Source: Flavobacterium difficile | GTDB taxonomy: Bacteria; Bacteroidota; Bacteroidia; Flavobacteriales; Flavobacteriaceae | DNA: 64,000 bases | Direction: 5' to 3' | Assembly: GCF_011392115.1 (NCBI RefSeq) | Contig: NZ_JAAJBT010000002.1 | Location: 558,001 to 622,000, forward strand | Shown here: piece after piece, positions 1-64,000 of the stretch | Layout: each line of letters begins with the position of its first letter | Position numbering within the stretch: position 1 is the stretch's first letter | Notes under the pieces: generated by a model | Told to the model about the DNA's origin: nothing | Databases searched by the model: none | Seen by the model: the letters and a program-made list of their open reading frames with translations, nothing else | Program-made: the position numbers and the translations under genes

Positions 1-750
1 GACGGAGACAATGCGCAAGCTTCTCTAATTCAGGAAATTATTGCAGAAGTGAGTAAGTATGGCAAAGCCACAATTCGAAGAATTTATGGAGATTGGACGC
101 GTTCTGGCATGAACAGTTGGAAACCTATTTTAAATGAAAATTCTATAAATGCCATGCAGAATTTCGCTTATACTTCGGGTAAAAACGCCACGGATGGCGC
201 CATGATTATTGATGCTATGGACATTCTTCATTCTGATGCTATTGATGGTTTTTGTATCGTTTCTAGTGATAGTGATTTTACTGGTTTAGCCAAACGAATT
301 CGCGAACAAGGTTTGTTTGTGATGGGAATAGGACGCAGTACTACTCCTGTAGCTTTTAAAAATTCTTGTGAAATATTTACACAAACTGAAAACCTAATGG
401 CAGTAGAGCAAGAAGTAGAAGAAGCACAGGAAGTGGTAACCCAATCCAAAACAAATAAGAAACGTGTTCCATCTTTAAAAACTGAAAAAAGTAAGGCTGG
501 TCATGCAAAACTAAAAATCGACCGAGAAGATTTAATCAAAATAGACAAAGCTTTCAATTTAGCTTCCAATGAAGAAGACGGCACCCACATTGCCAAAGTC
601 GGTATTATTTTAAGACAAATAGATCCAAGTTTTGATTCTAGAACGTTTGGGTTTAAAAACTTGTCGCAATTGTTTGAACATATAAAAAAGTATCAAGTAA
701 TTAAGAATGATGTTAACGGTTTGAATCATCCTTTAGTGAAGTTAAAGTAA
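1..750 (+). CDS. NYN domain / OST-HTH (LOTUS) protein, 5' end missing
   Basis: The frame is open from the first base, so the N-terminus lies outside the window. The visible part begins with an Asp-Gly-Asp-Asn motif, typical of the metal-binding start of NYN (PIN-like) nuclease domains of the LabA/DUF88 group, and continues with TDGAMIIDAMD and SSDSDFTGLAKRIREQG, which carry the other conserved acidic residues. After a charged linker (about residues 125-165) the last 70 residues resemble an OST-HTH/LOTUS RNA-binding domain. Inference: an RNA-directed nuclease or RNA-binding regulator. A GTG at 49 could start a shorter frame but would remove the first catalytic Asp, so it is not the real start. 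Confidence 0.88.
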   Translation, partial: DGDNAQASLIQEIIAEVSKYGKATIRRIYGDWTRSGMNSWKPILNENSINAMQNFAYTSGKNATDGAMIIDAMDILHSDAIDGFCIVSSDSDFTGLAKRIREQGLFVMGIGRSTTPVAFKNSCEIFTQTENLMAVEQEVEEAQEVVTQSKTNKKRVPSLKTEKSKAGHAKLKIDREDLIKIDKAFNLASNEEDGTHIAKVGIILRQIDPSFDSRTFGFKNLSQLFEHIKKYQVIKNDVNGLNHPLVKLK

Positions 751-751
751 T

Positions 752-878
752 ACTTAGTTCAAAATAAAAGTGTTTTGGAAAAGGTGTGTCGCTATTTAAT
801 TATAATAATTGTAGCGCTTTGTTTTCTTTACAGCGTGGCTATTTCAAAACATTCCAACTATCAAACATAGTAAAAGAA
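752..878. other. Intergenic stretch with nested imperfect inverted repeats
   Basis: The gap between the NYN gene and the NUDIX gene holds AGTGTTTTGGAAA near its left end and TTTCAAAACATTCC near its right end, which pair with few mismatches. Inside are CGCTA and TAGCG around a palindromic AT core. It could fold into a long hairpin on either strand. There is no T-tract, so a simple terminator is unlikely; its role is unknown. Confidence 0.4.
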
Positions 879-879
879 T

Positions 880-1278
880 ATGAAAATTATTGATAAAATT
901 GCTTGGATTGCTATTAAAAATAAAACCTTACTTTCTACAAAGAGTTATGGTAAAAAAGTATTTTATATTCCTGGTGGCAAACGCGAACAGGAGGAATCTG
1001 ATGCCGATACTTTGCTTCGAGAAATTGCTGAGGAACTTGATGTGTATTTGATTCAAAGTACCCTAAATTTTGTAGGTATTTTTGAAGCGCAAGCCGATGG
1101 TCATGAAGAAGGTACGGTGGTTCGCATGACCTGTTATACCGGAGCTTATACAGGCGTTTTAAAAGCATCTTCAGAAATTGAATGTTTTGAGTGGTTGCGC
1201 TATGCTGATAAAGATAAAATTTCAGAAGTGGATAAATTAATTTTTGACTTTTTATACGATCAGGATCTAATTGATTAG
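880..1278 (+). CDS. NUDIX hydrolase
   Basis: A single NUDIX domain of 132 residues. The Nudix box runs from about residue 33 to 55 with the pattern G-x5-E-x7-R-E-I-x-E-E-x-D-V, so all metal-binding glutamates are present; the usual Gly near the end of the box is Asp. The N-terminal strand KIAWIAIKNKTLL is typical. The family hydrolyses nucleoside diphosphates linked to another group; the substrate cannot be told from sequence. It stands alone, about 130 bp behind the NYN gene, with no recognised promoter box. Confidence 0.9.
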   Translation: MKIIDKIAWIAIKNKTLLSTKSYGKKVFYIPGGKREQEESDADTLLREIAEELDVYLIQSTLNFVGIFEAQADGHEEGTVVRMTCYTGAYTGVLKASSEIECFEWLRYADKDKISEVDKLIFDFLYDQDLID

Positions 1279-1731
1279 TACTTTTTTCAAAATCATCCAC
1301 AACAAAATAATTTGGTATCTTTCTGTTTGGAAAACTATTTCATCGGAAACATTGCTATTAATAAAAAACTTTAAAGTGCAATCGCCTTTTTTTGGTCTTT
1401 AACTAACTATTAACGAGTGTAGTTCATAAAATGAATATAAGTTATGATGCCAATGAAATTAAGTTTGCTAATCAATCAATAAGTCGCCAATGGAAAATAC
1501 GTTAATACTAACTTTCACTTTCTTATAGAACTAGAATAAATGAAGTAATAACAATCAAATGAAACTTTTTCATACCTTTTTTTAAATATTCTATGACATT
1601 AATTTGATGCATACAATTATATATTACTAATTTTAACTTGTGTTTGTTTTTACAATACACACATGAATAAGTACCAACCCTATTAAAAAAAACACTAAAA
1701 CAAAAAAAAACACTAAAACAATAAAACCCGA
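1279..1731. other. AT-rich gap before the accessory block
   Basis: 453 bp without a convincing gene. It contains a direct repeat of AAAAAACACTAAAACA immediately before the next gene (about 1685-1722) and a segment around 1597-1665 that loosely resembles 6875-6956 in front of another accessory gene (shared ATTAATTTGA, then TTGTGT and ACACA pairs). No GTTAGC-type end is seen here, so the first accessory gene cannot be called a complete cassette. Confidence 0.5.
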
Positions 1732-3195
1732 ATGAAAAAAATAATTTTTATAATTTTAACTAGTTTGACATTTCAAGCCAATGCTCAAAATTTATTTCCA
1801 ATTAAATTAGATAACTGTAAAACTGATAAATTTTGTCTTGACTGTGGTGATGTCAAAGCAGGATATGACGAAAAGGAGTTTTTGAAACTACAAGAAAAAC
1901 TAAACCAAGAATTAAACCTACAAGGTATTAAAGGTTCAGTTAAGTTTCAGATACTTGTTGATTCAAAAGGACGAGCTTGTGTATTGAGTCATACAGACCA
2001 ATCTAAAAATCCAATTTCGTTACAAATTATAGAAGCGCTGAACAATTTTAGAAAATGGACCCCAGCCATTACTGGAGGTAAAAAGGAGGAAAAATCATCA
2101 ATCAATATGATTTTTTCAATAAATGAGAACAAAATAATTGGAAATATTGAACGTGTGGATATGACTGCTTTTAAGAGATCATTTGATAAACCTAACAGTC
2201 CTGAAATATTCAATAAAACCTATCTTTATAAAAATGAAAATCTAAATACATATAAAATAACTGTTTGGAATACTAAAAACTCAAATCTTCCAAATAATAT
2301 GAATGATCACATTGCAATTGACAAAAATGGATTAATTTGGTTAACAATCGATGAAGGTTTGGTGACTTTTGACGGTAAAATTTTTAAAAATGCGGAGCAA
2401 AATATTACTGATAAAGGAAATTTCTTTTCGTATTATGCGATTGCATCAGATAATAATAATGTCAAATGGGTTTATGGAAAAAAAAATATCTATAGTTTTG
2501 ACAATTCCAAATGGACCAAATACGATGCAAATGAGATAGGTATAGATGGCGTGTATGAAATAGTAAATAATATAAAAACAGGCGAAGTATTTTTTTGTTC
2601 CGATGAAGGATTAACAATTTATAAAGAGGGAAAATGGTCAAATATTAATAAAAATAAAGTAAAAGAATTTCCTTCAAACCGAGTAACTTTTGCTAAAAGA
2701 GATTCGAAGAACAGAATTTGGATAGGAACTTTCAGCGGAACTGTAATGATAGATGAAAATGGAAAGGCGACAAATTTTGAACATACTCAAACTGTTTTAA
2801 AAGGCAAATGTATTACTTCTATGGATGAAGATGAAAATGGGAATCTTTATTTTTCTCTTTATGAATTTGATAGAAAAGAAAAAGGAAAAGTAAATAATAA
2901 TGAAGGAATTGCAATTGGCTATGCAGACGGAACTTTTAAACAATTTACAACTGAAAATTCTGGAATGCCATTTAATCATACCAATTGTGTTGTTTATGAT
3001 AAAAAGGAGAAAGTTCTTTGGATTTCTACTGACAGAGCTGGTTTAATACGATATGACCTTAAAGATGGTTGGGAAAATTATCATAATGAAAATTCAGAAA
3101 TTCCTACTTCTTATATTTCTACGATGACTATGGATGACAATGGAAACTTATATTTAGCCACAAGACAAGGATTAGTTAAAATTGAAAAAAAATAA
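1732..3195 (+). CDS. Secreted protein: TonB C-terminal-like domain plus beta-propeller
   Basis: 487 residues with a signal peptide (residues 1-18, cut after FQANA). Residues about 55-140 resemble a TonB C-terminal domain (GSVKFQILVDSKGRA, then a hydrophobic pattern ending before the propeller). From about 190 to the end, repeated blades carry the W-x-x-T/S-x-x-G-[LI] signature of 'two component regulator' propellers, for example IWIGTFSGTVMID and LWISTDRAGLIRYD. It has no membrane segment or kinase, so it is a free periplasmic or secreted propeller. The first palindromic repeat starts 8 bp behind its stop codon. Function unknown. Confidence 0.85.
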   Translation: MKKIIFIILTSLTFQANAQNLFPIKLDNCKTDKFCLDCGDVKAGYDEKEFLKLQEKLNQELNLQGIKGSVKFQILVDSKGRACVLSHTDQSKNPISLQIIEALNNFRKWTPAITGGKKEEKSSINMIFSINENKIIGNIERVDMTAFKRSFDKPNSPEIFNKTYLYKNENLNTYKITVWNTKNSNLPNNMNDHIAIDKNGLIWLTIDEGLVTFDGKIFKNAEQNITDKGNFFSYYAIASDNNNVKWVYGKKNIYSFDNSKWTKYDANEIGIDGVYEIVNNIKTGEVFFCSDEGLTIYKEGKWSNINKNKVKEFPSNRVTFAKRDSKNRIWIGTFSGTVMIDENGKATNFEHTQTVLKGKCITSMDEDENGNLYFSLYEFDRKEKGKVNNNEGIAIGYADGTFKQFTTENSGMPFNHTNCVVYDKKEKVLWISTDRAGLIRYDLKDGWENYHNENSEIPTSYISTMTMDDNGNLYLATRQGLVKIEKK

Positions 3196-3202
3196 AGCTA
3201 CT

Positions 3203-3331
3203 GCTAACAGCGTTTGTCAAGATTGCGAATTTTGTAGTAAAAACACGTTTACGTTTCGCAAGAAATTTTATCTTTGATAGAAAATACCCGGTTCCGAAGT
3301 TCGCAACCTCGCCAAGCGCCGGAACGTTAGC
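3203..3331 (+). repeat. attC-like repeat, family A, copy 1
   Basis: 129 bp from GCTAAC to GTTAGC. The left arm (3203-3229) and right arm (3300-3331) pair as an imperfect palindrome ending in TTGCGAA/TTCGCAA. Most mismatches are of the G-T wobble type, and the right arm carries extra bases next to GTTAGC. The middle holds TATCTTTG at 3269-3276. It lies directly between a stop codon and the next gene on the same strand. Confidence 0.85.
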
Positions 3332-3376
3332 TGCAAGCTGAAAAACTTTGCGTAAAACACAATAAATTTTATATAA

Positions 3377-3931
3377 ATGCAATTATTAAAACTATCAACC
3401 TTTATTATATTTATTTACTCTATTTTTAGTTTTGAAAAAGTTAAATGTAATGATGATGATCAAATATTGTGGAAAAGTGAAAGAAAATTAGTTTGGGATG
3501 ATTTTAAGGGAATTGCTGATACAAGTATGATAAATGTTGAGGCGATAACGAGTTATAAAATTGAAGTTACTGATGCGTATTTTGAAAACGATATTCCAAA
3601 ATATCAACTTTCTTGCTATTTTATCAAAAGTAAATCTTGGACTATTACAAATGAAAAAAAAACATTAGATCATGAACAATTACATTTTGACATTGCAGAA
3701 ATTTACGCGAGGAAAATTAGAAAAGCATTTGATAGCCTAAACTTTAAAAAATGTGTTGATACAAATAAATATGATGAAATTTATTATCGACTTGGAGATG
3801 AATGTGAAATCTATCAAGACAAATATGATAATTCTGTATATTTTAATGAAGTTCAGCAAAAAAAATGGTCAATAAAAGTTAATGCTGAATTGGAGAGATT
3901 AAAAAAATATGCATATGAACCGAATGAATAA
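3377..3931 (+). CDS. DUF922-like putative Zn protease
   Basis: 184 residues with an N-terminal hydrophobic segment (about 1-19) that may be a signal peptide or anchor. The block KLVWDDFKG and the motif DHEQLHFDIAEIYARKI (HExxH at residues 99-103) match the DUF922 pattern, a family suspected to be zinc-dependent proteases from its HExxH. This is the clearest functional hint in the accessory block. The gene is a single-gene unit between family A copies 1 and 2; the repeat end is 45 bp before the ATG. Activity is inferred from the motif only. Confidence 0.82.
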   Translation: MQLLKLSTFIIFIYSIFSFEKVKCNDDDQILWKSERKLVWDDFKGIADTSMINVEAITSYKIEVTDAYFENDIPKYQLSCYFIKSKSWTITNEKKTLDHEQLHFDIAEIYARKIRKAFDSLNFKKCVDTNKYDEIYYRLGDECEIYQDKYDNSVYFNEVQQKKWSIKVNAELERLKKYAYEPNE

Positions 3932-3946
3932 ACTAAAAAGCCAGCA

Positions 3947-4076
3947 GCTAACAGGCGTTTGTCAAGATTGCGAATTTTGTAGTAAATTCACGTTCATTTT
4001 TCGCAATAAATTTTATCTTTGATAGAAAATAATCGGTTCCGAAGTTCGCAACCTCGCCAAGCGCCGGAACGTTGGC
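3947..4076 (+). repeat. attC-like repeat, family A, copy 2
   Basis: 130 bp from GCTAAC to GTTGGC, highly similar to copy 1 over its length, including both arms and the internal TATCTTTG (4014-4021). It starts 15 bp behind the stop codon of the DUF922-like gene and ends 27 bp before the next ATG. Confidence 0.85.
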
Positions 4077-4103
4077 AGTAAGTTTCAGACAAAACTAGAA
4101 TAA

Positions 4104-4541
4104 ATGACCAAAATTGGAAAACTTAAATTCGGACATTATTACGGAATAATCTTTGTTTCATTTCTTTGCTTTATATTCATTCGTAGTTATGTAATTGAAA
4201 AAGATATTGAGAAAAGCAAAACCGAAATAGTCGCAAAATTTGTTAGAAAGGATAAATCTGTAAAAACTACAGCATTCTATTTTGGATTTTATTATCAAGG
4301 CAAATACTTTGAAACTTGTGGCTCTGGAATAAGTTACTCAATGTTTAATTCAAACAAAGAAACTAATATGATTGACAGTTTAAAAATTAACCATTTCTAT
4401 TACGCAAAATTTGACCCAATTCACAAAGACAATATAATTGTAAATCCTTCAGAAGAAATTACAGATTCGACAAAAATAACAAATGCTGGATTTGAATATA
4501 ATATTAAAAAACCTACTGCTAACAGCGGTTTGGCACAATAG
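4104..4541 (+). CDS. Small membrane-anchored protein of unknown function
   Basis: 145 residues with one membrane segment near the N-terminus (about residues 11-28) followed by a hydrophilic domain. I do not recognise a family, though the layout resembles small DUF3592-like proteins. The reading frame runs into the downstream repeat: the last eight residues (TANSGLAQ) and the stop codon are encoded by family B copy 1. That is also common for genes in integron cassettes, where the attC site supplies the C-terminus. Confidence 0.78.
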   Translation: MTKIGKLKFGHYYGIIFVSFLCFIFIRSYVIEKDIEKSKTEIVAKFVRKDKSVKTTAFYFGFYYQGKYFETCGSGISYSMFNSNKETNMIDSLKINHFYYAKFDPIHKDNIIVNPSEEITDSTKITNAGFEYNIKKPTANSGLAQ

Positions 4542-4652
4542 CTATTTTATCCTTAATAGAACGTTCGATTTTCCGCTGGAAAATCTTATATTAGCAAGAA
4601 ATAATCGTTTTACGCAGTAGCTACTGCGCCAAGCCGCGGAACGAACGTTGCA
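4518..4652 (+). repeat. attC-like repeat, family B, copy 1
   Basis: About 135 bp from GCTAAC to GTTGCA. The outer arms pair (GCGGTTTGGC with GCCAAGCCGC, then AATAGCTA with TAGCTACT) with mainly G-T type mismatches. The middle contains a perfect 8-bp hairpin, GATTTTCC-gct-GGAAAATC (4567-4585). The core differs from family A, but the ends and placement are the same. Confidence 0.85.
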
Positions 4653-4684
4653 GCAATAGGCTCAGACGTTTACAAACAAGAAAT

Positions 4685-5143
4685 ATGGAAGTTAAAGAAA
4701 TAGAATTCTCGAAATTACGACATGCTTACATTACTGTTAAAACTTTTTTAGAAACTGAGTCATGGGATAAAGTAAAATCACTTGACACAAAAATTGAAAA
4801 AGACCTTGGACTTGCTGGTGATGATAATGCAGAAATGCTTGAAAAGTTTGTAAAAAAGTTTGAGTTAGAAAATAAAAACTTTGATTACATTAAACATTTT
4901 TTGTCTGAAGGAGAGTTATTTAATATGAGTTCGTCATTATCTACTTTGCTCACATTGTCCATTTGGATTCCATTAAAAACAATTGAACTTATTACATTCA
5001 ATTCAGTTAAAATAGAAAAGCCAAATTTTAATAATTATCCTGAACGAGACGATCTTACTTTTAAAGAAATGATTACATGGTATATCGAAAAAGATTATGT
5101 TTCCACTGATAATGTTAAATATAAAATTAAAGCAGAAATATAA
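4685..5143 (+). CDS. Hypothetical soluble protein
   Basis: 152 residues, acidic and mostly helical, without signal peptide, membrane segment or metal motif. I do not recognise it. It begins MEVKEIEFSKLRHAYITVK and has a central stretch with several SLSTLLTLS-type hydrophobic residues. It sits alone between family B copies 1 and 2, on the same strand as its neighbours, 32 bp behind the repeat end. The codon use is AT-rich like the rest of the block. Confidence 0.75.
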   Translation: MEVKEIEFSKLRHAYITVKTFLETESWDKVKSLDTKIEKDLGLAGDDNAEMLEKFVKKFELENKNFDYIKHFLSEGELFNMSSSLSTLLTLSIWIPLKTIELITFNSVKIEKPNFNNYPERDDLTFKEMITWYIEKDYVSTDNVKYKIKAEI

Positions 5144-5172
5144 TCGAGATATTTATTGTTTAGCCGACATCT

Positions 5173-5305
5173 GCTAAAAGCGGTTTGACTCAATAGCTAC
5201 TTTTGTCCTTAGGAACAACGTTCGATTTTCCGCTGGAAAATCTTATCCTAGCAAGAAAAAAACGTTTCAAGCATCCGCTACTGCGCCAAGCCGCAGAACG
5301 TTAGT
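5173..5305 (+). repeat. attC-like repeat, family B, copy 2
   Basis: 133 bp from GCTAAA (the usual AAC is AAA here) to GTTAGT. It is closely similar to family B copy 1 and keeps the internal 8-bp hairpin (5224-5242) and the pairing outer arms. It starts about 29 bp behind a stop codon. Confidence 0.83.
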
Positions 5306-5388
5306 GGCAACACTGCCAAAATTGCGCAGAAATAACATTGTCATAACAATAGATTACTTTATTTGAAATCATTTTAAAACAACAAAGT

Positions 5389-5934
5389 ATGAAAAAAATA
5401 CTTATACTATTAGCATTAACCCTTACTTTATCTTGTTGCAACAAAGACGACAATCCATCTTCATCTAACGACCAACTACCACCTGAAACCCAAACAGGAG
5501 CTAATACCGTAGGTTGTTTAGTGAACGGAAAAGTATTTTTACCACATCAAGAAGGTATAAACCCTGCTGTAAACTGCTTTTATCAATTGTATAATGGTGA
5601 ATATTTTTTCACAATGAATTTTGCAGATTTAAGAGGAACAGGGGTCAAGGCAGTTGTAATACAAACAAGTAGAATAAATTTAGAAGAAGGTCAAATATAC
5701 CTATTAAATAAAAATATAATTGAAGATGGTGATTTCTCGGGGGGGGGGCAATATTATATTTCTTCAATTTTATCAAATAATTTTTATACAAATACTATAA
5801 AAACAGGTGAACTAAAAATCACTCGATTAGATATATCAAATTCTATTATTTCAGGAACTTTCTGGTTTGATGCTGTCAATACAGCAGGAGAAACTGTAGA
5901 AATAAGAAGTGGTCGTTTTGACTGGAACTATTAA
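5389..5934 (+). CDS. Lipoprotein (DUF6252-like) with an internal poly-G tract
   Basis: 181 residues with a lipoprotein signal (TLTLSC, modified Cys at residue 16). The body, with VGCLVNGKVFLPH near the start and many Tyr/Asn-rich strands, resembles small flavobacterial lipoproteins of the DUF6252 type; this match is tentative. Codons 117-120 lie in a run of ten G (5739-5748), very unusual in this AT-rich sequence; gain or loss of one G would truncate the last third. As written, the frame is intact. The next repeat (6003) is damaged. Confidence 0.8.
   Translation: MKKILILLALTLTLSCCNKDDNPSSSNDQLPPETQTGANTVGCLVNGKVFLPHQEGINPAVNCFYQLYNGEYFFTMNFADLRGTGVKAVVIQTSRINLEEGQIYLLNKNIIEDGDFSGGGQYYISSILSNNFYTNTIKTGELKITRLDISNSIISGTFWFDAVNTAGETVEIRSGRFDWNY
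5739..5748 (+). repeat. Ten-base poly-G tract inside a lipoprotein gene
   Basis: G10 in a stretch that is otherwise strongly AT-rich, located inside the open frame at codons 117-120. Homopolymer tracts of this length slip during replication and are the usual switch of phase-variable surface genes in other bacteria. Confidence 0.9.
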
Positions 5935-6002
5935 TTATGAAAATGAAATAAAAAACACTTTCACTCAATGGGACGAAAATGGAAACCTAATAAAATAACT
6001 TC

Positions 6003-6105
6003 GGCCAACACACGTTTTGCGCTATTGCGAATTTTGTAGTAAAAACACGTTTATGTTTCGCTAGTACTATTATCTTTGATAAGAAATAATCAGTTTATTT
6101 ATGGA
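6003..6105 (+). repeat. attC-like repeat, family A, damaged copy
   Basis: The left part (GGCCAAC, then TTGCGAATTTTGTAGTAAAA and TATCTTTG at 6071-6078) matches family A, but the right arm with GCCAAGCGCC and GTTAGC is missing; the match fades after about 6105. Just before it (5942-5998) lies a short open fragment ending in TQWDENGNLIK and a stop, which may be the tail of a lost gene. Confidence 0.75.
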
Positions 6106-6140
6106 CATTTAATCAAGTATCATATAACAAACAATAAAAT

Positions 6141-6656
6141 ATGAAAAAAATACTAATTTTATTTTTTCTATTTTCTCAAGTTTCTTTTGGACAGAACGTA
6201 TATTTCAATATCCTAAAAGAAAAAACAGAAAGAGATGATTCTGGCATTATAACTCTTTATTTGGAAATCATTAATGAATCTGAAAATGATGTTATTATGC
6301 TTAAACCAGCAAATGATTATCGCCAAAAATTTATGCATTATTATTTTGATCTGTTGAAATGTGATGAGGCTGTGTATTTTGATTATTCTACAAATAGATT
6401 TAAAATTTTCGAATATGTGAATGATGATTTACTAAAATTAAAATCTAAATCTAAAGAAATAGTTAAAATAAGATATTGGAGTATTCACGATATATTAGCT
6501 TGTGATGCATCTGAATTTGAAGTTAAAATAAGTTATGAAATTGATCAAAAATTAACTTATTTCAAAGAAGGCTTAACTGAGAGTGAAGCAAAAATATATA
6601 ATTGTTTGACTTCAATTAAAATAGAAAGTTTACCCACTTTAATTACAATGAAATAA
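6141..6656 (+). CDS. Secreted hypothetical protein
   Basis: 171 residues with a clear signal peptide (residues 1-18, ending VSFGQ). The mature part looks like an all-beta domain (alternating hydrophobic residues, ITLYLEIINESENDVIML), similar in shape to immunoglobulin-like folds, but I recognise no family. Because the repeat in front of it is damaged, it may now form one unit with the preceding lipoprotein gene. Confidence 0.77.
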   Translation: MKKILILFFLFSQVSFGQNVYFNILKEKTERDDSGIITLYLEIINESENDVIMLKPANDYRQKFMHYYFDLLKCDEAVYFDYSTNRFKIFEYVNDDLLKLKSKSKEIVKIRYWSIHDILACDASEFEVKISYEIDQKLTYFKEGLTESEAKIYNCLTSIKIESLPTLITMK

Positions 6657-6973
6657 AATACCACCAACTACAACAGTTTTTTTATAGTTACTATTTTTTC
6701 AATATTAAATTCAATTTTCAATTGTTAAACATTATTTATAAATACAGTTTTGATTTTTTGTTTTTAATAATAGTACTAAATAAACCATTCAAGAAATTTG
6801 TAAAACTATAAATACTTTAGGTTAGCATATAAAATTTAAAAATGTAATACTTAGTTACAAATATTTATGGTTTCATGCCATTAATTTGAGTTGTTTATAC
6901 CAAATTATTATATTTGAATTTTGTATGTGTAATTTGTGTATTTCGCACATACACAAGTTAGCAGTAATTTAAA
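6657..6973. other. AT-rich gap with a hairpin ending in GTTAGC
   Basis: 317 bp without a gene. At 6934-6956 there is a perfect 8-bp hairpin (TTGTGTAT, 7-nt loop, ATACACAA) directly followed by GTTAGCAG at 6957. That is the same right-hand end as the family A and B repeats, so this may be the remaining right end of a third, degenerate repeat family. No matching left end was found. Confidence 0.5.
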
Positions 6974-7435
6974 ATGAGTAAACAAATCTACATATCAACT
7001 ATTTTCTTAATTATATTATCAATTTCCTGTTCAACTAATAAAGGGTTAATTGAAAAAAGGAAAACGGAATTTGGTATTACTAAATATTATATTGAGAAAG
7101 ACTTGAAAAATAACAAATACAAAGAAAGACTATTAGCAACGATAGATAATTCTGTTTATTATAGTATCTATTCTGACAAAATTGTCAAACAAACAAAAAA
7201 AAACAAACAATTAATTTATACATTATTCTTCGATAATATTCCTGAAAATTTGAATGACACCAAATATTATCAGAATTTGACTAAAATGGATTCTATAGTA
7301 TTAACTGAAAGTAACAAAATATTGAACTCTTTAAATTTGCAGAATTTTAAAAAATGGAATGGAGCGAAAGCATTTATAATCGAAGTAAATTATTATCACG
7401 GATATCCGAAAAACAGAAAATTTAAACCGTATTAA
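6974..7435 (+). CDS. Hypothetical lipoprotein
   Basis: 153 residues with a lipoprotein signal (LSISC, Cys at residue 19). The mature part is Lys/Asn/Tyr-rich without recognised motifs. It starts 11 bp after a GTTAGC end and is followed after 14 bp by a complete family A repeat, so it fits the one-gene-per-unit pattern. Function unknown. Confidence 0.77.
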   Translation: MSKQIYISTIFLIILSISCSTNKGLIEKRKTEFGITKYYIEKDLKNNKYKERLLATIDNSVYYSIYSDKIVKQTKKNKQLIYTLFFDNIPENLNDTKYYQNLTKMDSIVLTESNKILNSLNLQNFKKWNGAKAFIIEVNYYHGYPKNRKFKPY

Positions 7436-7449
7436 AATAAAAAACTACT

Positions 7450-7577
7450 GCTAACAGGCGTTTGGCAAGACTGTGAATTTTGTAGTAAAAACACCTTTAT
7501 ATCTCAAGAAATTTTATCTTTGATAGAAAATAATCGGTTCCGAAGCTCGAAACCTCGCCAAGCGCCGGAACGTTAGC
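7450..7577 (+). repeat. attC-like repeat, family A, copy 3
   Basis: 128 bp from GCTAAC to GTTAGC, complete, with both arms and the internal TATCTTTG (7515-7522). It sits 14 bp behind one stop codon and 57 bp before the preferred ATG of the next gene. Confidence 0.85.
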
Positions 7578-7634
7578 CACAAGTTGAAAAACGAGACGGA
7601 AAATCACTTACAAAATACTAAACGAAAGAATAAA

Positions 7635-7991
7635 ATGTGTAGAGATTGTTTTGATAAACAATATTATGGTTTTGCTTCTCTAACGGAATTTGAAAAGTTT
7701 GAGGAAGTTTTAGACTTAAAATGCAAGTCTGAAAAAATTAAAATATTGGAATCTAAAAACGAGTTTGAAAGTGGGCTAATTGATTTCAGAATGTATTATA
7801 AATGTAACACTTGCAAAGAAAAGTTTGTAGTGTCAATTCCCGATAATGCATGGAGAGGATATTTCTTAACAGAACCTAATGCAATTGAATATCATGAGAA
7901 GATAAAAACTTCAGACAAAAAGAAAAAAAATGGCTGTGTAATAATTATAATTTTGATATTTTTTTTCGCAATTTACTCAATATTAAAATAA
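7635..7991 (+). CDS. Small protein with two CxxC pairs and a C-terminal membrane anchor
   Basis: 118 residues from the ATG at 7635. An in-frame TTG at 7584 would add 17 residues but lies only 6 bp behind the repeat end, so the ATG after GAAAGAATAAA is preferred. Cys pairs at residues 2/5 (CRDC) and 57/60 (CNTC) suggest a zinc-ribbon-like fold, and the last 20 residues (CVIIIILIFFFAIYSILK) form a membrane tail. No known family recognised. The first Cys pair is right at the N-terminus. Confidence 0.75.
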   Translation: MCRDCFDKQYYGFASLTEFEKFEEVLDLKCKSEKIKILESKNEFESGLIDFRMYYKCNTCKEKFVVSIPDNAWRGYFLTEPNAIEYHEKIKTSDKKKKNGCVIIIILIFFFAIYSILK

Positions 7992-7998
7992 AACCGTC

Positions 7999-8080
7999 GC
8001 ACAACAGGCGTTTGGCAAGATTGCGAATTTTGTAGTAAATTCAAGTTTATTTCTCAAGAAATTTTTATTTTTTAAATGAA
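7999..8080 (+). repeat. attC-like repeat, family A, truncated last copy
   Basis: It begins GCACAAC-AGGCG-TTTGGCAAGATTGCG and follows family A for about 75 bp, then diverges before the TATCTTTG box. A GTTAGCAG motif at 8198-8205 may be its displaced right end after an insertion or rearrangement. This marks the right boundary of the repeat block. Confidence 0.7.
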
Positions 8081-8406
8081 AAATCTTTTTCTCAGATCAC
8101 AAACTATTATTAAGCTAAGCTAATTTATATTAAAAAACATTCATGAGCTTTAATTCAAAACCTAACAAGCATGTTAATTCTAAGCTAAAATTGATACGTT
8201 AGCAGAATTTAAACCTTCAGATAAAAGCAATGGATTCTCAATTTTTTAAATAGTTATAATTAATACCAAACATCCTCAAATTATAAAACATTACAATTAG
8301 GTTTAATTTCGCAATGGAATTATAATGTTTAATTCTTTGAGAAATCATAACTTTTTTTGTTTTATTAATTAAGATTAACCTATTAGTTGTAAAGTTTTCA
8401 AAACTT
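8081..8406. other. Gap after the accessory block
   Basis: No gene seen. It contains GTTAGCAG at 8198 and several AAGCTAA/TTAGCTT-like partial inverted repeats (about 8115-8205). The rest is plain AT-rich sequence. Confidence 0.4.
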
Positions 8407-9213
8407 TTATTGGCAAAAAATTTCAGTTGTAATTGGTATATGATCCGAAATCTCTCTGGCTTCTTTTAAACTTTTAAAAGTAGTGTAGAAGTGAAGCACT
8501 TTAGAATTGGTCACACTAATTTTTGCTGCATTATACCAAATGTTATCAAATTCAGAAGCCAAACACTCGTTTTCAATACATTCTTTTTTTAAGGATGTTT
8601 TTTGATTGATAAAGACACTTTTATATCCCATTTTCTTCAATGGATTGAAAACGGTATGCGATTGCGGGCAATTGAAATCGCCTACAAAAAGTAAGTTTAA
8701 TTTGGGATATTGATCAGGTAAAAACTTAAAATATTTTATTTCTGTTTCGGGCTGTTTGCTTTTGGTTATGGCATGGAAATTAGCAAGAGTAAATTGTTTA
8801 CCCTTATAGTCAAATGTGCAATAGTAAGGTTCTCGATCCATTTCTATATTGTATTTTTTTTCTAACCAGGCCTCACCAATTTTTTTGACTTTACTAGTTT
8901 TCCATAAAAAAGCATAGCGCTCTGTTTTATAGGCACTACTACTTGTGGGGTCACTAATTGTATAATCCCATTTAGATCCTTTTCTGTTTAGTTCCTCTGC
9001 TAATTTTGCCACAGCTTGTGCACCACCATCACCCGCTACAACTTCTTGAAGGGCAATAATATCATACTCTTTTATGGTGTTTGCCATAAAAGTAATGTTT
9101 GCATCAGATTTTGATTTTCCAAGGTTTTCTATATTCCAAGAAAGTAGTTTGACCTGGGAAAAAATAGTACCCGTTATTAGAAATAATAGCACGCTTAATC
9201 TAGTTGACCACAT
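8407..9213 (-). CDS. Secreted endonuclease/exonuclease/phosphatase family protein
   Basis: 268 residues with a signal peptide (1-19, ending TIFSQ). It carries the hallmarks of the DNase I-like fold: SWNIENLG (Asn 27), ALQEV (Glu 57), a central Asn-Phe-His motif (ANFHA), VGDFN and the terminal SDHIP with the catalytic His. All catalytic positions look intact, so it is likely an active periplasmic or secreted nuclease or phosphodiesterase. It stands alone, converging on the accessory block. Confidence 0.9.
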   Translation of the reverse strand: MWSTRLSVLLFLITGTIFSQVKLLSWNIENLGKSKSDANITFMANTIKEYDIIALQEVVAGDGGAQAVAKLAEELNRKGSKWDYTISDPTSSSAYKTERYAFLWKTSKVKKIGEAWLEKKYNIEMDREPYYCTFDYKGKQFTLANFHAITKSKQPETEIKYFKFLPDQYPKLNLLFVGDFNCPQSHTVFNPLKKMGYKSVFINQKTSLKKECIENECLASEFDNIWYNAAKISVTNSKVLHFYTTFKSLKEAREISDHIPITTEIFCQ

Positions 9214-9513
9214 AGTTTTAAATTATAATTTTAGTTTCATAAACGGTTACTTTAAATATTTTGATTCCGTTAATATGCATCACGACAATTTTGAAAATAT
9301 CCAAAACAATTCCAAATAGTTTTTCCCCTAAGCAATTTTAATAAAGGATTGAAAAAGTATGGCTATGACACTATTAATAAAACAGGTTTAGTACTATTAT
9401 TTTAATATGCCTTTTTTCGCTAAATAAACAAACTTGCCATTACTGTAAATCTTACGAATTGATACTATCCGTGTGGGAAGTTAATTAAATAGGTTTTAAA
9501 TTATAAGCATGTT
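9214..9513. other. Gap without recognised content
   Basis: 300 bp between two minus-strand genes. I see no gene, strong hairpin or repeat. Confidence 0.4.
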
Positions 9514-10179
9514 TTAGATGATGCCTAAATCTTTAGTAATTGCAATTAAATGAATATTATTATTCGCTTTGAAGTAATCTTTAAGTCTAGCTACTCTTTT
9601 TTCAATAGTGCTTTTGCTATTTGGAGTGATATTTAGTTTTTTAAAAAGCGGTTCCATTTCTTCCAAAGAAACACCGCTTGCTAAATGAGTTAATAATTCA
9701 ACATCATAATTGTCAATTTCATTTGATGCTTTACTTTGTAAAAGATGCGCTAAATCTGGAGAAATGAATTTTTTATCATACAATAAACTTTCAATCGCTG
9801 TTTTGAGTTGGCTGATACTATTTCTACCTTTGTGCACAAAAGCATCAATATTTTGTTCTTTAAATAACAATTTGATTGTGTAAGGTTTGTCTTCAACTGA
9901 ATACACAATTACTTTAATATTAGAACTTAATTTTTTAATGGCTTCAATAAGTTTTTCTCCTGAAGGAATTTCCACTTTTCGATAATCAGCCACAAAAGAT
10001 AAATCGCTAATTAGTAAATCAAATGGTTCCTTGTCTTGACAGGCTTTTTTATACTTTAAAAGTGCGTCATCACAATATTTAGCATAATGAATTTCTTTCA
10101 CGCCAAGTTGTTCTAGGGTTTGTTTTACGGCAATGTTAATACTATCAAAATCTTCTGCAATTAAAACTTTTTTAAACAT
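9514..10179 (-). CDS. Response regulator (receiver domain plus C-terminal HTH-like region)
   Basis: 221 residues. Receiver domain with acidic pair E9/D10, phosphoacceptor D59 (LLISDLSF), S94 and K117 (FVHKGR). The C-terminal part (about 150-221) has the length and helical pattern of a LuxR/NarL-type DNA-binding domain (VELLTHLASGVSLEEME..TPNSKSTIEKRVARLKDYF) though it is divergent. It is 8 bp downstream of the sensor kinase gene and is surely its partner. Target genes unknown; the neighbouring lipoprotein is a candidate. Confidence 0.9.
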   Translation of the reverse strand: MFKKVLIAEDFDSINIAVKQTLEQLGVKEIHYAKYCDDALLKYKKACQDKEPFDLLISDLSFVADYRKVEIPSGEKLIEAIKKLSSNIKVIVYSVEDKPYTIKLLFKEQNIDAFVHKGRNSISQLKTAIESLLYDKKFISPDLAHLLQSKASNEIDNYDVELLTHLASGVSLEEMEPLFKKLNITPNSKSTIEKRVARLKDYFKANNNIHLIAITKDLGII

Positions 10180-10187
10180 ATAGTATC

Positions 10188-11831
10188 TTATTTAGGTATC
10201 TCAATTTTAACTTTGAATCCTTTTTTAGGTTCAGTGTCAAAATTAATGGTTCCATTGATAGAAAAAATACGGGTTTCCACATTTTGAAGACCATTTTTTA
10301 AATTTAACAAATTAGAACAACCCACTCCATTGTCGGAATAATTAATTTCTATTGATTTCTTATTCGATTTGAAACCAATACTTACTATCGAACAATAACT
10401 ATGTTTTTTCATATTAACCATTAACTCTTGCAATACTCTGTAAATTGCAATTTTAATTTCTTTACTTACTTTTTTATCGTCAAATGAAACACTATTTAAG
10501 ATTACATTGATCTCATTAGAACCATATGAAGCCATCATAGCTTTTAATTTTTCTAGATAATTTTCACCTGTATCAATATCTTTATTTTCGCTAGAAATGT
10601 TTCTTGTTCTGCGATAAATGGTATCTAAATTATCTAATAATGTTTCTTTATTTATTGGATTCTCTAAATCCTGAGTTTCAGCAAAGGCAATTGCGTTATG
10701 TACATCGTTAGCTAATTCATCATGTAATTTTTTAGCAATACGAGTTTCTGTTAAATAAGCCGTTTCTTTTATCTTTCTTTTATTTTTCTTTTTTATTTGA
10801 AAATAAAAATAGAGCCCAAAGATTGTCAAAATAATTATTCCCAAAATAAAATATTCTTTGAGCTGTTTTTGTTTAAGACTTTCTTCAATAGCTTTTTTAG
10901 AGTCGTATTTTATTTTTGCAAATTGATTTTTTGCCTTTTGTCTTACAGTTTTGATACTGTCGTTTAAAACGAAAGATTTTATAGCATATGTTTTAGATTC
11001 CTTACCAGAAGTAACTTTTGTGAGATATTGTAATGCCTCTAATTTATCATCTGGATTTTTGACTTTTGAGGCGTATTTTAATGCTTTATTTGCATAAGTT
11101 TTAGCTAAATTGAGGTTTGTTGTGTTGTAATATTCCGCTAAATGCATTGAAGTAGCAGTGAGGCCAATTTCATCAAGATATTTCTCTCTAATTTGTTTCG
11201 CTTCAATTAAATCATCTATACAGTTTTTATCGTTTAGCTTAAATTTAGCATAACCTAGATTGTCTACCACTCTTGCGTATTCAATAGGTTCTTTTTGCAG
11301 AGAATCATTTTTTTTAATTGCTTCTAATATATTTTTGGCTTCCTTAAATTGGTTTTGTTTTAAATAATTGTAGGCAATGTTATTTTGAATTATTAATTTT
11401 TCTCTTTGTGTTGCAGCAATTTTTAAACTTAAGTTATAATATTTCAAGGCTTCTTTATAGTCGGCCAATTCAGAATATGACAAAGCAAAATTATTGTACA
11501 TAAATGTTAAATAACTGATATCAGTTTTATTATCTACGTATTTTACTACTTCTGTTAAACTTTCTTCACATCCGTAATAATCATTTTTTAATCTTTGTAT
11601 TTCCGAAATCATTAAAATAGGATATACAATAGTATTTTCCTTATTAACTTTAGAAGCATAAGATTTCGATTTGTCAAAATAAACATAAGCCGAATCATAT
11701 TGACTTTTTTGAAAAAAATCATTTCCTTTATTGGTATATTCTTCATATTTTTTTTTGGATAAAATATCAGAATTACAGGAAGAAAACAGCATAAAAAATA
11801 AAATCGGGAAAAGTACTTTTTTTAGTATCAT
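10188..11831 (-). CDS. TPR-containing lipoprotein sensor histidine kinase
   Basis: 547 residues. Lipoprotein-type signal with Cys 19 (FSSC), then several tetratricopeptide repeats (about 25-300, for example DYKEALKYYNLSLKIA), one membrane helix (about 323-342), a NarX/DegS-type phosphoacceptor motif HDELAND with His 370, and an ATPase domain (about 455-547) with DNGVGC and GLQNVETRI. The whole sensor part is TPR and would face the periplasm. Such TPR kinases are common in Flavobacteriaceae. It is transcribed with the small lipoprotein in front and the response regulator behind. Confidence 0.92.
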   Translation of the reverse strand: MILKKVLFPILFFMLFSSCNSDILSKKKYEEYTNKGNDFFQKSQYDSAYVYFDKSKSYASKVNKENTIVYPILMISEIQRLKNDYYGCEESLTEVVKYVDNKTDISYLTFMYNNFALSYSELADYKEALKYYNLSLKIAATQREKLIIQNNIAYNYLKQNQFKEAKNILEAIKKNDSLQKEPIEYARVVDNLGYAKFKLNDKNCIDDLIEAKQIREKYLDEIGLTATSMHLAEYYNTTNLNLAKTYANKALKYASKVKNPDDKLEALQYLTKVTSGKESKTYAIKSFVLNDSIKTVRQKAKNQFAKIKYDSKKAIEESLKQKQLKEYFILGIIILTIFGLYFYFQIKKKNKRKIKETAYLTETRIAKKLHDELANDVHNAIAFAETQDLENPINKETLLDNLDTIYRRTRNISSENKDIDTGENYLEKLKAMMASYGSNEINVILNSVSFDDKKVSKEIKIAIYRVLQELMVNMKKHSYCSIVSIGFKSNKKSIEINYSDNGVGCSNLLNLKNGLQNVETRIFSINGTINFDTEPKKGFKVKIEIPK

Positions 11832-11884
11832 TCCCCGAAATTAAGTAATCTATTTTAGATATTAAAATAAAATTGTAATAATAA

Positions 11885-12079
11885 TCATTGTGGTTTAGGT
11901 GGTTTAATTGGAGTTGATCCTCCTTGGCCACCCGTTTCTAATGCGGTAGAATCTCTTTGCATTGTAGCTTGTTCCAATGTGATGTCTTCTTTGTTTTTAG
12001 GTAAAAATCCCTCTGTATTGTCATTTGTACATGATGTAACCAATCCAACAATACTTGCAATATAAAAATATCTTTTCAT
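11885..12079 (-). CDS. Small lipoprotein upstream of the histidine kinase
   Basis: 64 residues with a lipoprotein signal (VGLVTSC, Cys 17). The mature part is short, polar and ends in a Gly/Pro-rich tail (TGGQGGSTPIKPPKPQ). No family known to me. It is the first gene of the kinase/regulator locus with a 53-bp gap to the kinase, so it might be a ligand, a sensor accessory, or a target of the system. That link is inference from position only. Confidence 0.78.
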   Translation of the reverse strand: MKRYFYIASIVGLVTSCTNDNTEGFLPKNKEDITLEQATMQRDSTALETGGQGGSTPIKPPKPQ

Positions 12080-12421
12080 GATAATTAATCTTTAAAAATT
12101 GATATAAGTTTGGCTGTTCGGAACTTTTCCGAACGCATTAGTTGTGTTGCAAACGCAACAATAATTTTGAGTACTCTTTTGTTTGGGAAGTGTAAGTGCG
12201 CTAAAACAAAACTTTCAAATTATACTTCCCGAATAAAAATTCAGTTTTGTATAGCTGCACTTTTTTAAATCAGTTTTGTACATTTGTTTTGATAGCTAGT
12301 TAAAACAAGAACTGATTCTGAAGCAAAGGAATTGCGTTTTTGTGTAAGTGTTTATAAGGAATTCCGATATTTCCGATATTTCCGATATTTCCGAAGCCTT
12401 CCTATATTTAATTTTACATTT
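12080..12421. promoter_or_regulatory. Divergent control region with several dyads and tandem repeats
   Basis: Between the two-component locus and the divergent membrane protein lie: a dyad GTTCGGAA-ctt-TTCCGAAC (12116-12134), GTTGC-aaac-GCAAC (12146-12159), GGGAAGT paired with ACTTCCC (12185-12191/12224-12230), a direct repeat TCAGTTTTGTA (12241 and 12270), a -7 box TACATTTG (12279-12286), and three copies plus a partial copy of TTCCGATAT (12362-12391). The element TTCCGA recurs on both sides, as expected for a DNA-binding regulator. Confidence 0.6.
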
Positions 12422-13267
12422 ATGGAAAAAATTACTTTTAATGATTATAAAAATGCCATTCAATCACATTATGAGATAAAAAAAAATGAGGATATAACTG
12501 GCATATTATTACATCCATCACCCGCACAATTAAGAAACTATTGTTCTCTTCTGTTGGATAATGGTTTAACACCAAAAGATGAAGCAGTATTTCGAAATTT
12601 TTTCGAAACTAAAAATGGTGAATCTTTAAAAAAATCAATAGAGAATTGTAATACTGATAAGTTTAGAACTATCATTTCTTTTCTTAAAGAAAAAAGAGAT
12701 TCTGAAATTAGTCTCAGAGTAGAATTAGCAGCAGTTTTAATTGATTTTAAACCAAGACCCTACCATGCATTCCAAAAAACAGAAGTAGTAACAAATGAGA
12801 TTTCAAATGCTCCTCAGGAAATGGGATTCCAAGAAAATATATCAGCTTTGGCTGAGTATGCCACTAATTTTAATGGTAATCCTATAAAAAGTAATTTCAA
12901 AAAGAAAGTTGCATTTGGTTTAATGGGATTAATTGGAATTACTTCTATAGGGTATACCACAAAAAATACGCTTTTTAAGAACAAAGAATGTATGCAATGG
13001 CAAATAAATCATTATGAATATGTGGATTGTGATCAAAAAGCACTGTTAAGAACTTATCCCATACTTCCTGTTGATGAAAGCTTAATCAACTTAAAAAAAA
13101 TTGAAGTAAACAATCAAACCGTATTTTTTAGAAATGGAAAACCAGTTGTTTGGTATTGCAAGCATAAAAATAAAGTAACGTTTTATAATTCCTATGGCTT
13201 TGATCCTGAAACAGGCAAACCCTTAAAACCCATTACAAAATATATGATAAAAAAATACGTAAAGTAA
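12422..13267 (+). CDS. Hypothetical membrane protein divergent from the two-component locus
   Basis: 281 residues from the ATG at 12422; a longer frame from 12332 would translate the TTCCGATAT tandem repeat into a RYF repeat and is rejected. The first 190 residues are soluble and charged, followed by one membrane segment (about 195-213, AFGLMGLIGITSIGY) and a C-terminal domain with paired Cys (ECMQWQ..YVDC, WYCKHKNK). I do not recognise the family. Its orientation and shared control region suggest regulation by the neighbouring histidine kinase pair. Confidence 0.8.
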   Translation: MEKITFNDYKNAIQSHYEIKKNEDITGILLHPSPAQLRNYCSLLLDNGLTPKDEAVFRNFFETKNGESLKKSIENCNTDKFRTIISFLKEKRDSEISLRVELAAVLIDFKPRPYHAFQKTEVVTNEISNAPQEMGFQENISALAEYATNFNGNPIKSNFKKKVAFGLMGLIGITSIGYTTKNTLFKNKECMQWQINHYEYVDCDQKALLRTYPILPVDESLINLKKIEVNNQTVFFRNGKPVVWYCKHKNKVTFYNSYGFDPETGKPLKPITKYMIKKYVK

Positions 13268-13365
13268 GTTTTGGATAAAATAAAAAAAGATAATTAACCT
13301 AAAAGCTATTCCAATAACATTTAGTTTAAGGTATTAAAATCTTTGCAGTTGCTCCATATATTCTG

Positions 13366-13439
13366 ATTGCTAATGGCATCAATTGCATCTTTGTATTTCA
13401 CAAATACAGAACTACAAATGAATAGCGCATTAGCAATCA
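13366..13439. repeat. Nested inverted repeat
   Basis: GATTGCTAATG (13366-13376) pairs perfectly with CATTAGCAATC (13429-13439), and inside lies a second hairpin TGTATTT-cac-AAATACA. Together they could form a long stem-loop or cruciform. There is no T-tract. Confidence 0.7.
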
Positions 13440-13491
13440 AAGTCCTTTTCGTAACTGGTGCACAAAATACTCAAAACCTATTCACAATAAA

Positions 13492-13665
13492 ATATTGTAA
13501 AAAGCCAAAGAGTTGCTGACTACTACAAATTTAACAGTAAGTGAAATTGCTTATGGAGTGGGATTTGAGCACACTCAATCTTTTAGTAAACCATTTAAAA
13601 TAAAAGTGGTTTTAGTCCGATCACGTTTCGTCTATCGTTCCATTGATGCTGTTAATTTACTGTAA
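13492..13665 (+). pseudogene. AraC-family regulator remnant
   Basis: The reading frame encodes AKELLTTTNLTVSEIAYGVG and then FEHTQSFSKPFK, the second helix-turn-helix of AraC/XylS regulators. A TAA stop (13498) interrupts the frame just before AKELL. The end of the signature, SGFSPITFR, is found only in another frame starting at 13605, so there is also a one-base frameshift in the A-rich stretch at about 13600-13605. The rest of the gene upstream is not recognisable. It is clearly dead. Confidence 0.85.
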
Positions 13666-13847
13666 AAAGGATTAGCATCGAACACGCTTTCACTAGCCAA
13701 TTTTTACAAAATAATGTAAGATATGTAGTTTGATTGTTCTTAGTTTAACTTTTCAATTCTCCGCAAATTAAACCCGAACATTAGTTTTTTTTAGTATGTT
13801 ATCCATCCATTGTAACAAATGTAACTTTCCTTTATTGCTATGAATAG

Positions 13848-13855
13848 TATCTTTG
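13848..13855 (+). promoter_or_regulatory. -7 box TATCTTTG
   Basis: Matches TAnnTTTG, 14 bp before the ATG at 13870. It lies inside the longer open frame starting at 13840, which therefore is not the true start. Confidence 0.65.
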
Positions 13856-13869
13856 AAAGAAAATTAAAT

Positions 13870-14259
13870 ATGTTTACATTCTTTAAAAATTTATTTTCAT
13901 TCAAATGTCCACGTTGTCACGAAGGCAACTTATTTATAAATAGATGGTTCAACTTCCCGAACGGAAATAAAATGGTAGAACGTTGTAGCGTTTGCGGACA
14001 AAGAACAGAAATTGAGCCAGGATTTTTTCAAGGAACTGGATATGTAAGTTATGGATTAACAGTAGGTTTTTCTCTAATTACTTTTGCTATATGGGTTTTG
14101 GCAACTGGCTATACTCTACAAAACAAAGAAATATTTTGGTGGTTGCCGATTAATATTTTCTTCTTAATTATCCTTCAACCTTGGATTATGCGTTTATCTA
14201 GAGTAATTTGGTTGACCGCTTTTTTCCATAGTGATGATGAATTTTTTGAGAAAAAATAA
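13870..14259 (+). CDS. DUF983 family membrane protein
   Basis: 129 residues. Two Cys pairs near the N-terminus (CPRC at 13-16, CSVC at 39-42) form a probable zinc ribbon, followed by EPGFFQGTGYVSYG and two membrane segments, the typical DUF983 layout. Function unknown in the family. The start at 13870 is preferred because a -7 box overlaps the extended frame. The next gene has its own promoter. Confidence 0.88.
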   Translation: MFTFFKNLFSFKCPRCHEGNLFINRWFNFPNGNKMVERCSVCGQRTEIEPGFFQGTGYVSYGLTVGFSLITFAIWVLATGYTLQNKEIFWWLPINIFFLIILQPWIMRLSRVIWLTAFFHSDDEFFEKK

Positions 14260-14299
14260 TCTTATGCTATTTATCACAATTTTATTTGAAAAATACCCC

Positions 14300-14307
14300 T
14301 AAATTTG
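14300..14307 (+). promoter_or_regulatory. -7 box TAAATTTG
   Basis: Matches TAnnTTTG, 24 bp before the ATG at 14332. The longer frame would start at TTG 14305 inside this box, which rules it out. Confidence 0.65.
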
Positions 14308-14331
14308 TACACTATTATAATTGACAACAAA

Positions 14332-15744
14332 ATGAATATAGAACAAATTTATACAGGATGTTTGGCTCAAGGTGCGTATTATATCACTTCAAATGGTGAA
14401 GCGGCTATTATCGATCCTTTAAGAGAAACATCTCCATATATCGCAAGATTGAATTCAGATCAGGTACAACTTAAATATATTTTTGAAACGCATTTTCATG
14501 CCGATTTTGTTTCCGGACACTTAGATTTAAGTAAGCAAACAGGAGCAAAAATTGTTTATGGTCCAAATGCACAGCCCGAGTTCGATATCATTTCAGCCAA
14601 AGATGAACAAGTTTTTGAAGTCGGAAATATCAAAATAAAAGTGCTGCACACGCCTGGTCATACTATGGAAAGTACGTGTTACTTGTTGATTGATGAAAAC
14701 GGGAAAGATCATGCTTTATTTTCTGGTGATACCTTATTCATTGGAGATGTGGGTCGACCAGATTTAGCTCAGAAATCCGCATCAATGACTCAAGAAGAAT
14801 TGGCTGGAATTTTATTTCATTCGTTACGAAATAAAGTCATGATTTTAGCAGATGATGTAATAGTATATCCGGCGCACGGAGCAGGTTCTGCTTGTGGCAA
14901 AAACATGAGTAAAGAAACAGTTTCTACCATTGGCGAGCAAAAAGAAAAAAACTACGCTTTGCGTGCCGATATGACAGAAAGTGAGTTTATTGCAGAAGTT
15001 ACTGACGGATTATTGCCACCGCCTGCTTATTTTGGAATGAATGTAGCGATGAATAAAAAAGGGATTCCAAGTTTTTCTTCTATATTAAATAATGGTTTGC
15101 GAGAAATTAGTGTTCAAGAATTCGAAGTACTTACAGAAGATGCAGGTGCTTTAATTTTAGATACAAGAAATAACGCTGATTTTGCCAAAGGATTTGTTCC
15201 TCAATCTATAAATATTGGAATCAATGGAGATTTCGCACCTTGGGTTGGCGCACTTATCGCAAACGTAAATCAACCGATTGTTTTAGTGACAGATTTAGGT
15301 AAAGAAGAAGAAACCGTAACCAGATTGTCTCGTGTAGGTTTTGACCATATTTTAGGGTATTTAAAAGGTGGTTTTGAAGCATGGAAAGCTGCTGGTTTTG
15401 AAATTGATACTGTAAATAGAATTTCTGCAGCACAGTTTGAAAAAGAAGTTAAAATTGGCGAAAGCAAAGTCATAGACATCAGAAAAGAAACTGAATATCA
15501 AGCGGAACATATTGAAGATGCTTACAGTAAACCTCTTGCATATATAAATGATTGGGTTAAGGATATCAATCCAAATGAACACTTCTTTATGCATTGTGCT
15601 GGTGGGTATCGCAGTATGATTGCAGCATCTATTTTACAAGCTAGAGGTTACAGAAATTTTTCTGAAATTGAAGGTGGTTTCAATGCGATTGCCAAAACAG
15701 AATTACCCAAAACGGACTTTATTTGTCAAAGTAAAGTTTTATAA
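14332..15744 (+). CDS. MBL-fold persulfide dioxygenase-like protein with two rhodanese domains
   Basis: 470 residues. N-terminal metallo-beta-lactamase domain of the ETHE1/persulfide dioxygenase type with THFHADFVSGH, GHTMESTCYLL and SGDTLFIGDVGRPDL, followed by two rhodanese domains (about 260-355 and 370-465). The second keeps the active-site loop CAGGYRS; the first has no Cys in its loop (LVTDLGKEE) and is probably inactive. Family knowledge: oxidation of glutathione persulfide coupled to sulfur transfer, in sulfide detoxification. It has its own promoter and a strong terminator. Confidence 0.92.
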   Translation: MNIEQIYTGCLAQGAYYITSNGEAAIIDPLRETSPYIARLNSDQVQLKYIFETHFHADFVSGHLDLSKQTGAKIVYGPNAQPEFDIISAKDEQVFEVGNIKIKVLHTPGHTMESTCYLLIDENGKDHALFSGDTLFIGDVGRPDLAQKSASMTQEELAGILFHSLRNKVMILADDVIVYPAHGAGSACGKNMSKETVSTIGEQKEKNYALRADMTESEFIAEVTDGLLPPPAYFGMNVAMNKKGIPSFSSILNNGLREISVQEFEVLTEDAGALILDTRNNADFAKGFVPQSINIGINGDFAPWVGALIANVNQPIVLVTDLGKEEETVTRLSRVGFDHILGYLKGGFEAWKAAGFEIDTVNRISAAQFEKEVKIGESKVIDIRKETEYQAEHIEDAYSKPLAYINDWVKDINPNEHFFMHCAGGYRSMIAASILQARGYRNFSEIEGGFNAIAKTELPKTDFICQSKVL

Positions 15745-15772
15745 TCTTTTTAAAATAAATAAATTTTATACC

Positions 15773-15807
15773 AACCGATTCTAATTTCTTGAATCGGTTT
15801 TTTTTAT
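15773..15807 (+). terminator. Intrinsic terminator
   Basis: ACCGATTC and GAATCGGT with a 9-nt loop, followed by a T-run; it ends the persulfide dioxygenase transcript. Confidence 0.88.
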
Positions 15808-15834
15808 TTAGTTTTACATCGCTAAAAAAAAAGT

Positions 15835-16749
15835 ATGAGTCACGGAAAATTAAGAGAAGATACCACTTGCCAAAACTGTGGAGATGAAGTAAAAGTACGT
15901 TTTTGCCCGTCATGCGGACAAGAAAATACAGAAACTAAAAAATCATTTCATTACTTATTTACTCACTTTTTAGAAGATTTAGTGCATTATGATAATAGTT
16001 TTTGGAAAGCTATAAAGTATTTGTTGTATACTCCAGCAACCTTGTCTCTTGTTTATCTTAGTGGAAAAAGAAAACAATTTATGGCGCCAGTTAAACTTTT
16101 TATTTTTATTAACTTTTTTGCCTTTTTTGTTTTTAATGCCTTTGTTTTTCATGATATTGAAAAAGAAATGATTAAACCAAATGAATTGAATGATGAGTTT
16201 TTTGATAAAAAAAATGTCTTTAATGATAAAACAAGATTTATTGGAGATAGCTCAGCAAGTAAATCAACTGAAAAATCATGGATTGATGTCAATATCAATG
16301 ATAAAATGACTAAGTTGAATCAGCAATATACCATTCGTCAACTTAATAAGATGATGTTTAATAAAGCTATTGCTAATATTCCAAAATGGATTTTCTTTTT
16401 TATGCCCTTTTTTGCTTTTGGATTATGGCTAACACATAATAAAAAGAAATGGTGGTTTTTTGATCATGGTATTTTTACGTTTCATTTTTTCTCAACCTTT
16501 CTGTTATTACTCTCTGTTACGACATTACTTTCTGTTTTAGTTGGTTTTTTTGGTTATGAATTTACCGAATGGTATGATGTTGTAATTTTTATACTTTTAC
16601 AAATCATATTCTATAAATCATATAGAAAGTTTTATCAAGAATCTCGTTTCAAAACTATTTTGAAACTTTGTTTCTTTTATTTCTTTAATTTAATAATGCT
16701 AATTTTTATCATGTTTTTAGCATTTGTACATACTGTTTATACCTTGTAA
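15835..16749 (+). CDS. DUF3667 family membrane protein
   Basis: 304 residues. Zinc-ribbon-like start with four Cys (12, 15, 24, 27; CQNCG and CPSCG), then the conserved HYLFTHFLEDLVHYDNSFW region and a membrane-embedded remainder with several hydrophobic segments. This is the DUF3667 arrangement common in Bacteroidota; no function is known. The SDR gene starts 3 bp behind, so the two are likely co-transcribed. Confidence 0.9.
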   Translation: MSHGKLREDTTCQNCGDEVKVRFCPSCGQENTETKKSFHYLFTHFLEDLVHYDNSFWKAIKYLLYTPATLSLVYLSGKRKQFMAPVKLFIFINFFAFFVFNAFVFHDIEKEMIKPNELNDEFFDKKNVFNDKTRFIGDSSASKSTEKSWIDVNINDKMTKLNQQYTIRQLNKMMFNKAIANIPKWIFFFMPFFAFGLWLTHNKKKWWFFDHGIFTFHFFSTFLLLLSVTTLLSVLVGFFGYEFTEWYDVVIFILLQIIFYKSYRKFYQESRFKTILKLCFFYFFNLIMLIFIMFLAFVHTVYTL

Positions 16750-16752
16750 TAT

Positions 16753-17556
16753 ATGAAAAAAGTCATACTTATCACTGGTGGTTCATCCGGAATTGGAAAA
16801 GCCATAGGCGAATTCTTATTAGAAAAAGGATTTGTAGTGTATGGAACGAGTAGAAATGCCTCAGCTATCTCAAACTCAAATATAAATTTAGTCGATTTGG
16901 ATGTTAGAAATCCCGATTCCATCAAAGCTTGTGTTTCAAAAATTATTGAATTAGAAGGTAAAATTGATGTTTTAATCAATAATGCTGGAGTAGGAATAAC
17001 CGGACCATTAGAAGAAATTCCGTTAGAAGAAATTAAAAACAATTTTGAAACCAACGTGTTCGGTCCGATAGAAACCATGAAAGCAGTTTTACCTCAAATG
17101 CGTCTTCAAAAAAGTGGATTAATCATAAATATTACTTCCATTGCAGGTTATATGGGATTGCCGTTTAGAAGTGTTTATTCTTCCTCAAAAGGTGCGTTAG
17201 AATTGATTACTGAATCGTTACGAATGGAAACTAAAGCTTTCGGCGTTCAAATTACGAATGTTGCTCCAGGCGATTTTGCCACAGATATTGCTTCTAGAAG
17301 GTTTCATGCGCCAGTGATTAAAGGTTCGGCTTACGAAAAAGTTTATCAAAACCAATTAGATATGATGAATGAACACGTTTCTGGTGGAAGTAATCCCATA
17401 GAAATGGCTGTTGCGATTCATAAGATTATTGCAACTAAAAATCCTAAAATTCATTATAAAGTTGGGGCTTTTATGCAGAAATTTTCAATCGTTTTAAAAA
17501 GAATTCTTCCAGATAAAACGTATGAGAAAATGTTAATGAATCATTATAAATTATAA
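16753..17556 (+). CDS. Short-chain dehydrogenase/reductase
   Basis: 267 residues with the classical SDR pattern: TGGSSGIGKAIG (nucleotide binding, 8-19), NNAG (76-79), catalytic Ser 129, Tyr 142 and Lys 146 (YSSSK). The basic Arg after the second strand (GTSRN) favours NADPH. The substrate is unknown. It is 3 bp behind the DUF3667 gene. Confidence 0.9.
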   Translation: MKKVILITGGSSGIGKAIGEFLLEKGFVVYGTSRNASAISNSNINLVDLDVRNPDSIKACVSKIIELEGKIDVLINNAGVGITGPLEEIPLEEIKNNFETNVFGPIETMKAVLPQMRLQKSGLIINITSIAGYMGLPFRSVYSSSKGALELITESLRMETKAFGVQITNVAPGDFATDIASRRFHAPVIKGSAYEKVYQNQLDMMNEHVSGGSNPIEMAVAIHKIIATKNPKIHYKVGAFMQKFSIVLKRILPDKTYEKMLMNHYKL

Positions 17557-17585
17557 TTGAGACTTGATATTGAAGTTTTAAATCG

Positions 17586-17593
17586 TAATTTTG
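17586..17593 (+). promoter_or_regulatory. -7 box TAATTTTG
   Basis: Matches TAnnTTTG, 39 bp before the aldolase ATG. Confidence 0.55.
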
Positions 17594-17632
17594 CATCAGA
17601 ATTTAAATACAACTTAATTAAATATAGAGACC

Positions 17633-18289
17633 ATGAAATTTTTTATTGATACAGCAAATTTAAAAGACATCGCTGAAGCTCAAGCTTTAGGAATATTAGA
17701 TGGTGTTACTACTAATCCGTCTTTAATGGCTAAAGAAGGAATTACAGGAAAAAATAACATCTTAAAACATTACGTAGACATTTGTAATTTAGTAGATGGT
17801 GATGTAAGTGCAGAAGTCAATGCCTTAGATTTTGAAGGCATGATAAAAGAAGGTGAGGAGCTAGCCGATTTACATGAGCAAATTGTAGTGAAATTACCAA
17901 TGACTAAAGAAGGAATTAAAGCATGTAAGTATTTTTCTGATAGAGAAATTAAAACAAACGTAACTTTAATTTTTTCAGCAGGACAAGCTTTATTAGCAGC
18001 AAAAGCAGGAGCAACTTATTGTTCACCATTTTTAGGTCGCTTAGATGATATTTCAACAGATGGGTTAAATTTGATTGAAGAAATTCGTCAAATTTATGAT
18101 AACTATGGTTTTGAAACTCAAATTTTAGCTGCTTCAGTTCGTCATACTATGCATGTTGTTAATTGTGCTAAAATTGGAGCAGATGTTATGACAGGCCCGT
18201 TGTCTTCAATTACAGGTTTATTAAAACATCCATTAACAGATATTGGAATTGCTCAGTTTGTAGCAGATTACGAAAAAGGAAATAAATAA
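17633..18289 (+). CDS. fsa: Fructose-6-phosphate aldolase / small transaldolase
   Basis: 218 residues, the length of the FSA/TalC subfamily rather than full transaldolases. [26 protein letters not shown] and the Schiff-base Lys 87 in VVKLPMT are present, as is the LGRLDDI motif. Members cleave fructose 6-phosphate or act as transaldolase in the pentose phosphate route; sequence alone does not settle which. Own promoter and terminator. Confidence 0.9.
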
Positions 18290-18313
18290 TCTTTATTCTA
18301 AACCCAAAAAAAG

Positions 18314-18348
18314 AAAGGCGTTCTAATCATTTGAACGCCTTTTTTTTA
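18314..18348 (+). terminator. Intrinsic terminator
   Basis: AAAGGCGTTC / GAACGCCTTT with a 9-nt loop and T-run behind the aldolase gene. Confidence 0.9.
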
Positions 18349-18396
18349 TACTGTTTTATTGTCTTGATTTTCTAAAGAATAGCACTTTTTAAAGAG

Positions 18397-19800
18397 TTAA
18401 TTCAAATAAGTTTCAAAATTTGCATCGAATAAACTCACAAATGCATCTTTAATCGTACCGTTTTTATTGATTATCATGGTTCGGTACACTTTGTTAATTA
18501 CCCATTTGCTTTTAAGTTCTTCAAAATTAGAGGCTCGTAATTCAATGGAATTGTTAAAATTATTTGCTTTGATTTCTTTCAACCAATCTTCATGAGTATT
18601 GTTAATGTTTATTGCAATAAATTGAATATCTGGGTATTTTAATTTCAATTCATTTACTTTCTTGTGCGAATAATTAGAATGCGAATCTGCTTGCTTGGTC
18701 CAAAAGTATATGATTGTTTTTTTATTTAATAAATCTTGAATTTTAACTAACTTTTCATTTTTATCCAACAAGCTTACTTCAGGTAAAACATTATTGTTTT
18801 TTAGTTTTTTAATGTTTTCAGCCGTTCTCATTACATCAGATTTCATTTTTTCATCTGAGACCAATTTAGAATATAAATTAAAAAACTTACCATTATTTAC
18901 TGCGCATTGGTCCGATAATAAATACATGTTTGCAATATTGTTAACCACTAGGTTTTTAACATATTTATCTTTTATTAAAGTATCTGCAATTTGAAGTTTT
19001 TTGATGTTGTTTTCTAAACTCATGTCGTCTAAACTTCCTTTACTATCTGTTAAAACAATATTATTTAACATACTTGTCATGTAGTTGATAAAAGGCGAAT
19101 AATGCAATAAGTTAGGTTGGTTTACATTGATTCTTTTTCGGTAATCGTAATACGATTTTGGTAAATTCGTTTTTATACTTTTACCGGTTTTAAATTCATG
19201 TATGATGGGAAACACTTCTTTTTTGTAGGCGTGATTTAATTCAATATTTGCTTTTGCTATTTCATCAAATTCATCAGACCAATTGATAAATGACTTTCTT
19301 TTCGTATATAATTTTGTAGTACTTTGGTAAGAGGAATCTAAATATTTTGAAAATTTTTTCTCGTCTTTTTCATACATTTCAAACATTTTATTTTTGAGTT
19401 CTATATCTCTCAAAAATAATTCCATCATAAAATTATTTTTTTCATCACCTCTTCCACAATACATTAGTGTATTGTCGAAATCGTTACTGTTTAAACGAAT
19501 CATGATGCTATCGTTCTTATCAAAAAACACATATTGGTATTCTGGATCATGTTTAAATGAATACAATCCTGGTGTTAATGAATCAAATTTGTGAAAAAAT
19601 CGATTGTTTTTGTCTAAATAAAAAGTATCAACAACTTTGTTATTTTTCATAAAAACGACAAAATTATTTTTTGGATTTTCAATTTCGCCTCCAAAATAAG
19701 CGGTATGATTTTCACTTAAAATCCCGTCTTTACAGGAGTTAAGAGACGTAATTAGAAGAGAAAATAAAATTAAATTAATATAAACGTATTTTTTTTGCAT
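18397..19800 (-). CDS. Lipoprotein with thioredoxin-like C-terminal domain lacking the CxxC
   Basis: 467 residues from the ATG at 19800, with a lipoprotein signal (ITSLNSC). The start at 19836 is rejected because a -7 box lies at 19823-19830. The N-terminal half resembles the DUF4369-type domain found before TlpA-like thioredoxins in Bacteroidota. The C-terminal 130 residues follow a thioredoxin fold (IIYFWTKQADSHSNYSHKKV, then IQFIAININ), but where a WCxxC motif is expected there is WTKQADSH, so the redox cysteines are absent. Redox function is therefore unlikely. Confidence 0.85.
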   Translation of the reverse strand: MQKKYVYINLILFSLLITSLNSCKDGILSENHTAYFGGEIENPKNNFVVFMKNNKVVDTFYLDKNNRFFHKFDSLTPGLYSFKHDPEYQYVFFDKNDSIMIRLNSNDFDNTLMYCGRGDEKNNFMMELFLRDIELKNKMFEMYEKDEKKFSKYLDSSYQSTTKLYTKRKSFINWSDEFDEIAKANIELNHAYKKEVFPIIHEFKTGKSIKTNLPKSYYDYRKRINVNQPNLLHYSPFINYMTSMLNNIVLTDSKGSLDDMSLENNIKKLQIADTLIKDKYVKNLVVNNIANMYLLSDQCAVNNGKFFNLYSKLVSDEKMKSDVMRTAENIKKLKNNNVLPEVSLLDKNEKLVKIQDLLNKKTIIYFWTKQADSHSNYSHKKVNELKLKYPDIQFIAININNTHEDWLKEIKANNFNNSIELRASNFEELKSKWVINKVYRTMIINKNGTIKDAFVSLFDANFETYLN

Positions 19801-19822
19801 ACCTATACTTTTATTAGCGAAA

Positions 19823-19830
19823 CAAATATA
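19823..19830 (-). promoter_or_regulatory. -7 box TATATTTG (minus strand)
   Basis: Matches TAnnTTTG on the minus strand, 22 bp before the ATG at 19800. Confidence 0.6.
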
Positions 19831-19923
19831 TTTCATTCAAAATAGTATTCATGTTAAGGTAGCGTTAAAAATAACTTATAGAATTATAAAAATAAAAAAT
19901 GGTGATAACTCGTTCATTTTTGT

Positions 19924-19931
19924 TAATTTTG
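19924..19931 (+). promoter_or_regulatory. -7 box TAATTTTG
   Basis: Matches TAnnTTTG, 22 bp before the ABC-F ATG. Confidence 0.6.
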
Positions 19932-19941
19932 CGCAAATTAA

Positions 19942-21573
<1,632 letters not shown>

Positions 21574-21611
21574 TTACGATTAGAGATTTTAGATTTACGT
21601 GTTTGAAAAAT

Positions 21612-21642
21612 AAAAAATCCCGAGTTTTGCTTGGGATTTTTT
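21612..21642 (+). terminator. Intrinsic terminator
   Basis: AAAAAATCCC / GGGATTTTTT with an 11-nt loop behind the ABC-F gene. The A- and T-runs on both sides make it usable in either direction. Confidence 0.88.
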
Positions 21643-21788
21643 GTGGGTTGTGGGTTGTGGGTTGTGAGTTGTGGTGCGTGTGTTGTAAATCGTATATCGT
21701 AAATCGTATATTGTAAATCTTAAATCGTAAATCTTAAATCGTAAATCTTAAATCGTAAATCTTAAATCGTAAATCCAAAATCTTAAAT
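21643..21788. repeat. Two simple tandem repeats between ABC-F gene and trmD
   Basis: First a TGTGGGT-type repeat (to about 21675), then about five copies of the 14-mer GTAAATCTTAAATC and variants (about 21684-21788). They fill the gap between convergent genes. Confidence 0.85.
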
Positions 21789-21789
21789 A

Positions 21790-22470
21790 TTATTCTTCTT
21801 CTAATAAATCTGGACGTCTGGCTAATGTATGTTCGTAGGCTTTTTGTTCGCGCCATTTTTCTATTTCTGGAAAATTTCCACTTAATAAAATGTCTGGAAT
21901 TTTCATGCCTTTATATTCTGCTGGTCGAGTATAAATTGGTGGCGAAAGTAAATTGTCTTGAAAACTATCAGTTAAAGCAGAAGTTTCATTGCTTAAAACA
22001 CCGGGAATCAATCGGAATAAAGCATCACATAAAATAATTGCACCCATTTCGCCACCAGACAACACATAATCTCCAATAGAAATTTCTTTGGTAATATGCA
22101 TGTCACGCACGCGTTGGTCTACGCCTTTATAATGTCCGCATAAAATAATTACATTTCCTAACATCGACATCGAATTCGCCATTTTTTGGTTTAGCGTTTC
22201 GCCATCCGGTGTCATGTAAATGATTTCGTCGTATTCGCGTTCACTTTTTAATTTTGTAATACAATCGTCAATGGGTTGAATGTTCATTACCATTCCAGCG
22301 CCACCTCCGTATTGATAGTCGTCTACACTTTTTTGTTTGTTCGTACTATAATCACGTAAATTATGAAAGTGTACTTCAACCAATCCTTTATCAATGGCTC
22401 TTTTCATCATCGAACCTTCAAACGGACTTTTCATAATTTCAGGTAAAACGGTAATTATATCAACGCGCAT
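21790..22470 (-). CDS. trmD: tRNA (guanine-N1)-methyltransferase
   Basis: 226 residues from the ATG at 22470 ([11 protein letters not shown]). The knotted SPOUT methyltransferase motifs are present: [30 protein letters not shown] and [11 protein letters not shown]. It methylates G37 of tRNAs with SAM and prevents +1 frameshifting. A longer frame from 22536 is rejected because a -7 box (22521-22528, minus strand) lies within it. rpsP and rplS, its partners in many genomes, are not beside it. Confidence 0.96.
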
Positions 22471-22520
22471 ATTTTTTAGTTTGGAGTATTTAGTAATTAG
22501 TTTGGAGTTGTAAACAGTTG

Positions 22521-22528
22521 CAAAGATA
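22521..22528 (-). promoter_or_regulatory. -7 box TATCTTTG (minus strand)
   Basis: Matches TAnnTTTG on the minus strand, 50 bp before the trmD ATG. Confidence 0.6.
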
Positions 22529-22561
22529 AACAACAAAAATTTGAAACTTGAAACAAATAAA

Positions 22562-23368
22562 TTAAAGTTTTAATTCTCCTACAATTCCATACATCATTGG
22601 AATTTTATTTCCGAATTTTTGTATGCGGAATTTTCCAGGTTCAACCTCTTCTGTAAGAGTTAAACAGTTGTAATGAGAATAATCAAATTCTTTAAAATTT
22701 TTAATTGTAATGTTTTGTTTTATAAGCGCTTGAAACACTTCACTTAAACTATGATTCCAGGTTACAGTCTTGTTTTCAATTTCTGCTAATGGGTTTGCAT
22801 AAGTGCCCGTTTCTTCTTCATAAATTGGATCCGATTTGAAGTAGTTATAGGATACTTCATTAAAATCAGTATCGTACATCCAAATCACAGGATGAAACTC
22901 AAAAAAGACCAATTTACCCTTTGGTTTTAAAGCGCCAGCAATAATAGAAGCCCATTTGTCTATATCGGGTAACCAGCCAATTGTACCATAACTCGTGTAA
23001 ACGATATCATATTTTTCGGTAATGTGTTGTAAAGTTTCGTACACATCACAACAAATAAATTCGGCATCTAAATCTAATTTTTCATTTAGTTCTTTGGCTT
23101 TTGCAATCGCTTCTTCAGAAAAATCTATTCCTGTAACTTTTGCTCCTAATCGTGCTAAAGACAAACTATCTTGTCCGAAATGACATTGCAAGTGTAGTAT
23201 TCTTTTTCCTGAAACCTCTCCAAGCGCTTCTAAATCTGTTTGAGGTAACGTAATTTTTCCATTAATGAAATTTTCTTGATCGTAAAAATCAGAAGTTACA
23301 TGAACTGCCACTTTGTTATTCCAAGTTTGCTTGTTTATTTGTAGGTAGTTTTCAAAGTTCATTTTCAT
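22562..23368 (-). CDS. Class I SAM-dependent methyltransferase
   Basis: 268 residues. SAM-binding motif I is [16 protein letters not shown], motif [13 protein letters not shown], and [14 protein letters not shown] follows as motif IV. It belongs to the methyltransferase-11 type; the small-molecule substrate is unknown. Two ATGs six bases apart (23368, 23362) are equally possible starts. Confidence 0.87.
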
Positions 23369-23581
23369 TTTTTTACTGACAAGTTATATTAGCCTTTTAG
23401 GTTCGTAAAATTTTAAGACTTACTGTCTATTATAGCCCTGATAGTAGTGGCATCCTTTTTATTTGTAATGTCTTTTTTTTCGGAGGCAATACAAATAAAA
23501 AGATAGAACGGATAGCAGGACCAAATGTGTTATGCAACCGAATTTTTCTGCTTCTACCTCCAAAAATAGCGAAAATTATAG

Positions 23582-23589
23582 TAAATTTG
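23582..23589 (+). promoter_or_regulatory. -7 box TAAATTTG
   Basis: Matches TAnnTTTG, 24 bp before the prolyl isomerase ATG. Confidence 0.6.
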
Positions 23590-23613
23590 CACTTTAATTT
23601 TAAATAAAAAGCA

Positions 23614-24546
23614 ATGCAAGACGGAATTTACGCTAAATTTAATACAGCAAAAGGTGCCATTTTGGTAAAGTTAACTCACGATAAAACACCAGGAACAGTT
23701 GGAAACTTTGTAGGTTTGGCTGAAGGACAGTTAGAAAACAAGGCTAAACCAATGGGACAACCTTATTATAATGGTTTGAAATTCCATAGAGTTATTCCAG
23801 ATTTCATGATTCAAGGTGGTTGCCCACAAGGACAAGGAACAGGTGGGCCAGGTTATCAATTTGATGATGAATTTCACCCAGAATTGAAACATGATAGACC
23901 AGGAGTTTTGTCAATGGCTAATGCTGGTCCAGGAACTAATGGTTCTCAATTTTTTATTACACACGTTCCAACGAATTGGTTAGATGGGAAACATACTGTT
24001 TTTGGTCATGTAGTTGAAGGACAAGACGTTGTTGATGCTGTTGCAGGAAATGATTCTTTAGATTCTGTTGAGATCATTAGAGTAGGAGCAGAGGCAGAAA
24101 AATGGAATGCCATTGAAGCGTTTAGAGTTTTTGAAGGTTCTCGTGAGAAAAGAATTGCGGAACAAAAAAGACAAGCTGAAGAAGCAATGGAAAAATTAGC
24201 AGCAGGTTTTGCTAAAACAGAAAGTGGTTTACGTTATCAAATTATTCAAAAGGGTAATGGAAAACAGGCAGAAAAAGGGAAAAAAGTTTCGGTTCATTAT
24301 CAAGGAGCTTTAGAAAACGGTCAAGTATTTGATTCTTCCTATAAGAGAAAACAACCAATTGATTTTCAATTAGGAGTTGGTCAAGTGATTGAAGGTTGGG
24401 ACGAAGGAATTGCTTTGTTACAAGTTGGAGATAAAGCTCGTTTTGTAATTCCATCATATTTAGGATATGGAAGTAATGGCGCTGGAGGTGTAATCCCACC
24501 AAATGCTACTTTAGTATTTGATGTGGAATTAATGGATGTGAAATAA
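23614..24546 (+). CDS. Dual-family peptidyl-prolyl isomerase (cyclophilin-FKBP fusion)
   Basis: 310 residues. Residues 1-155 are a cyclophilin domain ([31 protein letters not shown]), a charged helical linker follows (about 165-200), and residues 205-310 are an FKBP domain ([34 protein letters not shown]-like [20 protein letters not shown]). No signal peptide, so it works in the cytoplasm. Such cyclophilin-FKBP fusions are known from Flavobacterium and few other groups. Both active sites look complete. Confidence 0.95.
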
Positions 24547-24569
24547 TACTTCCTTAAAAATTATATATT

Positions 24570-24606
24570 AAATCCGTTTCGATATTAGTTCGAGACGGAT
24601 TTTTTA
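24570..24606 (+). terminator. Intrinsic terminator
   Basis: AATCCGTTTCG / CGAGACGGATT stem with one G-T pair and a T-run; the next -7 box starts directly behind it. Confidence 0.88.
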
Positions 24607-24614
24607 TATATTTG
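24607..24614 (+). promoter_or_regulatory. -7 box TATATTTG
   Basis: Matches TAnnTTTG, 25 bp before the cytochrome ATG and abutting the preceding terminator. Confidence 0.6.
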
Positions 24615-24639
24615 AAAAACTAAAACTAAAAACTTAAAA

Positions 24640-25020
24640 ATGAAAACAAAATTCATACTTGGCTTATGTGCTTTAGCATTTGCATATGGTTGTACAGCAA
24701 AAAAGGCTGTAAATGAGGAAGTACCATTAGTAGTTGATAAAAACTCTCCTAGCATGATGCAATCTGCTAAAGGTGATGCTCCAGTAGTAGCTGTGCCACT
24801 TGAAGTACCTGAAGAAAAAGCAGAGGTAACAGCTGAAGTATTGGCAGAAGGAAAAAATTTATATGGTACGAATTGCGCTAAATGTCACAAATTATATGAT
24901 GCTAAAAGTTTTACTGCGGAAGAATGGACACCAATTGTGATGCGTATGCAAAAGAAAGCTAGAATTTCTGACGAACAACGAGAAAAAATATATGCTTATT
25001 TAACTACGACTCAAATGTAA
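24640..25020 (+). CDS. c-type cytochrome lipoprotein
   Basis: 126 residues with a lipoprotein signal (AFAYGC, Cys 18), a linker rich in Val/Glu/Pro, and one haem site CAKCH (79-83). MRMQKKARISDEQREKIYAYL supplies a candidate distal Met. It is a monohaem electron carrier anchored in a membrane. Terminators on both sides show that it is transcribed alone. Confidence 0.9.
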   Translation: MKTKFILGLCALAFAYGCTAKKAVNEEVPLVVDKNSPSMMQSAKGDAPVVAVPLEVPEEKAEVTAEVLAEGKNLYGTNCAKCHKLYDAKSFTAEEWTPIVMRMQKKARISDEQREKIYAYLTTTQM

Positions 25021-25054
25021 TAACTTGCGTTTGTGTGCCGTTTAAATTAACTTT

Positions 25055-25080
25055 GGCTCGTTTTTTGCGAGCTTTTTTTA
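25055..25080 (+). terminator. Intrinsic terminator
   Basis: GCTCG / CGAGC with a T-rich loop and T7; it ends just before the next ATG at 25082. Confidence 0.8.
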
Positions 25081-25081
25081 T

Positions 25082-25579
25082 ATGAAAAAATTTTTATTTT
25101 TATTTTTATTTTCAATTTTTAGCTATTCTCAAGAAGGTTTGCCTCATTGTGGTTATGATTTTACTACGTACTTAGTAGCCAATCCTATTGATGCCGCCAC
25201 AAAGAAAATTATAGATGGATTGCAAATTACTTTAGTAGATCGCAATGGAAATGATGTTGTAAACACAAATAATGAATTTAGTTTAATTCATAAAGATAAA
25301 ACCTTAGCTTTTGCTAAAAATTATCAGGTAACTTTAGCTAATTCTGAAGTAAGATGGTTTTATAATATTTGTGAAGATCAGTATTTGCTACAATTAAAAG
25401 CTAGTTTTATTCCAGAAGATGAGGGGTATTCTGTTAAAATTATGGACACGTTGAACCGATATCCAACTACAATTGTACCTGTTTTCAATTCTAATTTGTA
25501 TGTTTTGTGTACGACAAAAGTCAAGAGTTTTGGACCAAAACTAACGAACAATATGATTACAGTTGAGATGAGTAAGTAG
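25082..25579 (+). CDS. Secreted hypothetical protein
   Basis: 165 residues with a signal peptide (MKKFLFLFLFSIFSYSQ). The mature domain is short and beta-rich (TLVDRNGNDVV, FSLIHKDK), with Cys at CGYDF, ICEDQ and LCTTK, and resembles a carboxypeptidase-regulatory-like fold; no family can be assigned. The start codon follows the terminator T-run by 2 bp, so the leader must come from upstream read-through or be very short. Confidence 0.78.
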   Translation: MKKFLFLFLFSIFSYSQEGLPHCGYDFTTYLVANPIDAATKKIIDGLQITLVDRNGNDVVNTNNEFSLIHKDKTLAFAKNYQVTLANSEVRWFYNICEDQYLLQLKASFIPEDEGYSVKIMDTLNRYPTTIVPVFNSNLYVLCTTKVKSFGPKLTNNMITVEMSK

Positions 25580-25583
25580 ATTT

Positions 25584-26657
25584 TTATTCTACTGGTTCCG
25601 CTGCTGGAGTTGAAGTCTCAGTGCTATCTGATACCACTCTTTTTCTTGGTTTTGGTTTTCTCTTTACAATAGGAATGTAAATTTCAGTTTCCCATTTGGA
25701 TGGTTCATTTATTTCTGGTGACGATTTTTTATAGATTCCCATGTAAACTGAAGCTTTGTCTTCGGTAAATTTATTTTCAGCTATATAATTTCTTGCTTTG
25801 GACCAAGCTTTTTTCATGTGAGAATAATCACCTGTTAAAACCGTTTTAACGGCTAGAAATGATTTAAAACTATTTCCTTTAATTTGACTTTCAGGTGTCG
25901 TTAAAATTTCATCTTTAACTGGAACACACAGGGCATATTTCATCAAATTTCCACTCGGATTGTTATAAAAAATTACAAATGGCACACCCAAAGTTTCAAT
26001 AGCGTTCGTTTTGATAAAAGCTTTCATGGTTTTTAATAAAGCTTTAGATTTTTTTGGAAAATCTTTAACCAAACAAGAATCTTTTTGTTCAATGAAAATG
26101 GTTTCTGCTCGGTTAACTAAACCTTGAACTTTAACATCAAAACTGCCTAATTCATTTACTAAATAATTATTGATTTTAGCTAAACTTTCTTCGATTTGCG
26201 GACCCACATAGCTGGTAATTCCACCATTTAAAACAGAATATATTTTCTCTTTAAAGGTTAAATCTCCCTTAATTGTTACTAATGCTAAGGTTCCAGTTTT
26301 GGTTTTTTTAAATTTCCAGTGAAGTGTTTGTTTGTTGGTATTTTCAATATAATCTTGTACGATTGAATCTTTTTGTGCAAAGGTTGTTGCAATTGTATTG
26401 TTAGATTTCCATTTTACAAATGATTTTTCTCCAATAGTATTTTCAGAAGTACTAAAAGTGAAATCTTCCTCTTTGTTAAACTGTTGCCAATCGCTCCAAT
26501 TTGAAAAATCGTTTACATATTCAAATACTACAGTTGCAGGAGAATCGATTTCTTTTTGTTTAGTAATTTGATACGTTGCAGGTTGTGTCGCAACAAAAAC
26601 TACAAATGCCAAAAGGAAAAGTAGAAATAAAAGTGTTAAATACTTAAAAATTTTCAT
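25584..26657 (-). CDS. Membrane-anchored SRPBCC / GyrI-like protein
   Basis: 357 residues. An N-terminal membrane anchor (about 6-27) is followed by an SRPBCC ligand-binding domain (ITKQKEIDSPATVVFEYVNDFSNW, about 30-170) and a C-terminal domain like GyrI/AraC effector-binding domains (about 185-330). The tail is basic then Thr/Pro-rich. Ligand unknown. It converges on the preceding plus-strand gene with a 4-bp gap. Confidence 0.85.
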   Translation of the reverse strand: MKIFKYLTLLFLLFLLAFVVFVATQPATYQITKQKEIDSPATVVFEYVNDFSNWSDWQQFNKEEDFTFSTSENTIGEKSFVKWKSNNTIATTFAQKDSIVQDYIENTNKQTLHWKFKKTKTGTLALVTIKGDLTFKEKIYSVLNGGITSYVGPQIEESLAKINNYLVNELGSFDVKVQGLVNRAETIFIEQKDSCLVKDFPKKSKALLKTMKAFIKTNAIETLGVPFVIFYNNPSGNLMKYALCVPVKDEILTTPESQIKGNSFKSFLAVKTVLTGDYSHMKKAWSKARNYIAENKFTEDKASVYMGIYKKSSPEINEPSKWETEIYIPIVKRKPKPRKRVVSDSTETSTPAAEPVE

Positions 26658-26690
26658 TTAGCTTGATTCTAAAAACCAAATATAAATAAA

Positions 26691-26879
26691 TTATTCTTTT
26701 ATGTAACCTTTAATTAAAAATAAGAATAAAATAAATAGCAAAAATCCCAATACGATCCATTTTACTCCTTTATATTGTTGTTTGTGGATACTTTTGTCTT
26801 TCAAATACATAAAAGTAATGATGATGATAAAAGAAATTGCGAATAAAACAGCAAATATGGTTTGTCCTTTTGAAAACAT
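26691..26879 (-). CDS. Small membrane protein with two membrane segments
   Basis: 62 residues, two hydrophobic helices (about 7-26 and 41-59) around a basic loop (KDKSIHKQQYKGVK). No family recognised. It lies 33 bp upstream of the SRPBCC gene on the same strand and is probably co-transcribed. Confidence 0.75.
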   Translation of the reverse strand: MFSKGQTIFAVLFAISFIIIITFMYLKDKSIHKQQYKGVKWIVLGFLLFILFLFLIKGYIKE

Positions 26880-27090
26880 GTTGATAAAATTTTCAACAAA
26901 TTTAAGGATTACTATATTTAAAATATAATTTTATGGCATTAAAATTTCAAAGAAATTTTGCCAAGAATTATTGAATTTAAAGTTAAAAATTAGTTTCGGC
27001 TTGGTTGGAAACGTATTTGAATACAATTTTTATCTTAAATGATTTTTAGCGAATTTTTGGCGTTAAAATATAATACTTAAAATAAATGAT

Positions 27091-27474
27091 ATGCAAAAAC
27101 AATTAGATGCAGTAAAATTATTTCATACCACATACGGATTAGGAGTTAGTACTGAAATGAAAGCTGATTTAGGCGAACAAAAAAACCAACTTCGTTTTGA
27201 ATTGATGAAGGAAGAAAATGAAGAATATTTAGAAGCGGTTCAGAATAATGATATTGTTGAAATTGCAGATGCTTTAGGCGATATGCTTTATATTCTATGC
27301 GGTACGATTTTAGAACATGGTTTACAACATAAAATTGAAGCGGTATTTGATGAAATTCAAAGAAGCAACATGAGCAAATTAGGAGAAGATGGCAAACCCA
27401 TTTATCGAGAAGATGGAAAGGTATTGAAAGGACCTAATTACTTTAAGCCTAATTTTGAAGCAATATTGAAGTAG
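27091..27474 (+). CDS. MazG-like nucleoside triphosphate pyrophosphohydrolase
   Basis: 127 residues of the all-alpha NTP-pyrophosphatase type: the metal-binding motif EENEEYLEA followed by EIADALGDMLYIL (E-x-x-D). It probably hydrolyses a nucleotide to its monophosphate, possibly for house-cleaning. The C-terminal GKPIYREDGKVLKGPNYFKP is typical of this subfamily, often annotated as phosphoribosyl-ATP pyrophosphohydrolase-like although no histidine genes are nearby. Confidence 0.87.
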   Translation: MQKQLDAVKLFHTTYGLGVSTEMKADLGEQKNQLRFELMKEENEEYLEAVQNNDIVEIADALGDMLYILCGTILEHGLQHKIEAVFDEIQRSNMSKLGEDGKPIYREDGKVLKGPNYFKPNFEAILK

Positions 27475-27480
27475 TTTTAA

Positions 27481-27627
27481 GTCTCAGTCGCAGTCTCAGT
27501 GGCAGTCTCAGTGGCAGTTGCAGTTGGCAGTTTTGTGAATTGTAATAAAAAAAAGTCTCAGTTTTCAATAATGAAAATTGAGACTTTTTACTGTAAACTG
27601 TGACTGTAAACTGTAAACTGTGACTGA
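27481..27627. repeat. CAGT-rich short repeats flanking a terminator
   Basis: Repeats of GTCTCAGT/GGCAGT (27481-27530) and of CTGTAAACTGTGA (about 27590-27627) lie on either side of the terminator between the MazG-like gene and ilvE. Confidence 0.75.
27547..27589. terminator. Bidirectional terminator
   Basis: AAAAAGTCTCA / TGAGACTTTTT with an inner TTTC/GAAA pair; T-runs on both strands serve the convergent MazG-like and ilvE genes. Confidence 0.9.
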
Positions 27628-27630
27628 TTA

Positions 27631-28695
27631 CTAAACCTTTACTGTCCAGTTAAACGTATCTTCTGCTAATTTATATTGGATATTGTTTAATTTTTCTTTG
27701 ATTTCTAAAGCAAAAGAATTTTCTAATTTGGGTAATTCGAAGTATTCATCTTTAAATGAGAAGCCGACTATCGGATTTATAACAGCAGCTGTTCCAGCAC
27801 CAAAAATTTCTTTTAAGGTTCCGTTTTTCGCGGCAGCCACTAATTCTTCTACTAAAACAGGACGAACTTCGGTGGCAATATTATCTCTTTTAGCGATATC
27901 TAATACTGATTTTCTGGTTACACCATCTAAAATTCTTTCAGAAGTTGGTGCTGTTAATAAGGTATCACCAATTCTAAAAAACACATTCATGGTTCCAGCT
28001 TCTTCTAATTTTGTATGTGTAGCGTCATCTGTCCATATAATTTGTTGAAAACCTAAATCGTTTGCTAACTTGGTTGGATAAAATTGAGCAGAATAATTTC
28101 CTGCCGCTTTTGCAGCGCCAATTCCACCATTTGCAGCACGGCTAAAATGTTCTGCGATAATTACCTTAACTTCTCCAGAATAATAAGATTTAGCTGGAGA
28201 AAGGATAATCATGAATCGATATTGAGAAGAAGGTTGCGCAATTACACCACTTCCAATCGCAATCATAAATGGTCTAATGTATAAGGAATTTCCGTTTCCG
28301 AATTTTACCCAATCTTTCTCTAGGTTTAATAATTTTTTTAAACCATCAATAAAAATAGTTTCAGGAACTTCTGGCATCGCCATACGAACGGCACTTTTAT
28401 TGAAACGCGCGTGATTTTCATCTGGACGAAATAACCAAACATCATCATTTTCGTCTTTGTATGCTTTCATACCTTCAAAAATCGCTTGTCCGTAATGGAA
28501 AACTTTTGCAGAAGGGTCAATTGTAAAAGGTTCATAAGCCTTGATTACAGGTTGTTCCCAAGCACCATTTTTAAAATCACATATTAACATGTGATCTGTA
28601 AAGGTGTTTCCAAAAGTTAAGTTTTCAAAATCAACTTCATTAATTTTTGAAGTTTCATTTTTTATAATTTTAATATCTGTATTGCTACTATTCAT
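27631..28695 (-). CDS. ilvE: Branched-chain amino acid aminotransferase
   Basis: 354 residues, the size of the class IV aminotransferase of the eukaryote-like BCAT type. FHYGQAIFEGMKAYK, YIRPFMIAIG, AAGNYSAQFYPTKLAND and EAGTMNVFF are typical. It transfers the amino group between branched-chain amino acids and glutamate with PLP, in both synthesis and breakdown of Val, Leu and Ile. Own promoter; not near other ilv/leu genes. Confidence 0.95.
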   Translation of the reverse strand: MNSSNTDIKIIKNETSKINEVDFENLTFGNTFTDHMLICDFKNGAWEQPVIKAYEPFTIDPSAKVFHYGQAIFEGMKAYKDENDDVWLFRPDENHARFNKSAVRMAMPEVPETIFIDGLKKLLNLEKDWVKFGNGNSLYIRPFMIAIGSGVIAQPSSQYRFMIILSPAKSYYSGEVKVIIAEHFSRAANGGIGAAKAAGNYSAQFYPTKLANDLGFQQIIWTDDATHTKLEEAGTMNVFFRIGDTLLTAPTSERILDGVTRKSVLDIAKRDNIATEVRPVLVEELVAAAKNGTLKEIFGAGTAAVINPIVGFSFKDEYFELPKLENSFALEIKEKLNNIQYKLAEDTFNWTVKV

Positions 28696-28730
28696 TGTAA
28701 GTTTGGGTATGTGTTGTATTTATATTTTTA

Positions 28731-28738
28731 CAAATTTA
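28731..28738 (-). promoter_or_regulatory. -7 box TAAATTTG (minus strand)
   Basis: Matches TAnnTTTG on the minus strand, 35 bp before the ilvE ATG. Confidence 0.6.
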
Positions 28739-28803
28739 TTAAATAAATTATTCTTTAGGATTCATTTTTTGAATAATTATTAACAAAGTTTATCATAAAT
28801 AAT

Positions 28804-28811
28804 TAAATTTG
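28804..28811 (+). promoter_or_regulatory. -7 box TAAATTTG
   Basis: Matches TAnnTTTG, 30 bp before the ATG at 28842. It overlaps the start of the longer frame at 28809, so the downstream ATG is used. Confidence 0.6.
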
Positions 28812-28841
28812 TTTTTTAAAATGCAATTAAATTCTATTACT

Positions 28842-29336
28842 ATGAAAAAAATAATCGCAATCGCTACATTATCAGTAGTATTAATTTCTTGTAACAAGAA
28901 AGAGGATGTGGTGAAAAAATCTTCTTCAGAAATAGTTTATGCTTCTTTTGGAGATAAAATTTCGGAAAAAAACGCCATTTCTAAAGAAGAAATGTTAGCA
29001 AAATATAAAAGTTTGAAAAGCGGTGATACGCTTACTGTTAAATTAAGTACAAAAATTAATGAGATTTGTCAGAATAAAGGTTGTTGGATGACTTTAGATT
29101 TAGGTGATGAAAAAAATGCCTTTGTGAAATTTAAAGATTATGCTTTTTTTGTACCAATGAATGCCCAAAAAAGAGAAGCTGTAGTTGAAGGAAAGGCTTT
29201 TGTAGAAGAAACTTCTGTAGCTGAATTAAAACATTATGCCGAAGATGAAGGGAAATCTGCAGAAGAAATAGCAAAGATTACTGAGCCAAAAACAGAGTAT
29301 AAATTTTTAGCAAATGGCGTTTTAATTTCTAAATAA
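28842..29336 (+). CDS. DUF4920 family lipoprotein
   Basis: 164 residues with a lipoprotein signal (VVLISC, Cys 17). The domain with EICQNKGCWMTLDL and MNAQKREAVVEGKAFVEETSV matches DUF4920, a flavobacterial family with a conserved CxxxGCWM motif that suggests metal or redox function (inference). The next gene starts inside its stop codon (TAATG), so the two are translationally coupled. Confidence 0.88.
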   Translation: MKKIIAIATLSVVLISCNKKEDVVKKSSSEIVYASFGDKISEKNAISKEEMLAKYKSLKSGDTLTVKLSTKINEICQNKGCWMTLDLGDEKNAFVKFKDYAFFVPMNAQKREAVVEGKAFVEETSVAELKHYAEDEGKSAEEIAKITEPKTEYKFLANGVLISK

Positions 29337-29767
29337 TGAGATATTTAATTGTTGTTTTTTCTTTTTTATTAATGAGTTGTACTTCGAATAAATCAGAAGA
29401 GAAAAAAGAAAGTTCTGAAAAACCTCAAGAAGAATTTCAAATGTACGAAGCTTCTGAAATGGCTACATTGATGGAACAAATGTATGTACATAATGCACAA
29501 CTTCGTGATAAGATTATAAAAAACGATTCGTTAGGAAGTTTGCCAGATTATTTTTCGAAAATTACAAAAGCTTCCATGACAAAGGGGAAAGAAAGAGACG
29601 ACTTTTTTAATGAGAAAGCTAAAGTTTTTATCAAAGCACAAACCGAAATTTATGCTTCAGAAAATACCAAACAAAGTTTCAATTCTATGGTAGATGCTTG
29701 TATTAGTTGTCATGAAGTGAAATGTGGTGGACCAATTGAAAGAATTAAAACCTTGTATATTAAGTAA
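29336..29767 (+). CDS. Cytochrome c-like lipoprotein
   Basis: 143 residues with a lipoprotein signal (SFLLMSC, Cys 15) and one haem-attachment motif CISCH near the C-terminus, followed by a second pair of residues EVKCGGP. The rest is helical (MYEASEMATLMEQMYVHNAQL), as in cytochrome c'-like four-helix proteins. It overlaps the DUF4920 gene by one base and probably works with it. Confidence 0.85.
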   Translation: MRYLIVVFSFLLMSCTSNKSEEKKESSEKPQEEFQMYEASEMATLMEQMYVHNAQLRDKIIKNDSLGSLPDYFSKITKASMTKGKERDDFFNEKAKVFIKAQTEIYASENTKQSFNSMVDACISCHEVKCGGPIERIKTLYIK

Positions 29768-29956
29768 ATTTTCTTTTGATCATTATATTTAAACCAGAAT
29801 GAAATATCTGTTTTTTTTGATTTTTTAAAGTCTCACAGTTTCCCAAACAAGCTCTATAAATACTGTTTGTTGTAACAATAGTTATAAAATACTTAAAATT
29901 TGATGTTTTAAAACCATTAGTAAAACTTTTTCGTAATTTTATATAAACAATCAGAT

Positions 29957-30478
29957 ATGAAAAATATTTTTATCATTTTAGCAGCTTTTAGTTTTGTTTC
30001 TTGTACGAGTCAAAATTCAGACAAAATAAAAGAAACGACTCTGAAAACCACTAAAAAAACAGAAACTAAAAAAGACACTATGAGTTTAAAAATTGTAAAA
30101 ACAGATGCCGAATGGAAAGCACTGCTTACTCCAGAAGAATATGCTGTTTTAAGAGAAAAAGGTACAGAACGACCTTACACTGGAGAATATGACAAACATT
30201 TTGAAAAAGGAATGTATGTATGTGCTGCTTGTGAAAATCCATTGTTTACATCAGATACAAAATTTGATTCTCATTGTGGTTGGCCCTCTTTTGATCAAGC
30301 AATCAAAGGTTCGACTACTTATCATAAAGATACCTCATTTGGCATGATTAGAACCGAAGTAATGTGTGCAAAATGTGACGGACATTTAGGACATGTTTTC
30401 GATGATGGACCGAAAGAAACAACTGGGCAACGTTATTGTACGAATTCCGTATCCATAAAGTTTATTCCATCCAAATAA
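29957..30478 (+). CDS. msrB: Peptide-methionine (R)-S-oxide reductase, lipoprotein form
   Basis: 173 residues. The signal (FSFVSC) marks a lipoprotein, so it repairs proteins outside the cytoplasm. The SelR/MsrB domain has zinc pairs CAAC and CAKC, GWPSFDQAI, HLGHVFDDGP and the catalytic Cys in RYCTNS. It reduces methionine-R-sulfoxide. Own terminator; msrA is not adjacent. Confidence 0.95.
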   Translation: MKNIFIILAAFSFVSCTSQNSDKIKETTLKTTKKTETKKDTMSLKIVKTDAEWKALLTPEEYAVLREKGTERPYTGEYDKHFEKGMYVCAACENPLFTSDTKFDSHCGWPSFDQAIKGSTTYHKDTSFGMIRTEVMCAKCDGHLGHVFDDGPKETTGQRYCTNSVSIKFIPSK

Positions 30479-30484
30479 AAATAT

Positions 30485-30519
30485 AAGGCATTTTAATTCA
30501 ACTTGAAATGCCTTTTTTA
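30485..30519 (+). terminator. Intrinsic terminator
   Basis: AAGGCATTT / AAATGCCTT with a 12-nt loop and T-run behind msrB. Confidence 0.85.
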
Positions 30520-30610
30520 TTTTCTGTAAAAAACAAATTAAACTAAATTTTCTCATTCTAATATATAATTTTATCTTCGCAACTGCGTTATTATAGAATA
30601 ACAGAAAAAA

Positions 30611-31627
30611 ATGTTAAGAAAACTATTGCTTTTTTTTATGGTCTTTGTTACGCCTATTTATGCGCAAGTAGGAGGCCAATCAGTATATCAGTTTTTAAAT
30701 TTAGTGCAATCTCCACGACAAGCAGCTTTGGGAGGAAAAACCGTTACTATTGTCGATTACGATGTGAATCAGGCTTTTTTTAATCCCGCCACAATTAATG
30801 CAAAAATGCACAATCAATTGGCTACTAATTATAGTAACTATTTTGGTGAAGTAACCTACGGAACTGCTGCTTATGCCTATACTTACGACAGACATGTTCA
30901 AACGTTTCATGTGGGTGCAAACTATGTGAACTATGGAAATTTTGATGGTTATGATGAGTTTGGAAATGCAACTAATAGTTTTACAGGTTCTGAAGGAGCC
31001 TTATCTTTCGGATATTCCTATAATATTCCATGGACTAATTTTTATGCCGGCGCCAATGTGAAATTCATAACTTCAGTTCTAGAAACTTATAATTCATTTG
31101 GAGTTGCTACCGATATTGGTTTTTTGTATGTTGATGATAGAAATGATATCAATTACGGCTTGTCGTTTAGAAATATTGGTTATCAAATTACTCCTTATGA
31201 AACTACACGAGAAAAACTCCCATTTGAAATAACTGCTGGTATTTCGCAATTGGTAGAAAATGTTCCTATTCGTTGGCATTTAACTTTTGAAAATTTACAA
31301 CAATGGAATATTGCTTTTTCAAATCCAAACCGAGCACAAGGAAGTTTAGATGGTTCCACTGAAGAAGAAAAAGTATCCTTTTTTAATAATGCTTTGCGAC
31401 ATGTAATTATGGGAGCAGAGTTGTTTCCAGAAAAAGCGTTTAATATTCGTTTGGGTTATAATTTTCGACGTGGACAAGAATTAAATATTATCGATCAGCG
31501 AAATTTCTCAGGAATTTCAGCGGGTTTTAGTTTGAGATTTAATAAAGTACGATTCGATTTTTCGCATTCTCGTTATACTGTTGCAGCCAATTCAAGTATT
31601 TTCGGATTAATGATTAATTTGGATTAG
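30611..31627 (+). CDS. porQ: Type IX secretion system protein PorQ
   Basis: 338 residues with a signal peptide (ending TPIYAQ). The N-terminal motif YQFLNLVQSPRQAALGG and the outer-membrane beta-barrel pattern with GVATDIGFLY are typical of PorQ, which helps attach T9SS cargo to the cell surface. The linkage to cmk downstream is common in Bacteroidota. A TATCTTCG sequence upstream is close to a -7 box. Confidence 0.93.
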   Translation: MLRKLLLFFMVFVTPIYAQVGGQSVYQFLNLVQSPRQAALGGKTVTIVDYDVNQAFFNPATINAKMHNQLATNYSNYFGEVTYGTAAYAYTYDRHVQTFHVGANYVNYGNFDGYDEFGNATNSFTGSEGALSFGYSYNIPWTNFYAGANVKFITSVLETYNSFGVATDIGFLYVDDRNDINYGLSFRNIGYQITPYETTREKLPFEITAGISQLVENVPIRWHLTFENLQQWNIAFSNPNRAQGSLDGSTEEEKVSFFNNALRHVIMGAELFPEKAFNIRLGYNFRRGQELNIIDQRNFSGISAGFSLRFNKVRFDFSHSRYTVAANSSIFGLMINLD

Positions 31628-31633
31628 AAAAAG

Positions 31634-31913
31634 TTAAAAGAGTCAAGTTAAAAGAGTCAAGTGAAAAGAGCCAAGTTAAAAGAGTCAAGTGAAAAGAGCC
31701 AAGTTAAAAGGGCCAAGTTAAAAGAGCCAAGTTAAAAGAGCCAAGTGAAAAGAGCCAAGTTAAAAGAGTCAAGTGAAAAGAGCCAAGTTAAAAGAGTCAA
31801 GTGAAAAGAGTCAAGTGAAAAGAGTCATGTGAAAAGAGTCATGTGAAAAGAGCCAAGTTAAAAGAGCCAAGTTAAAAGAGCCAAGTGAAAAGAGCCAAGT
31901 GAAAAGTGAACTG
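31634..31913. repeat. 14-bp tandem repeat array upstream of cmk
   Basis: About 19 copies of AAAAGAGYCAAGTK without spacers. Variants alternate between GTCAAG and GCCAAG; two units have GTCATG. Confidence 0.93.
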
Positions 31914-31979
31914 ATTCTAGCGGAATCAAACATTCATAAACAAAATAATTAAATCAAGTGAGATTCTAGCGGAATCAAA
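31913..31979. repeat. Two copies of a small palindromic repeat
   Basis: GATTCTAGCGGAATCAAA occurs at 31913-31930 and 31962-31979. Each can form a GATTC/GAATC hairpin. The second ends 10 bp before the cmk ATG. Confidence 0.8.
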
Positions 31980-31989
31980 TGTTACATAT

Positions 31990-32691
31990 ATGAAAAAAAT
32001 TACGATTGCAATAGATGGATTTTCGTCAACAGGAAAAAGTACATTAGCCAAGCAAATCGCCAAACATTTAGGTTATGTTTTTGTAGATTCTGGAGCCATG
32101 TATAGAGCCATAACGTATTATGCTATGAAAAATAATTTCATTTCAGAGACGCATTTGGATACTGCTAAATTAATTGAAAATTTACCTTTCGTTACCTTGC
32201 AATTTCGAGTTAATGAAGCGTTAGGATTTGCAGAAATGTATTTAAATAATGAAAATGTAGAACTCAATATTCGAACTATTGAAGTTTCACGTTTAGTGAG
32301 TAAAATTGCAGCAATTTCTGAAGTTCGAGCAAAATTAGTGGAACAACAACAAGAAATGGGAAAAAACAAAGGTATTGTGATGGATGGTAGAGATATCGGA
32401 ACCGTAGTTTTTCCAGATGCCGATTTGAAATTATTTATGACGGCAAGTACAGAAACAAAAGCGCAACGCCGATTTGACGAATTAGTTGAAAAAGGTCAGC
32501 ACGTCACTTTTGAGGAAGTATTACAAAACGTTCAAGAACGAGATTATATCGACACACATAGAGAAGATTCTCCTTTAGTAAAAGCTGAAGATGCGATTGA
32601 AATAGACAATTCTCATTTATCCAAAAAAGAACAATTTGAGTTAGTGATGGAGTTGGTGAATGAGGTTTTGCAAGAGCCAAGTGAAAAGTAA
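31990..32691 (+). CDS. cmk: Cytidylate kinase
   Basis: 233 residues. P-loop GFSSTGKST, FVDSGAMYRAITYYA and DGRDIGTVVFPDADLKLFMTA are typical of CMP/dCMP kinase. It phosphorylates CMP with ATP. The last codons (EPSEK and stop) are written in the 14-bp repeat that continues downstream, so the repeat has entered the 3' end of the gene. rpsA follows, the linkage found in many bacteria. Confidence 0.95.
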   Translation: MKKITIAIDGFSSTGKSTLAKQIAKHLGYVFVDSGAMYRAITYYAMKNNFISETHLDTAKLIENLPFVTLQFRVNEALGFAEMYLNNENVELNIRTIEVSRLVSKIAAISEVRAKLVEQQQEMGKNKGIVMDGRDIGTVVFPDADLKLFMTASTETKAQRRFDELVEKGQHVTFEEVLQNVQERDYIDTHREDSPLVKAEDAIEIDNSHLSKKEQFELVMELVNEVLQEPSEK

Positions 32692-32800
32692 AAAGAGCCA
32701 AGTAAAATGAGCCAAGTGAAAAGAGTTAAGTAAAAAGAGCCAAGTAAAAAGAGCCAAGTAAAAAGAGTCAAGGAAAAAGAGCCAAGGAAAAAGTGTAAAA
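32674..32800. repeat. 14-bp tandem repeat array downstream of cmk
   Basis: About nine more degenerate copies of the AAAAGAGYCAAGT unit, overlapping the end of cmk. They belong to the same family as the upstream array. Confidence 0.9.
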
Positions 32801-32932
32801 AAAAGTAAAAACAGAGCTTTTTATTTTTAAACACTTCTTGCTAAAATGCTTTACTGATTTAAATACTTTTTTCTTTTTACTTTTTCCTTGGTTCTTTTTT
32901 TTGCAAAACATTTGTATTTACCAAAAAAATAG

Positions 32933-32940
32933 TATCTTTG
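32933..32940 (+). promoter_or_regulatory. rpsA -7 box TATCTTTG
   Basis: Matches TAnnTTTG, with a TTTG about 20 bp upstream as the -33 element (ACATTTGTATT). Transcription would begin near 32947, giving an rpsA leader of about 115 nt. Confidence 0.7.
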
Positions 32941-33060
32941 CACACCTTTTGGCGGAGTAGAGTTTTCAATTGGTATTCAACTATTTACGTAAAACACTGT
33001 TGTTGTTTTAATCTGCATGAAATAAACTCGAACAAACACAACATACAAAATAATAAAAGC
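32941..33060 (+). promoter_or_regulatory. Long 5' leader of rpsA
   Basis: About 115 nt between the -7 box and the rpsA ATG, without a Shine-Dalgarno sequence. It contains pairing possibilities (TTTTCAATTGG/ATTCAACTA region). Autogenous control of S1 through its own leader is known in Escherichia coli; here it is only a possibility. Confidence 0.4.
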
Positions 33061-34845
33061 ATGTCTGAATTAAACAAAGAACAAGAGTCATTTTTAGCAG
33101 ATTTCAACTGGCATAACTATGCTGAAGGAATTGATCCAATTGACGCAGACAACTTACAAGAATTTGAAAATTTAGTAACAAAAACTTTCATCTCAACTTC
33201 TGACGAAGAAGTAGTAGAAGGAGTAGTAGTTAGAATCACTGACAGAGATGTTATTGTTGATATCAACGCTAAATCTGAAGGTGTTATTTCTTTAAATGAA
33301 TTCCGTTACAATCCTTCTTTAAAAGTAGGTGACAAAGTAGAAGTATTAATCGACATCCGTGAGGATAAAACAGGTCAATTAGTATTATCTCACAAAAAAG
33401 CAAGAACAATCAAAGCATGGGATAGAGTTATTTCTGCTAACGAAACTGGAGAAATTGTTAACGGTTTTGTGAAATGTAGAACTAAAGGTGGAATGATTGT
33501 TGACGTATTTGGTATTGAAGCTTTCTTACCAGGTTCTCAAATCGATGTGAAACCAATCCGTGATTACGATCAATACGTAAACAAAACTATGGAATTTAAA
33601 GTTGTGAAAATTAATCACGAATTTAAAAACGTAGTTGTTTCTCATAAAGCACTTATCGAAGCTGATATCGAAGTACAGAAAAAAGAAATCATCGGTCAAT
33701 TAGAAAAAGGACAAGTATTAGAAGGTGTGGTTAAAAACATTACTTCTTACGGAGTGTTCATTGACTTAGGTGGTGTAGATGGATTAATCCATATTACTGA
33801 CTTATCTTGGTCTCGTATCAATCACCCAAGTGAAGTATTAGAATTAGACCAAAAATTAAATGTTGTAATCTTAGATTTCGATGACGAGAAAACAAGAATT
33901 CAATTAGGTTTAAAACAATTAAACGCTCATCCATGGGATGCTTTATCTGCTGAATTAAATGTTGGTGATAAAGTAAAAGGTAAAGTAGTTGTTTTAGCTG
34001 ATTACGGTGCTTTCATTGAAGTAGCTGAAGGAGTTGAAGGATTAATTCACGTTTCTGAAATGTCATGGTCTACACATTTACGTTCTGCTCAAGATTTCGT
34101 AAAAGTAGGAGATACTGTTGAAGCAGTAATCTTAACTTTAGATAGAGATGATAGAAAAATGTCATTAGGTATCAAACAAATGACACAAGATCCATGGACT
34201 GGAATTACTGAGAAATTCCCAGTAGGTTCTAAACATACAGGTATCGTTAGAAACTTTACTAACTTCGGAATTTTTGTTGAATTACAAGAAGGAATCGATG
34301 GTTTAGTTTATATTTCTGATTTATCTTGGACTAAAAAAATCAAACATCCATCTGAATTTGTTAACGTTGGTGATAAATTAGAGGTTGTTGTATTAGAATT
34401 AGATGTTGATGCACGTAAATTATCTTTAGGTCATAAACAAACTTTAGACAATCCTTGGGACAAGCATGAAGCTGCTTATGCAGTAGGTACAGTTCACACT
34501 GGTACTGTTTCTGAAATTGTTGACAAAGGTGCTACAGTAGAATTTTCTGAAGACGTTCAAGGATTCGTTCCAACACGTCATTTAGAAAAAGAAGACGGTA
34601 AAAAATTGAAAAAAGGGGATTCAATTGAATTTAAAGTTATCGAATTTAACAAAGAATTCAAAAGAATCGTTGCTTCACATACAGCTACATTCAGAGAAGA
34701 AGAAGAGAAAAACTTCAAATCAGCTTCTAACGAATCTAGCAATAATAATGTAGCTTCATCTTCTAACAATGCTGAAAAATCTACTTTAGGTGATATCGAC
34801 GCATTAATGGAATTAAAAGCAAGAATGGAAAAAGGAGGAAACTAA
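33061..34845 (+). CDS. rpsA: 30S ribosomal protein S1
   Basis: 594 residues with six S1 RNA-binding domains (starting at about residues 55, 135, 220, 310, 395 and 480), for example YGVFIDLGGVDGLIHITDLS in the third. It helps mRNA bind the 30S subunit. The ATG at 33061 is used; a frame extended to 32938 would begin inside the promoter. The tail is Ser/Asn-rich before the final helix. Terminator behind. Confidence 0.95.
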   Translation: MSELNKEQESFLADFNWHNYAEGIDPIDADNLQEFENLVTKTFISTSDEEVVEGVVVRITDRDVIVDINAKSEGVISLNEFRYNPSLKVGDKVEVLIDIREDKTGQLVLSHKKARTIKAWDRVISANETGEIVNGFVKCRTKGGMIVDVFGIEAFLPGSQIDVKPIRDYDQYVNKTMEFKVVKINHEFKNVVVSHKALIEADIEVQKKEIIGQLEKGQVLEGVVKNITSYGVFIDLGGVDGLIHITDLSWSRINHPSEVLELDQKLNVVILDFDDEKTRIQLGLKQLNAHPWDALSAELNVGDKVKGKVVVLADYGAFIEVAEGVEGLIHVSEMSWSTHLRSAQDFVKVGDTVEAVILTLDRDDRKMSLGIKQMTQDPWTGITEKFPVGSKHTGIVRNFTNFGIFVELQEGIDGLVYISDLSWTKKIKHPSEFVNVGDKLEVVVLELDVDARKLSLGHKQTLDNPWDKHEAAYAVGTVHTGTVSEIVDKGATVEFSEDVQGFVPTRHLEKEDGKKLKKGDSIEFKVIEFNKEFKRIVASHTATFREEEEKNFKSASNESSNNNVASSSNNAEKSTLGDIDALMELKARMEKGGN

Positions 34846-34868
34846 TTTTTCAAATTCTAAATCCTATT

Positions 34869-34901
34869 AAATCCCAATCAGCAATGGTTGGGATTTTTTT
34901 T
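34869..34901 (+). terminator. Intrinsic terminator
   Basis: AAATCCCAA / TTGGGATTT with T8, behind rpsA. Confidence 0.88.
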
Positions 34902-34930
34902 ATATGATTTGGAAACTATTATTAAATTGC

Positions 34931-34938
34931 TATTTTTG
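34931..34938 (+). promoter_or_regulatory. -7 box TATTTTTG
   Basis: Matches TAnnTTTG, 20 bp before the BLUF gene ATG. Confidence 0.55.
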
Positions 34939-34958
34939 TTTAAGTACTGTAGCAAAAT

Positions 34959-35381
34959 ATGAAACACATTATTTATTTAAGTTCTGCGACTGAATTGCTT
35001 TCAGATCAAGAAATTAATTTATTGTTGAAAACTTCAAGAGAGAATAACAAAAAAAACAATATTACTGGTTTGTTATTGTATTGTGATGGAAATTTTCTTC
35101 AGGTTTTAGAAGGAGAAAATGAAGTTATAGATGCAATTTTTTCTATAATTTCAACTGATAGAAGACATAAAAATATTATTGTCGTTGCTAATGAGTGCAT
35201 AGAAAAAAGAAGTTTCGAAGAATGGAAAATGGGATATAGTGTTGTAGATAAAAATTTCTTAATTCAGAATAAAGAGATAAATCCCTTTCAATTAAGTACA
35301 ACCAACAATTTGAATTTAATTGTAAAAACTTTTATTGATATTTTCTTAAAATCTCATAGAAGTAGAATACTTTACAACTAA
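34959..35381 (+). CDS. BLUF-domain blue-light receptor (single domain)
   Basis: 140 residues. The BLUF pattern is complete: Tyr 6 in HIIYLSSAT, Asn and Gln in NNITGLLLYCDGNFLQVLEG, and FEEWKMGY near the end of the domain. BLUF domains bind FAD and sense blue light. No output domain is attached; the remaining 40 residues form a short helical tail, so it must signal by protein contact. Own promoter box. The partner is unknown. Confidence 0.92.
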   Translation: MKHIIYLSSATELLSDQEINLLLKTSRENNKKNNITGLLLYCDGNFLQVLEGENEVIDAIFSIISTDRRHKNIIVVANECIEKRSFEEWKMGYSVVDKNFLIQNKEINPFQLSTTNNLNLIVKTFIDIFLKSHRSRILYN

Positions 35382-35516
35382 ATTTAAAAATATTATTTTC
35401 TTAATTATTGTCAGCTTTACTTATCATTTTTTAAATTATTAATAATTTATTTTGATTTATTAAAACCAAACGAATCGTTTTCTCGTAAATGCATTTATAA
35501 CTTTAAAATCATAAAC

Positions 35517-36083
35517 ATGAAAACGAACAAAATTTTATCAGCAGTTGCATTAACATTTGCATTATTAACAGGAGGAAATGCTTTAGCCCAAAAAGAAAAA
35601 ACTGTAATGGTTGGTGGTGCACCAATGTATCCTTCAAAAAATATTGTAGAAAATGCAGTAAATTCTAAAGACCATACTACTTTAGTAGCAGCAGTAAAAG
35701 CAGCAGAATTAGTTGAAACTTTAATGTCTGCTGGTCCATTCACCGTTTTTGCCCCAACAAATTCAGCTTTTGAAAAATTACCAGCAGGCACTGTTGAAAC
35801 TTTAGTAAAACCAGAGAACAAAAAATTATTACAAACCATTTTAACGTACCATGTTGTAGCTGGAAAAATGAATGCAAAAGATATTGTTGCAGCTATTAAA
35901 AAAGGAAATGGTAAAGCAGAATTAACTACTGTAAGTGGTGGAAAATTAACTGCTACATTGAAAGGAAGCGATGTATATTTAACTGACGAAAATGGTGGTT
36001 CTGCAAAAGTAACAATTGCTGATGTAAACCAATCTAATGGTGTAATTCACGTAATTGATACAGTAGTTACTCCAAAAATGTAA
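35517..36083 (+). CDS. Secreted fasciclin-domain protein
   Basis: 188 residues with a signal peptide (ending GGNALAQ) and one fasciclin (FAS1) domain: TLVAAVKAAELVETLMSAGP, FTVFAPTNSAFEKLPAGT, LLQTILTYHVVAGK and NGVIHVIDTVVTP. The family mediates adhesion or surface attachment. Terminator behind. Confidence 0.93.
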   Translation: MKTNKILSAVALTFALLTGGNALAQKEKTVMVGGAPMYPSKNIVENAVNSKDHTTLVAAVKAAELVETLMSAGPFTVFAPTNSAFEKLPAGTVETLVKPENKKLLQTILTYHVVAGKMNAKDIVAAIKKGNGKAELTTVSGGKLTATLKGSDVYLTDENGGSAKVTIADVNQSNGVIHVIDTVVTPKM

Positions 36084-36107
36084 TCCCCATAGTTTTTATT
36101 TAGTTAG

Positions 36108-36136
36108 AAATCCCATTTTAGTTAATTCTAAAGTGG
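36108..36136 (+). terminator. Intrinsic terminator
   Basis: AAATCCCATTTTAG pairs with CTAAAGTGGGATTT (one bulge each side), 6-nt loop, T-run. Confidence 0.85.
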
Positions 36137-36202
36137 GATTTTTTTGATTTTATGTTTAGAATTAATTTTCAATACCTAAATTTACGAATCAATCAATTAG
36201 AT

Positions 36203-36832
36203 ATGTTTAAAGATATAGAGTTTAAAAAAGCGCTTCAAGAATTACCTGAAAAAGAAAAAGACAGACTCCTATTAAGATTACTCAAAAGAGATATGGATTT
36301 AGCTGAAAAATTATTTTTCGAATTAGTTGATACAGATACTGCAGAAGACAAACGTAGACATATGGAAATTGAAATTGTGAAAATGATAAAAAGGTTTTCA
36401 GAAAAGCATCATTCGCTAGATTTTATTGCTTCAGAAATGAGAAGTGTAAGCGGTAAAATTTCACATCATGTAAAAATTACTAAAGATAAATTTGGAGAAA
36501 TTAGTTTGAATTTACTAATGTTAAATGAAGTAATCGAACAAAATTCTTTTTCTTTATCTCATTATAGACCACAAAAATCTAACAAATTTTACAGTTACGT
36601 TATTGGTAGAAGTTTTAAAATTTTACTGTTAATTTCTGCACTTCACAAAGATTTTTTATTAGATTTTAAAGAAGGTTTGGAAAGATTAGGTACAAACATT
36701 TCCAGTAATAAAATGCTTTTGAAAACGGCTATTTATAATAGTTTAGATATAAATTGGCTAATTAATGCCGAAATTCCTGAAAATATTTTACAAATACATA
36801 AAGAAATTAAAGCAGCGGGATTTCTAAAATAA
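36203..36832 (+). CDS. Conserved hypothetical helical protein
   Basis: 209 residues from the ATG at 36203. The start MFKDIEFKKALQELPEKEKD is charged and helical; the protein has no signal, membrane segment or metal motif. I do not recall a name for this family. A longer frame from 36152 exists, but its extra residues look like the transcript leader (RINFQYLNLRINQ). Confidence 0.78.
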   Translation: MFKDIEFKKALQELPEKEKDRLLLRLLKRDMDLAEKLFFELVDTDTAEDKRRHMEIEIVKMIKRFSEKHHSLDFIASEMRSVSGKISHHVKITKDKFGEISLNLLMLNEVIEQNSFSLSHYRPQKSNKFYSYVIGRSFKILLLISALHKDFLLDFKEGLERLGTNISSNKMLLKTAIYNSLDINWLINAEIPENILQIHKEIKAAGFLK

Positions 36833-36833
36833 A

Positions 36834-36862
36834 AAAAACCTCCATTTTGTGGAGGTTTTTGT
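36834..36862. terminator. Bidirectional terminator
   Basis: AAAAACCTCC / GGAGGTTTTT with a 7-nt loop between convergent genes. Confidence 0.9.
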
Positions 36863-36865
36863 TTT

Positions 36866-37591
36866 TTAAAAATTAGGAGACAATTCGTATTTTTTATAAA
36901 AGTTATCTAAAGCTTCTACAACTTCATCTTCGTTATCTACAATTTTGAATAAATTCAAATCTTCAGGAGATGCATTTTTAAATTTATCTACAATTACTTC
37001 TTTTACCCAATCGATTAATCCAGTCCAAAATTCTGTACCTACTAAAATGATAGGAAATTTGGCAATTTTTTTTGTTTGAATAAGCGTAATTGCTTCGAAC
37101 ATTTCATCTAAAGTTCCGAAACCACCTGGCATAACTACAAACCCTTGCGAGTATTTCACAAACATTACTTTTCTAACAAAAAAGTAATCGAAATTTAAGT
37201 TTTTATCTCTGTCGATATACGGATTATAATGTTGTTCGAAAGGTAGTTCGATATTTAATCCTACTGAAGTTCCACCACCATGATGCGCCCCTTTATTACC
37301 TGCTTCCATAATTCCTGGTCCACCACCAGTAATAACACCGTAGCCAGCTTTAGAAATTTTATAAGCAATTTTTTCTGCTAATAAATAATATTTGTCTTCT
37401 GGTTTTGTTCTTGCTGAACCAAAAATAGATACACAAGGTCCAATTCGTCCCATCGTTTCATATCCATTTACGAATTCTGACATAATTTTAAAAATAGCCC
37501 ATGAATCGTTTGCTCTAACTTCGTTCCAAGTTTTTTGTTTTAACTTATCTTGGATTCTTTCATCATCATTTTGATATTGATCTGCTGACAT
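36866..37591 (-). CDS. LOG family (TIGR00730) protein
   Basis: 241 residues. GGGPGIMEAGNKGAHHGG and the MPGGFGTLDEMFEAI signature define the LOG/lysine-decarboxylase-like Rossmann family. Plant LOGs release cytokinin bases from their monophosphates; bacterial members often act as nucleotide phosphoribohydrolases (PpnN-like), which is the likely role here. It lies just downstream of uvrA on the same strand, with a 67-bp gap. Confidence 0.9.
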   Translation of the reverse strand: MSADQYQNDDERIQDKLKQKTWNEVRANDSWAIFKIMSEFVNGYETMGRIGPCVSIFGSARTKPEDKYYLLAEKIAYKISKAGYGVITGGGPGIMEAGNKGAHHGGGTSVGLNIELPFEQHYNPYIDRDKNLNFDYFFVRKVMFVKYSQGFVVMPGGFGTLDEMFEAITLIQTKKIAKFPIILVGTEFWTGLIDWVKEVIVDKFKNASPEDLNLFKIVDNEDEVVEALDNFYKKYELSPNF

Positions 37592-37658
37592 AATAATTTG
37601 TTCTAATTTAATTTAAAATATAAAATTAGCAGTGTTGTTGTGTGAAGTAATTAGAATG

Positions 37659-40490
37659 CTAATATAATTCTTTTTTCAAAAACTGAGCCGTATAACTTTT
37701 TTTATTTTTTGCTACTTCTTCCGGTGTACCTGTGCATAAGACTTCACCGCCGCCTTTTCCGCCTTCTAAACCTATGTCAATTATGTAATCTGCTAACTTA
37801 ATTACATCTAAATTGTGTTCGATAATTAAAACGGTATTTCCTTTATCTACCAATTTATTAATCACATCCATTAAAATACGAATGTCTTCGAAATGTAAGC
37901 CAGTTGTAGGTTCATCTAAAATATAAAACGTGTTTCCAGTGTCTTTTTTAGATAATTCTCCTGCTAATTTAATACGTTGTGCTTCACCACCAGAAAGCGT
38001 TGTGCTTTGTTGACCAAGTGTGATGTAACCTAAACCTACATCTTGAATGGTTTTTACTTTTCGATAAATTTTTGGAATATTTTCAAAGAAATCTACTGCT
38101 TCATCTACCGTCATGTTCAATACATCTGAAATCGATTTTCCTTTAAAACGAATTTCTAAGGTTTCTCTATTGAAGCGTTTTCCCTGACAAGTTTCACATT
38201 CTACATATACATCTGGTAAGAAACTCATTTCAATGGTTCTTACTCCTGAACCTTCACAAGTTTCACATCTTCCGCCTTTTACATTGAAACTAAAACGCCC
38301 CGGCTTGTAACCACGTATTTGTGCTTCAGATGTTAAGGTAAATAAACTTCTAATTTCCGAAAATACATCGGTATACGTTGCAGGATTGCTTCGAGGTGTT
38401 CTTCCAATCGGACTTTGGTCAATATCGATAACTTTATCTAAATGTTCTAAACCTTCAATTTTTTTATAAGGCGCAGGTTTTTTAACAGCATTATAAAAAT
38501 GAGCGTTTAAAATAGGGTAGAGCGTTTCATTAATTAAAGTCGATTTTCCACTTCCAGAAACTCCAGAAACACATATTAGTTGTCCTAACGGAATTTCAAT
38601 AGAAACATTTTTTAAGTTATTTCCTGTTGCTCCAGTTAATTTTAAAAATTTTCCGTTTCCTGTTCTACGCGTTTTTGGTACTTCAATTTCCATTTTTCCG
38701 TTCAAATATTGAGCCGTAATGGTATTTTCTTTTAATAATTCGGCAGGTGTACCTTGACTGATAATTTGTCCGCCATATTTTCCAGCTTTCGGACCAATAT
38801 CAATTACATGATCGGCACGAATAATCATGTCTTTATCGTGTTCCACAACTAAAACCGAGTTACCAATATCACGTAAACTTTCTAACGATTTAATTAATCT
38901 TTCATTATCACGTTGATGCAATCCGATACTTGGTTCATCTAAAATATATAAAACACCCACAAGTTGTGAACCTATTTGAGTGGCCAATCGAATGCGTTGT
39001 GCTTCACCACCAGAAAGTGTTTTCGAACTTCGGTTTAAACTTAAATAATCTAAACCCACATCAAGTAAGAAATTGATTCTAGCTGTAATTTCCTTAAGAA
39101 TTTCGTGAGAAATAGCTACTTGTTTTTCAGATAAATGCTTCGGTAAATCATCAAACCATTTTTTTAATTCCACGATATCCATGTGAACCAAATCGCCAAT
39201 ACTTTTTTCGTTGATTTTGAAATATAGTACTTCTTTACGTAAACGAGAACCTTTGCATTCCGAACATTCGTTTTCGTCCATAAATTCTTTTGCCCAACGC
39301 TTGATGCTTGTTGATTCCGATTCTTCGTACTGATTTTTGATGAAATTAGAGATACCTTCAAAATCAATTTTATAATCTTTGGTAATTCCCATTACTTTAG
39401 AAACCACTGAAAATTTTTCGTTTCCACCGTATAAAATCATGTCCATCGCTTCAGCTGGAATGGTTTCAATTGGATCGGTAATTTTAAATCCGAATTTTTC
39501 ACCAATTAGTTCTAATTGTTTAAAAATCCAAGTACTTTTAAACTCACCTAACGGGGCAAATCCGCCGCCTTTTATGGTGGCTTTAGGATTAGGTATGATT
39601 TTTTGTAAGTTAATTTCGTTCACCACTCCTAAACCATTACAGCTTGGACAAGCGCCTTTTGGTGAATTAAAAGAAAAATTATTAGGTTCAGGATTGGGAT
39701 ATGAAATTCCGGAAGTAGGACACATTAAACTTCGGCTGTAATAACGAACTTCTTGTGTGTCTTGTTCGATAACCATCATTATGTCGTCTCCATGATGCAT
39801 GGCTACTTTGATACTTTCGGTTAATCTTTTATCGGTGTCTTCGTCTTTTTTTACGGCCACTCTATCAATAACAATTTCGATATCGTGTGTTTTATAACGA
39901 TCTACTTTCATGCCATATTCTAAATCTTTTATCGTACCGTTTACACGAACTTTTAAAAAACCTTGCTTGGCAATTTGTTCAAATAATTCTCTATAATGTC
40001 CTTTTCTAGAGCGAATTACAGGCGCTAAAATGTTAATTCTTTTTCCATCAAATTCTTCGTGAATCAACTCTTTAATTTGCTCATCAGAATAGGAAATCAT
40101 TTTCTCACCTGTATTGTAACTGTAAGCATCAGCGCCACGTGCAAATAACAATCGTAGAAAATCGTAAATTTCAGTTATAGTTCCAACGGTTGATCGTGGA
40201 CTTTTATTTGTGGTTTTTTGTTCAATGGCGATAACTGGAGACAATCCGTCAATTTTATCTACATCTGGTCGTTCTAATCCGCCTAAAAACTGACGCGCAT
40301 AGGCAGAAAAGGTTTCGATGTATCTTCGTTGTCCTTCCGCATAAATGGTATCAAAGGCTAATGACGATTTTCCAGAACCAGACAAACCAGTAATTACGAC
40401 TAGTTTTTCACGAGGAATAGTAACATCAATATTTTTTAAATTATGAGTACGAGCCCCAATAATTTCAATAGAATTTTCTGTGTGTTGCAT
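37659..40490 (-). CDS. uvrA: Excinuclease ABC subunit A
   Basis: 943 residues with two ABC ATPase modules: Walker [15 protein letters not shown] and [10 protein letters not shown], two ABC signatures SGGEAQRI, and [14 protein letters not shown] / [12 protein letters not shown]. Zinc-finger Cys are at [18 protein letters not shown] and CETCEGSG. It recognises damaged DNA and loads UvrB. Own promoter (minus strand 40510-40517). Confidence 0.97.
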
Positions 40491-40509
40491 ACAACTAAGT
40501 AGATTTTTG

Positions 40510-40517
40510 CAAAAGTA
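40510..40517 (-). promoter_or_regulatory. -7 box TACTTTTG (minus strand)
   Basis: Matches TAnnTTTG on the minus strand, 19 bp before the uvrA ATG. Confidence 0.6.
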
Positions 40518-40653
40518 CGATTTTTTGAGAAGAAATAAGTTCTAAAATCGGGAATAAAAAGGTTAAAATAATAAAACAAATTGAATTATTAATCATTCAT
40601 AATTTTATCGAATTCTTCAACAGAATAATTATGGTTTTGCCATCCTAAACTAT

Positions 40654-41268
40654 TTATTTTCCATACATTATTGATTTTTTAGCAGTAACTAAATATTCAT
40701 GTTTGTCTTTAACATCTTTTGTATCCCAAGTCCAAATAAAACTAGCTAAGTTGTTATTAATTTTCAAACTATCTATTGTTAAGATTTTCCAATAATCATC
40801 AGGACTATCCTGACAAGCACACCAGTCGTCAGCATTTGATTGCCATAAAGAAATTCCATCGTTACTATTTCTCCATTCCCTATCGGCGCTTTTCATTGAT
40901 TTGTCAATAATTGAAGCTATATATTTATGTCTTTTGAAAAACTCATCCGTAAATAAATCTGTATTTTTATGAAGTTTGATATTTTTATCATATTCTTCCC
41001 AATTTATTCCTGTAAAAATGGTGTCATTTTGATATTTATAAGGAAAATCTTCAAGAAATTTTGTTTCATGCCATTTATAAACTTTTCTAACTAATAATGT
41101 CAATTCAATACTATCGTTAGTTATTGTTTTTGATGAATCGGATGTATTTAAATTTAAATGTTTTTGAGTAGTTGATACATTAATTTTAACTTTTACATCA
41201 TCTTTACAATTGAAGAAACCACTAGCTAAGAAAATAATGCAAAGAATTTTAATTATTTTATTTTTCAT
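40654..41268 (-). CDS. Hypothetical lipoprotein, probably frameshifted near its end
   Basis: 204 residues as written, from the ATG at 41268 (lipoprotein signal ending FFNC). The frame ends in TAKKSIMYGK, but one more A in the run at 40675-40680 would read TAKKINNVWKINSLGW and on to EEFDKIMND with a stop at 40589-40591. This longer end fits the usual pattern of such NTF2-like proteins, in which a strand with Trp-Lys-Ile follows. Cys pair CACQ and Trp-rich stretch WRNSNDG. It overlaps or abuts the DUF6787 gene (1-bp gap), so all three genes form one operon. Confidence 0.75.
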   Translation of the reverse strand: MKNKIIKILCIIFLASGFFNCKDDVKVKINVSTTQKHLNLNTSDSSKTITNDSIELTLLVRKVYKWHETKFLEDFPYKYQNDTIFTGINWEEYDKNIKLHKNTDLFTDEFFKRHKYIASIIDKSMKSADREWRNSNDGISLWQSNADDWCACQDSPDDYWKILTIDSLKINNNLASFIWTWDTKDVKDKHEYLVTAKKSIMYGK

Positions 41269-41269
41269 A

Positions 41270-41584
41270 CTACTCCTCAAAAATTCTATGAATAAACCCT
41301 AAACCGATTCTGTCTAGCATTTTTTTAATAAAATTCCAAAAGAAAGTATGTTGACCTGCAAGTGAACCAATTAATAAAAGTAGAACTTTATAAATGGGTA
41401 AGATGATAATGATGTAAAGCGGATAATACAACCAAAGGCTTACACTTTCTTTGGTAATCCCAATAAAAGTTAGGATGGGTTTAGCAATGTATGCTGAAGT
41501 AGAACCTGTTAAGGCAAAAACCAATAAAATAATAAAAAACTGAAAATTACTTGTAATGTTCCAGCGTTGTTTCAATTTATTCAT
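41270..41584 (-). CDS. DUF6787 family membrane protein
   Basis: 104 residues with MNKLKQRWNITSNFQ, a hydrophobic segment (about 16-36) with the ALTGS motif, and a second membrane stretch (about 49-71). The layout matches the flavobacterial DUF6787 family. Function unknown. It is 2 bp behind the DUF6146-like gene and 1 bp before the next. Confidence 0.85.
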   Translation of the reverse strand: MNKLKQRWNITSNFQFFIILLVFALTGSTSAYIAKPILTFIGITKESVSLWLYYPLYIIIILPIYKVLLLLIGSLAGQHTFFWNFIKKMLDRIGLGFIHRIFEE

Positions 41585-41586
41585 AT

Positions 41587-42012
41587 TTATATTCTAGCTT
41601 GAAATCCGCCTAATTGTTGTTTGTTTGTCATTTGAAAATAAACTAAGTAATTGTAAATCATGTAGTTTACATGGTAACCGTAATTGATTGTGTTGTCATA
41701 CTCTATAGGCATATCATAAATATTTCCATATCTTAATGGATTTCTAAACCGATTGTTCCATTCCATAATCCAAATTCTATTTCTAGCTTCCAAAAAAGAT
41801 TGCGTATAAAAATTTTTCGGTCTCGCAAAGGAATTGAACCAAGAAGTAAAACCAGCATCGAAAATTACAACTTCATATTCTAAATCTGGATTTGAAATAT
41901 GGATGGTATCACTTGTTAGTTTCTCAATATTCTCAGAACTAAAATTTTTATTAGAATTACAAGAAATGATTAAAAAAGAACCGATACAAACTAAGAATAC
42001 TACTTTTTTCAT
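41587..42012 (-). CDS. DUF6146-like lipoprotein
   Basis: 141 residues with a lipoprotein signal (LIISC, Cys 18). FDAGFTSWFNSFARPKNFYTQ and WNNRFRNPLRYG are very conserved-looking blocks that match DUF6146, a flavobacterial lipoprotein family of unknown function. First gene of the three-gene operon with DUF6787. Confidence 0.87.
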   Translation of the reverse strand: MKKVVFLVCIGSFLIISCNSNKNFSSENIEKLTSDTIHISNPDLEYEVVIFDAGFTSWFNSFARPKNFYTQSFLEARNRIWIMEWNNRFRNPLRYGNIYDMPIEYDNTINYGYHVNYMIYNYLVYFQMTNKQQLGGFQARI

Positions 42013-42045
42013 GGCTCGCGTATTGAAAGTATAAAGATAAAAAAA

Positions 42046-42070
42046 AGTCCCGATAAATCGGGACTCATTA
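42046..42070. terminator. Intrinsic terminator
   Basis: AGTCCCGAT / ATCGGGACT hairpin with A-run on the left, giving a T-run on the minus strand behind the DUF937-like gene. Confidence 0.8.
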
Positions 42071-42089
42071 TATTGAATTTAAATAAATT

Positions 42090-42647
42090 TTATTTTCCGA
42101 AAAGTTTACCTAATAATCCGCCTAAACCTCCAGATTTACCTGATACAGCGGCAACAGCATCGCTAATTCCTACTTGACCGTCGCCATCTTGGTCTAATCC
42201 GAATTGGCCGCCATATTTTTGTACCATATCCATTAATCCGCCACCTTGACCGCCTGAAATTCCAGCAATAATGTCTTGAATATTAAATCCAGGTTGATTT
42301 GGATCTTGTGCTTTGTTAACTAAACCACCAAGTACTTGAGGAATTAATCCACCAGCTACACTAGCAGCAGCTTCAGAAGATAATCCAAATTTTTCACCTA
42401 AATTTCCAGTAACTTTTCCTGCTAATTCAGCTACCACTGGATTGTTCATGTCAATTGGTGTTTTTCCGGTTAACATTCCAGCTAAATCGCCGATGTTTCC
42501 GCTTGCTGCCATATCTTTTAAACCAGAAAGAATAGAGCCATTGGCTTCTTCCATTACGGCTTCATTTTGTTCGTTAGGTACAGCTGGATTATTCACAATC
42601 GCATCGCCACCATATTGCTTTACTAATTCTGTTAATTGTTCAAACAT
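42090..42647 (-). CDS. DUF937-like protein with an EF-hand-like loop
   Basis: 185 residues, Gly- and Ala-rich with repeated GLKDMAASGNIGDLAGML-type helices typical of the DUF937 group. Near the C-terminus a loop DQDGDGQVGISDAV looks like a dockerin/EF-hand calcium site. No signal peptide. The role is unknown. Downstream of serA on the same strand, separated by 37 bp. Confidence 0.85.
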   Translation of the reverse strand: MFEQLTELVKQYGGDAIVNNPAVPNEQNEAVMEEANGSILSGLKDMAASGNIGDLAGMLTGKTPIDMNNPVVAELAGKVTGNLGEKFGLSSEAAASVAGGLIPQVLGGLVNKAQDPNQPGFNIQDIIAGISGGQGGGLMDMVQKYGGQFGLDQDGDGQVGISDAVAAVSGKSGGLGGLLGKLFGK

Positions 42648-42684
42648 AGTTTTTGTTTTTTAGTTTTAATAAAGGTACTAAAAA

Positions 42685-43641
42685 TTATTTATTTTTTAAT
42701 AAACTAATAATTTGTTCAGCTAATTCTGTCCCAATTCTGTCTTGAGCTTCTAAAGTAGCTGCACCGATATGAGGAGTTAAAGAAATTTTTGGATGCATTA
42801 AGATTTGAATTTCTGGTGTAGGTTCATTTTCAAAAACATCTAAACCAGCAAATAATACTTTTTCTGCATCTAAAGCTTCTACTAAAGCTACTTCATTAAT
42901 TACTCCACCACGAGCACAGTTTACAATTCCTACATCATTTTTCATCACCTCAAATTCTGCTTTATCTAGTACGTAGCCTTCTTGAGCAGGAACATGGAGT
43001 GTAATAAAATCTGAATGCTTCAGTAAATCTTCTAAAGGTTCGGTAATAATCTCTACATTTATGAATTGACCATTGTAAAAATCTACACGAATTACGGCTT
43101 CATTTACATATTTATCGGCTGCAATCACTTTCATACCTAATCCTAGAGCCATTTTTGCTACCGCTTGACCAATTCTTCCAAAACCAACAATTCCTAATGT
43201 TTTTCCACGAAGTTCTAATCCGTTGGCATATGCTTTTTTCAACCCATCAAAATTGGTATCGCCTTCTAAAGGCATATTTCTATTGGAATCATGTAAAAAA
43301 CGAATTCCAGTAAACAAATGTGCGAAAACCAATTCGGCCACACTTTCTGAGGAAGAACCTGGTGTGTTAATTACATGAATTCCTTTTGAGCGGGCATAAT
43401 CGACATCAATATTGTCCATTCCTACGCCACCACGACCAATAATTTTCAATCCTGGACAAGCATCAATAATGTCTTGTTTAATTTTAGTGGCACTTCTTAC
43501 CAAAACTACTTTGATATCATGCAAATTGATATAATTGGCCACTTGTTCTTGTGCTACTTTTGTAGTAATTACTTCAAAACCTGCTTTTTCTAATGTTTTG
43601 ATTCCTACTTTTGATATTCCGTCGTTTGCTAATACTTTCAT
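42685..43641 (-). CDS. serA: D-3-phosphoglycerate dehydrogenase
   Basis: 318 residues of the D-isomer 2-hydroxyacid dehydrogenase family: IIGRGGVGMDNIDV, nucleotide loop GFGRIGQAVAKMALGLG, NCARGGVINE and TPHIGAAT with the catalytic His. There is no ACT domain, so no serine feedback through that domain. The position after serC makes 3-phosphoglycerate the likely substrate and serine synthesis the pathway. Confidence 0.92.
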   Translation of the reverse strand: MKVLANDGISKVGIKTLEKAGFEVITTKVAQEQVANYINLHDIKVVLVRSATKIKQDIIDACPGLKIIGRGGVGMDNIDVDYARSKGIHVINTPGSSSESVAELVFAHLFTGIRFLHDSNRNMPLEGDTNFDGLKKAYANGLELRGKTLGIVGFGRIGQAVAKMALGLGMKVIAADKYVNEAVIRVDFYNGQFINVEIITEPLEDLLKHSDFITLHVPAQEGYVLDKAEFEVMKNDVGIVNCARGGVINEVALVEALDAEKVLFAGLDVFENEPTPEIQILMHPKISLTPHIGAATLEAQDRIGTELAEQIISLLKNK

Positions 43642-43737
43642 ACTATTAGTTTAAGAGTTTATTAGTTTAAGAGTTTAAAAGGTATTGCGTTTTAAACTTG
43701 ATTTTTTATAATTTTTTTTCCGAACACTAAATATTAA

Positions 43738-44811
43738 TTACTGAACACTACTTTCTAATTCTTTCATCACGTTTACCAATACTTCCACACTTTCTAGTGG
43801 AAGTGCATTATACATTGATGCGCGATAGCCACCAACAGAACGATGACCAGTTAAACCAGAAATTCCTGCAGCTTTCCACATGCTGTCAAATTTTTCAGTT
43901 AACGATTCGTCAGTTAATACAAAAGTTGCATTCATAATACTTCTGTCTTCAGTTGCAGCAGTGCCTTTAAATAAATGATTTCTGTCAATTTCCGAATATA
44001 ATAATTGAGCTTTTTGCTCGTTAATTTTTTCAATAGCTGCAATTCCACCTAAATTTTTCAACCATTGTAAAGTTAGTAAAGAAGTATAAATAGGAAATAC
44101 GGGTGGCGTGTTGTACATGCTTTCTGCTTTGATGTGTTTTTCATAATCTAGCATACTTGGAATGTAACGCCCCGTTTTTCCTAAGATTTCTTCTTTTACA
44201 ACGACTAAAGTTGCGCCAGCTGGACCCATATTTTTTTGAGCACCAGCATAAATCAAATCGAATTGAGAAAAGTCTAAAGTTCTTGAAAAAATATCGGAAC
44301 TCATGTCGCAAACCAAAGGCACCTTTGTTTTTGGAAACGATTTCATTTGTGTTCCGAAAATAGTATTGTTACTTGTACAATGAAAATAATTCGCATCAGT
44401 TGGAATTTCAATGTCTTTCGGAATGAAATTATAATTGGCCTCCTTTGAGGAACCCACAATTAATGTTTCCCCAAAATGTTTGGCTTCTTTGATCGCATTA
44501 TTTGCCCAAGTTCCTGTATCTAGATAAGCGGCTTTTCCATCCATTTTCATTAAATTGTATGGAACCATTAAAAATTCTAAACTCGCACCACCATGTAAAA
44601 AAAGTGCTTGATAGCCTTTGTTTTCTAATCCTAAAAGTTCTAAAACCAAAGCACGAGCTTCTTCCATAACTGCCACAAAATCTTTACTCCTGTGCGATAT
44701 TTCTAATAAAGATAAATCGGAATTATTAAAATTTAAAATAGCTTGCGCTGATTTTTCGAAAACTTCTTGTGTTAAAATACAAGGGCCTGCGCTGTAGTTA
44801 TGTTTTTTCAT
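43738..44811 (-). CDS. serC: Phosphoserine aminotransferase
   Basis: 357 residues from the ATG at 44811 (MKKHNYSAGPCILTQ); a longer frame begins with unrelated leader codons. LFLHGGASLEFLMVPYNL, CDMSSDIFSR and YAGAQKNMGPAG with the PLP-binding Lys are all typical. It makes phosphoserine from 3-phosphohydroxypyruvate, directly before serA in the operon. The 96-bp gap between them holds a direct repeat of TTAGTTTAAGAGTTT. Confidence 0.96.
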   Translation of the reverse strand: MKKHNYSAGPCILTQEVFEKSAQAILNFNNSDLSLLEISHRSKDFVAVMEEARALVLELLGLENKGYQALFLHGGASLEFLMVPYNLMKMDGKAAYLDTGTWANNAIKEAKHFGETLIVGSSKEANYNFIPKDIEIPTDANYFHCTSNNTIFGTQMKSFPKTKVPLVCDMSSDIFSRTLDFSQFDLIYAGAQKNMGPAGATLVVVKEEILGKTGRYIPSMLDYEKHIKAESMYNTPPVFPIYTSLLTLQWLKNLGGIAAIEKINEQKAQLLYSEIDRNHLFKGTAATEDRSIMNATFVLTDESLTEKFDSMWKAAGISGLTGHRSVGGYRASMYNALPLESVEVLVNVMKELESSVQ

Positions 44812-44922
44812 GGTATATAATTTATTGTAGTAGTAAGCAAATTTCAAACATTCTCAACTACTAGGAAAAAATAATTTTACGCTTTCAAAACGATTTATTA
44901 ACAAAATCGATTTCGATAGCAT

Positions 44923-45051
44923 TTATTTATTCTTTTTAAGAGTTTTTCTGTTTGAGTTCACTTTAGCCTCTAAATTAAAATTAGGTTCATGTTTATGAAC
45001 TTCTTTTTCTTTTTGAAGTTTAATTATTTCACTTATTTTTGAAGTCTTCAT
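44923..45051 (-). CDS. Short basic protein coupled to acyl-CoA reductase gene
   Basis: 42 residues (MKTSKISEIIKLQKEKEVHK..), Lys-rich and without hydrophobic segment. Its ATG shares a base with the TGA of the acyl-CoA reductase gene, a typical translational coupling, and its stop is 111 bp before the serC start. No family is known to me. Coupling and clean frame make it a real gene rather than chance. Confidence 0.65.
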   Translation of the reverse strand: MKTSKISEIIKLQKEKEVHKHEPNFNLEAKVNSNRKTLKKNK

Positions 45052-46109
45052 CATAAGGAATTAAGAAATTCAAGTGTATCTATAGCATCAGCATAATCCC
45101 ATAATTTTGGTTTTTGAGTTTGACCAAAATAAACGGAGTTTTCGATAATTCCATTAGAAACCACACATTGAATACTTTCTGCATCTTGTATTAAACGTGT
45201 TTTTACTTCGTTAAGGTCTTCATAATATTCATAAAACACAGAAGAAATAGGCGAGGCATGACTTGTATCTTCTTTGATTGTTAAAAATTCATTGTCTAAT
45301 AATTGAAAATTACTCATTAAAAAAACCGCCTTATTATAATCGTAATTGTTTGCGTATTTTTCATAATAAATTACGTCTTTTTGTGCATACATTCCTTTGA
45401 AAAAAGATTGAAAATCGTAATTTTTTGGAACAAATAATTTAGAAACATTTCTGCAACCTAAACCGAAATATCTAAAAATATCTTCACTCAATAAAATCAT
45501 TTCTTCAGGAGTTTCTTTTCCCGTTAAAACGGCGATAGAATTTCTGCTTTTTCTAATAATGGAAGGTTTGTTTTTAAAATAATATTCAAAATATCTTGCT
45601 GTATTGTTACTTCCTGTGGCAATTACGGCATCAAAACCTTCTAGTTTTCCTTCAACAAAAGTTATTTTTTCATTAAATCTAGCATCTAAAGCGATTAAAT
45701 AATCGGCTAAAAATTTTATTAAATGATCGTCTTTACTAGAAGTTTTTACCAATACATTATTTCCTGAAATAAGTACCGATAAAAAATCGTGAAAGCCAAC
45801 CAACGGAATATTGCCTGCTAAAATTAACCCTATATTTTTGGGTTGTTTTTCTACCCAATTATAAGCTGAAAGCCATTGGTTTAGGTTGTTTTCAGTTAAA
45901 GCTTCTGCCCAACTTGTAATGCTAAAATGAACATTATCTGGAGTAAACCAATTGTTATGAGATTGCGATAAAGCAATTAAATCTACAAACGAATTAAAAA
46001 ATAAATCATTGTGTTTTACTTGGTCATTTTGCTGATTGGTATCTAAAGAAAATTGACTTAGAAATTTTCCTAATTCAACAAAATTATTTTTTATTTCAAT
46101 TTGTAACAT
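45051..46109 (-). CDS. Acyl-CoA reductase (LuxC-like)
   Basis: 352 residues of the aldehyde-dehydrogenase-like LuxC family: IGLILAGNIPLVGFHDFLSVL and GRNVSKLFVPKNYDF (as CRNVSKLF) surround the catalytic Cys in FGLGCRNVS. It reduces fatty acyl-CoA to aldehyde or a related step. It diverges from a ferredoxin gene with overlapping promoters, a pairing that suggests shared electron supply. Confidence 0.88.
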   Translation of the reverse strand: MLQIEIKNNFVELGKFLSQFSLDTNQQNDQVKHNDLFFNSFVDLIALSQSHNNWFTPDNVHFSITSWAEALTENNLNQWLSAYNWVEKQPKNIGLILAGNIPLVGFHDFLSVLISGNNVLVKTSSKDDHLIKFLADYLIALDARFNEKITFVEGKLEGFDAVIATGSNNTARYFEYYFKNKPSIIRKSRNSIAVLTGKETPEEMILLSEDIFRYFGLGCRNVSKLFVPKNYDFQSFFKGMYAQKDVIYYEKYANNYDYNKAVFLMSNFQLLDNEFLTIKEDTSHASPISSVFYEYYEDLNEVKTRLIQDAESIQCVVSNGIIENSVYFGQTQKPKLWDYADAIDTLEFLNSL

Positions 46110-46139
46110 TAGTAACTTGTATATATTTAGTTAACGTTG

Positions 46140-46147
46140 TATTTTTG
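46140..46147 (+). promoter_or_regulatory. -7 box TATTTTTG (ferredoxin)
   Basis: Matches TAnnTTTG, about 85 bp before the ferredoxin ATG; it is 2 bp away from the opposing box. Confidence 0.55.
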
Positions 46148-46149
46148 CA

Positions 46150-46157
46150 CAAAATTA
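46150..46157 (-). promoter_or_regulatory. -7 box TAATTTTG (acyl-CoA reductase, minus strand)
   Basis: Matches TAnnTTTG on the minus strand, 40 bp before the acyl-CoA reductase ATG. Confidence 0.6.
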
Positions 46158-46232
46158 AACATTTAGTTAGACTTTTTAATAGAAATTTTTAAAACTTCTG
46201 ACTTCTTGTTTCTGACCTCTAACTTTAAAATT

Positions 46233-46583
46233 ATGGCAATAATAATAACAGACGAATGTATTAATTGTGGTGCTTGCGAACCCGAATGTCCAAATACAGC
46301 TATCTATGAAGGCGCTGACGATTGGCGTTGGAAAGATGGAACCAAACTTTCTGGAAAAATAGTTTTACCTGATGGAACAGAAATTGATGCTGATGCAGCA
46401 CAAACTCCAGTTTCAGACGATTTATATTACATTGTTCCAGGAAAATGTACAGAATGTAAAGGTTTTCATGAAGAACCGCAGTGTGCAGCAGTTTGTCCTG
46501 TTGATTGTTGTGTTCCAGATGATAATCACGTTGAAAGTGAAGAAACGCTTTTAAACCGACAAGCGTTTTTGCATAATGAGTAA
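46233..46583 (+). CDS. 4Fe-4S dicluster ferredoxin
   Basis: 116 residues from the ATG at 46233 ([20 protein letters not shown]). Two cluster motifs: [12 protein letters not shown] near the start and [18 protein letters not shown] near residues 73-90. Electron carrier. The longer frame from 46206 has no ribosome-start features. The next gene starts 8 bp inside its 3' end. Confidence 0.93.
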
Positions 46584-47070
46584 AAATAATTTCATTTATT
46601 TTATAAAATCAAAGTCATTCTATCGGATGGCTTTTGTTTTATTATTTTGTTTGGGATATGCATTGGTTCTCTATTGTTTAAAAAAAGAAGAATTAAAAGA
46701 ATATACCACTTATGATGCAAAAGTTATTGGTTTTACAAACGTAACTGTATCAGAATCTGTTCCTTCAACTAGAGGGCATGCTTCAAACTATACTTATTCT
46801 AGAGATATTCCTATTATTGAGTATAAAAATAAGGAAGGAAAAATTATTTCTTACGAAGATGGAAACAGAGTATTATTTTCAAGTTTTGAATTGAATGAAA
46901 AAATTAAAGTATTGGAAAACAAGGAAAATAAGTACAAAGTAAAGATTTGTTCATTTTTTTATTTTTGGTTTCATATTTATGAATTTGTACTATTTATTTT
47001 TTTACTATTTATCTTTTATGTTTTTATTTCTGTATTTGTTTTTAGAGATTTTTACATTTCTGACTTTTGA
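46576..47070 (+). CDS. DUF3592-like membrane protein
   Basis: 164 residues. Two membrane stretches (about 17-34 and 125-153) flank a beta-rich domain ([29 protein letters not shown]), the DUF3592 layout. It overlaps the ferredoxin gene by 8 bp and is translated with it. Confidence 0.8.
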
Positions 47071-47103
47071 CCTAATCAACTTTGTAACTAGATAACTTTA
47101 AAC

Positions 47104-47111
47104 TATATTTG
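47104..47111 (+). promoter_or_regulatory. -7 box TATATTTG
   Basis: Matches TAnnTTTG, 72 bp before the ychF ATG. Confidence 0.6.
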
Positions 47112-47183
47112 CACACCGAAATAAATTTAGAAAATAAATAAAAACGCTTTGCGCCTTTGTGTCATAGCAGCAAAACTTAAAAT

Positions 47184-48278
47184 ATGAAAGCAGGAATTGT
47201 AGGCTTACCAAACGTAGGAAAATCGACATTATTTAATTGTTTATCAAACGCAAAAGCACAAAGTGCAAACTTTCCGTTTTGTACCATCGAGCCAAATATT
47301 GGTGTAGTAAACGTACCCGATCCAAGAATTAATCGTTTAGAAGAATTAGTAAAACCTGAACGAGTACAAATGGCTACTGTTGATATTGTTGATATTGCAG
47401 GTTTAGTTAAAGGCGCAAGTAAAGGTGAAGGTTTAGGAAACCAGTTTTTAGGAAATATTAGAGAATGTAATGCGATTATTCACGTATTGCGTTGTTTTGA
47501 TAACGATAATATTGTTCACGTGGATGGAAATGTAAATCCAATTCGTGATAAAGAAACCATTGATATTGAATTACAATTAAAAGACTTAGAAACCGTTGAA
47601 AAACGCTTAGAAAAAGCAAATAAAGGTGCCAAAACAGGAAATGCTGAAGCAAAAATTGAAAAAGGTATTTTAGATAGAATTAAAGAAGCTTTATTGCAAG
47701 GTAAATCAGCAAGAACAGTTGTTCCAAATACGATTGAAGAAGAAGCTTTATATAATTCGTTTCAATTAATTACAGCGAAGCCAGTTTTATATGTTTGTAA
47801 TGTTGACGAAGCGTCTGCTGTGAACGGTAACAAATATGTTGACCAAGTTAGAGAATTAGTAAAAGATGAAAATGCAGAAGTTATTGTACTTTCTGTTGGT
47901 GCTGAAGCAGATATTACTGAATTGGAAAGCTATGAAGAACGTCAGGTTTTCTTAGAAGATATGGGATTAACTGAGCCAGGTTCTGCAGTATTAATTCGTG
48001 CAGCTTATAAATTATTAAATTTACAAACGTATTTTACTGCTGGAGTTAAAGAAGTTAGAGCTTGGACCATTCAAATTGGCGACACAGCTCCTCAAGCTGC
48101 AGGAGTAATTCATACTGATTTTGAAAAAGGATTCATCCGTGCTGAAGTTATTGCATTTGAAGATTATTCAAATTATGGTACAGAAGCAAAATGCAAAGAA
48201 GCTGGAAAATTAAGAGTAGAAGGTAAAGAATACATAGTGAAAGATGGAGATGTAATGCATTTCCGTTTTAACGTGTAA
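47184..48278 (+). CDS. ychF: Redox-regulated ATPase / Obg-like GTPase YchF
   Basis: 364 residues. P-loop GLPNVGKSTLFNCL, DIVDIAGLVKGASKGEGLGN and the TGS-like C-terminal domain are characteristic. In other species YchF prefers ATP and binds the ribosome. Terminator behind. Confidence 0.97.
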   Translation: MKAGIVGLPNVGKSTLFNCLSNAKAQSANFPFCTIEPNIGVVNVPDPRINRLEELVKPERVQMATVDIVDIAGLVKGASKGEGLGNQFLGNIRECNAIIHVLRCFDNDNIVHVDGNVNPIRDKETIDIELQLKDLETVEKRLEKANKGAKTGNAEAKIEKGILDRIKEALLQGKSARTVVPNTIEEEALYNSFQLITAKPVLYVCNVDEASAVNGNKYVDQVRELVKDENAEVIVLSVGAEADITELESYEERQVFLEDMGLTEPGSAVLIRAAYKLLNLQTYFTAGVKEVRAWTIQIGDTAPQAAGVIHTDFEKGFIRAEVIAFEDYSNYGTEAKCKEAGKLRVEGKEYIVKDGDVMHFRFNV

Positions 48279-48302
48279 TTTTTGAAAAAATAATAGATAT
48301 TT

Positions 48303-48336
48303 AAAAATCTGCTAATTCATTTTAGCAGATTTTTTT
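48303..48336 (+). terminator. Intrinsic terminator
   Basis: AAAAATCTGCTA / TAGCAGATTTTT with an 8-nt loop behind ychF. Confidence 0.9.
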
Positions 48337-48379
48337 TGTGGCACAACATTTGTTAAGTTCTTCTTAAAATTGATATTTT

Positions 48380-49036
48380 ATGAAAAATTTGCTGCTAATT
48401 TTTGGTTTGTTTGTTTGGTTAACATCTTGCAAAGAAAGAGGTGTTGAAAATAGTTATATTGAGTTTGCAGAAAATCAACCCATTGGAGTTGAAGAGATTC
48501 AAGAAGTTCCGGAAAATTGGTTTGATAATTATATAGCTTCAGATTCTTCAGTAGTGGCAATAGATAAAGATCATATCATTCATAAATGGTTCAATGAAGA
48601 GAAGGTTTCAATTCGTGAAAAAGATTCTTTTCAGGGGTATACTTTTGATGAAAATTTCGTTATAGATAATCAAACCAATCAAAAGATGAAATTAATTAAA
48701 AGTAATGATTCACTCTTTTGGAAGTCTCAATATTCAGATACTATTTTTAATAAAGAGAAAGTTTTAAAAGACTATAAAAATGCCTTAATCATCAATACAA
48801 ACCTCAAGGGTCAAATTTATATTGATGTTTTTAAAAAAGAGAACAATCGAATTAGAAAAATTTCTATGGGTTCTAAAGAAGATTTCAAGAAGTTAAGGAA
48901 TGAAATTCCTATCGAATTTGAATATAAATTTGCGGATGAAGATACAACAGTTGTTTTAAAACCAACTAGAGCAGATTTTAGAAAAATATTAAGAAAAAAA
49001 GGACTTACTAACGAAATGATTTTTATAGAGCAATGA
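48380..49036 (+). CDS. Hypothetical lipoprotein
   Basis: 218 residues with a lipoprotein signal (VWLTSC, Cys 17). The mature part is charged and has no known domain. Four bases at its end (ATGA) also start the next gene, so the two are translationally coupled; the next protein is a TIGR02117 member, which suggests a common envelope role. Confidence 0.8.
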   Translation: MKNLLLIFGLFVWLTSCKERGVENSYIEFAENQPIGVEEIQEVPENWFDNYIASDSSVVAIDKDHIIHKWFNEEKVSIREKDSFQGYTFDENFVIDNQTNQKMKLIKSNDSLFWKSQYSDTIFNKEKVLKDYKNALIINTNLKGQIYIDVFKKENNRIRKISMGSKEDFKKLRNEIPIEFEYKFADEDTTVVLKPTRADFRKILRKKGLTNEMIFIEQ

Positions 49037-49710
49037 AAACCATCCAAAAAACTTTCAAATACATAGGAATATTTTTATTGATTTTACTTTCTTATGGCAT
49101 ACTAGTGACTTTACTATCGTTTATACCCATTAATAAAGATAAAATGCTATCAGATAATTCAAATGTAGCTATTTATATATTATCAAATGGCGTGCACACC
49201 GATATTGTAGTGCCAGTTAAAAACGAATACCACGATTGGTCGAAACAAATTAAATTCGAACATACAAAAGCAAAAGATACAACAGCAAAGTACTTAGCAA
49301 TTGGTTGGGGCGATAGAGGTTTTTATTTAGAAACACCAACTTGGGCCGATTTAAAAGTGAGTACTGCGTTAAAAGCAACAACCGGATTAAGTTCCAGTGC
49401 TTTACATGCTACTTTTTACAAAGTAATGAAAGAAGATGCTTATTGTAAAAAAATTCAAATTTCGAAAGAAGAATATCTAAAACTAATTGCATTTATCTCT
49501 GAATCTTTTGAGACCAAAACCAATTCAATACTTAAAATTGATACAGAAGCTGTTTACGGAAAAAACGATGCATTCTATGAAGCTAAAGGAAGTTATTCGT
49601 TATTTTATACTTGTAATTCATGGGCCAATGAAGCCTTAAAATCGGCCAATCAAAAAGCAGCTTTACATACTTTAACTGATACAGGGATTTTTAGGCATTA
49701 TGAAAAGTAA
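49033..49710 (+). CDS. TIGR02117 / DUF2459 family protein
   Basis: 225 residues. One N-terminal membrane segment (about 12-32) is followed by the DUF2459 signature SNGVHTDIVVPV, AIGWGDRGFYLETPTW and CNSWANEALKSANQ. The HTD, Cys and Asn-Ser-Trp spacing resembles papain-like (NlpC-type) enzymes, but no activity is known. It overlaps the lipoprotein gene by 4 bp. Confidence 0.9.
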   Translation: MKTIQKTFKYIGIFLLILLSYGILVTLLSFIPINKDKMLSDNSNVAIYILSNGVHTDIVVPVKNEYHDWSKQIKFEHTKAKDTTAKYLAIGWGDRGFYLETPTWADLKVSTALKATTGLSSSALHATFYKVMKEDAYCKKIQISKEEYLKLIAFISESFETKTNSILKIDTEAVYGKNDAFYEAKGSYSLFYTCNSWANEALKSANQKAALHTLTDTGIFRHYEK

Positions 49711-49721
49711 CAAAATAAAAA

Positions 49722-50906
49722 TTATTTTTCAACAAGAGTAAATGTAGTGCCTTTCCCAACTTCAGAGGCAATATTAATATCAAAGTCAATTTTATCGGTA
49801 AGATTCTTCACAATAGATAAGCCTAAACCTGTACCATAATTTCCATAACGATCTTTTTGGGATAATGTGATGTTGTTTTCAAAAATAGCATCAAAGTTTT
49901 TCGAGTCAATTCCGATTCCATTATCAGTAATGCTGATAGTCGATTTGTGATTGATTATATTATTGGTAATTTTAATTATCGGTTTTGGAGTTGTATTGTA
50001 CTTTATACCGTTAGAAATAATATTTATTAAAATTTGTGAAAGTGCGGTTTTATCTGAAATAATTTCTAAGTTCTTGTCAAATTCAGTAATAATCTCTGCT
50101 TCATTATTGCTATTAACGATTTGAGAAATTTCTGAAACTAAATCGGCTAATCGAAATGGTGTTTTATTAACATTTATAGTATCTGACGTGTAATAACTCA
50201 ATAGTTTATTTACATAATCTTTTAGTTGTTGTGATGAAGTAACTACTAAATTTAAGTATTCAGAAATTATTGTTTCTTCTTTAACATCTTCTTCGTTTAT
50301 AAGCGATATTAATGAAATAATATTATTGATGGGAGTTTGTAAATCATGCGAAATGGTATTCGAAAACTTCTTAAGTTGTTGGTGTTTTATAGAAAGTTCT
50401 TCAAAGTTTTTTTGCAACTCAATATTTTTCAATCGCAATTTAAATAATTCTTCAACTTGCTTGCCTAGTATTTTTAAAGCTTTAATTTGATCTTGGTCTA
50501 ATGTTTTGCTTTCATAATCAATAACACACAAAGTTCCTAACGGTATTTTATTTTCATTGTATAAGGTAACACTAGCATAAAAACCGTCTTTTTCTAAGCC
50601 ATTTAATTTTCCTATTTCACTAAATTCATCATCTTGCATCAAATTTGGGACAACTAATACGTCTTGGTTTTTTGATAAACTTAACGCACAAAACGACAAG
50701 TTTTTTGGATTTTCATTGTGCGTAAATCCAATTTTCGACTTAAACCATTGTCTGTTTTCATCTACTAATGTAATGGTAGAAATTGGCGTATTACAAACTT
50801 TTGAAGCTAAAAAAGTAATATTGTCATATTCTAGTTCTGGTTCAGAATCAAATAAGGAATATTTATCAACTATATTAAGGCGTTGTTCTTCAGTAAATTT
50901 AATCAT
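49722..50906 (-). CDS. GAF-domain sensor histidine kinase
   Basis: 394 residues without membrane segments, so cytoplasmic. GAF domain about 20-150 (FCALSLSKNQ, PLGTLCVIDY), phosphoacceptor region with SHDLQTPINNI and an ATPase domain with NIISNGIKYN, DNGIGI and GTGLGLSIVK. No response regulator lies next to it, so it is an orphan. Own promoter box on the minus strand. Confidence 0.92.
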   Translation of the reverse strand: MIKFTEEQRLNIVDKYSLFDSEPELEYDNITFLASKVCNTPISTITLVDENRQWFKSKIGFTHNENPKNLSFCALSLSKNQDVLVVPNLMQDDEFSEIGKLNGLEKDGFYASVTLYNENKIPLGTLCVIDYESKTLDQDQIKALKILGKQVEELFKLRLKNIELQKNFEELSIKHQQLKKFSNTISHDLQTPINNIISLISLINEEDVKEETIISEYLNLVVTSSQQLKDYVNKLLSYYTSDTINVNKTPFRLADLVSEISQIVNSNNEAEIITEFDKNLEIISDKTALSQILINIISNGIKYNTTPKPIIKITNNIINHKSTISITDNGIGIDSKNFDAIFENNITLSQKDRYGNYGTGLGLSIVKNLTDKIDFDINIASEVGKGTTFTLVEK

Positions 50907-50931
50907 ATATTTTTCCAGTGAATTTGGGCTA

Positions 50932-50939
50932 CAAATATA
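50932..50939 (-). promoter_or_regulatory. -7 box TATATTTG (minus strand)
   Basis: Matches TAnnTTTG on the minus strand, 25 bp before the histidine kinase ATG. Confidence 0.6.
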
Positions 50940-51048
50940 ATACTTTATATTATTTTATTTACGTAAAATATTGTCAATAAGTTCTAAAAAAATTACTTTT
51001 TATTTTATGGTATTAATGGTATATTAGCGCAAAATCCTAAATACAGTT

Positions 51049-52911
51049 ATGCAAGAGCAACAAAATCAATACAACGAAGACAATATACGGTCACTCGACT
51101 GGAAAGAGCATATTCGTATGCGTCCTGGTATGTATATTGGAAAGTTGGGAGATGGGTCATCACCAGATGATGGTATTTATATTTTATTAAAAGAAGTTCT
51201 CGATAATTGTATCGATGAATTCGTTATGGGTGCAGGTAAAACTATTGAAGTCACTTTAAAGGATAAAATGGTTACTGTAAGAGATTATGGTCGTGGTATT
51301 CCGCTAGGAAAAGTGGTAGATGTTGTTTCTAAAATGAATACTGGTGGAAAATACGATTCAAAAGCGTTTAAAAAATCGGTAGGTTTAAATGGAGTAGGAA
51401 CAAAAGCAGTTAACGCTTTATCTAATTATTTCCGTGTCGAATCTGTTCGAGACAACCAACAAAAAGCAGCAGAGTTTTCCGCTGGAAATTTAACCCTTGA
51501 AGAAGAGGTTATTGAAACTACAAAACGAAAAGGAACAAAAGTTTCATTCGTTGCCGATGAAGCTATTTTCAAAAATTACAAGTATCGTAATGAGTATATC
51601 GTTAAAATGCTTAAAAATTATTGTTACCTAAATACAGGATTAACAATATATTATAACGGCGAAAAATATTATTCAGATAATGGTTTAAAAGATTTATTAG
51701 AGGAAAATATCACTGAAGAAGACATGGTATATCCCATCATTCATCTTTTAGGTGATGATATTGAAGTAGCGATTACACATAGTAAAACTCAATATTCAGA
51801 AGAATACTATTCGTTTGTAAATGGTCAAAATACCACACAAGGTGGAACGCATTTAGGTGCTTTCCGTGAAGCTTTGGTAAAAACAATTAAAGAATTTTAT
51901 AACAAACCCTTTGAAGCGTCCGATATTCGTAAGTCAATTGTTTCGGCAATTGTCGTTCGTGTGGAAGAGCCAGTTTTTGAAAGTCAGACCAAAACCAAAT
52001 TGGGTTCTACAGAAATGGGACCAGATTCGCCATCGGTAAGAACGTTTGTTAACGATTTTATTAAAACTAAGTTAGATAACTTTTTACATAAAAATCCTGA
52101 AGTAGCCGATGCTTTACTCCGAAAGATTCTACAAGCCGAACGCGAGCGTAAAGAATTATCTGGAATTCGAAAATTAGCGAAAGACCGAGCAAAGAAAGCG
52201 AACTTACACAATAAAAAGTTACGCGATTGTCGAATACATTTAACCGATGCTAAAAATCCAAGAAGTTTAGAAAGTACCCTTTTTATTACCGAGGGAGATT
52301 CGGCTTCGGGTTCGATTACTAAAAGTCGTGATGTGAATACACAGGCCGTTTTCAGTTTGCGTGGTAAGCCATTAAACTCGTACGGAATGACTAAAAAAAT
52401 TGTGTATGAAAACGAAGAATTTAATTTGTTGCAAGCTGCTTTAAACATAGAAGAAAGTATGGAAGATTTACGGTATAACAATATCGTAATTGCTACCGAT
52501 GCCGATGTCGATGGCATGCACATTCGTTTGTTGTTAATTACGTTCTTTTTACAGTTTTTTCCTGAAATGATAAAAGAAGGCCATTTATATATCTTACAAA
52601 CACCTTTATTCAGAATTCGAAATAAAAAAGAAACCATTTATTGTTATTCGGAAGAAGAACGAAAAGCAGCGATAGAAAAGTTAAAACCCAAACCAGAAAT
52701 TACTCGATTTAAAGGATTAGGAGAAATTTCACCAGATGAGTTTAAAAATTTCATTGGAGAAACGATTCGACTTGATCCTGTGATGTTAGACAAAGCCACA
52801 TCTATTGAAAAATTATTAGAATTCTACATGGGTAAAAATACACCCGACCGTCAAGAGTTTATCATCAATAACTTGAAGGTAGAATTGGATGTAGTGGAAG
52901 AGGAAGTTTAG
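51049..52911 (+). CDS. parE: DNA topoisomerase IV subunit B
   Basis: 620 residues. GHKL ATPase domain ([45 protein letters not shown]), then the TOPRIM domain with EGDSASGS and DADVDGMHI. The subunit A gene follows after one small gene, as in other Flavobacteriaceae. GyrB is the other type IIA option; the length and the directly following subunit A with a short CTD favour ParE. Confidence 0.93.
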
Positions 52912-52913
52912 AG

Positions 52914-53525
52914 ATGTTTAAAAGGATGAGGTTTTTTATAGCTATTTTGTTTTTAAGTTTTCTTTCTTGTAAAGAAGAGAAACTAAAGACGCCTGAATTT
53001 AATATTATTGAACCATCAGTTAGCAAGTCAATAAAAAAAAGAGAATTTCCTTTAAAAAATGTTGCAAAAATAGAGTTTCTGTCTTATCCCGATAGGATTG
53101 CTTGGGATACAATTAGTTATAAAGGTGAAATCCCTTTTAGAAAAAATCTAATTGAGAATCAGAAATTTACTTTTGACAGTACAATGATTAAAGAAAGAAT
53201 AGTTTTAAATGAAATTCAGAAAAAAGAACTTTTTGCCTTAATGGTTTGTGATACTTGTGTTCCAGAAGAAATGGCTGCCGCTTGTTATCAGCCAAGGCAT
53301 TTAATCTTATTTAAAGATAAGAAAAATAAAATTGTAGGATATCAAGAGTTTTGTTTTCAATGTATTGGTTTACGAGAATCTGAAAATTTAGAAGGATTTG
53401 AAAAATTCTGTTTTTCAGACATGAATAAATTATTTCGAAAATTTGGAATAAAATATTTTGTAGAGAATGATGAAGATAACCAAAAAGAGTATCATTTTTT
53501 GAAAAATAAAGGATATATAAAATAA
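52914..53525 (+). CDS. Hypothetical lipoprotein between parE and parC
   Basis: 203 residues with a lipoprotein signal (LSFLSC). A Cys-rich region follows (MVCDTCVPEEMAAACYQPRH, FCFQCIG, FCFS). It has no recognised family. It starts 2 bp behind parE and ends 36 bp before parC, so it is carried in the topoisomerase operon. The last codons lie in a 16-bp tandem duplication. Confidence 0.8.
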   Translation: MFKRMRFFIAILFLSFLSCKEEKLKTPEFNIIEPSVSKSIKKREFPLKNVAKIEFLSYPDRIAWDTISYKGEIPFRKNLIENQKFTFDSTMIKERIVLNEIQKKELFALMVCDTCVPEEMAAACYQPRHLILFKDKKNKIVGYQEFCFQCIGLRESENLEGFEKFCFSDMNKLFRKFGIKYFVENDEDNQKEYHFLKNKGYIK

Positions 53526-53535
53526 AGGATATATA
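53504..53535. repeat. 16-bp tandem duplication
   Basis: AAATAAAGGATATATA occurs twice in direct succession; the first copy encodes the end of the lipoprotein gene (KGYIK), the second is a non-coding copy. Confidence 0.85.
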
Positions 53536-53561
53536 AAATACTGAAAATAAATTCAGCATAA

Positions 53562-56300
53562 ATGAAAGACGAAGAAGAAAACATAAATCCAGAAGAAGAA
53601 AATACGGATCATACTGATTCAGAGGATAATTCAATTGATAACCATCAAGAAGAAGATTTTTTCGAAGAAAGTATTGAAGTAGATGCCAAACACTTCGAAG
53701 GACAACATTTTTACGAAAACGACGAAAATCCAGAAGATACCATTACCAAAGTGACAGGAATGTACAAAGATTGGTTTTTGGATTACGCTTCGTATGTAAT
53801 TTTAGAGCGTGCCGTTCCTGCAATTGAAGATGGTTTCAAACCCGTACAACGTCGTATCATGCACTCGTTGAAAGAGTTGGATGACGGTCGTTATAACAAA
53901 GTGGCGAATGTAGTTGGACATACGATGCAGTATCATCCTCACGGAGATGCGAGTATTGGTGATGCGATGGTGCAAATCGGCCAACGCGAATTACTTATCG
54001 ATTGTCAAGGAAACTGGGGGAATATTCTAACTGGAGATAGCGCCGCAGCTTCTCGTTACATTGAAGCGCGTTTGTCTAAATTTGCTTTGGAAGTTTTATA
54101 TTCTCCAAAAATTACAGATTGGGGCGTTTCTTACGATGGTCGTCGTGCGGAACCAAACAATTTGCCAGTAAAATTCCCCTTATTATTAGCTTCAGGTGCG
54201 GAAGGAATTGCGGTGGGATTGTCAACGAAAGTCTTACCACACAATTTCAATGAATTAATTGACGCTTCAATAAAAATATTAAAAGGCAAACCTTTTACGC
54301 TTTATCCTGATTTTCAAACAGCTGGTATTGCAGATGTTTCGAATTATAACGACGGAATGCGAGGCGGAAGAGTACGAGTGCGTGCAAAAATTTCACAATT
54401 AGACAAGCAAACGTTAGTCATTACGCAAATTCCTTTTTCAACGAATACATCAACTTTGATTGATAGTATTTTGAAAGCTAACGAAAAAGGTAAAATTAAA
54501 ATTAAAAAGATTGAAGACAATACGGCTGCAGAAGTAGAAATATTAATTCATCTTTTTCCAGGTGTTTCTCCAGATAAATCTATTGATGCGTTGTATGCTT
54601 TCACAGCTTGTGAAACTTCTGTTGCCCCATTAGGTTGTGTGATTCAAGATAATAAGCCTTTGTTCATTGGCGTTTCAGACATGCTGAAAATTTCAACAAA
54701 CAGAACGGTTCAGTTATTAAAAGCCGAATTGGAAATTGAGTTGGAAGAACTAAAAACCAAATGGCATTTTTCAACTTTAGAAAAAATCTTCATTCGTGAA
54801 GAAATGTATATCGATTTCAAATTGTATTCGGATAGAGAATCACTTTATGCATATTTATACAAGCAATTTGAACCTTTCAAAAAATCATTTGTAAGAGACA
54901 TTGTGGATGAAGATTTACAACGCTTGACGCAAATTCCAATGATTCGTATCACCCGTTTCGATTCGGATAAAGCAGATGATTTTATTGCGAAGTTGGAAGA
55001 TCAAATGAAGGAGGTGCAACATCATTTAGATAATTTAATTGATTTTGCGATTGATTATTTCGCCAAACTGAAAGAAAAATACGGAAAAGGAAGAGAGCGC
55101 CAAACGGAATTAAGAAATTTCGATACGATTGAAGCTACGAAAGTGGTTTTACGTAACACCAAATTATATGTCAATAGAGAAGAAGGTTTCTTCGGAACGG
55201 GATTGAAGAAAGACGAATATGTGGCCGATTGTTCAGATATTGATGATGTAATTGTTTTCCTTAGAGATGGAAGAATGATGATTTCAAAAGTGGACGATAA
55301 AAAGTTCGTTGGTAAAGACATCATTCATATTGCGGTTTTCGATAAAAACGACAAACGTACCATATACAACATGATGTATCGTGATGGTAAAAATGGTTCG
55401 ACATTTATTAAACGTTTCAATGTTTCGGGTGTAACTCGTGATAAGTTTTACGATTTAACACAAGAAAAACCTGGTTCTCAAGTGTTATATTTTTCAGCAA
55501 ATCCGAATGGTGAAGCTGAAGTGGTAACAATTTTATTACGTCAAGTCGGAAGTATCAAGAAACTGAAATGGGATCAAGATTTTTCTGATATTGCGATTAA
55601 AGGTCGTGCTAGTAAAGGAAATACGGTTTCTAAATATCCAATCAAGAAAATTGAATTAAAAGAAAAAGGAATTTCTACACTTCGACCAAGAAAAATTTGG
55701 TTCGATGAAACGGTTCATCGATTGAATGTAGATGGAAGAGGCGAGTTGCTTGGCGAATTCAAACCTAATGACAGATTACTTATCGCCAATCAATCTGGGA
55801 AAATTAAAACCATAATTCCTGAATTGACGACACATTTTGATGAAGACATGATTGTGTTGGAAAAATGGCATCCGAAAAAACCAATTTCTGCGATTTATTA
55901 CGATGGTGAAAAAGAGCGTTATTATGTAAAACGTTTCTTAATTGAAAACGAAAACAAAGAAGAAATTTTTATCACAGAACACGAAAAGTCACAACTAGAG
56001 ATTGTTTCAACCGATTGGTTGCCAATGGCTGAAGTTATTTATGCTAAAGTAAAAGGTGTGCAAAAAGACAATCAGATTGTGAATTTAGATGAGTTTATTG
56101 CTGTGAAAGGAATAAAAGCTTTAGGAAACCAATTGACAACAGATAAGATTAAGCAAATCAATTTGTTGGATCCGTTACCTTATGAAGAAATTTTGGATGA
56201 ACCAGAAGCAGTTGTTTCTGATGATACAGAGGCCAAAGACATTCAAGATTTCAATATAGAATTAGATGATGATGGACAAATTACGTTAAGTCTGGATTAA
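53562..56300 (+). CDS. parC: DNA topoisomerase IV subunit A
   Basis: 912 residues. An acidic N-terminal extension (about 1-60, Glu/Asp-rich) precedes the topoisomerase domain with RAVPAIEDGFKPVQRRIMHS and the active-site Tyr in AASRYIEAR. The C-terminal region has blade-like repeats and an acidic tail. It cuts DNA with ParE to unlink chromosomes. Bidirectional terminator behind. Confidence 0.93.
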   Translation: MKDEEENINPEEENTDHTDSEDNSIDNHQEEDFFEESIEVDAKHFEGQHFYENDENPEDTITKVTGMYKDWFLDYASYVILERAVPAIEDGFKPVQRRIMHSLKELDDGRYNKVANVVGHTMQYHPHGDASIGDAMVQIGQRELLIDCQGNWGNILTGDSAAASRYIEARLSKFALEVLYSPKITDWGVSYDGRRAEPNNLPVKFPLLLASGAEGIAVGLSTKVLPHNFNELIDASIKILKGKPFTLYPDFQTAGIADVSNYNDGMRGGRVRVRAKISQLDKQTLVITQIPFSTNTSTLIDSILKANEKGKIKIKKIEDNTAAEVEILIHLFPGVSPDKSIDALYAFTACETSVAPLGCVIQDNKPLFIGVSDMLKISTNRTVQLLKAELEIELEELKTKWHFSTLEKIFIREEMYIDFKLYSDRESLYAYLYKQFEPFKKSFVRDIVDEDLQRLTQIPMIRITRFDSDKADDFIAKLEDQMKEVQHHLDNLIDFAIDYFAKLKEKYGKGRERQTELRNFDTIEATKVVLRNTKLYVNREEGFFGTGLKKDEYVADCSDIDDVIVFLRDGRMMISKVDDKKFVGKDIIHIAVFDKNDKRTIYNMMYRDGKNGSTFIKRFNVSGVTRDKFYDLTQEKPGSQVLYFSANPNGEAEVVTILLRQVGSIKKLKWDQDFSDIAIKGRASKGNTVSKYPIKKIELKEKGISTLRPRKIWFDETVHRLNVDGRGELLGEFKPNDRLLIANQSGKIKTIIPELTTHFDEDMIVLEKWHPKKPISAIYYDGEKERYYVKRFLIENENKEEIFITEHEKSQLEIVSTDWLPMAEVIYAKVKGVQKDNQIVNLDEFIAVKGIKALGNQLTTDKIKQINLLDPLPYEEILDEPEAVVSDDTEAKDIQDFNIELDDDGQITLSLD

Positions 56301-56317
56301 TCAAACAGTATAAAACA

Positions 56318-56350
56318 AAAAAAAGCCTTATTTGCATAAGGCTTTTTTTT
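56318..56350. terminator. Bidirectional terminator
   Basis: GCCTTA / TAAGGC with A8 before and T8 behind, between convergent parC and the T9SS cargo gene. Confidence 0.92.
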
Positions 56351-57221
56351 ATAGTTTAATTATTTTGAAATTTATAGATGTGTCTTTCCAATTTATTTTT
56401 ACAAAGTATATTCCAGATTTAAAACCAGAGAAATCTATATTAGTAGTGTTTTCATTTATTACAGTTAGTACTTTTCCACTTAAATCTAAAATTTCAATAT
56501 TTTGATACGTATCGAATGAAGTTGAAATGGTTAAATTGTTTTGTACTGGATTAGGAAAAAGTTTCACATCATTTTTTGTAATAAAACTTTCAGAGGCTAA
56601 AATCAAGGTATTGTCTAAATAATCAGGAATTCCATTAGCATTCGTGTCGTCATCAGAAAGTAAACCGTTTTGGTTATAATCTTCGGTAATTGATAAAATA
56701 CCATCACCATCATCATCATCATCAAGAAAATTAAAAATTCCGTCAGAATCGGTATCCTCATTATTCAGAATGCCATCATTATTTAAATCTTCAAGATAAT
56801 TTAATACAGAATCATGATCATCATCAAAATCATGATTTACGGTTCTTAAAATGATATCCGAGAAATTATTATCTAAAATTTCTTGAACGTAACTAATTCC
56901 TGTTCCACTATATACTATTTTTAATTTACAATACTGAGAAGAACTTACCTGATTAATATAAGAGGCTCCAATTACATCCGTATTATTAGTGTAATCTGTA
57001 TAGCTAGGATATAAGGAAAGATTATATCCCGAAAGATTGAATCCCATCGCTAAAGCCTTATTGAATAAATAGGTGTTGATATAATAATCAATGTTAAATG
57101 TAGTATACCCGTCATTGTTAGTGTCAATGGTATAGTAATAATTAATGCCAGGCGGTGGTGGTTGTCCAATAGCATTATTTAGCGAAAATAGAAATACCAA
57201 TACTAATGTAATTTTTTTCAT
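56349..57221 (-). CDS. Secreted protein with calcium-binding repeats and T9SS type A sorting domain
   Basis: 290 residues. Signal peptide (ending NNAIGQ), then a short beta domain, and a thrombospondin-3-like series of Asp/Asn-rich repeats (DFDDDHDSVLNYLEDLN, DTDSDGIFNFLDDDDDGDGI, about 133-210) that usually bind calcium. The last 75 residues form a type A sorting domain (LFPNPVQNNLTIS, LDLSGKVL, FKSGIYFVKI), which targets it to the type IX system together with PorQ in this window. Confidence 0.93.
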   Translation of the reverse strand: MKKITLVLVFLFSLNNAIGQPPPPGINYYYTIDTNNDGYTTFNIDYYINTYLFNKALAMGFNLSGYNLSLYPSYTDYTNNTDVIGASYINQVSSSQYCKLKIVYSGTGISYVQEILDNNFSDIILRTVNHDFDDDHDSVLNYLEDLNNDGILNNEDTDSDGIFNFLDDDDDGDGILSITEDYNQNGLLSDDDTNANGIPDYLDNTLILASESFITKNDVKLFPNPVQNNLTISTSFDTYQNIEILDLSGKVLTVINENTTNIDFSGFKSGIYFVKINWKDTSINFKIIKL

Positions 57222-57552
57222 AAAATGTGAGTTAAATGGGACAAATAATGTGTACTAAAAGGATTAAATAGCTGTTAAAATTGTTGCCGCTTAAAGTGGT
57301 TAAAGAATGAGATAATTTACTATAGATGTTAAAGAACTTTTATATGTTTTTCTAACTTTCAAAGAAAATGAGTTCATAAATTCTATTTGTGAAATTACTC
57401 AAGTAGCGCCTGTATTCATTACGGTGTAACCGTAAATTTTGTTAATATTTATTATTTTTATTCAAAAAAAAAGTCTCGAAGAAATTACGAGACTTTGTAA
57501 AACAAAAAAGCCCCATAATTTAATTTATGAGGCTTTTGTATTAGAAAAAATA
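57222..57552. other. Gap with tandem terminators
   Basis: 331 bp without a gene. The right part holds two hairpin terminators for the minus-strand TerC gene; the left part shows only an ACGGT-gta-ACCGT mini-hairpin (about 57421). Confidence 0.5.
57464..57537 (-). terminator. Two tandem terminators behind the TerC gene
   Basis: AAAGTCTCG/CGAGACTTT (57470-57496) and AAAAGCC..CATAA / TTATG..GGCTTTT (57505-57537), each with T-runs on the minus strand. Confidence 0.85.
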
Positions 57553-58410
57553 TTAATTCATTAAATCATCATCTGTTAATTTATTGTCTAAGATTTTACT
57601 ATTGTGTAAAACTACAGGTTTTTTGCTGTTTTTCTTCATTCTCAAATTTAAGAATTCTACAAATAATGAGAAGAAAATGGCAAAGTATAAATAGCCTTTT
57701 GGAATACTATGTACTTCAGTTCCTCCAAAGAATTTGAGTTCTGCTAAATGCGAACCTTCTGCTAACAACATTACACCAATTAAGATTAAGAAGGATAATC
57801 CTAAGATTTGAATGGTTGGATGCTCGTTTACAAATTTGGAAACTGGTCCTGCGAAAATTAACATGATTACAATCGAAATGACAATTGCAGCAATCATAAT
57901 TTCTAATGCACCTGCAGGTCCAAAACCAATTGGTGGTTCGGCAGCACTAACTAATCCAACTGCAGTTAAAATACTATCAAAAGAGAATACAATATTTAAC
58001 AAAGCAATTTGGATAATGGCAGCGCTTAATGAATTACTTGCTTTTCCGGATGTTCCTTCTTCTTCGCCTTCAAGTTTGTGGTGAATTTCAGAAACCGATT
58101 TGTAAAGTAAAAATAATCCTCCTCCAAAAACAATTAAACTTTGGCCGTTTAATCCACCTGATACAAATCCCCAATCGAAATTAAAGAAAGAATCTTTTAA
58201 ACTCATTACCCAAGTAATTCCGAAAAGTAAAATGATTCTGAAAGCCATGGCTAATAATAAACCAATTCTTCTAGCTTTTGGTTGGTCTTCTGCTTTAAGT
58301 TTACCAGATACAATAGATAAGAATACAATGTTGTCTATTCCTAAAATAATTTCTAAAAAAGTTAGGGTTAATAAAGCTACCCAAGCATTCGGATTTGATA
58401 AAATTTCCAT
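57553..58410 (-). CDS. TerC family membrane protein
   Basis: 285 residues with at least six membrane helices. The first motif LTFLEIILGIDNIVFLSIV and the central FSFDSILTAVG carry the conserved Asp residues of TerC/Alx. Members export manganese or calcium, or confer tellurite resistance. The substrate cannot be told here. The tail is basic. Confidence 0.93.
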   Translation of the reverse strand: MEILSNPNAWVALLTLTFLEIILGIDNIVFLSIVSGKLKAEDQPKARRIGLLLAMAFRIILLFGITWVMSLKDSFFNFDWGFVSGGLNGQSLIVFGGGLFLLYKSVSEIHHKLEGEEEGTSGKASNSLSAAIIQIALLNIVFSFDSILTAVGLVSAAEPPIGFGPAGALEIMIAAIVISIVIMLIFAGPVSKFVNEHPTIQILGLSFLILIGVMLLAEGSHLAELKFFGGTEVHSIPKGYLYFAIFFSLFVEFLNLRMKKNSKKPVVLHNSKILDNKLTDDDLMN

Positions 58411-58456
58411 TTAGTTTAGTTTGTTAATTTATTTTACATGTATTTTACGTAGACTT

Positions 58457-58822
58457 TTACAATTTTGTTACAGAACCAAATTGTTTTTTTGAATCGCCCA
58501 CAAAAGAATATTCGAAATTGTATTTTAATTCTTTGGTGTTTAGTATTTTAACATGAATGGCTTTTTTTTCAGCTCTATTTTTAGGTTTCACATTTTCTAA
58601 AATATATTCGCAATCATTAATCCAACGAATGGAAAAAGTGTCAATAATCGCATTATAATTTTCTATTTGAATCGAATCATTTCTTTCAAAAGTACTGGTA
58701 AATTTTTTTCCTTCAACGGTAGTTTCGGAAGTAAATTTTCCAGTTTTAAAGTCTTTACATGATCTTTCTTGGTTGTAACAAGACACTAGAGTAAAAGCGA
58801 ATAGTAATATTATTTGTTTCAT
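58457..58822 (-). CDS. Hypothetical lipoprotein
   Basis: 121 residues with a lipoprotein signal (FTLVSC, Cys 15). The mature part carries SCKDFKTGKF and a second Cys in NDCEY; I have seen similar flavobacterial proteins but cannot name a function. Its start codon shares a base with the stop of the upstream 58-residue gene. It is the last gene of a small-protein operon. Confidence 0.8.
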   Translation of the reverse strand: MKQIILLFAFTLVSCYNQERSCKDFKTGKFTSETTVEGKKFTSTFERNDSIQIENYNAIIDTFSIRWINDCEYILENVKPKNRAEKKAIHVKILNTKELKYNFEYSFVGDSKKQFGSVTKL

Positions 58823-58998
58823 TAATAATAGATAAATAAGAGTACAACTGAAGTGATAAATAACAAGTTGAAAATGAATATTGTAATTTGGTTTCTAAAA
58901 TAAAATTGTTCCGAAGTTTCAATGCTTAAATTATTTTTTCCAAAATGAAATAACCACCAAATTAGTCCGCCTATTATATTATATATGTTTCCAGACAT
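58822..58998 (-). CDS. Short membrane protein
   Basis: 58 residues, found by reading the minus strand between two known genes. It starts ATG at 58998 (MSGNIYNIIGGLIWWLF) and stops at 58824-58822, sharing one base with the ATG of the next gene. Two hydrophobic stretches (IGGLIWWLFHF and FIFNLLFITSVVLLFIYY) suggest a membrane protein. It fills the 180-bp gap between the neighbours, which supports it being real. Confidence 0.75.
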   Translation of the reverse strand: MSGNIYNIIGGLIWWLFHFGKNNLSIETSEQFYFRNQITIFIFNLLFITSVVLLFIYY

Positions 58999-59001
58999 TT
59001 T

Positions 59002-59223
59002 TTACTTCTCAAACATACTTTTCATAATTGTATTAATGCCTTTAAACATTAGATACACAGCATAAGCACAAATTAATATTGCTAAAATTAATACATAGAC
59101 ATATAAAGGATGTTTTTGATTTTTAAAACTACTATTTAAGATAAAAACACCAATAAATAGAGTGGGTAGCGAACCTAATAAAAACCGTAAACCTTTGTTT
59201 AAAACTTCTCTATTGATAGACAT
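59002..59223 (-). CDS. Small membrane protein
   Basis: 73 residues with two membrane segments (about 11-29 and 38-60) and a short basic tail. It is one base behind the 59225-59734 gene and three bases before the 58-residue gene, clearly in the same operon. No family recognised. Confidence 0.78.
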   Translation of the reverse strand: MSINREVLNKGLRFLLGSLPTLFIGVFILNSSFKNQKHPLYVYVLILAILICAYAVYLMFKGINTIMKSMFEK

Positions 59224-59224
59224 G

Positions 59225-59734
59225 TTAAAAATTTAATCGTAAACCTAAGCCATTTTGGTTAGCCACTACTTGTAAACTAGTGTTATAATTGTTTTCTAAA
59301 TCACCAGTTGATTGTAATCCACTGTTATATGTTTCTATAGCTGTTTGCATCTTTTTATTTTTTCCTTTTAAAACAAAATATGAAGTTCCAGCAAAAACAA
59401 CTCCAATTCCGCTCATAACTGTCGGATAATTTCCACCTTCTGTTACAGCTGCTTTTACAGCGTCACTTACAATAAGAACCGAACCCAATCCTAACAATAA
59501 ACCTCCAAAAACACTTTTGTTTTTTGCTTTATTATATAAAGAATAGGCTTTATAATCGTTTTCTTTCAGGTATTTTTTAATCTCATAAGATGGAATTTGT
59601 TCATTGTTAATAAACATTTTTTTGTCTTTTAATTCAATTGCTTGTCCGGCAGGAATTTCTCTTGTAACAAATCTTGTTTGAGCGAAGTTTACTACTGAAA
59701 TTAGAAATAAACTGATGACGAATAATTTTTTCAT
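59225..59734 (-). CDS. Secreted/membrane hypothetical protein
   Basis: 169 residues with a signal peptide (ending VNFAQ). Residues about 75-125 include Gly-rich hydrophobic stretches (GGLLLGLGSVLIVSDAVK, GIGVVFAGTSYFVL) that could be membrane segments. The C-terminus (LRLNF) ends like an outer membrane protein. First gene of the small-protein operon, with Asn/Thr-rich tail. Function unknown. Confidence 0.8.
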   Translation of the reverse strand: MKKLFVISLFLISVVNFAQTRFVTREIPAGQAIELKDKKMFINNEQIPSYEIKKYLKENDYKAYSLYNKAKNKSVFGGLLLGLGSVLIVSDAVKAAVTEGGNYPTVMSGIGVVFAGTSYFVLKGKNKKMQTAIETYNSGLQSTGDLENNYNTSLQVVANQNGLGLRLNF

Positions 59735-59769
59735 ATTATATTATTTACGTTTTTTGATTGTTATTTATT

Positions 59770-60582
59770 TTAGCTTGTATAGTTATCAACTGCTTTTCTT
59801 ACACTTCCGTGAGTTTTTAGTAATTCAGCACCAACTTCATAGGTTACTGGGATTTCTTCCATTATCATTCGAATTCCTCTATCGATTAATTTGTCGTTGC
59901 TCAATTGCATGTCTACCATTTTATTACCTTTCACTTTTCCTAAGGCAATCATAGTGGATGTAGAAATCATGTTTAAAACTAATTTCTGAGCTGTTCCAGC
60001 TTTCATTCTACTACTTCCAGTTACGAATTCTGGACCAACAATTACATCAATTGGATATTTCGCTGTTTTTGAAAGCGGACTTTCAGCATTACAGCTAATA
60101 CTTCCCGTTGTAATATTATTTTCATTGCATTTTTCTAAACCACCAATTACATAAGGTGTTGTTCCAGAAGCTGCAATACCAATTACAACATCATTATCCG
60201 TAATATTCCAAGCTTGTAAGTCTTTCCATGCTTGATTTTTATCATCTTCCGCAAATTCTACCGCTTTTCTAATTGCAGAATCACCACCTGCAATGATTCC
60301 TATTACGGTATCGAATGCTACACCAAAAGTAGGCGGACATTCACTTGCATCTACTACGCCTAATCTTCCAGACGTTCCTGCACCAATGTAGAATAAGCGT
60401 CCACCATTTTTCATTTTTGCAATAATTTTTGCAATTAAAGCTTCAATTTGTGGTAAGGCTTTTTCAACAGCAAAAGGAACTGTTTTGTCTTCGTTATTAA
60501 TATGGGTTAGCAATTCGTGAACAGACATTTTTTCTAAATGCTCGTATTTTGATGTTTGCTCAGTGGTTTTAATAAATGACAT
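59770..60582 (-). CDS. murQ: N-acetylmuramic acid 6-phosphate etherase
   Basis: 270 residues from the ATG at 60582. SIS domain with GRLFYIGAGTSGRLGVVDAS and ECPPTFG, the key MurQ motif, and RMKAGTAQKLVLNM. It cleaves the ether bond of MurNAc 6-phosphate to GlcNAc 6-phosphate, in cell-wall recycling. A longer frame from 60606 starts inside the -7 box, so it is rejected. Confidence 0.95.
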   Translation of the reverse strand: MSFIKTTEQTSKYEHLEKMSVHELLTHINNEDKTVPFAVEKALPQIEALIAKIIAKMKNGGRLFYIGAGTSGRLGVVDASECPPTFGVAFDTVIGIIAGGDSAIRKAVEFAEDDKNQAWKDLQAWNITDNDVVIGIAASGTTPYVIGGLEKCNENNITTGSISCNAESPLSKTAKYPIDVIVGPEFVTGSSRMKAGTAQKLVLNMISTSTMIALGKVKGNKMVDMQLSNDKLIDRGIRMIMEEIPVTYEVGAELLKTHGSVRKAVDNYTS

Positions 60583-60603
60583 TATTATCCTTTTATAGTT
60601 GCT

Positions 60604-60611
60604 CAAATATA
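60604..60611 (-). promoter_or_regulatory. -7 box TATATTTG (minus strand)
   Basis: Matches TAnnTTTG on the minus strand, 21 bp before the murQ ATG. Confidence 0.65.
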
Positions 60612-60662
60612 CAAAGTATTTATAAATTTAAAGAATGAGCGGTATAGTTTATTGAATATTTT

Positions 60663-60670
60663 TATATTTG
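60663..60670 (+). promoter_or_regulatory. -7 box TATATTTG
   Basis: Matches TAnnTTTG, 16 bp before the TTG start of the glycosyltransferase gene. Confidence 0.6.
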
Positions 60671-60686
60671 TTAAAAACTAGGTCTT

Positions 60687-61781
60687 TTGGATAAGAAAAC
60701 GGATGTATTAAAAATTTGTTTGGTTACAGCAACACTTTCAGATGGCGGCGCAGAACGTGTAGCAGCTTTGTTGTCTAATTATTTTGATAATCAGGGTTTT
60801 GAAATATATCATGTGGTTTTCAATGGAAAAGTGTCCTATAATTTTTCGGGTAAAATTTTTCATTTAGAACATTTAAAAGATAAAAGAAACAGTTGGTGGA
60901 GTAGAAGTAAACGATTTTTCGCGTTAAAGAATTTTTTTAAGAACCATCATTTTGATTATGTGATTGATTTTAGAACGAAACCACTTTTTTTGCAAGAATT
61001 GTTGATTCATAATTTTGTTTATCCTAAATTTATTCAAACCGTTCATAGCTTTAAACTGAAATCGTATCTTCCAAAGAATTCGTTTTTAGCGAAAATTTTA
61101 TATCGAAATTGCCTTCAATTTATTACAGTTTCAAAAGGAATTAATGATAAAGTTAGTGCTAAATATAATTTTATTCCATCAGAATTAATTTATAATCCAA
61201 TTGATTTTGAATTGATTTCAGATAAGATTGATGAATACGTTTCAGACGATTATTCATATATACTATCAGCTGGAAGTATGAATAAAAACGTGAAGCAATT
61301 CGATAAATTAATTGAATGTTATGCAAAATCAACTTTACCATCAAAAAATATCAAACTAATTATTTTAGGAGAAGGAAAACTGAAAAATAAATGGATCAAA
61401 TTAGCAGAAAGTCTAAACCTAAAAGAAATGATCGTCTTCAAAGGCAGTGTAAAAAATCCATTTCGATATTATAAAAACGCTTTATTTACTATTTCAACTA
61501 GTAAATATGAAGGAATGCCTATGGTTTTATTAGAATCTCTTGCTTGTGAAACACCAGTAATTTCTTGGAACTATGCTTCCGGACCTAGTGAAATCATTCA
61601 ACATCAAAGAAATGGATGGTTAGTTGAAAACCAGAATTCAGAAAAACTAATTGAAGCGATGAATCTGTTTGTTTCAGATATTCATTTATATTTACACTAT
61701 AAAGAAAACGCGCTAACAAGTGTAAAACAGTTTGATTTAGATACTATTGGCGCTAAATGGTTAAAGGTTTTGAAAAACTAA
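60687..61781 (+). CDS. GT4-type glycosyltransferase
   Basis: 364 residues, with the GT-B fold pattern: N-terminal DGGAERVAALLSNYF, middle SAGSMNKNVKQFDKLIE, GEGKLKNKW and FTISTSKYEGMPMVLLESLACETPVISW with the donor-binding Glu. The start is TTG at 60687, because no in-frame ATG occurs near it and a -7 box lies just 16 bp upstream. First gene of a polysaccharide cluster with the FdtA-like gene 7 bp behind. Confidence 0.9.
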   Translation: MDKKTDVLKICLVTATLSDGGAERVAALLSNYFDNQGFEIYHVVFNGKVSYNFSGKIFHLEHLKDKRNSWWSRSKRFFALKNFFKNHHFDYVIDFRTKPLFLQELLIHNFVYPKFIQTVHSFKLKSYLPKNSFLAKILYRNCLQFITVSKGINDKVSAKYNFIPSELIYNPIDFELISDKIDEYVSDDYSYILSAGSMNKNVKQFDKLIECYAKSTLPSKNIKLIILGEGKLKNKWIKLAESLNLKEMIVFKGSVKNPFRYYKNALFTISTSKYEGMPMVLLESLACETPVISWNYASGPSEIIQHQRNGWLVENQNSEKLIEAMNLFVSDIHLYLHYKENALTSVKQFDLDTIGAKWLKVLKN

Positions 61782-61788
61782 TTAAAAA

Positions 61789-62181
61789 ATGAGCTACAAA
61801 ATACTAGATATTCCAAAAATAAATAACACAAAGGGAAATATTGGCGTTATTGAAAACGATACAATTCCTTTTGCTGTGAAACGAGTTTATTATTTATTTG
61901 ATGTGCCAAGTGGTGCCAAGCGTGGTGGACATGCACATAAAAAGCTAAAGCAAGTTTTGATAGCGATTTCGGGGAGTTTTGATGTGGTTTTGAAAGATGG
62001 AAAATCAAAAGAAATTGTTACTTTAAATCGACCAGATAAAGGGTTACTTATTGAGAATAACATTTGGCGAGAACTAGAAAACTTTTCTTCTGGTTCCGTT
62101 TGTTTGGTATTGGCTTCTGAAGAATTTTCTGAATCTGATTATATCAGAAGTTATAAGGAATATTTGAGTTTTGTGAAGTAA
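61789..62181 (+). CDS. FdtA/WxcM-like sugar 3,4-ketoisomerase
   Basis: 130 residues, a single cupin domain: PFAVKRVYYLFDVPSGAKRG and GHAHKKLKQVLIAISGSFDV are typical of FdtA/QdtA/WxcM. Such enzymes isomerise dTDP-4-keto-6-deoxyhexoses for 3-amino sugars in surface glycans. It follows the glycosyltransferase by 7 bp. Confidence 0.92.
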   Translation: MSYKILDIPKINNTKGNIGVIENDTIPFAVKRVYYLFDVPSGAKRGGHAHKKLKQVLIAISGSFDVVLKDGKSKEIVTLNRPDKGLLIENNIWRELENFSSGSVCLVLASEEFSESDYIRSYKEYLSFVK

Positions 62182-62186
62182 CCATT

Positions 62187-62252
62187 GTCATTCTGAACTT
62201 GTTTCAGAATCTACTTAATTCTAAATGAGATGCTGAAACGAGTTCAGCAAGA
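62187..62252. repeat. Palindromic REP-like element
   Basis: TCATTCTGAACTTGTTTCAG and a mirrored copy containing GCTGAAACGAGTTCAGC form a long hairpin. The sequence resembles a palindromic repeat I recall from flavobacterial genomes. It lies between convergent glycan genes and could also work as terminator. Confidence 0.75.
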
Positions 62253-62259
62253 TAAAAAA

Positions 62260-63192
62260 TTAATACGTACTAGGTTTTATTCCTAATTTCAGTAAAAATA
62301 ACTTTAGTTTATCGATTAAATTTAGCATTGAACTCGGCAGTTTTAAAAGTAAATTTTGTTTCCAATTTAGATTGTTAGTATCAATATTGGCAGTCATTTT
62401 TTTCCAACGTAAATCGTTGTTTTTCTTTAACCGCTTTCCTAAAACATACCGTTCAAAATCGAGATATTTTTTCAAATTGGCGTTGTTTTTTGTCCAATCT
62501 TCATACAAATCGTAATTTGGAATCGTTTTATTTACAATCGAACTTCTAGTCAATTGGTTATCGGTTTGCATAAAATAACTCATTTGAACCGAGTTGTCAT
62601 ACGCCAATTTGTACTGATAATTGGCTCGAATATTAAAATCTAAATCTTGTGATAATTGTATGTTTTCGTTGTAAAAACCAACTTTTTCATAAACTTCTTT
62701 ATGTACACAAACAGAACCATGATTGTAAATTCCTTGTTTTAAATTAGTTTTAAAGAAATCGACATAACCCGTAAAATGTTCAGGTAAATTTTCATTTCCG
62801 TTATGTGGTTTTTTAACGGTTTGGTTCCAAATTTCTTCATAATTTGTTGCAAATATTCTGGCTTCTGAGAACGTCTCAATCAATTGGAAAATTTTTTCTA
62901 AAAAATGAGGTTTCCATACATCGTCTGCATCTAAGAAAGTTACGTAATTAGCACGTGCTTTTTTTATTCCGGTATTTCGAGATGCAGCCAATCCACTGTT
63001 TTTTTCATGATGAATTAATTGCACTTTTTCGGATAAAAACGTTGAAGCAATCTCAGCACTTTTATCTGTTGAACAATCGTTTATTATGAGTACTTCATAA
63101 TCTGTAAACGTCTGATTGAGAATGCTTTTAAGAGCTTTTTCAATATACTTTTCTTTATTGTAAAGTGGAATTATGACAGAAAAAAATGGCAT
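62260..63192 (-). CDS. Glycosyltransferase family 2
   Basis: 310 residues. FFSVIIPLYNKEKYIEKALKS, LIINDCSTD, AASRNTGIKKA and FLDADDVW (DxD) are classic GT2 motifs. Residues about 150-230 vary as acceptor part; no membrane segment. It lies 1 bp downstream of the other glycosyltransferase on the minus strand. Confidence 0.93.
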   Translation of the reverse strand: MPFFSVIIPLYNKEKYIEKALKSILNQTFTDYEVLIINDCSTDKSAEIASTFLSEKVQLIHHEKNSGLAASRNTGIKKARANYVTFLDADDVWKPHFLEKIFQLIETFSEARIFATNYEEIWNQTVKKPHNGNENLPEHFTGYVDFFKTNLKQGIYNHGSVCVHKEVYEKVGFYNENIQLSQDLDFNIRANYQYKLAYDNSVQMSYFMQTDNQLTRSSIVNKTIPNYDLYEDWTKNNANLKKYLDFERYVLGKRLKKNNDLRWKKMTANIDTNNLNWKQNLLLKLPSSMLNLIDKLKLFLLKLGIKPSTY

Positions 63193-63193
63193 C

Positions 63194-64000
63194 TTAATCA
63201 GTTAAAATATAATGGAATACTTCTTCCCAGTTTTGTAAATCTTCATTGGTAGGATAAGGCGTTTTATTTCCTTTAAATTGGTGTTTACCTTTTACAAATT
63301 CTGTAATCAATTGCGCTAAATTTACAGCATTCGTTTCTTCAAAAAAAGTAACCTTTTCATAATCGCCACAGGTTTCTTTTGCATAAGGTAAATTGGCTAA
63401 AAAAAGAGGTTTTTTATAAGCTTTTGCTTCCGAAATTGGTAAACCCCAAGTTTCAATTTTTGAGGGGAATATAAGGCAATCCATACTGTTGTACATAGAA
63501 AGTAATTGTTTCCTTTTTACTTTTCCATAAAATACAACATTATTTAAAAAACTATATTCTTTGATTAAAAATCGCGCATATTTTTCTTTACTATCTTTAA
63601 TTGTTGTAAAGTGAAATTGACATTTATCTTTAATTTCGTGAGGCAATATTTTTATCGCTTCTAAAATGGTTTCATGGTTTTTAAAACTTCTAGGAAAACT
63701 AGGATAAAAAAAGTGAATTTTACCGGTTTCAAAATTATATGTTTCTGTTGTAATTTCTTCTACAAATTCTGGTAAGGCTACTTTAACATTCTTAATCTGA
63801 AAACGTTTTTCAAACACTTCCTTGATCCAATGTTGTTGTACAAAAACGGTGTGGTTTTTAGTTATGTTTATTTGAAACAATGTATCATAAAATAAAGAAA
63901 AAACACCAATTTTATAATCGAATTTCCAATCTTTCCATGTTGGTTTGAAAAAGGTAGTGGGATGATGACAATACACAAATTGTTTTTTTGCCATTACTCT
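63194..64000 (-). CDS. GT-B glycosyltransferase, 5' end outside the window
   Basis: The C-terminal 268 residues of a glycosyltransferase in the GT4 style: FFYPSFPRSFKNHETILEAI, VFYGKVKRKQLLSMYNSMDC and LIFPSKIETWGLPISEAKAY with the conserved Glu. The frame stays open to the right edge (RVMAKKQ), and family members have a complete N-terminal domain, so the ATG at 63994 is probably internal and the gene begins outside. Surface polysaccharide synthesis is likely. Confidence 0.88.
   Translation of the reverse strand, partial: RVMAKKQFVYCHHPTTFFKPTWKDWKFDYKIGVFSLFYDTLFQINITKNHTVFVQQHWIKEVFEKRFQIKNVKVALPEFVEEITTETYNFETGKIHFFYPSFPRSFKNHETILEAIKILPHEIKDKCQFHFTTIKDSKEKYARFLIKEYSFLNNVVFYGKVKRKQLLSMYNSMDCLIFPSKIETWGLPISEAKAYKKPLFLANLPYAKETCGDYEKVTFFEETNAVNLAQLITEFVKGKHQFKGNKTPYPTNEDLQNWEEVFHYILTD

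What the first reader, a model, noticed from the sequence alone, without database searches (positions are those of the whole stretch)
3203..8203. Integrase-less cassette array with two families of attC-like repeats
Seven same-strand genes (3377-7991) lie behind seven repeat units with the layout of attC sites: left end GCTAAC just behind a stop codon, right end GTTAGC/GTTGGC/GTTGCA just before the next ATG, about 128-135 bp long, and arms that pair imperfectly with mainly G-T type mismatches and extra unpaired bases beside the right end. Families A and B share ends and arms but not cores. Complete units (576-745 bp) each hold one gene. This matches an integron cassette block without integrase (a CALIN-like cluster). 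Known attC sites conserve only AAC/GTT, as seen here. I cannot say whether such arrays are described in this genus.
Basis: partly seen in the sequence, partly recalled or inferred. Interest (0 to 1): 0.88.

Follow-up and report, generated by a model that had tools for sequence, protein, structure and literature searches.

The report
Gene cassettes with a patchless integrase
In a flavobacterium, a row of small genes separated by repeats predicted to fold into hairpins is a detached cluster of a gene-cassette system whose main 42-cassette array sits elsewhere in the genome beside a recombinase that lacks the part used until now to recognise integron integrases; that recombinase, many of whose relatives across the Bacteroidota lie beside similar arrays, likely collects and shuffles the genes.

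Summary
Window 3203-8110 holds seven attC-like repeats (five full-length, two truncated) between same-strand genes. The genome holds many more: a 42-cassette array on contig C8, directly behind and co-oriented with an intact tyrosine recombinase (C8:44569-45684), and remnants on C6. On C8 the two ends of one cassette are complementary over 15 positions with a fixed mismatch at offset 10 (mean 9.67 of 11 variable positions; 5.07 for the arms of one in-array site; 4.89 permuted): the circular-cassette logic of integrons. The recombinase has no IntI-specific 'patch' insertion, falls outside the IntI clade and has an N-terminal extension. Relatives lie beside a cassette obeying the same end rule in 51 of 93 loci (upstream control 4 of 85), in many Bacteroidota families; one plasmid also carries such an array. 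Cassettes shared between genomes, and copies within C8, break at GTT. The window is a CALIN-like cluster of an integron-like system that my searches did not find described. Recombination is inferred; attI, strand choice and activity are untested, and 42 of 93 family loci show no such cassette. Verdict: new variant of a known kind.

The parts
1501..3206 (+). likely degenerate first cassette of the window cluster, with ORF 1732-3195 (two-component-regulator-propeller repeat protein)
   Evidence: ends GTT at 1501 and AAC at 3206 complementary at 11 of 15 positions with the offset-10 C.A; degenerate attC-like right arm just before 1501 (by eye); Pfam Reg_prop
3206..3328 (+). attC-like site 1, full length
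3377..3931 (+). cassette ORF, 184 aa, weak DUF922 match just under the cut-off; cassette 3326-3950
3950..4073 (+). attC-like site 2, full length
   Evidence: same 122-bp repeat in 143 of 299 genus genomes
4104..4541 (+). cassette ORF, 145 aa, no Pfam family; cassette 4071-4521 (the ORF ends inside the following site)
4521..4649 (+). attC-like site 3, second core family, a few extra bases before its GTT
4685..5143 (+). cassette ORF, 152 aa, DUF1493-like
5176..5302 (+). attC-like site 4, second core family, left AAC mutated to AAA
5389..5934 (+). ORF 181 aa, DUF6252-like, N-terminus resembles a lipoprotein signal (by eye)
6007..6095 (+). attC-like site 5, right arm lost
6141..6656 (+). ORF 171 aa, no Pfam family
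6909..6959 (+). possible attI-like relic: TAnnTTTG promoter-like motif followed by a GTT crossover site at 6957; no integrase remnant found beside it
   Evidence: layout compared by eye with the stretch between the C8 integrase stop and its first cassette; blastn of the two stretches finds no significant similarity, and tblastn of the integrase finds nothing significant in the window
6974..7435 (+). cassette ORF, 153 aa, no Pfam family; cassette 6957-7453
   Evidence: ends 13 of 15 complementary
7453..7574 (+). attC-like site 6, full length
7635..7991 (+). ORF 118 aa from ATG (listed from TTG at 7584), no Pfam family
8003..8110 (+). attC-like site 7, right arm degenerate

Best explanation
The window holds a detached cluster of gene cassettes from an integron-like system whose likely recombinase, encoded on another contig directly upstream of a 42-cassette array, lacks the IntI patch domain and is predicted to cut and join cassettes at G^TT in folded bottom strands of the attC-like repeats. 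Shown by calls: the repeats; the array and the co-oriented intact recombinase; end-to-end complementarity of each cassette; a computed hairpin that is more stable in the bottom strand; the same arrangement in many Bacteroidota; and sequence breaks at GTT between copies and between genomes. Inferred: a cassette is excised as a circle by recombination between two neighbouring sites; the rebuilt 15-bp R helix plus a 4-nt one-sided bulge mark the site; the circle is inserted at an attI-like GTT about 60-360 bp behind the integrase gene; a TAnnTTTG promoter there (seen in 7 of 16 compared stretches) drives the first cassettes. The window cluster, without a gene for the recombinase, would be served in trans or be decaying. 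The N-terminal extension of the recombinase may do the work of the missing patch; this is a guess.
For: (1) C8 ends: 37 of 42 cassettes match at 9 or more of 11 variable positions, against 1 of 41 in-array sites; 2,000 permutations reach a mean of 6.07 at most, observed 9.67. C.A at offset 10 in 36 of 42. (2) Bottom strand more stable in 35 of 35 own and 126 of 137 other rebuilt sites; 4-nt one-sided bulge at the R/L junction in 32 of 35 own, and 3-4 nt in 96 of 134 others (sites preselected by matching ends). (3) Intact integrase L019:4569-5684:-, in front of the array, same strand. Best fold matches: integron integrase 2a3v, then XerA. (4) Family members with at least 1 kb of room: signature cassette within 600 bp downstream in 51 of 93, upstream control 4 of 85, other tyrosine recombinases 2 of 37; in the phylum sample, fetched after the rule was seen on other loci, 30 of 54. 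Long N-terminus 49 of 77, short 1 of 14. (5) 99.2% identical 1.3-kb block in G061 and G097 (different families), broken at GTT on both sides; cassette copies inside C8 broken at AAC and GTT. (6) A covariance model of canonical attC sites gives 7 weak hits on C8 (E 0.15-0.96), all 7 on the repeats and in the bottom strand.
Against: No recombination was observed. The canonical attC model gives no hit in the window, only sub-threshold hits on C8 and none in three other arrays of this kind, L054, L070 and L073 (it also missed some canonical control loci, so it is insensitive). Single-base extrahelical bulges, a hallmark of canonical attC sites, are seen in only 2 of 35 own sites and 41 of 134 others (7 of 11 canonical sites). 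42 of 93 family loci show no signature cassette nearby. In the tree the family is not one clean clade (3 changes). A second Chryseobacterium plasmid with a relative shows no signature cassette (L279). In one case (L184, L198) a shared cassette has different attC cores, which simple cassette transfer does not explain. A published passage calls the IntI insertion essential for integron function.
Confidence: 0.86

Rival explanations
1. The repeats are cassette sites of an ordinary IntI integron whose patch-bearing integrase was lost or lies elsewhere, and the XerA-like recombinase on C8 is a neighbour by chance.
For: Many sites share a one-sided central bulge with canonical attC (32 of 35 own sites; 6 of 11 canonical sites) and C8 gives weak hits to a canonical model. 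Canonical IntI genes exist in the phylum, 85 of 296 genomes over the cut-off.
Against: At E <= 1e-60 the IntI family model matches 86 of 296 phylum genomes; none of them is this genome or from its genus, family or order, and only one is from its class. The patchless family lies directly in front of a signature cassette in 51 of 93 loci against 4 of 85 upstream. The end rule differs from the canonical one: 15 positions with a fixed mismatch against about 9-10.
Confidence: 0.06
2. The repeats are non-mobile hairpin repeats (REP-like or RNA elements) that lie between genes, and the complementarity reflects transcription terminators or local duplication.
For: Strong palindromes between same-strand genes; 13 of 42 C8 cassettes lack a long sense ORF, many of them made of diverged tandem repeats.
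Against: Complementarity joins the ends of a cassette, not the two arms of one repeat. Blocks shared between genomes break at GTT. Adjacency to one recombinase family across the phylum.
Confidence: 0.02
3. The system works or worked like an integron, but the window cluster is now dead sequence that no integrase can use. This is compatible with the main explanation of the system; it concerns the window only.
For: Only three window units (and a weaker fourth) keep matching ends; two repeats are truncated and one has lost its AAC. No integrase remains beside the attI-like site.
Against: Window sites 3206, 3950 and 7453 stay 89-97% identical to one another or to C8 copies, cassettes 3326-3950 and 6957-7453 keep matching ends, and an intact recombinase is present in the genome.
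Confidence: 0.3

Closest known systems
Sedentary chromosomal integrons (IntI with attI and an attC array, e.g. Vibrio superintegron)
   Same: Mostly one-gene cassettes in one orientation; cassette ends that pair; AAC/GTT core; AACG followed by a one-sided bulge; long array beside a tyrosine recombinase; breaks at G^TT.
   Different: No IntI patch; recombinase outside the IntI clade and with an N-terminal extension; recombinase transcribed in the same direction as the cassettes; R helix of 15 positions with a fixed G.T against 9-11 paired nt; single-base extrahelical bulges mostly absent in this genome.
CALIN (cluster of attC sites lacking an integron integrase)
   Same: The window cluster: several attC-like sites, no recombinase nearby.
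   Different: The sites belong to a lineage whose recombinase a patch-based search would likely not report, so such clusters may in part be pieces of complete systems.
Integrons with reverse-oriented intI (typical Spirochaetota; passage in PMC9668308)
   Same: Integrase reads in the direction of the array.
   Different: Described there as IntIs, a family defined by the additional domain.
XerA / XerC / XerD recombinases
   Same: Sequence and fold of the catalytic core; no patch.
   Different: Those act on dif sites (established knowledge); this family lies beside cassette arrays, and the XerC/XerD rows of relatives form their own clade.
xerD-tet(X3)-res arrangement on Acinetobacter plasmids (PMC7494873, passages)
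   Same: The gene in front of tet(X3) on pHH1107 is a 5'-truncated relative of this family, 52.6% identical over 228 residues.
   Different: Not described as an integron in the passages I read; cassette status rests on weak end matches.

Membership tests
Integron in the strict sense (IntI-based) | Integrase with the IntI-specific additional domain (patch III region) | tested here: not met
   Spacing catalytic Arg to HxxR is 88-96 aa in the 108 measured of 111 family members (3 not measurable), 131 in canonical IntI of L122 and L126; PDB alignment to IntI4 breaks at the insertion; TIGR02249 score 189.2, cut-off 265
Integron in the strict sense (IntI-based) | Integrase falls within the IntI clade | tested here: not met
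   Seven canonical IntI form one clade with support 100 and the family lies outside it (quick tree, deep branches weak; 5 of 12 canonical IntI and 9 of 15 Xer rows fell out because my script cut their ORFs too short)
Integron in the strict sense (IntI-based) | attC sites: R/L boxes, bottom-strand hairpin, unpaired central spacer | tested here: met
   (computed folds); canonical control, where the bottom strand is the more stable in only 7 of 11
Integron in the strict sense (IntI-based) | Extrahelical bases in the L stem of attC | tested here: not met
   Single-base bulges in 2 of 35 own and 41 of 134 other sites, 7 of 11 canonical
Integron in the strict sense (IntI-based) | attI next to the integrase gene | tested here: inconclusive
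   GTT about 60-360 bp behind the integrase in 15 compared loci, chosen because a first cassette had been found; a GTATAT-like motif often precedes it (motif by eye); not tested as a recombination site
Integron in the strict sense (IntI-based) | Cassettes with exchange at G^TT | tested here: met
   Comparative breakpoints at GTT; not an experiment, and the exact bond is not resolved
Integron in the strict sense (IntI-based) | Recombination activity of the integrase | not testable with these tools
   needs bench work
CALIN | At least two attC sites and no integron integrase nearby | tested here: met
   Seven sites; no integrase in the window; the sites are attC-like by fold, but my canonical model gives no hit in the window
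XerA/XerCD chromosome dimer resolvases | Single dif site near the terminus | not tested
   No dif search was made; six XerC/XerD rows of relatives form their own clade

The most novel reading that the evidence does not exclude
Bacteroidota carry a second integron lineage, separate from IntI, in which a patchless recombinase with its own N-terminal domain reads folded attC-like hairpins with an extended 15-position R helix. It is a main gene-capture platform of the class and is overlooked because integron searches require the IntI patch.
Probability: 0.6. Interest if true: 0.95.

Novelty: new variant of a known kind. Interest (0 to 1): 0.86.

Why it matters
If true, gene capture by cassettes is common in a phylum where an integron survey reported one complete integron in Bacteroidetes proper (Salinibacter ruber; PMC9024848, passages). 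It would show that the patch domain, described as essential for integron function (PMC8138268, passage), is one solution among several for recombining folded single-stranded sites, and it would make the origin of integrons from Xer-like enzymes testable with a living intermediate or a parallel case. It also suggests a concrete explanation for genes filed as 'xerD' next to cargo genes in Bacteroidota-derived DNA.

Tried and rejected
Self-BLAST for repeats around the integrase flagged only 7 of 110 loci; replaced by the end-complementarity test. A chain detector with a 12-of-15 threshold was too loose: its shuffled null also gave chains of 2-6; dropped for the stricter signature. REP-like or terminator reading rejected. 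A chance neighbour recombinase rejected. Rfam at gathering threshold gives no match in the block. No integrase remnant was found before the attI-like site at 6957, and blastn of that stretch against the C8 one finds nothing significant. I considered that the N-terminal domain resembles the HARP domain (recalled); Pfam gives only weak DUF5710 matches in 15 of 20 members and I did not test it structurally. Defence-gene content: 16 PADLOC models hit, each in a single cassette protein, of 35 proteins scanned; not pursued. Search for shared cassettes with G000 itself among the fetched loci: 7 blocks of 200 bp or more, 6 of them the integrase gene, one a 72% block in L209. Rows dropped: of 46 cassette pairs, 8 with poorly matching ends (some because my script misplaced the left end) and 3 without a usable right end were left out before folding; the 137 sites are also selected by matching ends and may hold chance pairs; 18 of 111 family loci with under 1 kb of room left out; 28 of the 36 listed C8 ORFs went into the protein scans; the 60 phylum loci were taken from the upper part of the ranked list, skipping many at contig ends. 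In one search one left end was one base off; mended.
Full report
What is in the window. Seven attC-like repeats lie between same-strand ORFs from 3206 to 8110. Five are full length, two have lost their right arm. The flanking gene 1732-3195 is probably one more, degenerate cassette (11 of 15). Three units obey the cassette rule described below (12, 13, 13 of 15); three do not (4, 7, 7 of 15). At 6957 lies a lone GTT site behind a TAnnTTTG promoter-like motif, with a layout like that behind the C8 integrase (by eye), but without a detectable integrase remnant, and blastn of the two stretches shows no significant similarity.

What is in the genome. The window is C2:558001-622000 of a 2.95-Mb draft genome in 33 contigs. 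The repeat hits 40 places (40 of 100 candidates scored), 36 of them on C8:8581-43958 in one orientation, 3 on C2 and 1 on C6 (finer map). At the head of the C8 array lies an intact 371-aa tyrosine recombinase on the same strand with R229, K254, H318, R321, H344 and Y353 in place (invariant columns; naming of the catalytic residues by established knowledge). The array has 42 cassettes of 347-3149 bp (GTT to AAC); the longest ORF is sense in 35 of 42, and in 13 of 42 the longest ORF is either antisense or under 40 aa. Of 35 cassette proteins scanned (28 from C8, 7 from the window) few match Pfam: 17 families, each in a single protein.

The cassette rule. In an integron the two ends of one cassette come together in the circle and form the R box, so they should be complementary to each other, while the two arms of a site as it stands in the array belong to different cassettes. 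On C8 the ends of the same cassette agree at 9.67 of 11 variable positions on average (n 42), the arms of one in-array site at 5.07 (n 41), and random pairings at 4.89 (2,000 permutations, maximum 6.07). Complementarity runs over positions 0-14 from the crossover and stops sharply at 15 (46 pairs), with a fixed C.A (G.T in the bottom strand) at offset 10 in 36 of 42. Canonical integrons fetched as a control (16 cassettes in 4 loci, chosen by a match in the first 7 positions) show pairing to about position 9-10 and no C.A at offset 10, in line with '9-11 consecutive complementary nt' in PMC2727003 (passages).

The fold. Rebuilt circular sites fold better as the bottom strand in 35 of 35 (C8 and window) and 126 of 137 sites from 42 other loci. 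The R helix is followed by a 4-nt bulge on one side in 32 of 35 own sites, and by a 3-4-nt bulge in 96 of 134 others. Of 11 canonical control sites 6 show a one-sided spacer of 2-5 nt, 7 show single-base bulges and 7 fold better as the bottom strand; single-base bulges are rare here (2 of 35 own, 41 of 134 others), where a 1x1 mismatch is common (28 of 35 own). All these sites were preselected by matching ends, which favours a good R helix but not the bulge. A covariance model of 17 canonical sites gives only sub-threshold hits on C8, yet all 7 fall on the repeats and in the bottom strand; it gives none in L054, L070 or L073, and misses some canonical control loci too; it gives none in the window.

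The recombinase. Best family scores are XerA-like (212.5, cut-off 220) and integron integrase (189.2, cut-off 265). The alignment to the IntI4 structure breaks where IntI has its extra domain. The distance between catalytic Arg and HxxR is 88-96 aa in the 108 measured of 111 family members, against 131 in two canonical IntI. In a quick tree of 80 proteins the seven canonical IntI form one clade (support 100) that does not include this family; the deep order is weak, the family as I cut it is not one clean clade (3 changes), and 14 reference rows were lost because my script cut their ORFs short. The family has an N-terminal extension: loci with a long N-terminus show a signature cassette in 49 of 77 cases, those with a short one in 1 of 14 (that one, L202, is probably misjudged by my start-codon rule). 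The model (mean pLDDT 78.6, pTM 0.49) is closest to the integron integrase 2a3v, then XerA.

How widespread. A hand count of the listing gives about 120 of 392 phylum genomes with a family member at E < 1e-60, some of them broken genes. Among 93 family loci with at least 1 kb behind the gene, 51 show a signature cassette within 600 bp downstream, against 4 of 85 upstream and 2 of 37 for other tyrosine recombinases. The parts are 30 of 54 for the phylum sample, 18 of 31 for named records and 3 of 8 for relatives. Named loci with the signature include Flavobacterium enshiense, Seonamhaeicola, Winogradskyella, Algibacter, Rufibacter and Algoriphagus, and MAGs labelled Sphingobacteriales, Spirochaetota and (under 1 kb of room) Firmicutes. 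A Chryseobacterium plasmid carries a relative with three signature cassettes; a second such plasmid shows none. The loci are related to each other, so counts are not independent. Canonical IntI reach their cut-off in 85 of 296 phylum genomes, but of the 86 genomes with a match only one is in the window's class and none in its order.

Exchange. Inside C8 one cassette occurs three times at about 96% identity with different neighbours, homology starting at the AAC of the site before it and ending at GTT; another occurs twice at 98.6%. Between genomes, a 1.3-kb block is 99.2% identical in G061 and G097, which belong to different families; its identity starts five bases before one GTT and ends at the next. 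A 1.5-kb block shared by F. enshiense and G011 (95.9%) likewise runs from one GTT to the next, with similar site arms beyond. In a third case the shared cassette (L184, L198) has different attC cores, which I cannot explain.

What is known. IntI genes have been selected by their additional domain or patch (PMC2426708, passages; PMC9668308, passages; PMC8352920, passages), and IntegronFinder needs a profile of that domain (passage), so it would likely not report this recombinase; I could not run it. [quoted passage not shown] PMC9024848 reports a complete integron in Salinibacter for Bacteroidetes proper (passage). My ten literature searches showed me no description of patchless integrases with cassette arrays in Bacteroidota; I read listings and the passages named here only, and preprints and most subscription papers are not in that library. 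PMC8618304 (passages) lists Bacteroidota among phyla with integrons, without detail in what I read.

Verdict. It is built like an integron and most likely works like one; it is not a member of the IntI integrons as defined, because the defining domain is absent and the recombinase lies in another clade. The window is a detached, partly decayed cassette cluster of this system.

Noticed in passing
L280 (plasmid pHH1107), 4028-6100: A 5'-truncated relative of the integrase family lies directly in front of, and co-oriented with, tet(X3), with a promoter-like motif and an attI-like GTT between them and an attC-like left end behind the gene; the ends match at 11 of 15 with the offset-10 C.A, below my signature threshold. 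Suggests that tet(X3) entered as a cassette of this kind of system; weak evidence, described only.
   Followed up: partly
L184, L190 and L198, first cassette behind the integrase: The same cassette (94% between L184 and L198, 80% between L184 and L190) is shared by genomes of different families, homology running from GTT to just behind AAC, but the attC cores behind it differ.
   Followed up: partly
L018 and L017, C8 cassettes 9, 11, 14, 15, 26-28, 30, 32-36: 13 cassettes without a long sense ORF; many belong to one family of roughly 350-500-bp units with diverged short repeats, several times duplicated within the array.
   Followed up: partly
L021 (C6:169000-178000): One full and at least one fragmentary attC-like copy, another small remnant cluster, plus further ~200-bp repeats.
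   Followed up: no
L278 (Chryseobacterium sp. SNU WT5 plasmid): A relative of the integrase with three signature cassettes on a plasmid, holding Crp/Fnr-family, RidA-family, hypothetical and metallophosphoesterase genes: the system can sit on mobile DNA.
   Followed up: partly
L210, L211, L213, L223, L225, L227, L229, L231-L233: Short members of the recombinase family without the long N-terminus show no signature cassette nearby; possibly a different kind of element.
   Followed up: partly
window 5739-5748: A run of ten G inside ORF 5389-5934, a possible slippage or phase-variable tract.
   Followed up: no
window 23430-23526: Flavo-1 RNA (Rfam RF01705), 74.9 bits.
   Followed up: no
L093, L103, L105, L107, L109, L111-L113, L117, L119, L120: A clade of 11 recombinases in Pseudomonadota near this family in the tree, without the cassette signature; some share further blocks with each other.
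   Followed up: no
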